Assembly (NCBI GenBank): GCA_945862505.1
Contig: CAMAYJ010000024.1
Coordinates: 1-33,758 of the forward strand
Direction: 5' to 3'
Source: Bifidobacterium breve
GTDB lineage: Bacteria > Actinomycetota > Acidimicrobiia > Acidimicrobiales > Acidimicrobilacustridaceae
Length of the DNA: 33,758 nucleotides
Made by a program: the position numbers and the translations under genes. Shown here piece after piece: positions 1 to 33,758 of this stretch. The notes beneath the pieces were generated by a model. That model saw nothing but the letters and a program-made list of their open reading frames with translations. It searched no databases and had not been told where the DNA came from. Numbering within the stretch: the first letter of the stretch is position 1; each line of letters opens with the position of its first letter.

Positions 1-138
1 GACGTTCCCACCGAGTATCGGGAGCGAGCGATCGACTTAGGCGCGCAACCAGTTGCGTCACGCGTACTTGTGCGTCGGTTGCGGGCCGCGGGGTTGCGAC
101 GAGTGCGGTCAGCCACCGAACTGCAGACTTCTGCTTAG
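1..138 (+). CDS. C-terminal fragment of an unrecognised protein
   Basis: Frame 1 is open from the first base of the window to a TAG at 136-138, giving the last 45 residues of a protein that starts outside. The fragment is rich in Arg, Ala and Leu (for example VLVRRLRAAGLRRV) and would form an amphipathic helix near its end. I recognise no family. It is convergent with the small gene at 175-387, with 36 bases between the two stops. It could also be a chance open frame, but its base use at the third position fits the neighbouring genes. Confidence 0.5.
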   Translation, partial: DVPTEYRERAIDLGAQPVASRVLVRRLRAAGLRRVRSATELQTSA

Positions 139-174
139 CGTCGGGTGATGGCCAAGTTCCTGGGCTGATTGCTC

Positions 175-387
175 TCAGCCAGCGGCGATTTCGTCGGCGA
201 TCGCTTTCGCCTCGCTTGGGCTGATGCCCGCTCGGCCGACCAGGTAACAGGTGAGCGGAGCAGCAAGGCGTTCCGAGGTGTGGGCCGCCACGCTGGCGAG
301 GTCGAGTAGCGCGTCAATATCGGCCTGAGGAATCGGCTCGAGGCCGAGTCGGGTGGCGAAGGTCGAAATCCATTCCTGTGCATCCAT
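175..387 (-). CDS. DUF6457 domain protein, 70 aa
   Basis: This short acidic helical protein has the DUF6457 pattern: a tryptophan near the N-terminus (QEWI), a central LLDLA..AAH segment, and APLTCYLVG followed by a short helix rich in Ala and Glu. In actinobacteria the domain stands alone or is fused to the C-terminus of MobA-like molybdopterin-guanine dinucleotide transferases, so a link to molybdenum cofactor metabolism is possible but unproven here. No molybdenum gene is visible in the window. The ATG at 385-387 lies 7 bases after a TACGCT -10-like box, which supports this start and a leaderless transcript. The gene is divergent from arfB with 41 bases between starts. Confidence 0.75.
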   Translation of the reverse strand: MDAQEWISTFATRLGLEPIPQADIDALLDLASVAAHTSERLAAPLTCYLVGRAGISPSEAKAIADEIAAG

Positions 388-394
388 GTGTCGC

Positions 395-428
395 AGCGTA
401 GATCGGGACGACTCCTAGGCTCTACGCT
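395..428. promoter_or_regulatory. Compact divergent promoter with inverted repeat
   Basis: The 41-base gap between two divergent start codons holds the perfect inverted repeat AGCGTAG (395-401) / CTACGCT (422-428). On the minus strand TACGCT (400-395) ends 7 bases before the ATG at 387. On the plus strand TAGGCT (416-421) ends 7 bases before the ATG at 429. Neither start has a Shine-Dalgarno sequence, so both genes are probably transcribed leaderless from overlapping back-to-back promoters. The promoter calls are inference from spacing. Confidence 0.5.
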
Positions 429-845
429 ATGGCTGAAGATGGTGCGCTGCGAGTAACCGCATCGGTAGTGATCCCGGCCAATGAACTGTCGTGGTCGTTC
501 GGGCCAAGCGGCGGGCCTGGCGGGCAGCATGCGAACCGGGCGCACACTCGCGCTGAGGTTCGTTTCGATGCTCAGAGTTCTCCTTCGTTGTCGCAGTATC
601 AGCGCCAGCGAATTATCGATCGATTGGGTGCTGTGGTGACCGTGTCGGCCGATGATGAGCGCTCGCAGTTGCGAAATCGACGGCTTGCCCTCGATCGCCT
701 TCGTCAGAAGTTGGCCGGAGCGCTTCGCGTAGAGACGCCACGCCGCCCGACACGACCAGGTCGCGGCGCAGTTGAGCGACGACTTGAAGCCAAGCGGCAA
801 CAGGCAACTCGGAAGAAAAATCGTCGGGGTGGATTCGACGAATAG
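429..845 (+). CDS. arfB: Alternative ribosome-rescue factor ArfB (YaeJ/ICT1 type)
   Basis: This is a codon-independent peptidyl-tRNA hydrolase that frees ribosomes stalled on mRNA lacking a stop codon. The catalytic loop SGGPGGQHANR (residues 27-37) contains the GGQ motif at 31-33 that hydrolyses the ester bond in the peptidyl transferase centre. There is no codon-recognition domain, as expected for ArfB. The C-terminal part (residues 115-134) is a Lys/Arg-rich tail (AKRQQATRKKNRR) like the one that enters the empty mRNA channel. At 138 aa it matches the family length (about 140). The ATG follows a TAGGCT box by 7 bases and has no ribosome-binding site, suggesting a leaderless mRNA. Confidence 0.93.
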   Translation: MAEDGALRVTASVVIPANELSWSFGPSGGPGGQHANRAHTRAEVRFDAQSSPSLSQYQRQRIIDRLGAVVTVSADDERSQLRNRRLALDRLRQKLAGALRVETPRRPTRPGRGAVERRLEAKRQQATRKKNRRGGFDE

Positions 846-895
846 TTCTCCCTGAGTTTGTCGCGATTAGGTCGACGGCCGATGTGTTGATTCAT

Positions 896-901
896 TAGCC
901 T
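896..901 (+). promoter_or_regulatory. -10 box (TAGCCT) of the LLM operon, likely leaderless
   Basis: TAGCCT ends 6 bases before the ATG at 908, and no Shine-Dalgarno sequence precedes that ATG. This spacing puts the transcription start at or next to the start codon. No convincing -35 hexamer is visible. Confidence 0.45.
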
Positions 902-907
902 CGCCGA

Positions 908-1753
908 ATGCGCTTTGGATTTAAGACCTCACCTCAACACACCACGTGGCAAGCGATGCTCAATGTGTGGCAAGCAGCCGACGACATCGAACTTTTTGAG
1001 TCGGGGTGGAACTTTGATCACTTCTACCCGATTCATTCAGACAACTCTCATGGCCCATGTCTCGAAGGTTGGTCGACGCTTACTGCTCTGGCGCAGGCCA
1101 CCAAGCGCATTCGCGTCGGCGTGTTGGTAACGGGCCTTCCGTATCGTCATCCCGCGGTGATGGCCAATATCGCTGCAACCGTTGATGTCATTTCGAATGG
1201 TCGTCTTGAACTTGGTCTTGGTGCCGGTTGGAACGATGAAGAAGCCGATGCCTACGGAATCAGTCTTGGATCAACACTGACTGAACGTTTTGACATGTTC
1301 GATGAAGCGCTTGAAGTGATCGTGTCGTTGCTGACGAATGAAGTCTCGAATTTCAGCGGCCAGCATTTCAACCTGACCAACGCCTATTGCGAGCCGAAGC
1401 CGATTCAACGACCGCATCCGCCAATCTGTATTGGGGGTGCGGGGCCGAAACGAACGATCCCTGCTGTTGCTCGATGGGCACAACATTGGAACTTCCCTGG
1501 TGGTCCGGTTGATTCGTGGAAAGCATCTCGAGATCTGTTGTGGGCCGAATGCGAGCGCATTGGTCGCGATCCATCCGAGATCATGACCTCGACGCATTTG
1601 TTGGCCGATGCCAACGATCCCAGTGTTGCCGTTGCTCAAGCCGAGGCCTACGCCGAAGCGGGGCTTGATATGGGCATTCTCTATCTGCCGCCTCCTCATA
1701 GACCCGCGACCCTCGAAGCTCACGCTGTCGCACTCCAGTCACTCGCTGACTGA
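908..1753 (+). CDS. LLM-class F420-dependent oxidoreductase
   Basis: This 281-aa protein is a luciferase-like monooxygenase-fold (TIM-barrel) enzyme of the F420-dependent class, similar to the TIGR03560 group. Typical segments are RIRVGVLVTG with YRHPAVMAN after it, the GRLELGLGAGWNDEEADAYGI block that helps bind the deazaflavin phosphate region, and PHPPICIGGAGPKR. The substrate cannot be read from the sequence; relatives reduce or oxidise diverse small molecules using F420. It is the first gene of a two-gene operon; the second LLM gene begins 32 bases downstream. The start at 908 is favoured by the -10 box 6 bases upstream. Confidence 0.88.
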   Translation: MRFGFKTSPQHTTWQAMLNVWQAADDIELFESGWNFDHFYPIHSDNSHGPCLEGWSTLTALAQATKRIRVGVLVTGLPYRHPAVMANIAATVDVISNGRLELGLGAGWNDEEADAYGISLGSTLTERFDMFDEALEVIVSLLTNEVSNFSGQHFNLTNAYCEPKPIQRPHPPICIGGAGPKRTIPAVARWAQHWNFPGGPVDSWKASRDLLWAECERIGRDPSEIMTSTHLLADANDPSVAVAQAEAYAEAGLDMGILYLPPPHRPATLEAHAVALQSLAD

Positions 1754-1785
1754 ACGCTTTTCACTTCCCCCCCTAAGGATTCACA

Positions 1786-2670
1786 ATGGAAATCGGAATT
1801 TTCAGCCAGCCGGAAACTGTCGACAAAGCCGTTGAACACGCACGACTTTTTGCCGATGCGGGTTTTGGTTCGTATTGGATGCCACAGATCTTTGGTCTCG
1901 ACACACTCACTGCGCTCACTGTTGTTGCACGCGAGGTTCCAAAGATTCGCCTTGGCACTGCAGTGGTTCCGACCTACCCGCGTCATCCCTCGATGCTTGC
2001 GGCCCAAGCACGAACCGTGCAGCAAGTTGCCGACGGTCGTTTCACTCTTGGCATTGGGCTCTCACACCAAATGGTGATTGAAGGCATGTTCGGCATGACC
2101 TTCGACAAGCCGGTGCGTCACCTGCGGGAATACCTCAGCATCTTGATACCGCTCCTCAACGGCGAAGCTACCGATTTCGCTGGCGAGACACTGCATGCGC
2201 ATTTGGCGCTCGAGATTCCCGACTCCACACCCGTCGACACGCTTGTTGCTGCACTGGGCACACAGATGCTGAACGTCACTGCTCGCATGGCTCAGGGAAC
2301 GGCCACCTGGATGACGGGTCCGATCACTATCGGTTCCCATATTGCTCCAACGATCAACAAGGCTGCGGCTGAAGCAGACCGACCCGCACCTCGCATCGTG
2401 TGCGCGTTGCCAGTGTGTGTAACCGACGATGAAGCCGGTGCACGCGCCAAAGCTGCAGAGCAATTCCTTGTGTACGGCTTTCTTCCTTCATACCGAGCGA
2501 TGCTCGACCGCGAAGGTGTGGAAGGTCCAGCCGATGTTGCGCTAGTTGGCAACGCCGCAACAGTTCGTGCGGGCATCGAAAAGGTCTTCGAAGCGGGAGC
2601 AACCGAGTTCGTTGCTGTTCCGTACGACAACCGCGACGCAACGCTTGAGATGCTGGCAGGTTTGTTGTAA
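1786..2670 (+). CDS. LLM-class F420-dependent oxidoreductase (TIGR03564-like)
   Basis: This is a second luciferase-like TIM-barrel protein (294 aa), only distantly similar to its upstream neighbour. It begins MEIGIFSQPETVDKAVEHA and has the characteristic VPKIRLGTAVVPTYPRHP and DGRFTLGIGLSH segments, which resemble the MSMEG_4879 family (TIGR03564) predicted to use coenzyme F420. Its substrate is unknown. An AAGGA ribosome-binding site lies about 7 bases before the ATG, unlike the leaderless upstream gene. It ends 11 bases before the stop of the convergent sulfatase gene. Confidence 0.88.
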   Translation: MEIGIFSQPETVDKAVEHARLFADAGFGSYWMPQIFGLDTLTALTVVAREVPKIRLGTAVVPTYPRHPSMLAAQARTVQQVADGRFTLGIGLSHQMVIEGMFGMTFDKPVRHLREYLSILIPLLNGEATDFAGETLHAHLALEIPDSTPVDTLVAALGTQMLNVTARMAQGTATWMTGPITIGSHIAPTINKAAAEADRPAPRIVCALPVCVTDDEAGARAKAAEQFLVYGFLPSYRAMLDREGVEGPADVALVGNAATVRAGIEKVFEAGATEFVAVPYDNRDATLEMLAGLL

Positions 2671-2681
2671 CCAGCGAAGAA

Positions 2682-4226
2682 TCAGACTGGCGCTTCGGCG
2701 TGGCGAAACTCGATCGGTTCCACAAAATTTGCAGCAAGATCGATCAGAAGTTCGTCGCGAAGTGATCGGCGTTCGGGGTCGTCCCAAAGGTTGATCTGTT
2801 GCAACGGATCAAGGACGAGGTCGTACAACTCGCCCTCGGTTCCGTCGTGCACTGTGCCGGGCTGATAGGTGGTGCACACGAAGTTGTCGCGCATGATCGT
2901 GCGCAGATGAATTTCGGTGCCATCGGGCTGGCGACTGTCCCACTCGGTGGTGACACGTTCGAATCCACGAGCGGTGGCATCGGCGTCGTCGATAGGAAGC
3001 GGACGACCTTCCATCCACTCGGGCGGCTGCAGGCCAGCAATGGTGCAGAAGGTGGGGGCGAGGTCGAGAAGGCCGACTGGCTTCGAGACGCGGGCAGCAG
3101 CATCGATACCGCCGCCGGCCGATGGGGCGGGGCGCCAGATGAGGGGAATCCGCATAAGTGAATCAACGTGATACGGGCCTTTAAATAAGAACCCGAAATC
3201 ACCCTGAAACTCGCCGTGATCGGTGGTGAACACGATGTCGAGATCGTCACTCCAGCCCTTGGCTTCGATCGCTGCGAGAACACGACCGATTGCTTCGTCA
3301 ATGAGTTCATTCTCGATATGGGCCATCGCGTTGACTTCGAGAATTTGATCGGCAGTGAGTGTCGCCGGAACCCACTTCGCGGGGGCTTCGTAGTTACTGA
3401 CGAGTTTTCCGTCGTACCAAAGACGCCAGTGACGTGGTTTGGCGTCGATGATTGCTTCGCGTTCTGCTTGGTTTTGCGGATAGCCAGCGGGAAGATCAAG
3501 TTCGCGCCAGTTGACTCGATGAACTTCAGATTCGGGCGGGTCCCACGGGTGATGTGGGTCGGGAAAACTCATCCAGCAGAACCAGTCGTCTTCGCTGTTC
3601 AAACCATCGAGCCAAGAGATCGTTCGATCGGCAACCCAATCGGTGTGATACCAATCGCGCGGCACGGCATTGTGTTTGATTTGCGGGGCGCCAGAGTCGC
3701 CACCGGGAACATCGCTTACTTCGAGATCACCATCGAGGACCTGGAAGAACATTCCGATTGCTTCGGGATGGTTTTGGCGGATCCAGCGTGAGTAGTGCGT
3801 GAAACCGGCAGCACCATGAGTGGCGAGTTCCATGTGATCGAAACCGCGGTGACCTTCGGTTGCGCCAATGAATCCCTGCTGGTTTTCTTCGAATCGAAGG
3901 AAGGGATCGAGCAATGGTTCGAAATGACTCTTACCGATAAGGGCGGTGCGGTAGCCGGAGTCGCGTAAGACCGCAGCAACGCTGGGCGAATCGACGGGAA
4001 GGGGAACGCCGTTCATCCAGACGCCGTGAGTTCCAACGTTCTGGCCGGTGACCATGGTGGATCGTGAAGGCATGCACACCACATTTTGTGGTTGCGCACG
4101 ATCGTAGGAAATCCCATCGGCGGCAAATGAGTCGATGTTGGGCGTGCGAGCGACATTGCCGCCGTTGGCGCCGATTGCGTCGTAACGCATTTGGTCGGTG
4201 GTGATGAAGAGAATTTTGCGACCCAT
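2682..4226 (-). CDS. Sulfatase-family hydrolase (type I, formylglycine site)
   Basis: This 514-aa alkaline-phosphatase-superfamily hydrolase probably cleaves a sulfate or phosphonate ester. The N-terminus (ILFITTDQMR) gives the first metal-binding Asp (D11). Residues 51-55 are C-M-P-S-R, the CxPxR signature whose Cys is converted to formylglycine. FTTDHGEFQGD in the C-terminal half supplies further metal ligands. The sequence resembles choline-sulfatase-like and phosphonate monoester hydrolase enzymes; which substrate it uses cannot be told. There is no signal peptide, so it should be cytosolic. Its ATG overlaps the stop of the upstream SRPBCC gene by one base (TGATG), implying translational coupling. 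Confidence 0.9.
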   Translation of the reverse strand: MGRKILFITTDQMRYDAIGANGGNVARTPNIDSFAADGISYDRAQPQNVVCMPSRSTMVTGQNVGTHGVWMNGVPLPVDSPSVAAVLRDSGYRTALIGKSHFEPLLDPFLRFEENQQGFIGATEGHRGFDHMELATHGAAGFTHYSRWIRQNHPEAIGMFFQVLDGDLEVSDVPGGDSGAPQIKHNAVPRDWYHTDWVADRTISWLDGLNSEDDWFCWMSFPDPHHPWDPPESEVHRVNWRELDLPAGYPQNQAEREAIIDAKPRHWRLWYDGKLVSNYEAPAKWVPATLTADQILEVNAMAHIENELIDEAIGRVLAAIEAKGWSDDLDIVFTTDHGEFQGDFGFLFKGPYHVDSLMRIPLIWRPAPSAGGGIDAAARVSKPVGLLDLAPTFCTIAGLQPPEWMEGRPLPIDDADATARGFERVTTEWDSRQPDGTEIHLRTIMRDNFVCTTYQPGTVHDGTEGELYDLVLDPLQQINLWDDPERRSLRDELLIDLAANFVEPIEFRHAEAPV

Positions 4227-4633
4227 CAGCGTTGTTCCTCGGTGTGGTCGTTCAACATTCGAGCAAGATTGCCGATGCCTTCGGAGATGACGCCATCGAG
4301 CACAAAGGCCATGGGGTCGGGAGAGATTTCGGTTGAGTACATGAGCAGGCAGCCAGGCTCACCGTCTTCGATGACGTCCATCGTCCCGAGGTGATACTTG
4401 ATGGGCAGCGGGCCGGTGATGCGGTACTGGAATCGGCGCATGCGGTGATCGAGGGTGACGATTTCTTCGTGAACGGGAAGGCCGGCCTTCAACATGAGCG
4501 TTCGGTTGTTGCCGTCGACGGTCGCCTCGGTCACGCCGGGGAACCATTCAACGATGCGGGTGGGATCACCCACGATTTTCCAGACGTCTTCGGCAGTCCG
4601 GTGCACTCTCGCATGTGATCTGATCGTGGCCAT
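4226..4633 (-). CDS. SRPBCC (START-like, polyketide cyclase/dehydrase) protein
   Basis: This is a 135-aa helix-grip-fold protein. The opening HARVHRTAEDVWKIVGDP with a following WFPGVTEATVDG is typical of the polyketide cyclase/dehydrase and lipid-transport group, which bind small hydrophobic ligands in a deep pocket. The ligand is unknown. It is the first gene of a two-gene operon with the sulfatase, so the ligand may be related to the sulfatase substrate (inference). A GGAG element 5 bases before the ATG is a good ribosome-binding site, and a TAGTCT box at 4665-4660 provides a likely -10. Confidence 0.85.
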   Translation of the reverse strand: MATIRSHARVHRTAEDVWKIVGDPTRIVEWFPGVTEATVDGNNRTLMLKAGLPVHEEIVTLDHRMRRFQYRITGPLPIKYHLGTMDVIEDGEPGCLLMYSTEISPDPMAFVLDGVISEGIGNLARMLNDHTEEQR

Positions 4634-4659
4634 GGAAGCTCCGGGGCAGGGAAGTGCTC

Positions 4660-4679
4660 AGACTACCGTCAACTACAAT
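4660..4679. promoter_or_regulatory. Overlapping divergent -10 boxes
   Basis: On the plus strand TACAAT (4674-4679) ends 8 bases before the acyltransferase ATG at 4688, giving a probable leaderless promoter. On the minus strand TAGTCT (4665-4660) lies 26 bases before the SRPBCC ATG at 4633, giving a short leader with a GGAG ribosome-binding site. The two promoters would compete for polymerase. Confidence 0.5.
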
Positions 4680-4687
4680 GACAATTC

Positions 4688-5404
4688 ATGAACCGGTCTG
4701 ATCGCCTGCGGGTTGCGTTCCGCTCTGTCGCAACGACGGTGATCAACGCGTCGTGGGAGCGGATTCGTCTCGCTGGTGCAATTAATGCCGAACATCCGTT
4801 GGCTCGTCGTTACGGATCTATGGGGCGCGGAAGCTACGTGGCGTTTCCACAAGGCGATTGCTACAACGCTCATGCCATTCATATTGGTGAGGACTGCTTT
4901 ATCGGGGCTGGTTCCACACTCGCGGTGGGAATGCCCACCGAGACCTATCCGGCCGATACGCCACCCGTGATTGAGATTGGCGATCGCACAACTGTTGGTA
5001 AGGACTGCTGGTTCGTGGCGCGCCATTCAATTGTGCTCGAAGCCGACGTCACGATTGCGCCGAATGTGTACTTCACCGATCACAACCACACCTATGCCGA
5101 TCCGTGGCTTCCGGTTGGCAAACAGGTGTTGCAAGGTTTTTCAGTACGTGTCGGTGCGGGCACATGGATCGGGACAAACGTTGTTGTCTTGCCGGGCACG
5201 TCAATCGGTCGTAATTGCGCGATTGCCGCAGGTGCTGTTGTGCGCGGCGACATTCCCGATCACAGCGTGGTCGCAGGTGTTCCTGGTCGCGTTGTCCGTC
5301 GTTGGATCGACGGCGAAGGCTGGGTGCCGCCACTTACCAACGAAGTTGTGGTTGTGGAAGGTTGGCCTGTGGGGGTGCGGCCGACTGAAGAACCCGGCAG
5401 CTAA
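4688..5404 (+). CDS. Hexapeptide-repeat acyltransferase (left-handed beta helix)
   Basis: This 238-aa protein has a helical N-terminus of about 60 residues followed by imperfect hexapeptide repeats ([LIV]-G-x4): IGEDCFIGAGSTL, IEIGDRTTVGKDCWF, VRVGAGTWIGTNVVVLPG, IGRNCAIAAGAVV, and it closes with VAGVPGRVVRRW, the standard end of the coil. FTDHNHTYADP contains the His-rich loop that supplies the catalytic His in acetyl-CoA-dependent transferases such as maltose/galactoside and colanic-acid-type acetyltransferases. It probably O- or N-acylates a sugar; the acceptor is unknown. It is a single-gene unit, convergent with the DUF6159 gene. Confidence 0.88.
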   Translation: MNRSDRLRVAFRSVATTVINASWERIRLAGAINAEHPLARRYGSMGRGSYVAFPQGDCYNAHAIHIGEDCFIGAGSTLAVGMPTETYPADTPPVIEIGDRTTVGKDCWFVARHSIVLEADVTIAPNVYFTDHNHTYADPWLPVGKQVLQGFSVRVGAGTWIGTNVVVLPGTSIGRNCAIAAGAVVRGDIPDHSVVAGVPGRVVRRWIDGEGWVPPLTNEVVVVEGWPVGVRPTEEPGS

Positions 5405-5415
5405 CGCCAATTAGC
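5400..5415. terminator. Short inverted repeat spanning two convergent stop codons
   Basis: GCTAA (5400-5404), six bases, then TTAGC (5411-5415) form a perfect short inverted repeat in which each arm carries the stop codon of one of the two convergent genes. There is no T-tract, so its role as a bidirectional terminator is only a guess. Confidence 0.2.
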
Positions 5416-6262
5416 GCGTACGCCCGGATTTCACCTTTGTCTTGAAGGCTCCGGAAAGTTCGTCCTGCGTGAACGCATCGCCATTCGGAAGACCAACTGC
5501 GAAGCGGTACAGAGCAGTGCGGTAGATCGCACCGAGGGCTGACATCAGGCAGCCGATGACGACAACCCAGATGAGTAGCAACGGGATTCCCGCGAGGGGG
5601 AGAGCCAAACTCAGGGCGCCGAAGATCAGGATTCCCGGAAGCATCAGGAGGAATCCGATGAGCCCTATGCCGGCTTGAGCAAACAGGTTTTCGCCCCACG
5701 TTGTCTTCAGCAAGTTTGCTGACTTCTTGATGGCAACGATTGGTCCGACGCCTTCAACGATGATGATCGGAAGCACGAGCCACGTCACGACGTTCCAGGC
5801 TGCGCCGATGAGCCCGGCAGCGATGTCGCCGAGAAAACCGGCTTTGTCGCGCACGGCTTGAAGCAAAAGTCCGACGGTTGAATTAATTGCCGACCATCCA
5901 AGAATTGATGGCGTGCGACTCGTTGCTTTCGAAAATGCTTGTCCCATGGTGAAGCTACCGCCATCGAGCCGTTCGTTTGCAGCAGCGATAAGAGTTGCGG
6001 CAAACATCTGGCTAACCAACCCGATGAGGAAAAGGCCGACAATGCCGACGGCCCACGATGCCGGAGTCATGGCGAAATCATCTTGTCCGGGTGCGGGGTT
6101 GGCGATGAAGTCGGCAGTGAGAATGACTCCGCCTCCAACTGCCACAGCGATAACGCCACAGGTGACTGCAGAAACAATTGGAATTGCAGCCAGTTTCTTT
6201 TCACTCTTCAGAACACCAAAACTTGCTCCAGCGAGTGCTTTGCTATTAGCGAATCTTCCCAT
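5411..6262 (-). CDS. DUF6159 family integral membrane protein
   Basis: This 283-aa polytopic membrane protein has an N-terminal segment (GRFANSKALAGASFGVLKSEKKLA) followed by about six hydrophobic helices, including VTCGVIAVAVGGGVIL, VGIVGLFLIGLVSQMFAATLI and LPLAGIPLLLIWVVVIG. It contains the GEGVGPIVAIKKSANLLKTTWGEN-like amphipathic stretch that I associate with DUF6159 proteins. The function is unknown. Although it follows the phosphatase gene by 39 bases on the same strand, it has its own promoter-like elements (TTGGCG, 18 bases, TAAACT) and a start codon 6 bases after the -10, so it may be transcribed separately. Confidence 0.75.
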   Translation of the reverse strand: MGRFANSKALAGASFGVLKSEKKLAAIPIVSAVTCGVIAVAVGGGVILTADFIANPAPGQDDFAMTPASWAVGIVGLFLIGLVSQMFAATLIAAANERLDGGSFTMGQAFSKATSRTPSILGWSAINSTVGLLLQAVRDKAGFLGDIAAGLIGAAWNVVTWLVLPIIIVEGVGPIVAIKKSANLLKTTWGENLFAQAGIGLIGFLLMLPGILIFGALSLALPLAGIPLLLIWVVVIGCLMSALGAIYRTALYRFAVGLPNGDAFTQDELSGAFKTKVKSGRTR

Positions 6263-6268
6263 TCGCCA

Positions 6269-6298
6269 AGTTTAGGACAGGCTCTGTTCGAGCGCCAA
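6269..6298 (-). promoter_or_regulatory. Promoter of the DUF6159 gene (leaderless type)
   Basis: On the minus strand TTGGCG (6298-6293) and TAAACT (6274-6269) are separated by 18 bases, and the ATG at 6262 begins 6 bases after the -10. No Shine-Dalgarno sequence is present. The -35 reaches close to the stop of the upstream phosphatase gene. Confidence 0.5.
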
Positions 6299-6301
6299 CG
6301 A

Positions 6302-6880
6302 TTAGGGCGCCGGGAGTGGGTCGATATCGACGATTTCGCCGTGAGCGCCGTCGGGAAGCAGAAGTTTTGCGGTTGCAGCACAAAGAGCGTCGAGTCTGTC
6401 GGCAGTTTTTGCATAGACCTCGAGGCCTTCACCGACGGGATCAGCAATGTCATCGGTAGAAATTCCGGCCGGACGGCCTTGGGGCCGAAGCGCAGCAATG
6501 GTGGCGCACCAGTCACGAACCAATTGATCGGGCTTGCGGGGGCCAACTTTGTTTCCGAGTCGGACGATTTCGCCCATAACGAAGGTTCGCTCGATTGCGG
6601 AGTGGTCGTGGATAATCACGCCATGAACGTGATCGCGAGTCATGCCGATGATGAGGTCGGCTTCGGCGATGTCTTCGCCTTTGATCCGGCGACTTTCGTG
6701 TTCAGAGAGGTCGAGGCCACGAGCCGCAAGCGTTTCAACGGCGTGGTTGGTGGCAGGACCGCCCCAGCCGAGCGTTCCGGCCGAATGCACTCGCGCGTCC
6801 ATGCCGCGCTGGGCCAGATGATGGGCAAGCAAACCCATCGCCATTGGCGACCGACAGGTATTACCGGAACAGATGATCAA
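6302..6880 (-). CDS. Low-molecular-weight protein-tyrosine-phosphatase family protein
   Basis: The N-terminus carries the P-loop CSGNTCRSP, a Cx5R signature with nucleophile Cys4 and Arg10 in this numbering, and DDIADPVG further on supplies the general-acid Asp-Pro. This is the low-molecular-weight tyrosine/arginine phosphatase or arsenate-reductase fold. At about 192 aa it is longer than the usual 150-160. The only possible start before the P-loop is a TTG at 6880; the in-frame stop TAG lies seven codons upstream and no ATG or GTG intervenes. It sits 34 bases after the stop of the 202-aa gene, as the last member of an MFS-unknown-phosphatase operon. The substrate is unknown. Confidence 0.85.
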   Translation of the reverse strand: MIICSGNTCRSPMAMGLLAHHLAQRGMDARVHSAGTLGWGGPATNHAVETLAARGLDLSEHESRRIKGEDIAEADLIIGMTRDHVHGVIIHDHSAIERTFVMGEIVRLGNKVGPRKPDQLVRDWCATIAALRPQGRPAGISTDDIADPVGEGLEVYAKTADRLDALCAATAKLLLPDGAHGEIVDIDPLPAP

Positions 6881-6914
6881 GATTTCGATTGTGTGATCCT
6901 AGAAGCCCGTGGAC

Positions 6915-7523
6915 CTATGCGAATTCGTCGAAGCAACAGCGCCATGTCGAACGAAGCGAGCCGCTGCCGCCGGTGAGGGTATCGATCATTTCGGTGGCGT
7001 CGTCGCCGTGGTCAACAAGCACGAGCGGGTCATTGTCGTCGCTGTCGATGACGCGAAGCGTGAAACCCGAAGTAGCCGGGCTCGCAAGATGTTTGATTCC
7101 ATCTCGGAGGTCGGCGGCGGACGCTTCGTTGGTGAGTTGAAAGAGATCGAGAAGTGGCGTCGGCGAGGGTGGCCACCAAAGGGCAGGGAGTGACGCGACA
7201 ACGAGGCAGTTACGCCGCTCGATGCGGAGATTGCCTAGAAGAAAGTCGGGCAATCCGGGAGATGAACGTGTGTGCTCGAGATAGGCGTCGCTTGTAAGGG
7301 ATTCAAGAGAGTCAAGGTCGTACATCGTGAGGTACTGCGGTGGATCGTCTTCGCGACGACCGCTCTCCCACTCGAACCGTCGTGCTCGACGGAAACCTGG
7401 CAGTGCGAGTTGCTCTCGGTGATGATTGTCGCACCAAGGAGAGAATTGGTCGTGGAGTTGCTCGGGTAACCACGTCGCGAGATAGAGAACCGCGCTCGGG
7501 GTAGTAGCGGAGGGATTCGTCAT
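6915..7523 (-). CDS. Unknown protein with DUF4286-like N-terminal half
   Basis: This is a 202-aa soluble protein. The first hundred residues (AVLYLATWLPEQLHDQFSPW, then YLTMYDLDSLESLTSDAYLEH) resemble the DUF4286 / dimeric alpha-beta barrel pattern, in which a YDLD strand is followed by a helix. The second half (LRVIDSDDNDPLVLVDHGDD) has no family I recognise and may be a degenerate repeat of the first. No catalytic motif is visible. The start lies 2 bases after the stop of the MFS gene, so it is co-transcribed and probably translationally coupled with the transporter, and might act on or bind the same compound (inference). Confidence 0.65.
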   Translation of the reverse strand: MTNPSATTPSAVLYLATWLPEQLHDQFSPWCDNHHREQLALPGFRRARRFEWESGRREDDPPQYLTMYDLDSLESLTSDAYLEHTRSSPGLPDFLLGNLRIERRNCLVVASLPALWWPPSPTPLLDLFQLTNEASAADLRDGIKHLASPATSGFTLRVIDSDDNDPLVLVDHGDDATEMIDTLTGGSGSLRSTWRCCFDEFA

Positions 7524-7525
7524 GC

Positions 7526-8956
7526 TCAGCCTTCAAACGCCGGCAGGGTTGTCAGACCGGCTTGAGTTTCCATGTGAGCGATGAGCTTCCGTTCTTGTTC
7601 TTTTCGCTCTTCGAGTGTTCCCGTGAGGCGCTTGTGTGAGATCACCCGGGTCATTGTGGCTGTGGCCATGAGGGCAAGAACAAAGGTCGTGATGTAAATC
7701 GCCCGAAAGCCCCCGACAACTGACGCGGCGAGGGCGATACTGATACCCATCGTGGAACCGAGCAGCGCGATCATCCGAAGCGTTGCCATTCCGACGCCGA
7801 AGTATTCGGGACTGAGCGCAGCGCCACCGGCCGATGCAACCGCCGGGCGAACAAAGCCATTTGCGATTCCTTGGACAATCAAGGCGATGGTGACGAGGCC
7901 CATGTTTTCGGTGTTGTAGCCGGCGAGGAAGAGCAGCATTGAAAGTGCCATTGCGTTCGTGCCGATCAAGCCGCCAAGACGTTCGCCGTATCTTGCGGCA
8001 ACTCGTCCGCCGATGATCGCACCGAAGCACATTCCGAGGGGCAACGGAAGCATGAGGAATGCGGTTTCGGCGATTGTTTTTCCGAAGCGTTGTTGTAGCA
8101 ATAGAGGCGCGCTGAAAAACACAGCGTTGCTTGATGCTTGCGAAAGGAATTCAGAGACGGCAGGCATTGAATAGGCGCGGTTGGCAAAAAGGCCGGTGGG
8201 CAGAAGTGGGAACTTGGCGCGCTTTTCGATTCGAATGAACAACAAGGCAAGCATCGGAGCGGCAACGAGAAGGCAAAGTTCTGCCGGTTGCGTCCAACCC
8301 CAGGAACCACCTCGATCGAGGTAGAGCAGAATCGAACCCGTCGCAAGCATGAGGGTGATTCCACCAGCGATGTCGAAGCCGATATTTGATCGGCGCTTTG
8401 TCTCGTCGAGCCAACGCAAACAAAGCGGAAAAAATAACAGTGCAAGGGCTCCCTGAACAATGAAGACGCCACGCCAGCTGAGGAGTTCGACCATCGGGCC
8501 GCCAAATGCCAAACCAAGTGCGGGTGCGGCGGCGGAAACGAATGCCCACATGCCAAGTGCGCGTGGTCGCGCATCGAGAGGAAACGTTTCCATGATGATC
8601 GCGACGGCGGTGGGGGCAGTGGCGAAGCCAGCGGTCTGACTAATTGTGCGAAAGGTAATGAGAGACGCAGCGTTCCATGACAACGCTGTGAGAATCGCAG
8701 CAGCTCCGCAAACGGTAAGACCGATGAGAAAAACGCGTCGTTGACCCTTGAGGTCGCCAAGCCGCCCGAAGGTTGGGAGCATGACCGCACCGATGAGCAT
8801 CGGAAGCGAAAGCACCCATGAAAGCGTTGTTTGAGATGCGTGAAGGTTGTCGCCGATTTCAGGAAGAGCGGCAACGAGAATGACCGCGGGCCAGCCCGAG
8901 ACGAATACGCCGAGCATCGTTGCGACGAGTACCCGCCGTTGCTTCCCCCTGTCCAC
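7526..8956 (-). CDS. MFS transporter, DHA2-like drug/metabolite exporter
   Basis: This 476-aa major facilitator superfamily protein has 12-14 predicted membrane helices. After the first helix (VFVSGWPAVILVAALPEIG) comes the loop GRLGDLKGQRRVFL, which is the family motif A (GxLaDrxGrkx), and the fifth helix contains the antiporter-type ALGLAFGGPMVELLSWRGVF motif C. The best fit is the EmrB/QacA-like H+ antiporter group, so export of a hydrophobic or amphipathic compound is likely; the substrate is unknown. A charged cytosolic tail of about 40 residues ends the protein. The start is a GTG at 8956, 6 bases after a TAGTCT -10 box. Confidence 0.88.
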   Translation of the reverse strand: MDRGKQRRVLVATMLGVFVSGWPAVILVAALPEIGDNLHASQTTLSWVLSLPMLIGAVMLPTFGRLGDLKGQRRVFLIGLTVCGAAAILTALSWNAASLITFRTISQTAGFATAPTAVAIIMETFPLDARPRALGMWAFVSAAAPALGLAFGGPMVELLSWRGVFIVQGALALLFFPLCLRWLDETKRRSNIGFDIAGGITLMLATGSILLYLDRGGSWGWTQPAELCLLVAAPMLALLFIRIEKRAKFPLLPTGLFANRAYSMPAVSEFLSQASSNAVFFSAPLLLQQRFGKTIAETAFLMLPLPLGMCFGAIIGGRVAARYGERLGGLIGTNAMALSMLLFLAGYNTENMGLVTIALIVQGIANGFVRPAVASAGGAALSPEYFGVGMATLRMIALLGSTMGISIALAASVVGGFRAIYITTFVLALMATATMTRVISHKRLTGTLEERKEQERKLIAHMETQAGLTTLPAFEG

Positions 8957-8962
8957 AGGTCG

Positions 8963-8968
8963 AGACTA
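8963..8968 (-). promoter_or_regulatory. -10 box (TAGTCT) of the MFS operon
   Basis: On the minus strand TAGTCT ends 6 bases before the GTG start at 8956. No ribosome-binding site precedes the GTG, consistent with a leaderless mRNA that starts with GTG. Confidence 0.45.
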
Positions 8969-8995
8969 CCGGTGGTCTGCGGTGACGACAGCGTG

Positions 8996-9045
8996 TTGAC
9001 TTGTTCGCATGCGTGGGGCGGTAACGTCTCGGCGTCTGGAGGAGG
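8996..9045 (+). promoter_or_regulatory. Promoter and strong ribosome-binding site of the SDR pair
   Basis: TTGACT (8996-9001) is followed after 20 bases by TAACGT (9022-9027), a somewhat long spacing, and then by GGAGGAGG (9038-9045), a near-perfect Shine-Dalgarno sequence 3 bases from the ATG at 9049. This is the strongest ribosome-binding site in the window. Confidence 0.5.
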
Positions 9046-9048
9046 ACC

Positions 9049-9735
9049 ATGGCATCATCAGCTTCAACACTTGTCATCGGATCCAGTTCTGGGATCGGAT
9101 TCTCGATCGCACAGCGTCTTCGGACTCGCGGTGACTCCATTATCGAACTCCCTTCCACACTTGATCTCACCAACGCCGAAGCGGTTGGCGAGTCACTCCG
9201 ATCACTGGTTGGCTCCGGATCAGTTGACCGCGTGGTGCTAGCCGCGATTGACCCTTCAGCGTTTCGCTCTGCACCTATCGTCTCGCTCACCGAATCCGAG
9301 TGGGACCAAGCAGCGGAGTATCCGATGCGCTCGGCCTTTGTGGCGCTGCAGCAGGCTCATGGTGTTCTTGCTGATGGTGGACGCGTGATTCTTATTCTGC
9401 CAACAGTGGCCGCGACGGGCGTCGCTGGTCTTGTTCCGTTATGCACCGCGGTTGAAACAATCCGCGTGATGGCGAAAGCTGTTGCTCGTCGTTGGGGTGC
9501 ACGTTCCATCACCGTGAACACAATCGAAGTCGAGTTGGCAGCGTTCATGTTGGGTGACAGCGACGCGGGTGATACCGAAGTCACGATGGTTCCGGTGCTC
9601 GGTCAGCCGGCCTTGCCGCCCGCTTCCGCGGTGGACGATGTGATCGGACTCATTGACATGCTTGCGTCGCCTGCAGCCGGAGCGATTACTGGCGCACTGT
9701 TGGTCGCCGATCGCGGAACGGTGATGCAGCCATGA
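9049..9735 (+). CDS. SDR-fold protein with degenerate active site
   Basis: This 228-aa Rossmann-fold protein of the short-chain dehydrogenase family keeps the nucleotide-binding motif GSSSGIG (residues 11-17) and the overall strand/helix order, ending in the family-like GALLVADRGTVM. The active site is not conserved: where the YxxxK motif should be, the sequence reads CTAVE (132-136), so Tyr becomes Cys and Lys becomes Glu; the expected Ser is Thr119, and NNAG is replaced by LAAID. It is therefore probably a non-catalytic subunit. Its stop overlaps the start of the next SDR gene by four bases (ATGA), which favours co-translation and perhaps a heteromer (inference). Confidence 0.8.
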   Translation: MASSASTLVIGSSSGIGFSIAQRLRTRGDSIIELPSTLDLTNAEAVGESLRSLVGSGSVDRVVLAAIDPSAFRSAPIVSLTESEWDQAAEYPMRSAFVALQQAHGVLADGGRVILILPTVAATGVAGLVPLCTAVETIRVMAKAVARRWGARSITVNTIEVELAAFMLGDSDAGDTEVTMVPVLGQPALPPASAVDDVIGLIDMLASPAAGAITGALLVADRGTVMQP

Positions 9736-10508
9736 GCAGTTTGCCCGGATTGATGGAAGGTCGAGTTGTCCTTGTGACTGGGGCTGCTGCTGGCGTAGGC
9801 CGTGGTGTTGCTGCGGCCTTTGGATCTGCCGGCGCAATCGTTGGAATTGGTGTGCGCCGTCCGGAAGCAGCTGAGGAAACTGCCGCTGCCGTTGCCGCTA
9901 CCGGCGGGACTCCTGTGATCTTGCGCTGCGATGTCACCGATGCTGTGCAAAGCGCTGACGCAATCGAACAATTGGTTCGCGACTTCGGCCGACTCGATGC
10001 GGTGGTTCACAACGCCGTGAGCGGCCGATCGAGCGAAGCAACCGACTTTGAGAACACGACCCTCGATGAATGGGAAGACCATGCATCAGTCACGGTGCGA
10101 GCAACATGGCGACTTGCAGTGCAGGCCTACCCGCACCTTCAAAAATCACAAGGTGCGTATTTGCTCATGAGTTCGCCCGCTGGCATCGAAGGCTCAGAGC
10201 GAGCGCCGTTCTACAGCGCAGTTAAGGCAGCACAACGCGGTTTTGTGCGTGCTCTTGCTCGTGAGTGGGGACCCGACCACATTCGTGTAAACAGCGTTGC
10301 CCCGTTGGCAATTTCACCAGCGCTCGAAAACATGAAGATCCTCGAACCCGAGCGCGTCAAGCGCATTGAGGGTCTTGTTCCGCTTGGCCGGCTTGGTGAT
10401 CCCGAAACTGATATCGGTCCGCCGTCAGTGTTCTTGTGCAGCGACGAAGCTCGGTATGTGACCGGTCAAACGCTCGTGGTGAGCGGCGGCCGATTTACCA
10501 GTCTTTGA
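9732..10508 (+). CDS. SDR family oxidoreductase
   Basis: This 258-aa classical short-chain dehydrogenase/reductase has the cofactor motif GAAAGVG (17-23), catalytic Ser148, Tyr161 and Lys165 (YSAVK), and the VNSVAP strand after the active site. The usual NNAG is HNAV. The Arg residues after the second strand (VRRP) hint at NADP(H) preference. The substrate is unknown; a 3-oxoacyl or hydroxysteroid-type alcohol is typical. It is coupled to the degenerate SDR upstream through an ATGA overlap, and its last 14 bases overlap the end of the convergent SDR gene. Confidence 0.88.
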   Translation: MSSLPGLMEGRVVLVTGAAAGVGRGVAAAFGSAGAIVGIGVRRPEAAEETAAAVAATGGTPVILRCDVTDAVQSADAIEQLVRDFGRLDAVVHNAVSGRSSEATDFENTTLDEWEDHASVTVRATWRLAVQAYPHLQKSQGAYLLMSSPAGIEGSERAPFYSAVKAAQRGFVRALAREWGPDHIRVNSVAPLAISPALENMKILEPERVKRIEGLVPLGRLGDPETDIGPPSVFLCSDEARYVTGQTLVVSGGRFTSL

Positions 10509-11349
10509 GGCGGGCGCGCAGTTCTTCGTTGTGCACAAACACGGGGAGTTCTTCGCTGTCGTTATAGGTGGGGCGCACTGAGGTTCCGCCGTCGATGCAC
10601 AACACCTGTCCGGTGACGTAGGCAGACATATCGGACATCATGAACAACACGCCTTTGGCGATGTCGTCGCTGGTGCCACGACGACGCATGGGGATGACTT
10701 CGAGATCATTGCGGTCGGTGTCGCCAGCCTTGCGGGTTGATGCGCTTTTTGGCGTAGCGATCGAGCCAGGCGCAACGGCGTTGATGCGAATGTTGCGGCT
10801 TCCCCATTCGACGGCGAGCGAGCGCGTGAGCGACAACACGGCGGCTTTTGCAGCGGCATAGGCCGATCCATATGGCATTCCGTTGAGCGCCGAAGTGGTG
10901 GCAATGTTGCAAAGCGTTCCCCCGTTGCCTTGTTCAACGAGCCGACGACCAACAGCACGAACGGTGTTGACCGTGGAACCAAAGTTGAGCGCTATGACAT
11001 CGTCGAACGCGGGATCGTCGCTGGCGAAAGGTGACCATTGCGGTGGCCACATGCCGCCGGCGACCTGCACCGAACCGCGTAGCGGCGCGAGTTCGCAGGC
11101 CTTGTCGACAACTTCGGCGACAGCGGCTTTGTCACGACCATCGGCAATGAGTCCGATGTAGGTGGTTCCGTCGGCCTCGAGAGCGTCGGTGCAGACCTTT
11201 AACTTTTCGGCGTCGATATCGACGGCAACCACTGACGCGCCGGCATGACCGAGGAAACGACTTATTGATGTTCCGATCCCGCCGCCACCGGCGCCCATAA
11301 CGACAATAGAAAGGCCGTCAAGACCCCAGGGGCTGGTGAGTTCAGGCAT
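10495..11349 (-). CDS. SDR family oxidoreductase
   Basis: This is a 284-aa short-chain dehydrogenase. The cofactor motif is GAGGGGIG (19-26), followed by an acidic residue at the end of strand 2 (VAVDID), which favours NAD(H). The active site has Tyr164 and Lys168 (YAAAK), and the residue at the Ser position appears to be Thr151 in NIATTSA. The frame is open further upstream to 11676, but the ATG at 11349 is chosen because it sits directly before the Rossmann fold and overlaps the stop of the upstream SDR gene by 8 bases. It ends the four-gene operon that starts with the PIG-L gene. The substrate is unknown. Confidence 0.85.
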   Translation of the reverse strand: MPELTSPWGLDGLSIVVMGAGGGGIGTSISRFLGHAGASVVAVDIDAEKLKVCTDALEADGTTYIGLIADGRDKAAVAEVVDKACELAPLRGSVQVAGGMWPPQWSPFASDDPAFDDVIALNFGSTVNTVRAVGRRLVEQGNGGTLCNIATTSALNGMPYGSAYAAAKAAVLSLTRSLAVEWGSRNIRINAVAPGSIATPKSASTRKAGDTDRNDLEVIPMRRRGTSDDIAKGVLFMMSDMSAYVTGQVLCIDGGTSVRPTYNDSEELPVFVHNEELRARLKDW

Positions 11350-12196
11350 CTTCACTGCCCCAGTGATCGGGGCGAGTTGCGTCGGGTCGGTGCCATCCGC
11401 CGCCGGCCCATGTTCCTCCGTCCACATGAATGGAGGTGCCAGTGATGAATCGAGAAAGATCAGATGCGAGGAAGAGTGCGGCGGCCGCAGTGTCTTCGGT
11501 GGTTCCGAGATAGCCGAGCGGCGGAAGGAACGCAGGAAGGAACTCTGGGTCGCTTTCGATGAGCGTCGCCTGTAGGCCCTTGTCACCTTCGGAAGGTTGC
11601 GCGTCGGGGGAGATTGAGTTGACGCGAATGCGGCGTGCTCCGAATTCAAGAGCGAGCGATTTCGAAAGACTCTCAAGAGCAGTTTTCATCGCGGCGTAAA
11701 TACCGAAGCCTGGACCAGCCTGATGGGCTTCGATCGATGTGATGTTGATGATCGAGCCGCCATTAGTCATGAGCGGAGCGACACGCCGGATGAAATGCGT
11801 TGCTTGGGTGAAGTTCTCGGCGATAAGTGACGCTTCGCCCTTCGGGCTCACATCGAGGAACGGAGAAATGAAAGTGCCACCGGCGTTGTTGACGAGCACG
11901 TCAACATGACCATGAGCGGCTGCGATCTTCTCTACAAATGCATCGACCGCTTCACCGTCGCGCACGTCGAGTTCAGCGGTGATCACCGGTCGGCCGAGAG
12001 CTTCGATCTGTGCCGCCACATCGGCGAGAAGATCGGCTTGTCGGTCACAGATGGCCAGCGTCGCGCCACATCGGGCGAAGAGGAGAGCAGTATCTCGTCC
12101 AATGCCCTCGGCGGCGCCGGTCACGATGGCGACGCGGTCAGTGAGGAGGATGGAACGTTCGTTGAAAAGATGAGCCATGCGCTCACTCTCGCACAT
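11342..12196 (-). CDS. SDR family oxidoreductase
   Basis: This 284-aa classical SDR has a complete catalytic set: GAAEGIG (27-33), NNAG (103-106), Ser154, Tyr167 and Lys171 (YAAMK). CDRQ after strand 2 suggests NAD(H) use. The substrate is unknown. The ATG at 12196 abuts the TAG of the upstream membrane-protein gene; an alternative ATG at 12178, six codons in, has a GAG-rich stretch before it and gives a more usual N-terminus. It overlaps the following SDR gene by 8 bases, so the two are probably made together. Confidence 0.87.
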   Translation of the reverse strand: MCESERMAHLFNERSILLTDRVAIVTGAAEGIGRDTALLFARCGATLAICDRQADLLADVAAQIEALGRPVITAELDVRDGEAVDAFVEKIAAAHGHVDVLVNNAGGTFISPFLDVSPKGEASLIAENFTQATHFIRRVAPLMTNGGSIINITSIEAHQAGPGFGIYAAMKTALESLSKSLALEFGARRIRVNSISPDAQPSEGDKGLQATLIESDPEFLPAFLPPLGYLGTTEDTAAAALFLASDLSRFITGTSIHVDGGTWAGGGWHRPDATRPDHWGSEDA

Positions 12197-13336
12197 CTAG
12201 TGACTGCGCGAGATGGACCCGATCGGACGTCGCCAGCGGGTCATCGAAGCCCACACAACCCATGCCATTGCTCCGACTGGAATTTCGAGCAGGTAAACGA
12301 ACCCGCGGAAAAGGAAAATCGCCGCTGTCGAAGCGTTTTCGGGTCCGCCGAAACTGATGAGAGCCGAGGCGGCGCCCACTTCGACGAAGCCGACACCACT
12401 TGGCGTAATCGGGATTGTTTCGAGAAGCCGGGCAAATGCAAAGGCGGCGAATGCTTCGGTGAGCGTGATGCTTTCAATGCCGATGGCGCGAACACACGCG
12501 AAGAGAAGGACAAATTGAATGAGGTTGAACAGGAAGATCCAAAGCGTGATCAAGAGCCATCGTTCTCGAACGAGGCCGATGCTCTGATGGCGAAAGTCCA
12601 GAACGACTTTGACGACATCGGGAGTGGTCTTGCGATGGATGACTCGGCAGAACCAACCGACGATTGCTTGGCCCAGCCGTCCAATTTTTTCCGCAATACC
12701 CTCGCTACGCATAATGAGCCCGAGGACCACTGCCGCAACGACCAGGGCGAGAAGTCCAAGAAGTGTGGGGACGAAGAGTTTGCCCGTCGCGTTGCCCGAG
12801 ATCATGAGAAGAACGAGCGCAAGCACTGGCATTGCGAGTTTGACGAAAATGTTCCAAATGCCCGATACAAGGATCGACAACGTGACCGATGGTGCGGTGA
12901 AACCCCACGACATGTCGATGGCGTAGGAGGCTCCTACTCCTATTGCCCCACCGAACGGCAACACGTTTGAAACAGCGCTGCCGGCAAAGTTCACCGTGAG
13001 TGCTTGTGTGCGTTTGAGTCCAGGAAGAGTATTTGTCAATACCCCCGTGTAGGCGAGCATTCCAAGAAACCACAATGCGATAAGCGCAGTGATCTCCCAT
13101 GCAGACAACTTCGCCATCTGATCCCAGATCTCGGCGTAGTCAGAACCAGTAATTTTTGGAATGACAAACGCGAAAATGATAACGACAACAGAAAGCGAAC
13201 CACCGATTTCCACGAAGCGGCGGACATTCGATTTTTTGTGAAGTTCGTGACTGACAACCGCGAACGCGTCAGTGGATTCTTCTGCGCTCAGTCCTTGAAG
13301 GACTTCGGGAAGGTCTTTTTCGGGAGACTCGGTCAT
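12197..13336 (-). CDS. LPG-synthase-TM / flippase-like integral membrane protein
   Basis: This 379-aa protein has a charged cytosolic N-terminus of about 45 residues and then some eight membrane helices. It contains the family segments NFAGSAVSNVLPFGGAIG and ITPSGVGFVEVGAA, typical of the lysylphosphatidylglycerol synthase transmembrane domain (UPF0104, AglD/YbhN-like). Such proteins are linked to lipid flipping or to lipid-linked sugar transfer; no catalytic C-terminal domain is present. The open frame extends upstream to 13411, but the ATG at 13336 forms a four-base ATGA overlap with the PIG-L gene and is the likely start. Its place after PIG-L and beside a GT4 supports a glycolipid role (inference). 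Confidence 0.85.
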   Translation of the reverse strand: MTESPEKDLPEVLQGLSAEESTDAFAVVSHELHKKSNVRRFVEIGGSLSVVVIIFAFVIPKITGSDYAEIWDQMAKLSAWEITALIALWFLGMLAYTGVLTNTLPGLKRTQALTVNFAGSAVSNVLPFGGAIGVGASYAIDMSWGFTAPSVTLSILVSGIWNIFVKLAMPVLALVLLMISGNATGKLFVPTLLGLLALVVAAVVLGLIMRSEGIAEKIGRLGQAIVGWFCRVIHRKTTPDVVKVVLDFRHQSIGLVRERWLLITLWIFLFNLIQFVLLFACVRAIGIESITLTEAFAAFAFARLLETIPITPSGVGFVEVGAASALISFGGPENASTAAIFLFRGFVYLLEIPVGAMAWVVWASMTRWRRPIGSISRSH

Positions 13337-14166
13337 TGACCGACAGAATCGAAGAGGTGGGCGAATGAATCGGGGAGTGCGACGTTGGAATCGCCAGCGA
13401 GGACAAACCACTCGGTACTGAATGCGATGGCAAAAATCTCATCGGGCAGACCAAGGAAGATCGAAAGCGTTCGAACGGTGTCGGGCGCGCCGGTTGCTTG
13501 CGTGGCATGTGCGGCCATCGAGGCTTTGCGATTCCAGAGAACAGAACTCACATCGACGGTGTGCGTGATCTCTGCAGTTGGTGTGTACCAAGTGGAGAGA
13601 TCGGCGGGAACGAAATCATCGGGGACTTCAAAGCCCATTCCCTTTGCAAGTTCGATACCGCCAGAAAGAAATTCGCGATCGATTGTTGTTTGCAGTAGGG
13701 GAACGCCGAATTTCTCAGAAGCTGCCCAGGCAACGCGATGAACCTGTAGATGATCGGGATGGCCATATCCGCCGTTGCGGTCGTCGGCGAGAAGTAACGA
13801 CGCGCTTTCTTCAAGAAGAATCGCGACTAGAGCATCGGCGGCCTCATTCACGTTCGCCGCGCAGAACGTGCCTTCGGGCCAAACGCCATTGGTGTCGGGT
13901 GCATGGCCTGAGTCGAGATAGTTGAGGAATACGACCCGAGCGACACCGATTGCGGCAGCTGAAGCCTCGGCTTCGGACGAGCGTCGTTGGGCGAGGCCTT
14001 CGTTTACTCCTAAGACTCCATCGCCAACATCGCCGGCGTCACCACGGGTAGCGAGCACCAAGATGACTCGGTGTCCTGCTTGGGCGGCCCGGGCCAAGGT
14101 GCCGGCATCAAGGAGCGCCTCGTCATCAGGGTGGGCGTGAAAAGCGACCAATGTCCCGTGTGGCAT
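13333..14166 (-). CDS. PIG-L family N-acetylglucosamine-type deacetylase
   Basis: This 277-aa zinc-dependent deacetylase belongs to the PIG-L/LmbE/MshB family, which removes acetyl groups from GlcNAc-inositol or related glycoconjugates. AHPDDE (11-16) supplies the first zinc ligands and the catalytic Asp, and HPDH (136-139) supplies the third zinc ligand. The length matches MshB-type enzymes (about 290). The ATG at 14166 follows a TAAGAA box by 7 bases, indicating a leaderless start. It heads the operon PIG-L, membrane protein, SDR, SDR, and is divergent from a GT4 gene. Mycothiol MshB is an alternative; no mshA or mshC signature was identified next to it. Confidence 0.88.
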   Translation of the reverse strand: MPHGTLVAFHAHPDDEALLDAGTLARAAQAGHRVILVLATRGDAGDVGDGVLGVNEGLAQRRSSEAEASAAAIGVARVVFLNYLDSGHAPDTNGVWPEGTFCAANVNEAADALVAILLEESASLLLADDRNGGYGHPDHLQVHRVAWAASEKFGVPLLQTTIDREFLSGGIELAKGMGFEVPDDFVPADLSTWYTPTAEITHTVDVSSVLWNRKASMAAHATQATGAPDTVRTLSIFLGLPDEIFAIAFSTEWFVLAGDSNVALPDSFAHLFDSVGQ

Positions 14167-14237
14167 TTGCGCATTCTTACAGGGCGGCGGCGAGGACTAC
14201 CGTGAACCAGTGTTCGTCCACTGTCCCGAGGAGTCGT

Positions 14238-15386
14238 GTGACCGACGCCGATGACACCTTTGGTTCCAGTTGTGGACGTCTCAAGATCGCCCTGATCTCC
14301 GATTGTTATGTCCCGCGCCTCGGTGGAATCGAAATGCAGGTCCACGATCTCGCTCGTCACCTGCAATTGGCAGGGCACGAGGTGGTCGTACTGACAACAA
14401 CGCCTGGTCCGGCAGTGATTGATGGAGTGCGGGTTCACCGCATTGATGTTCCGCTCCTGCCATTCGACATCCCGTTTACTCGGAAAGCATTCCGGGAAGT
14501 CACTCGTCTCCTCCAAGCGGAGAACGTTGATGTCGCCCAGTTTCATGGTGGCGTTGTCAGTCCACTCGCTTATATGGGGGCGCGTGCGGCGCAGCAGGCA
14601 GCGATTCCAACAGTCGTCACCGTTCATTGCATCTGGAGTTATGCAACCCCGATATTCATGGTGCTGAATGCGATAGGTAGGTGGGGTAAGTGGCCAGTGG
14701 TGCTTTCTGGGGTGAGTGAGGTTGCTGCGGCCCCCATCCGCAAGATGGCAAGGAAAGGTAGCCACGTTGTTGTACTACCTAATGGGATTGAGAACGATAC
14801 GTGGCGCGTTGAACCGACTGAACGAGATCCGTCGGTGGTGACGCTGGTATCGGTGATGCGATTGGCGCCGCGCAAACGTCCGATGCACTTACTTCGCATG
14901 GTGGACGAAGTGGTTCGCCGCTTGCCCAGTGATTTGCAACTGAAGATGGTCATTATCGGGGATGGACCTGAGCTGTCACGGCTCGAGAAGTTTGTGCGTG
15001 CCCACGGACTAAATGATGTGGTGAAGTTGGTTGGTCGTCGCACACGAGAAGAGATTCGCAACATCTTTTCTCGGTCCGACGTTTTTGTTGCACCGGCGAA
15101 TCTTGAATCGTTTGGCATCGCTGCACTTGAGGGTCGTTGTGCCGGCCTCCCGGTTGTCGCGAAATCACAAACGGGGATCCGCGAATTTGTTCGTCACGAA
15201 CAAGAAGGACTTCTTGCTGATTCTGATCAGGACATGGTCGAGCAACTGTTGCGAATTGTCACTGATAGGCAATTGCGGGACCGTATAATGGAACACAACC
15301 GTGCAACACCATCACCGGTGGATTGGTCCGGTGTGGTCCAGCGCAACGTCGAGGCCTATCGATTGGCGATGAGCCTTCGTTCTTGA
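14238..15386 (+). CDS. Glycosyltransferase family 4 (PIG-A/MshA-like)
   Basis: This 382-aa GT-B retaining glycosyltransferase has the N-terminal GGIE loop (29-32), the PNGIE loop at the start of the second domain and the donor-binding E-x7-E motif ESFGIAALE (290-298). The opening ISDCYVPRLGGIEMQVHDLA resembles PIG-A/MshA/PimA-type enzymes that add a sugar to an inositol lipid or inositol phosphate. The frame is open from 14151, but that would overlap the divergent PIG-L start; a GTG at 14238, with GAGGAG four bases before it, is preferred. Divergent pairing with a PIG-L deacetylase parallels the GlcNAc-transfer then deacetylation order of GPI and mycothiol synthesis. Confidence 0.87.
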   Translation: MTDADDTFGSSCGRLKIALISDCYVPRLGGIEMQVHDLARHLQLAGHEVVVLTTTPGPAVIDGVRVHRIDVPLLPFDIPFTRKAFREVTRLLQAENVDVAQFHGGVVSPLAYMGARAAQQAAIPTVVTVHCIWSYATPIFMVLNAIGRWGKWPVVLSGVSEVAAAPIRKMARKGSHVVVLPNGIENDTWRVEPTERDPSVVTLVSVMRLAPRKRPMHLLRMVDEVVRRLPSDLQLKMVIIGDGPELSRLEKFVRAHGLNDVVKLVGRRTREEIRNIFSRSDVFVAPANLESFGIAALEGRCAGLPVVAKSQTGIREFVRHEQEGLLADSDQDMVEQLLRIVTDRQLRDRIMEHNRATPSPVDWSGVVQRNVEAYRLAMSLRS

Positions 15387-15396
15387 ACCGAGTGGC

Positions 15397-16278
15397 CTAG
15401 TCCGGCGCTCCGTTGTTGGAAACCGCAGGTTCGACTGAGTTTGAAGAGGTCACTATGGGTCTGCCCCGCCCAGCTCGAGTGACCTTGCGGGCAATGAGAT
15501 AGGCAACGGTGAAGAGCAAGAATCCTGCGACAGCGTCAAGTACGTAGTGATTGCCGGTGATGACGACGACGTAGACGGTCATGATTGGGTAGAGCACAAC
15601 GAGGGTCTTTGCCCATCGGGATTTCACCCTTGGGAGTAGCGCAATCAGTGTGAAGAACGCCCAACCGCAGTGCAATGAAGGCATCGCCGCGAACTGATTC
15701 GATATTGACTTTATCGTCTCATCGTTGAATGACCAGAACGTGGGGTACTCCACGAGGGTGTCGACAAATCCAAACCAGTTACCAGCGTTCACTCCGTTTA
15801 GGAGAATCGTGTCATCAAGTAGGCGCGGTGGCATGAGCGGGAACAAGGCAAAGCCGATGAGTCCGCACAATGTCCCGATAGCAAGTGTGTTTCTGAATAA
15901 CGAATAGTCATCGGGGAACTTGGAATACAGGAAGACAAGCGTGAACAACGTTGCGGCGACGTACACCGAACCGTAGAAGTAATTAGCGAAAACGATGAGC
16001 GGTGTGTAGTTGAGGGCGAAATTCTGCACTGCTTGTTCGTGCCAAATGCCAAAGTTGCGCTGCCAATCGATGATGAGGAGCGCATTTTCGTATGCTTTGT
16101 CCGGTTTTCCGGCGGAAAGATTTCGGATTGTTTCATACACGACATCAACGACGATGACGATCAGAATTTCGCGCCACCAGAAGAGCTTTTTCCCGTCGGA
16201 AAGAGTGCGCCCGGCAAAGATCTTGCGTTGTGTTGGTGTGTCATCGGAAACTTCCGTCGTGAAATTGGAATCGGTCAT
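15397..16278 (-). CDS. PAP2 superfamily membrane protein, Aur1/inositol-phosphorylceramide-synthase-like
   Basis: This 293-aa protein with about six membrane helices carries two phosphatase-superfamily motifs: PSLH (200-203) and the catalytic NHYVLD (243-248). The layout, including long soluble loops before PSLH and the HxxxD motif, matches the PAP2_3 / Aur1-like branch, which transfers phosphoinositol or dephosphorylates lipid phosphates at the membrane surface. Which reaction applies here cannot be told. Its ATG overlaps the stop of the PQQ-dehydrogenase-like lipoprotein gene by four bases, so the two are co-expressed. Confidence 0.85.
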   Translation of the reverse strand: MTDSNFTTEVSDDTPTQRKIFAGRTLSDGKKLFWWREILIVIVVDVVYETIRNLSAGKPDKAYENALLIIDWQRNFGIWHEQAVQNFALNYTPLIVFANYFYGSVYVAATLFTLVFLYSKFPDDYSLFRNTLAIGTLCGLIGFALFPLMPPRLLDDTILLNGVNAGNWFGFVDTLVEYPTFWSFNDETIKSISNQFAAMPSLHCGWAFFTLIALLPRVKSRWAKTLVVLYPIMTVYVVVITGNHYVLDAVAGFLLFTVAYLIARKVTRAGRGRPIVTSSNSVEPAVSNNGAPD

Positions 16279-17714
16279 GCCGCCACCAGGCGCTGCACCG
16301 ATCCGCCGGCGGTAACGAAATACAACTCGCCTTGGTTATCTTCAGCAAAGGCCACGAGTGACTTTGTACCGGCTTGCGGTCCGATGGCTTTGTCATCCAA
16401 CACGATGCCTTTGCGTTGGAGAAGACCTTTGATGGTCCCGCCGCAAAAGTCGCCGTAGATATAGACACCTTGCAGTTCGGTCACCGACCCCCGGTAGACG
16501 AACCCCCCGATAATTGGGCAGTCGCTTCCCGTAGTCGGGCTCACCGCGATGGGTGTCTCGAGCGAGGATGGAGCACCGGAAGGACTCGGGCCAGGCTCTT
16601 TTCCTTCTTTGAACGGCCATCCGAGGTTGGCGCCCGCTCCGCCACCTTTCGAAGCGGGAAGGTAGTCAATTTCTCCAAATTGCGAGCGGCCGACATCGGC
16701 GACCCACATATTCCCGTTGGCGCGATCAAAACTAAATCGCAATGGGTTCTGGACGCCGATGGTCCAGATCTGCGGTGAACCTCCGCTCTTGGCGTACGGA
16801 TTGTCTGGCGGAATGGCGTAGGGGTCGGTTGCGGACGCTTTTTCTCCGCTGGGGTCGATGCGCAGAATCTTTCCGAGCAGGGACTCTGTGTTTTGGGCCG
16901 TCTTGTCTGCACTCCCATTCGGGGAATCGCCGACACCGATATAGAGGTAGCCATCGCGGCCAAGCGTGAGTTGTCCGGAGTAGTTAGTGGTGCCTTCACG
17001 AGGGATGGTGAGCAGGACTCGCTTTGAGGCTGGATCAACGATAGGGGCCGGGAGAATGGGAATCGTTTGCGTGGTAGTCGGTGCAGCAGTCGTTGTCGTT
17101 GTCGTCGTAGTCAAGGACGTGGACGGAGCGCCGGGAACGGTGGGAACAGGCGCAGTCGTAGGAGGAACAGTGACCGGTGGTGGAGCGGGGTCGGCGACCG
17201 TCCATGACGCGATCACGAGTTCGCCTTTCTTATTCACATAGGAAAGGAAAAGAGTTCTGGCATCAGTAGCGAAGGCGATTCCAAGTAGGCCGCGTTCACC
17301 TTCGGTTGAGATATCGCCGGAGAGCTCAAAGATCGGGGTGGGGTAAGCCTTAAGGGCACTTCGTTGGGTTTGTCCAAGTTCGAGACTCCACGCTGTTTCA
17401 ATTTCGATGACCCGCACAGCGCCAGATCGTTGCGTGATCCAAAGCTGGTTGCGCATGGGTCGTGAAACAATGTTCGAGGCTTTGTCGAAACCTTTAGAGA
17501 CTTCGATAGCGCGAAATGTTTTGGTAATCGAAGTCGGACCCGTACCTGTGTCGACAGCGGTTGTTGCCGTGGCACCGCCACTGGGGTCATTGGAAGAATT
17601 TTGTGTCGGAGATGAGCACGAGACGACGGCGATTCCGAGGATGACAGTGACAATGCCGGCGACGGCACGCAAAAGCGTTCCTCGAACTCTGCGTCGGTCA
17701 TCGGTGTGGGCCAT
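16275..17714 (-). CDS. PQQ sugar-dehydrogenase-like lipoprotein (Gdh/sorbosone fold)
   Basis: This 479-aa exported six-bladed beta-propeller protein starts with a membrane anchor and lipobox ending at Cys33 (AVVSC). The core has GERGLLGIAF, GRDGYLYIGVGD and SLLGKILRID, hallmarks of the glucose/sorbosone dehydrogenase family, and NPLRFSFDRANGNMWVADVG near the middle. A Pro/Thr-rich low-complexity insert with a run of Thr occupies residues 176-222. The usual His in the HNGGQL motif appears as Asn244 in the aligned TNYSGQL, so classical PQQ oxidation may be lost. A TAGCCT box lies 9 bases upstream of the ATG at 17714. The downstream PAP2 gene is coupled. Confidence 0.85.
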   Translation of the reverse strand: MAHTDDRRRVRGTLLRAVAGIVTVILGIAVVSCSSPTQNSSNDPSGGATATTAVDTGTGPTSITKTFRAIEVSKGFDKASNIVSRPMRNQLWITQRSGAVRVIEIETAWSLELGQTQRSALKAYPTPIFELSGDISTEGERGLLGIAFATDARTLFLSYVNKKGELVIASWTVADPAPPPVTVPPTTAPVPTVPGAPSTSLTTTTTTTTAAPTTTQTIPILPAPIVDPASKRVLLTIPREGTTNYSGQLTLGRDGYLYIGVGDSPNGSADKTAQNTESLLGKILRIDPSGEKASATDPYAIPPDNPYAKSGGSPQIWTIGVQNPLRFSFDRANGNMWVADVGRSQFGEIDYLPASKGGGAGANLGWPFKEGKEPGPSPSGAPSSLETPIAVSPTTGSDCPIIGGFVYRGSVTELQGVYIYGDFCGGTIKGLLQRKGIVLDDKAIGPQAGTKSLVAFAEDNQGELYFVTAGGSVQRLVAA

Positions 17715-17723
17715 AGCGATCTG

Positions 17724-17729
17724 AGGCTA
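17724..17729 (-). promoter_or_regulatory. -10 box (TAGCCT) of the lipoprotein-PAP2 operon
   Basis: On the minus strand TAGCCT ends 9 bases before the ATG at 17714, with no clear ribosome-binding site between. A very short leader or a leaderless transcript is likely. Confidence 0.35.
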
Positions 17730-17768
17730 CCGATGTTTGGCCCACCGATGGGCGCACGCTGAGTCCGA

Positions 17769-17787
17769 TTCGACACCTTTTCGACAC
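17769..17787. repeat. Direct repeat TTCGACAC x2 with 11-base period
   Basis: TTCGACAC occurs at 17769-17776 and again at 17780-17787. The 11-base start-to-start spacing is about one helical turn and is typical of sites bound by OmpR/PhoB-family regulators. It lies 55 bases upstream of the lipoprotein start on the minus strand and about 100 bases upstream of the disrupted gene on the plus strand. Which gene it might control is unknown. Confidence 0.4.
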
Positions 17788-17854
17788 GTGGCATTTGTCT
17801 TGTTGGGATTGATTCACCGTGCGCTGGTAGGGGGTTGGTTGTGCTTCGCCCATT

Positions 17855-17876
17855 GGTCCTAGTCACTAAGAGGACC
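17855..17876. repeat. Inverted repeat GGTCCT-N10-AGGACC
   Basis: Perfect six-base arms at 17855-17860 and 17871-17876 flank a ten-base spacer. The right arm overlaps the AAGAGGA Shine-Dalgarno-like stretch (17868-17874) located 9 bases before the ATG at 17884, so a hairpin here could hide that site. This is a structural observation without a known regulator. Confidence 0.35.
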
Positions 17877-17883
17877 TAAAGAA

Positions 17884-18188
17884 ATGGTCGGACGTTCGCC
17901 GTTTCTTGCCTCCACCAACGGCGTTGATGACCGATGTGCTCGGCACACTTGTAGAGGATCGTCCCGTCGCTGGCGAGTCCGTTCCCCAAAAGGAGCGGAC
18001 TCGAAGAGTCATTACTGAAGTGCCGAGTCGGTGTTCTTGGTCTTCTTACCGGAACCGTGCTGGTTGCACTTGTGTCGATTGCGATCTCACTCAGCGTTTT
18101 CAGCGCGCTTGCTATCACTGAGTATTCAACAGCGAAGCGACGAAAGTGGTTGATCGGTGTCGTTGAGCCGCTATCTGCCTGGGCCTAG
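17884..18188 (+). pseudogene. Frameshifted small single-pass membrane protein gene
   Basis: The 480-base gap between the lipoprotein and thioesterase genes holds a split reading frame. The frame starting around 17906/17927 (MTDVLGTLVEDRPVAGESV, then PQKERTRRVITEVPSR) runs to about 18030, where the coding signal moves one base to another frame: GVLGLLTGTVLVALVSIAI, a membrane helix, then TAKRRKWLIGVVEPLSAWA and TAG at 18186-18188. The second part has no ATG, GTG or TTG start of its own. A good Shine-Dalgarno sequence precedes an ATG at 17884 in the third frame, so a second offset near 17908 is possible. Together they would give about 90-100 residues. Pseudogene, sequencing error or programmed shift remain open. 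Confidence 0.45.
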
Positions 18189-18194
18189 ACGCGT

Positions 18195-19064
18195 TCAACG
18201 CGGAGGCCGAACAAGGCCTTCTTGCACGACAGTGACTGCGAGTTTGCCTTCGCTGGTGAACACCGAACCTGTTGCGAAGCCACGACCGTTTGCGGCGCTT
18301 GGCGTTTCCTGAGCATAGAGCAACCATTCATCGGCCCTGAATGGACGGTGGAACCACATGGCGTGGTCGAGGCTGGCCATAAAGACATTGTCGATAGGTC
18401 CGAGCGCGTGCGGAAGCAGCGCAGTATCGAGCAAGGTCATGTCAGAGGCGTAGGTGAGCGCGCAGGTGTGCAGCACCGGATCATCTGGAAGCGTTCCTGT
18501 GGCTTTCATCCAGATGCGCTGGTACGGCGGCAATTCGCGATGACGGTCTTCGGGTGACCAGTCGCAATTGCGCAGATCAAAAGGCAGATCCATTTCAAAT
18601 CGGCGATCGTCGTGCTCGGCGGCGATTTGGGCCCATCGTTCTTGCACAGTCGGAAGTGTTTCGGGCGCAGGGACTTCGGGCATTGGTGCGGAATGGTCGA
18701 AGCCGTCTTCCGGTACTTGGAATGAGGCGGAGAGGCTGAAGATGGCGCGGCCATGTTGGATGGCCGTAACCCGCCGGGTGGTGAACGAAAGCCCGTCTCG
18801 GATGCGCTGGACTTCATATAGAATGGGCACCCGAGAGTCGCCCGGGCGAAGGAAATAGGCGTGCAACGAATGCACGCGGGTTTCTGGTTCGACGGTGCGT
18901 GCCGCGGCGATGAGCGCCTGACCAGCCACCTGTCCGCCGAACACGCGTTGCTGTTCGGAAGGGGGACTGATTCCCCTGAACATATTGACCTCGATGGGCT
19001 CGAGATCGAGGAGTGTAAGGAGTGCATCTACTGCGGCCTGAGTCACCCTTTCAATCTCCCACAT
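18195..19064 (-). CDS. tesB: Acyl-CoA thioesterase II (TesB)
   Basis: This 289-aa double-hotdog thioesterase hydrolyses acyl-CoA to free acid and CoA. VFGGQVAGQAL and VHSLHAYFLRPGD mark the N-terminal hotdog. The C-terminal hotdog contains the triad positions corresponding to E. coli Asp204, Thr228 and Gln278: Asp208 (YASDMTLLDT), Ser231 (ASLDHAMWFHRPF) and Gln281 (VVQEGLVR). The length matches the family (about 286). It is a single-gene unit, divergent from the GH1 gene and ending 6 bases from the disrupted small gene. A role in fatty-acid or coenzyme A homeostasis is expected. Confidence 0.92.
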   Translation of the reverse strand: MWEIERVTQAAVDALLTLLDLEPIEVNMFRGISPPSEQQRVFGGQVAGQALIAAARTVEPETRVHSLHAYFLRPGDSRVPILYEVQRIRDGLSFTTRRVTAIQHGRAIFSLSASFQVPEDGFDHSAPMPEVPAPETLPTVQERWAQIAAEHDDRRFEMDLPFDLRNCDWSPEDRHRELPPYQRIWMKATGTLPDDPVLHTCALTYASDMTLLDTALLPHALGPIDNVFMASLDHAMWFHRPFRADEWLLYAQETPSAANGRGFATGSVFTSEGKLAVTVVQEGLVRPPR

Positions 19065-19114
19065 CGGGGAAGGTCGCGTTTGCAGTTGTGCTTCATTAAC
19101 TGCTGTCGTCCGGG

Positions 19115-19120
19115 TAGGGT
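19115..19120 (+). promoter_or_regulatory. -10 box (TAGGGT) of the GH1 gene
   Basis: TAGGGT ends 6 bases before the ATG at 19127 and no ribosome-binding site lies between, so the transcript is probably leaderless. A weak TTCATT sits 17 bases upstream of the box. Confidence 0.45.
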
Positions 19121-19126
19121 CCGCGT

Positions 19127-20311
19127 ATGGCTACGAGCTTCCCGCAGGGATTTCGATGGGGTACCGCGACCGCCGCACATCAGGTCGAGGGCGGAAACTG
19201 GAACAACGATTGGTGGGCGTGGGAACACGCACCGAACACCCCGTGCGAAGAGCCAAGTGGCGACGCGTGCGACCAACTCAATCGCTATGACTCCGATATC
19301 GCCCTGTGCGCCGCTCTTGGGTTCGACAACTATCGATTCTCAATTGAGTGGTCGCGAATTGAGCCCGAACCTGGTGAATTCTCGATTGCCGCGCTCGATC
19401 ACTACCGCCGTGTTCTGGCGTCATGTCACGCTCATGGCATTGAACCAGTTGTGACCTTCCATCACTTCACCACTCCTCGATGGGTGGTCGCAGAAGGTGG
19501 ATGGCACACAGCATCGACGGTCAATCGTTTTCTTCGTTTCGCGGAAAAATCCGTGAATCATCTCGGTGACCTCATCGGCACGGCCTGCACAATTAACGAG
19601 CCAAACATCGTTTCGTTTGTTGGCTACCAAATGGGATTCTTCCCGCCAGGTTCTACCGACGATGCAGAGTTCGCTGCCGCAAACGCGAATTTCATTGATG
19701 CCCATCAGCGCGTAGTTCCGGTGCTCAAGGGAGGGCCCGGAGATTTCCCTGTGGGCCTTACGTTGTCGATGGCCGACTACCAAGCAGTTCCACCCGATGA
19801 TGCCGATGCAATAGCTCGACGTGATCACGTTCGTGCGGTCTCCGAAGATCAGTTCCTTGACATTGTTCGTGATGATGATTTTCTCGGTGTGCAGGTGTAC
19901 AGCCGCACGCGTGTTGGAGCGAACAGCGTGTTGGGTGGCGAGGAAGGTGTTCCAACCCTTCCGATGGGTTACGAGTTCTGGCCCGAATCGCTCGGCGCAT
20001 GTTTGCGACGTGCGTGGGACTACACCGGGGGTTCGGTTCCGTTACTCGTGACTGAAAACGGAATTGGCACCAACGATGATTCCCAGCGAGTCGAGTACGT
20101 GCAGAGCGCGCTTGAAGGCGTTTTGGCGTGCATCGACGATGGAATCGATGTGCGGGGCTACACCTACTGGAGTCTCATGGATAATTTCGAGTGGGCGTTT
20201 GGCTATCGACCTCGATTCGGAATTATCGCGGTTGATCGGGCGACGCAACGACGCACGGTGAAGCCGAGCGGGGAATGGTTGAGCGGCGTTGTCCGCGCAA
20301 ATGCTCTTTGA
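19127..20311 (+). CDS. Glycoside hydrolase family 1 (beta-glucosidase-like)
   Basis: This 394-aa TIM-barrel retaining glycosidase opens with FRWGTATAAHQVEGG, which contains the substrate-binding Gln and His region. The acid/base Glu158 lies in TINEPN and the nucleophile Glu310 in VTENGIG. YWSLMDNFEWAFGYRPRFG near the end contains the aglycone-side Trp and Glu of the family. It is shorter than most GH1 enzymes (440-470), with loops trimmed between the two catalytic Glu residues, and the usual GxNYYT strand reads GVQVYSR. There is no signal peptide, so it acts in the cytosol on an imported or endogenous beta-glycoside. The exact sugar is unknown. Confidence 0.9.
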   Translation: MATSFPQGFRWGTATAAHQVEGGNWNNDWWAWEHAPNTPCEEPSGDACDQLNRYDSDIALCAALGFDNYRFSIEWSRIEPEPGEFSIAALDHYRRVLASCHAHGIEPVVTFHHFTTPRWVVAEGGWHTASTVNRFLRFAEKSVNHLGDLIGTACTINEPNIVSFVGYQMGFFPPGSTDDAEFAAANANFIDAHQRVVPVLKGGPGDFPVGLTLSMADYQAVPPDDADAIARRDHVRAVSEDQFLDIVRDDDFLGVQVYSRTRVGANSVLGGEEGVPTLPMGYEFWPESLGACLRRAWDYTGGSVPLLVTENGIGTNDDSQRVEYVQSALEGVLACIDDGIDVRGYTYWSLMDNFEWAFGYRPRFGIIAVDRATQRRTVKPSGEWLSGVVRANAL

Positions 20312-20391
20312 GACACTGTCGTCGACTTAGAGCCATGGCCATTGGCAACTAGGGTGATTGGGTCAGGTTCGAACGCGAGGAGCGCCCCGTA

Positions 20392-20895
20392 ATGGGCCAC
20401 GAAATCAATCAGGAGTTCCCCGCGTCGTCGCATACGGTGACGCCACTTCCTGAAACCTTCGGGGTCCTCGGAAGGGTTGTTTTCTCAATCCGGACTCGTG
20501 GGCTTCGTTACGTCCTTGTGGCCGTCGTCAATGTTGTAGTTGGTCAGAGTCTGCTCCTTGCCCTGCAGGGTGTCATGCGGCCAAGTTGGGCCAATGTGGT
20601 TGCTGTCGCTATTTCTGCGGTTCCTGCCTATTACATGAACCGGGCGTGGGTGTGGGGCAAGCGGGGCAAGAGCCATTGGAAGAAAGAGGTCCTTCCGTTC
20701 TGGCTCTTCACGATCGCCGGGCTGCTCCTTTCGACAATCGCTATCTGGGTGGTCCATCGCTTCACTGATGCCAAGTTGGTCATCAACTTCGTTCAGTTGC
20801 TCTCGTTCGGCATTCTTTGGGTTATCCGTTTCTTTGTTCTCGACAAGCTCTTCCACGTTGAAGTCTTCGAGGACGACACCCCCGACGAGGTCTGA
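20392..20895 (+). CDS. GtrA family membrane protein
   Basis: This 167-aa protein has four membrane helices in the GtrA pattern: LRYVLVAVVNVVVGQSLLLAL, then NVVAVAISAVPAYYMNRAWVW with the conserved NR.WVW, then two further helices and a C-terminal FVLDKLF. GtrA-like proteins take part in cell-surface polysaccharide synthesis, probably in flipping polyprenyl-phosphate-linked sugars. A TAGGGT box at 20350-20355 and a GAGGAG ribosome-binding site 9 bases before the ATG support the start. The methyltransferase gene follows after 4 bases, so both form one operon, which may also receive transcription from the GH1 gene 80 bases upstream. Confidence 0.88.
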   Translation: MGHEINQEFPASSHTVTPLPETFGVLGRVVFSIRTRGLRYVLVAVVNVVVGQSLLLALQGVMRPSWANVVAVAISAVPAYYMNRAWVWGKRGKSHWKKEVLPFWLFTIAGLLLSTIAIWVVHRFTDAKLVINFVQLLSFGILWVIRFFVLDKLFHVEVFEDDTPDEV

Positions 20896-20899
20896 TCCC

Positions 20900-21520
20900 A
20901 TGGATGCAGCAATGAAGGCCGCTGCAGAAGCGGCAAGAGGGTTTATGCCCCCCGATGAGGGTGTCGCGCTTCATGAAGCGGCGCTGCTGGTTGCCGAGGG
21001 TGCGTCACCGATGCTTGAGATCGGTAGCTACTGCGGAAAGTCGGGGATCTACCTTGGGTCTGCTGCGAAAGCACGCAACACCATCCTCTTTGCGCTTGAC
21101 CATCATCGTGGTTCGGAAGAAAACCAGCCCGGCTGGGAATGGCACGAGCCCGATCTCGTCGACCCCGAAGTTGGTGTGATCGATACGCTGCCGCGATTCC
21201 GTCGCACAATTTTCGATGCAGGCCTCGAAAGAACAGTCGTTGCGCTTGTCGGCGATTCGCCGACTGTCGGATCAAGATGGGCGATCCCGCTGTCGTTCTT
21301 GTTTATCGATGGCGGTCATGGTTCCGAGCCGGCGCATCGTGATTTCGAACTTTGGACGCCATGGATTGAGTCCGGCGGAATTCTTGCCATCCACGACGTT
21401 TTCCCTGATCCCGCCGATGGTGGCAGACCGCCGTATGAGATCTATTGCCGGGCGCTTGAGTCCGGCGAGTTCGTCGACGTTTCAGCGACGGGCTCGCTGC
21501 GAGTGTTGCGCCGAGTTTGA
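20900..21520 (+). CDS. Class I SAM-dependent methyltransferase (Methyltransf_24 type)
   Basis: This 206-aa Rossmann-fold methyltransferase has motif I as MLEIGSYCGKSGIYLG, followed by an acidic/His strand (FALDHHRGSEENQPGW). FLFIDGGHG.EPAHRDFELW and GGILAIHDVFPDPADGG correspond to the metal- or catalytic-residue region of the Methyltransf_24 / cephalosporin-hydroxylase-like group. The acceptor is unknown. The frame is open from 20768, inside gtrA, but the ATG at 20900, four bases after the GtrA stop, is the sensible start. It is convergent with the GT4-methyltransferase-toroid operon. Confidence 0.85.
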   Translation: MDAAMKAAAEAARGFMPPDEGVALHEAALLVAEGASPMLEIGSYCGKSGIYLGSAAKARNTILFALDHHRGSEENQPGWEWHEPDLVDPEVGVIDTLPRFRRTIFDAGLERTVVALVGDSPTVGSRWAIPLSFLFIDGGHGSEPAHRDFELWTPWIESGGILAIHDVFPDPADGGRPPYEIYCRALESGEFVDVSATGSLRVLRRV

Positions 21521-21541
21521 GCGGCGTTAATCAGTCGGCGC
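21508..21541. terminator. Inverted repeat across convergent gene ends
   Basis: GCGCCGA (21508-21514) and TCGGCGC (21535-21541) are perfect seven-base arms around a 20-base loop that contains the stop codons of both convergent genes. The stem is GC-rich but lacks a T-tract, so a bidirectional terminator is plausible but not certain. Confidence 0.35.
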
Positions 21542-22619
21542 GGTTGTTGATCGAGTCGTGAGAATCGATCTCGACAAGCGGCGGAAGCGCTTCGTGGTCA
21601 ATGAACAATCCCGATGCCGGTGATGTACGACTCAACGCGTCGGCAGCAAGGATGATGGCTGCATCGGTGTAGGTGGTGCGTTCGTCGGCGGGGAAGTGCA
21701 CTTCCTCTGGAGAAACGATGCCAGTCCAATAATGCCCGTCATCGCACCGAAGGGCTTGTGCCCACTCGAACAATTTCAGCGCTTGTTCGCGATTGCCAAC
21801 AGAAAGTTCGGCCATAAGACATTCGCAAGTTTCGGCTGCGGTGACCCATGGTCGGTCACTCACGCATCGAACGCCGCGATTTTCCATGACAAAGGTGTCG
21901 CGTCGAGCGTCGAGGCGTGCACGAGCTTCGGTGCGGGTCAGGACGCCGCCAAGAACGGGGTAGTACCAATCCATGGCCCAGCGAGCTTTTGGAGCGAAAG
22001 CGTCAGGGGCGTTGCCCAAGCAGTGTTGGCGAATCACGTGTGCAAGACGGGCGGCGCTGAGTTCCCAATCGGGACGTTCATGGCCGAGCAACTCGGCAAT
22101 TGCGATTGCACAACGAAGGCTGTGGCAAATACTTGAAGAGCCAGTGAGGAGTGCAAAGGACCATGGGGTACCGTCGGCGTGACGCGCCCAAAGGATTTCG
22201 CCTCGGGGGGTTTGCAGATCGAGAACGAACTCGATGGCTCGTTCCACGACTGGCCACATGGTTTCGACGAAGCCAGGGTCTCGGGCAACAAGCCAGTGAT
22301 GCCAAACGCCGGCAGCGATGTACGCAATCGTGTTTGCGTCGAGCTTGTCTTGTTCGATTCCATCAGCGAGGTAGTACTGGTGCCAAGAGCCGTCATGGCG
22401 TTGAATATCGGCAAGCCACTGGTAGGCGCGTTCTGCCTCAGGCCGCATCCCGGCGAGATCGAGTGCCATTGCTGCTTCGATGTGATTCCAAGGGTCAGCG
22501 TGGCCACCTGGATACCAGAGCACCATTCCGTTGGGCTGTTGCCAATCAGCGATTGCTTCTGCGGTCTGAAGAATCTGTTCGCCAGTGATGATGTCATCGA
22601 CTGATGGAATTTCGATCAT
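21531..22619 (-). CDS. Alpha/alpha-toroid protein (often annotated 'prenyltransferase')
   Basis: This 362-aa soluble protein is made of helical hairpin repeats: IADWQQPNGMVLWYPGGH, then DPWNHIEAAMALDLAGM, DIQRHDGSWHQYYL, IEFVLDLQTPRGEILW, and further copies to the C-terminus. Q..DG.W-like turns are typical of the terpenoid-cyclase/prenyltransferase and (alpha/alpha)6-glycosidase toroids. I see no DxDD or DCTAE cyclase motif, so a real terpene cyclase is unlikely; a sugar-active toroid is an alternative. The frame opens at 22745, but the ATG at 22619 forms a four-base ATGA overlap with the methyltransferase gene. The function is unknown; the operon suggests glycan or lipid-linked glycan processing. 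Confidence 0.75.
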   Translation of the reverse strand: MIEIPSVDDIITGEQILQTAEAIADWQQPNGMVLWYPGGHADPWNHIEAAMALDLAGMRPEAERAYQWLADIQRHDGSWHQYYLADGIEQDKLDANTIAYIAAGVWHHWLVARDPGFVETMWPVVERAIEFVLDLQTPRGEILWARHADGTPWSFALLTGSSSICHSLRCAIAIAELLGHERPDWELSAARLAHVIRQHCLGNAPDAFAPKARWAMDWYYPVLGGVLTRTEARARLDARRDTFVMENRGVRCVSDRPWVTAAETCECLMAELSVGNREQALKLFEWAQALRCDDGHYWTGIVSPEEVHFPADERTTYTDAAIILAADALSRTSPASGLFIDHEALPPLVEIDSHDSINNRAD

Positions 22620-23362
22620 TTCGAACCTGCCATTGCGGATTGGTGAATCGGTTTCGTGGCGTAGACCACAAGCGATTTGCCCAAGATCGGGTTGAGGGCT
22701 TTTTCGGTCAGTCGTGTGAGTGGTGGGGCCGAGATGATGTCCCACTCAAGAAATTTTGTGTACGCCTTGACTGCAACGTTGGTTTCGTTGCGTGGACCGA
22801 CTGCGCAACGCAGCCACCAGTACGGAGCATGAAGTGCGTGGGCGCGGTGTGAACTTCCGGGGAGAAGTCCAGCATCTTTCATTTTTTGCCGAAGTTCTGA
22901 CTCTGCATAAATGCGAACGTGGCCACCGACTGACTTCGGCGCGTAGTACTCGTCGGAGAGCTTCCAGCAGATCTTCTCGGGAAATTCGGCGGGAACAGTG
23001 ATGGCGATTGTTCCGCCGGGGCGAAGAACACGAATGAACTCCGAAAGCGCAGCACCGTCGTCAGGGACGTGCTCCATAACTTCCGATGCGATGATGCGAT
23101 CAAACGACCCATCAGCGAAGGGCAGCTTGGTGCCGTCACCATTGACCGATGTGCACGAAAGCGTTGGGGCGATTTCGCCGGCTTCTTTCATAGCGAATGC
23201 CGTTGCCGCGACCTGTTCAAGTTCAGGAACCGCCATGTCACAAGCAACCACGCGAGCGCCGCGGCGAAGTGCTTCAAACGCGTGGCGACCAAAACCACAG
23301 CCCAAGTCGAGCAGTCGGTCTCCGGGCCGTAGACCCAATCGGTCGTAATCAGCAGTCAGCAT
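22616..23362 (-). CDS. Class I SAM-dependent methyltransferase (Methyltransf_11 type)
   Basis: This 248-aa protein has motif I LDLGCGFGRH (19-27), an acidic strand-2 residue (VVACDMA), and the post-I/II region LPFADGSFDRIIASEVMEHV followed by LRPGGTIAITVPAEFPEKI, all of the UbiE/Methyltransf_11 type. The C-terminal part, with a WKLSDEYY segment and an aromatic patch, would form the acceptor lid. The acceptor is unknown. It sits 3 bases after the GT4 gene and overlaps the toroid gene by four bases, so the three proteins are made in step. Confidence 0.9.
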   Translation of the reverse strand: MLTADYDRLGLRPGDRLLDLGCGFGRHAFEALRRGARVVACDMAVPELEQVAATAFAMKEAGEIAPTLSCTSVNGDGTKLPFADGSFDRIIASEVMEHVPDDGAALSEFIRVLRPGGTIAITVPAEFPEKICWKLSDEYYAPKSVGGHVRIYAESELRQKMKDAGLLPGSSHRAHALHAPYWWLRCAVGPRNETNVAVKAYTKFLEWDIISAPPLTRLTEKALNPILGKSLVVYATKPIHQSAMAGSK

Positions 23363-23365
23363 CGG

Positions 23366-24739
23366 TCAGGCTCCCGGCCGTGTGATGCGTGAACGTTGGA
23401 AACGCGGGGCGGCACCAGCTCCGCCGGGACGGCGAGCTTGAATGTGGGGCGTCTCTGCGAGAAGCGCGCGGTAATGCTCAACCGTGCCCGTAGCGGTGTG
23501 ACGCCAGGTCCACCGATCAATAACACGTTGACGCCCGGCAGCGCCGATGCGATCGCGAAGTTCTGGATCATCAAGCGCGATGCCCAGCATGGCGGCGAGT
23601 GCTTCGCTATCGCCGGGAGGAACAACAAGCGCAGTTTCGTTGTGATTCCCAACGACCTCGGGCAATGCTCCACCACTGGTGGCAACGAGGGGAACGCCGC
23701 AGCTCATGGCTTCGATGGCCGGCAACGAGAAGCCTTCATACAGCGAAGGAACAACGGCAACCTGGGCCTCGGAATAGAGCTCAATGATGCGTTCTTCGGG
23801 GACGCCAGTAATGAAGGTGACGGCATCGCGAAGACCAAGTTCGTCGATGATCCGAGCCGATGGGCCGCCTTCTTTCAGTCGACCGATGACAACAAGCTCA
23901 ATATGGCGTTCGGTTCGGAGCTTGGCGATGGCCTCGAGGAGATAACGAAGACCCTTCATGGTTACGTCGGCGCTTGCGGTGGTGATGAGGCGTCCAGGGA
24001 TGCGCGTAACGCTAGGAATGGGCTTGAACAGTTCCTGATCCACACCCACGGGAACGACGTGCAGGCGATCAAGCGGCACTTTTTGATCGGCATGAATGTC
24101 GGCGAGTGAATTTTGCGAAACAGTAATGACACGAGGCATGCGAGATGCAACACGTGTTTGCATCTTCGTGAAGCCGTACCAGCGACCCTTTGAGAATCGC
24201 TTCCAGGATGTTTCGGCGTGTTCCATCTCGAGACGACGATCAACGGTGATCGGGTGATGGATGGTGGCGAGAACGGGAAGTCCAGCGCGTTCAATGCCAA
24301 GAAGGCCATAGCCAAGGCACTGGTTGTCTTGGACAAGATCGAACTCGTTGACACGAGTGCGCAGGTGCTGCCACGCGCGGTAGCTGAATGCGAGGGGCTC
24401 GGGGAACGACCCGGCCATGAAGGTTCCGACCTCGATGGCATCGCCGAGGGTCTTGATTTCCGAGGGGAACGGAAGACGCATCGGGAAGGCGTCGTTGTAG
24501 ATGTCGAGGCTTGGGAGTCCGACAAGGGGGACGCGGGGATCGAGGATTGGGTAGGGCTGGCCGCCGAGCACCTCAACCTCGTGGCCCATATCGACAAGGG
24601 CCTTGGTGAGGTGGCGGGTGTACACGCCTTGACCACCTACATGGGGTTTGCCCCGATAGGTGAGGAAAGCAATGCGCAGTGGGAGCTCGCCATCAGCGGC
24701 GAGCTCGGTGCGCCCGGAGGGTTCGGGGCGGGGGGACAT
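23366..24739 (-). CDS. Glycosyltransferase family 4
   Basis: This 457-aa GT-B retaining glycosyltransferase has an N-terminal nucleotide/acceptor domain with the GGQG loop (35-38) and LVQDNQCLGYGLL, and a second domain with the VPVGVD loop (about 230) and the E-x7-E donor motif EGFSLPAIE (335-343). A C-terminal Pro/Arg-rich tail (residues 432-457) is unlike the catalytic core. The donor and acceptor are unknown. It is the first gene of the GT4-methyltransferase-toroid operon and is preceded by a TTGAC-N4-GTCAA palindrome. Confidence 0.9.
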   Translation of the reverse strand: MSPRPEPSGRTELAADGELPLRIAFLTYRGKPHVGGQGVYTRHLTKALVDMGHEVEVLGGQPYPILDPRVPLVGLPSLDIYNDAFPMRLPFPSEIKTLGDAIEVGTFMAGSFPEPLAFSYRAWQHLRTRVNEFDLVQDNQCLGYGLLGIERAGLPVLATIHHPITVDRRLEMEHAETSWKRFSKGRWYGFTKMQTRVASRMPRVITVSQNSLADIHADQKVPLDRLHVVPVGVDQELFKPIPSVTRIPGRLITTASADVTMKGLRYLLEAIAKLRTERHIELVVIGRLKEGGPSARIIDELGLRDAVTFITGVPEERIIELYSEAQVAVVPSLYEGFSLPAIEAMSCGVPLVATSGGALPEVVGNHNETALVVPPGDSEALAAMLGIALDDPELRDRIGAAGRQRVIDRWTWRHTATGTVEHYRALLAETPHIQARRPGGAGAAPRFQRSRITRPGA

Positions 24740-24764
24740 GGGTCGTCAAGTTTCGTCGGGAGCG

Positions 24765-24778
24765 TTGACAAAGGTCAA
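24765..24778. promoter_or_regulatory. TTGAC-N4-GTCAA palindrome upstream of GT4 operon
   Basis: TTGAC (24765-24769) and GTCAA (24774-24778) are perfect arms; on the minus strand TTGACC at 24778-24773 could serve as the -35 of the GT4 operon, whose ATG is at 24739. A regulator bound here would cover that -35. A further TTGACG copy lies nearer the start codon on the minus strand. The assignment is inference. Confidence 0.35.
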
Positions 24779-24803
24779 GACAGGGCTGGATCGTTATCCA
24801 CAG

Positions 24804-24816
24804 GCCCCATCGGGGC
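24804..24816. terminator. Small GC hairpin after lnt
   Basis: GCCCC-ATC-GGGGC forms a tight five-base stem with a three-base loop, 67-79 bases beyond the lnt stop on the minus strand. There is no T-tract. The remaining bases of the 143-base gap (24740-24882) hold only the promoter region of the GT4 operon. Confidence 0.25.
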
Positions 24817-24882
24817 GAGACCAGGCGGGCGAGAATCGCTCTTGCTTGGGTCAGAAGGCGTTCTTCGCTGGGCCTTGGCTCG

Positions 24883-26379
24883 TCACATCGAGTGCCGAGG
24901 CCTCAATTTTGAGCGCAGTGTTGTGAATCGATTGGTCGCGAACCACCAGGCGAGCGCAACGAGGATTATCGAGAGCCAGACGATTGGTAGTGGTCCGATG
25001 ACTGTTGCAATCGTGTCGCCTGACCGAAGCGCGACATCTTGTTGAAGCACAGCCTGTTCAGAGATTGATGTCCGTTGCACGACGTCGCCTGTTGGCGTCA
25101 CGATCGCTGACAACCCCGTCGGCGCGGCTTGCAAGACCCACCGACCAGTTTCAATGGCACGCAATTGGCTTGATGCAACTTGTTGCGTTTGCACCTGGGT
25201 TAACCAGTAACTCGAACCGTTTGTGGGATTGAGCAGAATCTGGCCACCGTGCAATACGCCATCGCGGGCGCGATTCGTAAAAAAGATTTCCCAAGAGATG
25301 GCAACCGCAAGGGTTCCGGCGGGCGTGTGCAGGACTGCGGGTTGTGTTCCCGCAACTGCATCTCGTGACGAGAGCCCACTATTTGTTCCGGCGATACGTT
25401 CGAGGAAGCTTCGCAGTGGAACATATTCGCCAAACGGAACACGATGCACTTTGTCGTAACGCTCACCGGAACTTCCGTCGGGCAAATACACGATCGACGC
25501 ATTTGCGAACTTCGATGAATCGATTCCTTCGGTTATGCCGACAACGAGAGTGGTATCGAGTTTCTTTGCCAGTGCTGAAAGAACAGCGTCCTCAGGGTTG
25601 GTAGCAATCGGACCTTCGACCTCGACGACGTTCTCGGGCCAAACGACCAGATCGACGGGGGTGGTTACGAGCGAGGTGGCTTCCACATGACGAAGGAGAA
25701 CATCGCGAGGATTCGTTTCGCTGGCACGAGTGCCTTGGGGGCCGCCGCCTTGGACGACTGCGGCATTGATGGTGCCGATCTCATGGCCGCTTGGAGCGAT
25801 GATGGCGACGAACCAAAGTGCAAGAATCCCGATGAGAGTGGCGGTGCCGAGAATATGGCGTCGTTCCCAGAGGGCGGAGAGCGCGACTCCGACGACAGCA
25901 ACCGCAAACGTCACGCCAATCGCGCAGAACACTCGAGCGATTTGACCGAGAGGAGCACTGGCTTGTCCCATTGCAGTCGTTGCGAGGGGAACGCCACCGA
26001 ATGGGAAGGTGCAGCGAGCGGCTTCGGCAAGTGTGAATGCGGCCGGAAGAGCAAGCCACCGAACCCATGAACTCGAGCTACGTCCGGGCACTGCGAGACC
26101 TGCAACGCCGACGTAGAGACCGAAGACCACGATGGCGATGAGGTAACCGGGAGCGGTGAGATCAACCATCCACAACATCGACGGTGTGAACCACGCTGCG
26201 GCGAAGACGATGGAGCGGACGATGCGAGCCCGTGGTTTCGCGTTGCGCAATAGGCGATCCCACATCGCGATGCCGAGAAACGCAAGCGGCCACCAGCCCC
26301 AAGGGGGAACCGAGGCGGCAACGCAGAGTCCGGCGATAACGGCGCGTAGGAGTGCTCGCAGAGTGCGCGGATCAATCAT
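24883..26379 (-). CDS. lnt: Apolipoprotein N-acyltransferase homologue with Ser at the nucleophile position
   Basis: This 498-aa protein has about six N-terminal membrane helices, a nitrilase-like domain (residues about 200-455) and a last membrane helix, the architecture of Lnt, which N-acylates the Cys of lipoproteins at the outer face of the membrane. Residues matching the E. coli catalytic set are Glu249 (WPENVV), Lys310 (YDKVHRVPFGEYVP) and Glu318. The nucleophile position, ICYE in E. coli (Cys387), reads ISWE here, so it is Ser362. The frame opens at 26463 but the ATG at 26379, 4 bases after the permease stop, is preferred. It ends the zinc-uptake operon. Two lipoproteins in the window are possible substrates. 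Confidence 0.87.
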   Translation of the reverse strand: MIDPRTLRALLRAVIAGLCVAASVPPWGWWPLAFLGIAMWDRLLRNAKPRARIVRSIVFAAAWFTPSMLWMVDLTAPGYLIAIVVFGLYVGVAGLAVPGRSSSSWVRWLALPAAFTLAEAARCTFPFGGVPLATTAMGQASAPLGQIARVFCAIGVTFAVAVVGVALSALWERRHILGTATLIGILALWFVAIIAPSGHEIGTINAAVVQGGGPQGTRASETNPRDVLLRHVEATSLVTTPVDLVVWPENVVEVEGPIATNPEDAVLSALAKKLDTTLVVGITEGIDSSKFANASIVYLPDGSSGERYDKVHRVPFGEYVPLRSFLERIAGTNSGLSSRDAVAGTQPAVLHTPAGTLAVAISWEIFFTNRARDGVLHGGQILLNPTNGSSYWLTQVQTQQVASSQLRAIETGRWVLQAAPTGLSAIVTPTGDVVQRTSISEQAVLQQDVALRSGDTIATVIGPLPIVWLSIILVALAWWFATNRFTTLRSKLRPRHSM

Positions 26380-26383
26380 TGAG

Positions 26384-27229
26384 CTAGGCGTGTTGCAGTT
26401 GTGTCCGACGGCCGATGCGAAGCGCGAGTTCTCGAACCGCAAGCACAATGAAGAAGATCGCAACTGCAGTGCCAGCCATCGTTGCGCCTGCAGCCGTGTC
26501 GAAGTGGTAAGTGATGAGTAGCCCGATAAAGATTGATGAAACGCCGATAAAGCAAGCGGTGGCCATCATCGCTGGAACTCGGCGCACGAGAAGTGCAGCG
26601 GTGGCTGGTGGCGCAATGAGTAATCCAAAGACAAGAAGTGTTCCGACCGTGCGGAATGAGGCCACGATGGCGATGGCGATCAGCGTGAGCATCGCGATAT
26701 GGGCGAGGCGTGGTCGCATTCCGAGCGTGGCCGCTTTGTCGGAGTTAAACGAGAGCGCCAAGAACAAACGGTGGAAAGCAATGACGGCGACCAACGTGAA
26801 TACGGCGGCCACAGACTGAAGCCAGATGTCGGAGTCCTTTACGCCCAATACCGAGCCGAAGAGGAATGAGGTGAGGTCACCAGAAAACGAACGTGTTCGA
26901 GAAATGATGACAACACCAAGCGCAAGCATGCCGACGAAGAGCAGCCCAATACCCGTATCAGTGGACAACTTTGAAGCGCGGTTCACCAGATTGATGCCGA
27001 TCACCATCACGATGGCGGAAACGAACGCACCAATTGCGATGTCGATGCCGATGATGAACGCGACAGCGATGCCGGGCAGCACTCCGTGGGCAAGCGCATC
27101 GCCCATGAACGACATTCCACGGATGACGACCCAGGTGCCGATCAGCGAGCACGCGATTGCAGCAAGAGATCCTGCGAGCAACGCTCGCAGGATGAACTCA
27201 TACTGAAAGGGTTCGATCAGCCAATCCAC
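26384..27229 (-). CDS. znuB: Metal (Zn/Mn) ABC transporter permease
   Basis: This 281-aa ABC-3 family permease has eight or nine membrane helices. Typical stretches are ACSLIGTWVVIRGMSFMGDALAHGVLPGIA, with the DA.AH..LPG motif that contacts the ATPase and metal path, and FRTVGTLLVFGLLIAPPATA. It would carry zinc or manganese across the membrane. It begins with GTG at 27229, 43 bases after the substrate-binding protein gene, and no ATPase gene lies between them or after it. The operon is preceded by a Zur-like operator, so zinc is the likely metal; the gene symbol follows from that inference. Confidence 0.88.
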   Translation of the reverse strand: MDWLIEPFQYEFILRALLAGSLAAIACSLIGTWVVIRGMSFMGDALAHGVLPGIAVAFIIGIDIAIGAFVSAIVMVIGINLVNRASKLSTDTGIGLLFVGMLALGVVIISRTRSFSGDLTSFLFGSVLGVKDSDIWLQSVAAVFTLVAVIAFHRLFLALSFNSDKAATLGMRPRLAHIAMLTLIAIAIVASFRTVGTLLVFGLLIAPPATAALLVRRVPAMMATACFIGVSSIFIGLLITYHFDTAAGATMAGTAVAIFFIVLAVRELALRIGRRTQLQHA

Positions 27230-27272
27230 AGTTCCCGGAGGCTAGAGCCTGCATTCGCTAGAAGCAGGATCT

Positions 27273-28283
27273 TCAGCGTCCGCTGAGTCCATTGGCGATA
27301 AGGCGAGCCGTTGTGACGATGAGACCGGGGTAGGTCGCCGTTGGACTTCCCGGCTTGCCAAGTGTGTCGGTGGAAAGCTCGACCACGCTGACTTGAGAGC
27401 CAACTTCGCGAGCCAGCGATTCGATCAGTTTCGAAGAAACGGTGCTTTCCGAGAAGATCGCTTTCACATTGTTCGCTTTGATGAGTGCGACAAGTTTGCT
27501 GAGGTCGGCAGCACTGGGCTCGGCCAAGGTCGAACCTCCGGGGATGACCGTCCCGATCACTTCAAGATTGAATCGTTGAGCGAAGTATTCGAGGGCGTCG
27601 TGATTCGTGATGAGTTTGCGCTGGTCGGCGGGGAGTTTGGCAAGGAGTGCGCGTGCTTCGGCTTCAGCGGCACGAGCGGCATCGGCGTAGGTTGCCGCTC
27701 GCTGTTGGAATGGCGCGGCATCGAGTCCGGTTGTTGTCGCGAGTTGGGTTGCCACAAGAGATGCCGCTGTAGCCATGCGTTCCGGATCTAGCCACACATG
27801 TGGGTCTTCGGAACCGTGGCCGCCTGCTTCTTCTTCGGCGTGTCCTTCTTTTTCGTCAGCAGAGGTGATGGAGAGTGGATCAAGCTCTTCTCCCACATCG
27901 AAAACGGGCACGCCATCTTTTTGAGCCCCTTCAAGCGCCGATTCGAGACGCTCTTCGAGCCCGAGCCCGTTCGCCACGATCAAGGAGGCGTCCCGCAATC
28001 GCGCGGCCTGTGCCGCGGAAGGCTCAAAGTCATGCGGGTCGGCACCCAGTGGGATGAGGACCTCAACGTTGACCTGATCGCCACCCACCTGACGGACAAG
28101 GTCGCCGAGGATTGGCGTGGTTGCAATTACGAGTGTCCGATTCGAGTCGGGGACTGTCGATGAGGTGGCGTCTTTCGAACCACCGCCGCATGAGGCAAGA
28201 AGTCCCAGCACCGAGAGGAGGGCCAGCACCGCGAAGGTTGCGGAGCGCTTGCGAGATGTGGTCAAGGACTGCGTGTTGGTCAT
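27273..28283 (-). CDS. znuA: Zinc ABC transporter substrate-binding lipoprotein
   Basis: This 336-aa cluster A-I metal-binding lipoprotein has a lipobox LLASC with Cys32. Metal ligands expected from ZnuA/AztC-like proteins are His84 (ADPHDFEP), His162 (DPHVWLDP) and His228 (TNHDALEYF). Between them a His/Glu-rich loop (residues about 144-158, GHAEEEAGGHG) is typical of zinc-specific members and may act as a zinc sensor or trap. It is the first gene of the operon with a permease and lnt. A perfect palindrome of Zur type lies 19 bases upstream of the ATG, so repression at high zinc is expected. GGAG about 7 bases before the ATG is the ribosome-binding site. Confidence 0.92.
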   Translation of the reverse strand: MTNTQSLTTSRKRSATFAVLALLSVLGLLASCGGGSKDATSSTVPDSNRTLVIATTPILGDLVRQVGGDQVNVEVLIPLGADPHDFEPSAAQAARLRDASLIVANGLGLEERLESALEGAQKDGVPVFDVGEELDPLSITSADEKEGHAEEEAGGHGSEDPHVWLDPERMATAASLVATQLATTTGLDAAPFQQRAATYADAARAAEAEARALLAKLPADQRKLITNHDALEYFAQRFNLEVIGTVIPGGSTLAEPSAADLSKLVALIKANNVKAIFSESTVSSKLIESLAREVGSQVSVVELSTDTLGKPGSPTATYPGLIVTTARLIANGLSGR

Positions 28284-28301
28284 GGTGACTCCATAGTGGG
28301 A

Positions 28302-28318
28302 ATGAGAAGCATTCTCAT
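28302..28318. promoter_or_regulatory. Zur-like operator
   Basis: ATGAGAA-GCA-TTCTCAT is a perfect palindrome with seven-base arms (28302-28308 and 28312-28318). Its core TGAGAAGCATTCTCA is close to the actinobacterial Zur box (TGAAAATGATTTTCA type). It lies 19-35 bases before the znuA ATG, next to a CACTAT -10-like hexamer, so a bound repressor would block transcription. Zur has not been seen in the window. Confidence 0.7.
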
Positions 28319-28363
28319 GCTGCAGGAGTTCGGGAAGTTTCGCAACTCGGGTTTGCGCGACCT

Positions 28364-28379
28364 ACCCAGATTCTTGGGT
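28364..28379. terminator. Hairpin after the PCuAC-like gene
   Basis: ACCCA (28364-28368), six bases, then TGGGT (28375-28379) form a short stem immediately after the stop of the PCuAC-like gene on the minus strand. No T-tract follows. It may end that transcript before the znu promoter. Confidence 0.3.
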
Positions 28380-28380
28380 G

Positions 28381-28962
28381 TTACTGCCCTGGAAGCTTTA
28401 GCCGCGGTGGCAGGACGCGGTCGGCGATGACCGTATAGGGCTGGACCTCTGCCTCAATGGTGATGGCGCCGGCTCGCTCGAATTGCAGAGTGATCGGAAT
28501 CTTCTGGCCGATGACCAGCGGGGAAGTGAGTCCGCGAAGAAGAAGTTGATTTCCGCCAGGGATGAACTTCATATCGGTGAATCCAGGGATGTCGATGCGT
28601 TCCACCGTCATATAGGTCCCGCCTGTCGCAGCGGAATCAGGAGTGCTTGTGGTTGTGGTGGGGTCGATGATCTGCAGCACCACCGAAGCGGCCGCAGGCG
28701 AAGAAGCACCAAGCAAGGTGTCAGAACCACCGGCGTTTTGGAGCAGGAAATACGCCCCGGTTGGGTCGTTTGCTGCACCAACAAGTTCAGAGCGAAACAA
28801 CAGCGTGGGCTCTGGGGACGTAAACGGTCGAATGAACGCGACAAGAACAAGAATGCCGATGCAGAAGACGATGACGTAGAGCGGCGCAAAGCGAATGATG
28901 CGCGCGTAGATGTCCGGCTTGTGCTGTGGCGCTGGGACATCTGCGGGGGAATCGGTGGTCAT
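28381..28962 (-). CDS. Membrane-anchored PCu(A)C-like protein with altered metal ligands
   Basis: This 193-aa protein has a cytosolic N-terminus, one membrane helix (LYVIVFCIGILVLVAFI, about residues 29-45) and an extracytosolic domain with the PCu(A)C copper-chaperone pattern: AYFLLQNAGGSDTLLGASSP, MKFIPGGN, then RGLTSPLVIGQKIPITLQF. In functional chaperones the second motif reads GGxHLMLM; here it is GGNQLLL (Gln139), and the first conserved His (VELHE) is also missing, so copper binding in the usual way is doubtful. A Thr-rich stretch interrupts the domain at about 101-107. It stands upstream of the zinc operon on the same strand but 97 bases away. Confidence 0.7.
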   Translation of the reverse strand: MTTDSPADVPAPQHKPDIYARIIRFAPLYVIVFCIGILVLVAFIRPFTSPEPTLLFRSELVGAANDPTGAYFLLQNAGGSDTLLGASSPAAASVVLQIIDPTTTTSTPDSAATGGTYMTVERIDIPGFTDMKFIPGGNQLLLRGLTSPLVIGQKIPITLQFERAGAITIEAEVQPYTVIADRVLPPRLKLPGQ

Positions 28963-29017
28963 CGACGGTCCGTTTTCGTAGCGATGCCCTCATCCTTACC
29001 GCCGCACAGGGCGTTGG

Positions 29018-29680
29018 TCAGATCGGGGGAGCGTGGGGTTCGTCACCCAAAGAAAGCGTAGTGAGCCAGGCTGCTAATTCATCGATGAGGGGCGTATCGA
29101 AGCGATGTCCACCGTCTACCTCGACCCAACTGACGATTGCATCAGCGCGATGAAAGGCCTTCGATGCGGAACGGCCACGGATGGGTTCAATGAGTTCGTC
29201 GTTTTTGCCATGAGCAAAAAGTACGAGTCGTTGTGACGCGCGCGAAAGGTCAATGAGCTCTTCGTCGCGACTCGGCAGGTACGACGCGAGAGCAGCAACA
29301 GCGCGCGGAGTCACCGTTGAAGTGGGATCGACTAGGTGGGCAAGTGCAAGAGCGCCACCTTGTGAAAAACCAGCGATGACGAGTGCGTCTTCGCTCAGAC
29401 CGGTTTCGATGAGTGTTGATGCGCACAACGCATCGATCGCACGAAGCGCCGATGCAAGAGCAACAGGATCAGGGCCGTTCTCGTCGACGTTGTACCAGTA
29501 GGGGCCGTGATCACTGGGTATCTGGGGCTCGACGACAACAACCAGCCACTGCTCGTTCGGATCGAACGATGCGGCGCGTTCAAGAAATGGTTCGGGCCTA
29601 TCGCCATAACCAGGAATGAGTACGAGCAGTCGTTCAGGCGTTAAGGGCCCTCGGCGAATGCTGCGCAATGTGTTGGTCAT
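29018..29680 (-). CDS. Phospholipase/carboxylesterase-family alpha/beta hydrolase
   Basis: This 220-aa alpha/beta hydrolase resembles the phospholipase/carboxylesterase (YpfH/acyl-protein thioesterase) family. LLVLIPGYGDRPEPFL holds the oxyanion region, GFSQGG contains the nucleophile Ser106, Asp161 lies in HGKNDELI and His192 in GGHRFD, a complete triad. There is no signal peptide. The frame opens at 29719, but the ATG at 29680 overlaps the stop of the NlpC/P60 gene by four bases and is preferred. The substrate is unknown; small acyl esters are typical. Confidence 0.85.
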   Translation of the reverse strand: MTNTLRSIRRGPLTPERLLVLIPGYGDRPEPFLERAASFDPNEQWLVVVVEPQIPSDHGPYWYNVDENGPDPVALASALRAIDALCASTLIETGLSEDALVIAGFSQGGALALAHLVDPTSTVTPRAVAALASYLPSRDEELIDLSRASQRLVLFAHGKNDELIEPIRGRSASKAFHRADAIVSWVEVDGGHRFDTPLIDELAAWLTTLSLGDEPHAPPI

Positions 29681-30282
29681 CGAACCCTTCCAGCTGCAGT
29701 TCTTGCGCCTGTCCACCAATAGATGGAGTCATAGCGCACCACACCTGAGCTGTTCGGTGAGTGGATCATCATGCCGTCACCGACATAGAGACTCACATGG
29801 TCGGGTTGCCCGCCGCCAAAGCCCCAATCGAAGGTGAGGTCGCCGGGTTCGAGCTGGTCGAGCGAAATGCGTTCGACGGCTGCCCATTGGGCGCCAGAGT
29901 TGTGGGGGAGTTCAACGCCGAGTTGGGCCCAGACCCATTGGGTGAAGCCTGAACAGTCGAATGCGTAGGGGCCGGCGGCCGAATACACATAGGGAGCGCC
30001 AAGTTTGGTTGCGCCCGCATCGACCACGGCCTGGCCTATAGCCATGCGCCAAGCGGCAGCGGTGAGTTGTGCGCCACTTTCGGGAATGGGATTGGTGGCG
30101 ACAGGGCTCGATGCGGCAGCGGGGGCAAGCATCGGTGCACCCGTACCCGCTGTTGGAGCGGGAAGGGCCGAGGAGGAATCCGGGGCAACCCATAGCCCGA
30201 GTGCCAACAGGGCAACGGCCAACACGGGGATGACAGTGACGGCGAGAACGAGGCGGATCCGGCCTGAGGGGTCGATGCTCAT
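29677..30282 (-). CDS. NlpC/P60 (C40) cell-wall peptidase
   Basis: This 201-aa exported enzyme has an N-terminal membrane helix (LVLAVTVIPVLAVALLALGLW, residues 11-31), an Ala/Pro-rich linker, and a C-terminal NlpC/P60 domain: FDCSGFTQWVW with Cys110, QPDHVSLYVGDG with His162, and a third polar residue around His174 (MIHSPN). Such enzymes cleave gamma-D-glutamyl-meso-diaminopimelate or related peptidoglycan peptide bonds. The protein may remain anchored or be released by signal peptidase. The promoter region upstream holds two palindromic elements. It is followed by the coupled esterase gene. Confidence 0.88.
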   Translation of the reverse strand: MSIDPSGRIRLVLAVTVIPVLAVALLALGLWVAPDSSSALPAPTAGTGAPMLAPAAASSPVATNPIPESGAQLTAAAWRMAIGQAVVDAGATKLGAPYVYSAAGPYAFDCSGFTQWVWAQLGVELPHNSGAQWAAVERISLDQLEPGDLTFDWGFGGGQPDHVSLYVGDGMMIHSPNSSGVVRYDSIYWWTGARTAAGRVR

Positions 30283-30328
30283 TGTTACGAAAGTGTTGCG
30301 GTTTCATCGCAGTCTCGCAACGCAGACG

Positions 30329-30345
30329 TCACATTTTTCTCGTGA
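30329..30345. promoter_or_regulatory. Operator-like element TCAC-N9-GTGA
   Basis: TCAC (30329-30332) and GTGA (30342-30345) flank ATTTTTCTC, 47 bases upstream of the NlpC/P60 ATG. The spacer resembles that of the stronger palindrome 27 bases further upstream, so the two may bind the same regulator. Confidence 0.3.
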
Positions 30346-30371
30346 AAACGCTCTGAACAGGGAAAATAGGG

Positions 30372-30388
30372 GTGACATTTTCTGTCAC
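30372..30388. promoter_or_regulatory. Palindrome GTGACA-TTTTC-TGTCAC
   Basis: Perfect six-base arms at 30372-30377 and 30383-30388 flank five bases in the 181-base gap between the NlpC/P60 start and the hemY stop. The spacing does not fit the CRP/GlxR consensus (TGTGA-N6-TCACA). It could be an operator of the NlpC/P60 gene. The rest of the gap shows only a weak ACCTC-ATTC-GAGGT stem near the hemY end. Confidence 0.45.
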
Positions 30389-30463
30389 AGTCCCGGTGAT
30401 TTCGACCTCATTCGAGGTTCTGAGGCCCCAAAAATCTGAGATTGCGCCGTGCTCTCCAGATAC

Positions 30464-31873
30464 TCAGGCGATGGCGGCAGCGGCCTGGCGACCCTGTCGG
30501 ATGCATGCGGGCAGGCCGAGTCCGTCATAGGCCGCTCCGGCCAAATGGACGCCGGGCGCTTCGGCGCGCACGTCTTCTCGCCAGGCCGCAACGCGAGCGG
30601 GATGGCCTGGTCGGTACTGCGGGAGTGCGTGGATCCAGCGGGTGACGCGCCACTCGATCGGCGGAGCTTCGATACCCATCGTGGTGGCGAGATCGAGGGA
30701 GAGCGCGTCAACGAGCGAGGAGTCATCGAGGTCGAGGGCGTGTGTGTCGCCAAACTTGCCCGCCGACACTCGCAATATCGCGACCTCGGGATCGTCGAGG
30801 TGCGACCACTTGGCCGAGGCCCAAGAGCATGCGGTGAGAGTGGGGAGCGGGTCGGTCTGGGCGACGAGGAATCCGCTGGCATCGAGGGGAACCCCAAGTG
30901 AGTTCTTCGATACGGCGAGGGTGACCATTGCCGCTGATGCGTAGTCAAGGTTCGCAAGGTCGGCGGCCGGTTGGGGAGCGAGTGATTCGAGAAGTCGAGC
31001 GGTGGATCGTGCGGGTGTCGCAAGAATGATTTCGTCGGCGGCAATCGCTCCGAGTGGCGTGGCCAGAGTCCAACCGCTTCCGTCGCGTGTGATTGCTGAA
31101 ACCGGACACGAAAGATGCACCGGAATATCAACTTGTGTGATTCGAGCAAGAAGTAAGTCGGTGAGCGTTTGCGTACCAACCGGTATGCCGCGGAACACGG
31201 GGAGTTCCGGATCGGTTTTTGCAGAAGCGAGTTGGTCTCGCAACGCAGTGATGAGACTTGGTGAACGGCGGGCGGCAACCGCAATCTGTGCAGCGCCGCC
31301 AGCAAGGCTGAGGTGATCGGCATCGCCGGCGTTCACACCAGAGAGAAGAGGCGACACCAACTTTTCATGCACTTCGTCGCCGAGACGAGCGCGAATGAGT
31401 TGGCCGACCGATTGATCATCGTCGCCGTTGGGATCGGCACCGTTCGCGCTATCGATCCATTCTGTGCGGGTGAGATCTTGAGCAGCGCGCGCAATTCCAT
31501 CGGCACTGACAATTCCTGACGCCGCGAGTGCGTCGAGATCAGTTGGAACACCGAGGACGAGTCCGGCGGGCAGGCGATGAAGACCGCCATTGACCCATAC
31601 GAAGGCGGATTTCTGAGCGGGAGAGGTCAGGATCGTGTCGAGTCCAAGTTCGCGACAGAGATCAATTGCTTCGGGGACTCGTGCGAGGAACGCGTCAGCG
31701 CCGCAATCGACGGGACGACCGGCGAACGCAGTGGTGAGGATTTTCCCGCCAACTCGTTCGCTGGCTTCAAGGACAACGATGTCGAGATCGGGTCGTTGTG
31801 TCGCAAGCGTGAATGCCGCGGTGAGTCCGGTGATGCCCGCACCAACAACAACGACACGCCGACGTTCACTCAT
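30464..31873 (-). CDS. hemY: Coproporphyrinogen/protoporphyrinogen oxidase (HemY/CgoX type)
   Basis: This 469-aa FAD enzyme oxidises the porphyrinogen ring by six electrons using oxygen. The dinucleotide-binding motif GAGITGLTAA begins at residue 11, followed by VVLEASERVGGKI, and the C-terminal GLGLPACIRQG segment is the second FAD motif. In Gram-positive bacteria this enzyme usually makes coproporphyrin III, which the ferrochelatase next door then metallates; the type of ferrochelatase encoded here supports that route. Its ATG overlaps the hemH stop by four bases. It is the last gene of the hemE-hemH-hemY operon; no hemQ/chdC follows in the window. Confidence 0.93.
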   Translation of the reverse strand: MSERRRVVVVGAGITGLTAAFTLATQRPDLDIVVLEASERVGGKILTTAFAGRPVDCGADAFLARVPEAIDLCRELGLDTILTSPAQKSAFVWVNGGLHRLPAGLVLGVPTDLDALAASGIVSADGIARAAQDLTRTEWIDSANGADPNGDDDQSVGQLIRARLGDEVHEKLVSPLLSGVNAGDADHLSLAGGAAQIAVAARRSPSLITALRDQLASAKTDPELPVFRGIPVGTQTLTDLLLARITQVDIPVHLSCPVSAITRDGSGWTLATPLGAIAADEIILATPARSTARLLESLAPQPAADLANLDYASAAMVTLAVSKNSLGVPLDASGFLVAQTDPLPTLTACSWASAKWSHLDDPEVAILRVSAGKFGDTHALDLDDSSLVDALSLDLATTMGIEAPPIEWRVTRWIHALPQYRPGHPARVAAWREDVRAEAPGVHLAGAAYDGLGLPACIRQGRQAAAAIA

Positions 31874-32781
31874 TGAATCTGCGTAACCACGAGATCAGCC
31901 AGAGCGTTCATGACAACTTCATCGGCATTAAGCGAGCGCGTGCGACCAAAGGCAAGACCGAGTTCTTCCGCGACCTTCGCTGCTTCGATATCGAGGTCGT
32001 AGAGAACTTCGAGATGATCGGCCGTGAAACCTTGCGCACACACCAATACGCCATCGGCAGAACCTTCGGCGGCTATGCGATGAAGCTCGTCGAGAATGTC
32101 GGGACCGCGCCAAGGCTCGGGTGTGCGGCCGGCACTTTGCCAACCAAGAGACCAACTTTTGAGTCCGAGATGTTCGGCAACGTAGGTCGCGCTCGCTGCA
32201 AGTTCGTCCGGGTACGGATCGTTTTCCAGAACTCGTTCGGGAAGGGAATGAGCAGTGAAAAGCACGGTTGTTCGTTCGGGGAGTTCGGTGAGTGCATCGC
32301 GAACTGCCGCAGTAAGAAATTCGAGATAGGCCGATTCGAGATGCCAGTGGTCGATGCCATGCATGGTGAGTCCACGTTCCGTGCCGGCTTCGGCGGCCCG
32401 ACGCTGGTACTCGCCGACGCTGAAACCGGAGAAGTGGGGGGCGAGCACGATGCCGACGGCATCGGTGATTCCTGCATCGGCCAGCGTTGCGACGCCATCT
32501 TCGATAAAGGGGTAGGCGTGTTTTTGGCCAAGCACAACCGTCCATGCCCCGGGCATGCGCGCTTCGAGCGCTGATTCAAGGGCAGCACGCTGTGCTTCGG
32601 TGAGGCTGGCGAGCGGCGAGATTCCGCCGATGGCGTCATAACGAGAAATCAGATCAGCGAGTTGTTGCGGCTCTGGAGCGCGACCACGGCGGATGTGTGT
32701 GTAGTACGGCTCGATATCTTCAGTCGCGCGTGGCGTTCCGTAGGCCATGACGACAAGACCAATTTTGGATTCAGTACTCAT
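31870..32781 (-). CDS. hemH: Ferrochelatase, Bacillus-like (coproporphyrin type)
   Basis: This 303-aa class II chelatase inserts iron into the porphyrin. The N-terminus GLVVMAYGTP with YYTHIRRGR, and SRYDAIGGISPLA after it, closely follows Bacillus subtilis HemH (CpfC), including the Tyr of MAYGTP (Tyr14; Tyr13 in Bacillus) that marks coproporphyrin ferrochelatases. Catalytic His178 (TAHSLPE) and Glu258 (ADHLEVLYD) are present. Actinobacterial enzymes usually begin FGGPE-like and carry a Cys-bound 2Fe-2S cluster; this one has one Cys and neither feature. It overlaps hemE and hemY by four bases each. Confidence 0.94.
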   Translation of the reverse strand: MSTESKIGLVVMAYGTPRATEDIEPYYTHIRRGRAPEPQQLADLISRYDAIGGISPLASLTEAQRAALESALEARMPGAWTVVLGQKHAYPFIEDGVATLADAGITDAVGIVLAPHFSGFSVGEYQRRAAEAGTERGLTMHGIDHWHLESAYLEFLTAAVRDALTELPERTTVLFTAHSLPERVLENDPYPDELAASATYVAEHLGLKSWSLGWQSAGRTPEPWRGPDILDELHRIAAEGSADGVLVCAQGFTADHLEVLYDLDIEAAKVAEELGLAFGRTRSLNADEVVMNALADLVVTQIQ

Positions 32782-33758
32782 GATGCGACTCCATCGCAGC
32801 GTCCTTCGTTGTGTACGAGTTCAACTACACGTTCAAGAATGGTTGGGTCGGTTTCGGGCATGACGCCGTGACCGAGATTGAAAATATGTCCGGGGTTGCC
32901 AGCGTTGCGACGCAGCACGTCGCGCGTTGCTTCGGCAACGACATCCCACGGAGCAAAAGCAAGAGCGGGATCGAGATTTCCTTGCAGCGCGATGTTTACG
33001 GGCACTCGTGTTCGGGCGACGTCGATCGGCACCCGCCAATCGACACCAACCACGTCGGCGCCGGCACTGGCCATGTGGCCAAGAAGTTCTCCGGTCCCAA
33101 CACCAAAATGAATGCGGGGAACATTGAGGTCAGCCACTTCAGCAAACACGCGCTGACTGTGGGGAAGCACGAACTTCTCGTAATCGGGAGGACTAAGTGC
33201 GCCGGCCCATGAATCAAAGATCTGAAGTGCAACCGCACCATTTTCAATCTGCGAACGCAACGAGACAATGGCGAGATCGGCAAGTCGTTCCATCAGCTTG
33301 TGCCAGAGGCCAGTGTCGCCATGCATGAGAGCCTTGGTGCGCGTGTAGGTGCGCGAGGGCTGTCCTTCAATGAGGTAGCTGGCGACGGTGAACGGTGCGC
33401 CGGCGAATCCAATCAGCGGCACGGGAAGTTCGCGAGCAAGGATGCGCACGGTTTCGAGTACGTACGGTGTGTCGGCTTCGGGATCGAGAGGACGCAAACG
33501 TTCAAGGTCGGCAGCGCGAGAAAAGGGCTGCTCGACGACCGGACCAATGCCCGGCACAACATCGACGCCGAAACCAATTGCGGCGACCGGTACGACGATG
33601 TCGGAATAGAGGATGGCGGCGTCGACGCCGTAGCGACGAACCGGTTGCATCGTGATTTCAGCCGACAGTTCGGGATCGGCGATGGCATCGAGGATCGAAC
33701 CCGATCCGCGTATCGAGCGATATTCCGGCAGAGAGCGGCCGGCCTGGCGCATGAACCA
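32778..33758 (-). CDS. hemE: Uroporphyrinogen decarboxylase (5' end outside the window)
   Basis: This enzyme removes four carboxyl groups from uroporphyrinogen III to give coproporphyrinogen III. The open frame reaches the window edge, reading WFMRQAGR at its visible start, so about 20-30 N-terminal residues are missing. MRQAGRSLPEYR is the substrate-binding signature (Ser where most have Tyr), ILYSDIVVP contains the catalytic Asp, and FNLGHGVMPETDP contains the conserved C-terminal His. The four-base overlap with hemH shows a translationally coupled heme operon. The product feeds the coproporphyrin branch continued by hemY and hemH. Confidence 0.95.
   Translation of the reverse strand, partial: WFMRQAGRSLPEYRSIRGSGSILDAIADPELSAEITMQPVRRYGVDAAILYSDIVVPVAAIGFGVDVVPGIGPVVEQPFSRAADLERLRPLDPEADTPYVLETVRILARELPVPLIGFAGAPFTVASYLIEGQPSRTYTRTKALMHGDTGLWHKLMERLADLAIVSLRSQIENGAVALQIFDSWAGALSPPDYEKFVLPHSQRVFAEVADLNVPRIHFGVGTGELLGHMASAGADVVGVDWRVPIDVARTRVPVNIALQGNLDPALAFAPWDVVAEATRDVLRRNAGNPGHIFNLGHGVMPETDPTILERVVELVHNEGRCDGVAS

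Follow-up and report, generated by a model that had tools for sequence, protein, structure and literature searches.

Serine at the nucleophile position of Lnt homologues in several actinobacterial groups, and a probable acyl-serine route to lipoprotein N-acylation

The locus and its product

The window, by which is meant the whole stretch of 33,758 nucleotides that was analysed, carries on its minus strand an lnt homologue whose reading frame begins with ATG and continues uninterrupted (Table 1), so that a frameshift or otherwise broken gene is ruled out. The product scores 204.8 bits against the NCBIfam model TIGR00546 (lnt), which passes the curated equivalog cut-off of 132.9, and it contains the Pfam domains LNT_N (PF20154) and then CN_hydrolase (PF00795), both above cut-off. 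An AlphaFold model, for which the input was the window protein together with 50 relatives, has a mean pLDDT of 91.4 and matches E. coli Lnt (8b0p_A) with a Z score of 41.0 over 475 residues at an rmsd of 2.7, which corresponds to the full-length Lnt fold, the identity in the structural alignment being 22%. The model also matches the structures of the E. coli C387S mutant (8b0m, Z 40.5; 5vrh, Z 39.9). By profile, domains and predicted fold, the window protein is thus an Lnt homologue.

Table 1. Features at the lnt locus and codons of the putative active site
Feature	Position	Strand	Basis or remark
lnt homologue, Ser for catalytic Cys	24883..26379	(-)	498 aa; profile, domains, predicted fold
Ser362 codon (TCT), aligned to E. 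coli Cys387, putative nucleophile	25294..25296	(-)	alignment
Glu249 codon, aligned to E. coli Glu267, putative general base	25633..25635	(-)	alignment
Lys310 codon, aligned to E. coli Lys335	25450..25452	(-)	alignment
Glu318 codon (PFGE), aligned to E. coli Glu343	25426..25428	(-)	alignment
Trp363-Glu364 codons, aligned to E. coli Tyr388-Glu389	25288..25293	(-)	alignment
znuB-like gene, ABC-3 permease	26384..27229	(-)	upstream, same strand as lnt; stop 4 bases before the lnt ATG
znuA-like gene, binding protein	27273..28283	(-)	lipobox-like LASC (Cys32), found by eye; same gene run
Family 4 glycosyltransferase	23366..24739	(-)	downstream of lnt; homologue comparison
SAM methyltransferase	22616..23362	(-)	with the glycosyltransferase in 45/80 related loci (80 of 144 found)
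404-aa ORF	21531..22745	(-)	adjoins the methyltransferase; without a Pfam match at E 1e-4

The lipobox-like motif of the ZnuA-like protein suggests that a likely Lnt substrate is encoded beside lnt. The surroundings of lnt were compared across the related loci of a genome-contig scan, in which 144 loci were found and 80 were kept. Both znuA and znuB are present in 15 of these 80 loci, while a glycosyltransferase gene lies downstream of lnt on the same strand in 53 of them, or in 47 of the 66 loci that have at least 2 kb of DNA on that side. No conserved gene between lnt and the glycosyltransferase gene is common to the six loci examined at that point.

Residues of the active site

According to the excerpts consulted of two papers (PMC8689077, PMC8048626), E. 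coli Lnt passes an acyl chain from PE to Cys387 and from there to the amine of the lipoprotein. The alignment, numbered by the Lnt of E. coli MG1655 (triad E267-K335-C387), places Ser362 of the window protein, within the motif AISWEIFF, at the position of Cys387. The initial annotation had read the nucleophile motif as ISWE instead of ICYE and had held the Glu and Lys of the triad and the Glu of PFGE to be intact; the alignment agrees on every count, with Glu249, Lys310 and Glu318 as the equivalents of E267, K335 and E343, and Glu364 is in addition the equivalent of E389; E343 and E389 are both essential in the E. coli enzyme. The window protein therefore has the fold, the Glu and the Lys of the nitrilase superfamily, but Ser stands where the Glu-Lys-Cys triad has Cys, and because the catalytic Cys387 of Lnt is replaced, the protein is classed here as a Ser-variant Lnt homologue and not as a canonical Cys-Lnt.

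Apart from the nucleophile, the window protein has in common with E. coli Lnt the order of domains, the membrane part and nitrilase fold, the Glu and Lys of the triad, the second Glu (Glu318) and the PFGE loop; it differs in having Trp for Tyr388, Ala for Trp237 and Leu for Trp148. Two residues essential in E. coli, Trp237 and Tyr388, are accordingly not kept (Ala219 and Trp363), but W237 is poorly conserved in Cys-type rows too and the Tyr388 position likewise varies among the Cys-type rows read, so these positions do not define the Lnt family in this phylum. Across most rows of the SWE group, W237 is replaced by Ala and, in the lid loop, F146 by Val and W148 by Leu; W148 is retained in most Ser rows outside that group.

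The equivalents of E267, K335 and E343 occur in 165 of 165, 166 of 166 and 166 of 166 of the Ser proteins that cover the respective site (the fragment L056 does not extend over the E267 site, hence the lower total), and within the scan set they persist in relatives that share as little as about 43% identity with the query. The alignment was searched for a compensating residue shared by every Ser clade, and none was found; after SFE/SYE, the next position tends towards Gly or Ala in two Ser clades, and Ala also occurs there in the Cys-nucleophile rows L098 and L103.

The window protein has three other cysteines (Cys19, Cys123 and Cys152). The best-kept other cysteine of the SWE clade lies close to the N-terminal membrane helix (E. 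coli position 23) and occurs in 48 of 116 rows, and as none is kept in more rows than this, another cysteine as the nucleophile is ruled out in that clade; another active-site cysteine, one of the two findings that the initial annotation had named as refuting its reading, was thus not found for the window protein. In the SFE/SYE clade, 36 of 36 Ser rows (L173, for example) have a cysteine at each of two positions beside W237, E. coli 233 and 238. This pair occurs in 0 of the 116 SWE-clade rows and is also missing from the 12 rows of family f53 and from the two second copies of family f75, and it is found in L098 and L103 of the SFE/SYE clade, which have a Cys nucleophile as well, so that it does not look like a stand-in for Cys387. 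It looks like a feature of the SFE/SYE clade, perhaps a disulfide in the loop near the active site, although on conservation another thiol may still serve in that clade.

Distribution of serine and cysteine

All 80 loci kept (of the 144 found) from the genome-contig scan have SWE, a count that is biased because one of the six seed patterns of the scan contained SWE. The lnt-profile surveys of the class and of the phylum were run without such a seed. In the class draw, the profile matched at E 0.001 in 236 of 246 genomes and above its cut-off in 220, and in the phylum draw in 234 of 296 and in 159, the looser E 0.001 counts taking in other nitrilase-like proteins. Among the matches listed, the class loci that were read comprise 71 with Ser and 50 with Cys out of 121, and those from the rest of the phylum 14 with Ser and 84 with Cys out of 98. 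These counts describe a non-random sample and are not frequencies: 30 loci in each survey were the top scorers with the lnt profile, which favours Cys types, the others were hand-picked to cover families, and 40 loci were chosen after the first result to fill family f53, the window's own order and further families of the class.

Within the own order, Ser occurs in 34 of the 34 loci read among the matches listed (these are included in the 71 of 121 for the class), and the window has Ser as well, so that the suspicion voiced in the initial annotation that SWE is a clade-wide variant is borne out by the alignment of actinobacterial homologues. The class loci outside the own order number 37 with Ser and 50 with Cys, and in family f53 Ser was read in 12 of 12 loci, both again among the matches listed. 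Over the whole alignment, Ser is found in 166 of 301 sequences (80 of the 166 come from the seed-biased scan), which rules out a sequencing error or a unique mutation; Ser in place of Cys is a lineage-wide state in several actinobacterial groups.

Phylogeny and selection

Two trees were used, one of 191 rows (out of the 261 then aligned, 10 of the 80 scan loci being included), from which the nucleophile columns had been removed, and one of 93 chosen rows with a bootstrap of 200; the 40 later loci are in neither. The 191-row tree needs five changes between Ser and Cys, or four under a simpler model, and the 93-row tree needs five, at least four of which are forced by well supported branches. 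A single origin of Ser is unsupported, being present in 0% of the 200 bootstrap trees. The change counts alone cannot tell gain from loss; with Cys in E. coli Lnt and in 84 of the 98 rows that were read from the rest of the phylum among the matches listed, Cys to Ser is the direction that we infer.

The Ser rows fall into four groups: the SWE clade of the own order, into which one SYE row and the locus L204, from a different order, also fall; the SFE/SYE clade, drawn from further families in the class; the f53 family; and the second copies of the genomes G313 and G382. In the 93-row tree, the SWE clade together with 11 Cys rows (CWE, CYE, CFE, CWD, CFD) forms one side of a 100/100 branch, and the CWE copies of G313 and G382, which are presumably mycobacterial genomes, group with the SWE clade. 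The proven mycobacterial Lnts BCG_2070c and MSMEG_3860, which unlike the window protein have a Cys nucleophile, are possibly among the nearest proven relatives of this clade. The single-copy Cys-Lnts L098 and L103 (genomes G062 and G038) are placed inside the otherwise Ser-type SFE/SYE clade, where their Cys may be a reversion from Ser or the mark of an early branch.

The Ser-type lnt is under purifying selection: dN/dS lies between 0.06 and 0.17 in 16 pairs of close relatives, the ratio being rough in the part of the pairs where dS exceeds 1. Of the Ser rows in the 191-row tree, 49 use a TCN codon and 10 an AGY codon, and a minimum of six switches between the two types is required among them, part of which reflect separate Ser origins. 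Because such a switch needs either another residue (Cys or Thr) as an intermediate or a double change, the switches indicate that Ser is kept.

Copy number and genome complement

A single lnt match at E <= 1e-12 is found in 48 of the 50 Ser genomes, including G140 and G167, which are listed as one contig each; the other two, G313 and G382, have one Ser and one Cys copy. Since 24 of the 25 Cys genomes likewise have a single match above the cut-off, the Ser proteins as a rule take the same one-copy slot. Within the window's own genome, one protein lies above the cut-off in the lnt search of the 115-contig assembly, and no second, Cys-containing Lnt, which by the initial annotation would have refuted its reading, lies above it. 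The two other CN_hydrolase proteins of this genome show similarity to a soluble amidase (deaminated glutathione amidase) and to NAD synthase, although both are below the cut-offs of those models and the matched stretches alone were submitted.

LspA is present in 25 of the 25 genomes tested and Lgt in 24 of them, all 25 having a Ser protein, and a genome of the same genus is among the 24. No Lgt match was found in the 115 contigs of the own genome, which is rated 99.55% complete. This is probably an assembly gap, and absences in the own assembly are for this reason weak evidence.

Several small genomes of the same order, mostly of family and genus codes f4/g13, have a weak lnt match or none among the matches listed. 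The gene seems to have been lost in them, and the enzyme would then be dispensable there.

A probable serine-nucleophile Lnt

The reading that we favour, and hold to be probable, is that the window protein, the one Lnt that the search of its genome brought up, is a working enzyme with a Ser nucleophile and an oxyester acyl-enzyme. If it follows the E. coli scheme, Glu249 would activate Ser362, with Lys310 and Glu318 supporting the transition state; the sn-1 acyl chain of a phospholipid would be transferred to Ser362 as an oxyester, with release of the lysophospholipid, and a lipoprotein would then accept the chain at the free amine of its diacylglyceryl-cysteine and so become triacylated. Both steps, the acylation of Ser and the transfer to the amine, are thus proposed from the E. 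coli scheme. Judged by their residues, the native Ser proteins are equipped for the putative first half-reaction, and the conservation of the catalytic residues, the single copy and the repeated origin argue for a working enzyme that would complete the second step as well. The predicted fold, the low dN/dS, the codon switches and the presence of Lgt and LspA count on the same side, as does the formation of an oxyester by the C387S mutant in the excerpted text of PMC6828757.

The E. coli mutant also provides a point against this reading. In the excerpts consulted, C387S forms the oxygen-ester acyl-enzyme and does not transfer the acyl group (PMC6828757), and its activity is described as low (PMC10313180). 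The mutant (5vrh, 8b0m) has the same nucleophile change as the window protein, retains Glu and Lys and has a fold similar to the predicted one, but it is an engineered single change with, in those excerpts, little or no N-acylation, whereas in the window protein Ser occurs naturally, and all other parts have evolved along with it. The absence of a compensating change shared by the Ser clades, the lack of an Lgt match in the own genome, the same-order genomes with weak or no lnt matches and the cysteine pair of the SFE/SYE clade also weigh against a working Ser-Lnt.

The strongest counter-evidence comes from Mycobacterium bovis BCG. The paralogue BCG_2279c (Rv2262c-Rv2261c) has, like the window protein, a natural Ser at the Cys387 position; as reported in the part of PMC3850990 that was available, it does not replace the Cys-Lnt BCG_2070c, which is fused to a Ppm domain, for four lipoproteins, and its authors judge a loss of N-acylation likely. 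This objection is weakened because BCG_2279c is, in the same source, a second copy beside a working Cys-Lnt, while the window protein is the one Lnt found in its genome, and because the Ser second-copy rows L219 and L261, which we take to be of the BCG_2279c type, branch away from the query in the tree. A natural Ser was known for one mycobacterial paralogue; Ser as the sole Lnt of lineages appears to be new, literature searches among open-licence papers having found no report of it.

Alternative explanations

The acyl-serine and the lysophospholipid might be formed as proposed and the chain then be passed to an acceptor other than the lipoprotein amine, such as water (in the manner of a phospholipase A1), a hydroxyl, or some glycan or glycolipid that the glycosyltransferase and methyltransferase encoded nearby would produce. 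The oxyester that C387S makes without N-acylation (PMC6828757, as excerpted), the glycosyltransferase downstream in 53 of the 80 related loci kept of 144, the altered lid loop of the SWE clade and the invariant Glu, Lys and Glu, which imply that some chemistry has been kept, are all consistent with this. We consider it unlikely, however, since the protein occupies the single Lnt slot, the appearance of Ser in at least four places of the tree with unchanged Glu, Lys and Glu does not suggest one new acceptor, and most Ser rows that lie outside the SWE group retain W148. If the protein were instead an inactive remnant or a regulatory pseudoenzyme, N-acylation having been lost, the failure of BCG_2279c to compensate for the loss of the Cys-Lnt (in the same partial text of PMC3850990) and the tolerance of loss that the same-order genomes with weak or no matches point to would be accommodated. 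A pseudoenzyme would nevertheless be expected to drift at its catalytic sites, while no Ser protein that covers the Glu, Lys and Glu sites lacks any of these residues, dN/dS is low and Ser persists through codon switches, so that this explanation is less probable still.

It is very improbable that another thiol does the work, whether in a second Cys-Lnt of the genome or in a different cysteine near the active site. The fragmented own assembly, from which a gene could be missing as Lgt probably is, the three other cysteines of the window protein and the 233/238 pair of the SFE/SYE clade are what such an explanation can draw on. Against it stand the single Lnt in 48 of the 50 Ser genomes, the one-contig assemblies among them, the poor conservation of other cysteines in the SWE clade and the distribution of the pair, which is absent from the SWE rows and from the f53 and f75 rows and accompanies a Cys nucleophile in L098 and L103; the other CN_hydrolase proteins of the own genome, moreover, resemble a soluble amidase and NAD synthase.

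Possible consequences of a serine-type Lnt

The broader proposition, that whole actinobacterial lineages triacylate their lipoproteins through an acyl-serine and reached this chemistry several times independently from a Cys enzyme, is one that we regard as evenly poised. If it is true, the thioester of Lnt, which judging by the E. coli mutant is apparently needed for the amide step, is replaceable once the site has been tuned. Descriptions of Lnt treat it as a thiol enzyme, and the change to Ser has served as an inactive control; if several lineages rely on Ser proteins as their only Lnt, comparing native Ser enzymes with Cys enzymes becomes a direct test of what the thioester contributes to the second step. 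Inhibitors of Lnt that are directed at the thiol would be expected to miss organisms with a Ser-Lnt, and the presence of Cys at the nucleophile position should not decide whether an lnt gene is taken to be functional.

Labels of the records

Two observations concern the labels under which the sequences are filed. The loci L204 (genome G028) and L088 (genome G076) carry the same genus code and have different Lnts, an SWE protein that groups with the window's order and a CFE protein respectively; gene transfer or contamination of a bin may account for the discrepancy. Close relatives of the window lnt also occur in records titled Bifidobacterium breve or Acidobacteria (L004, L014, L070 and L022), and these titles look wrong, the close relatives being otherwise in Acidimicrobiia records.
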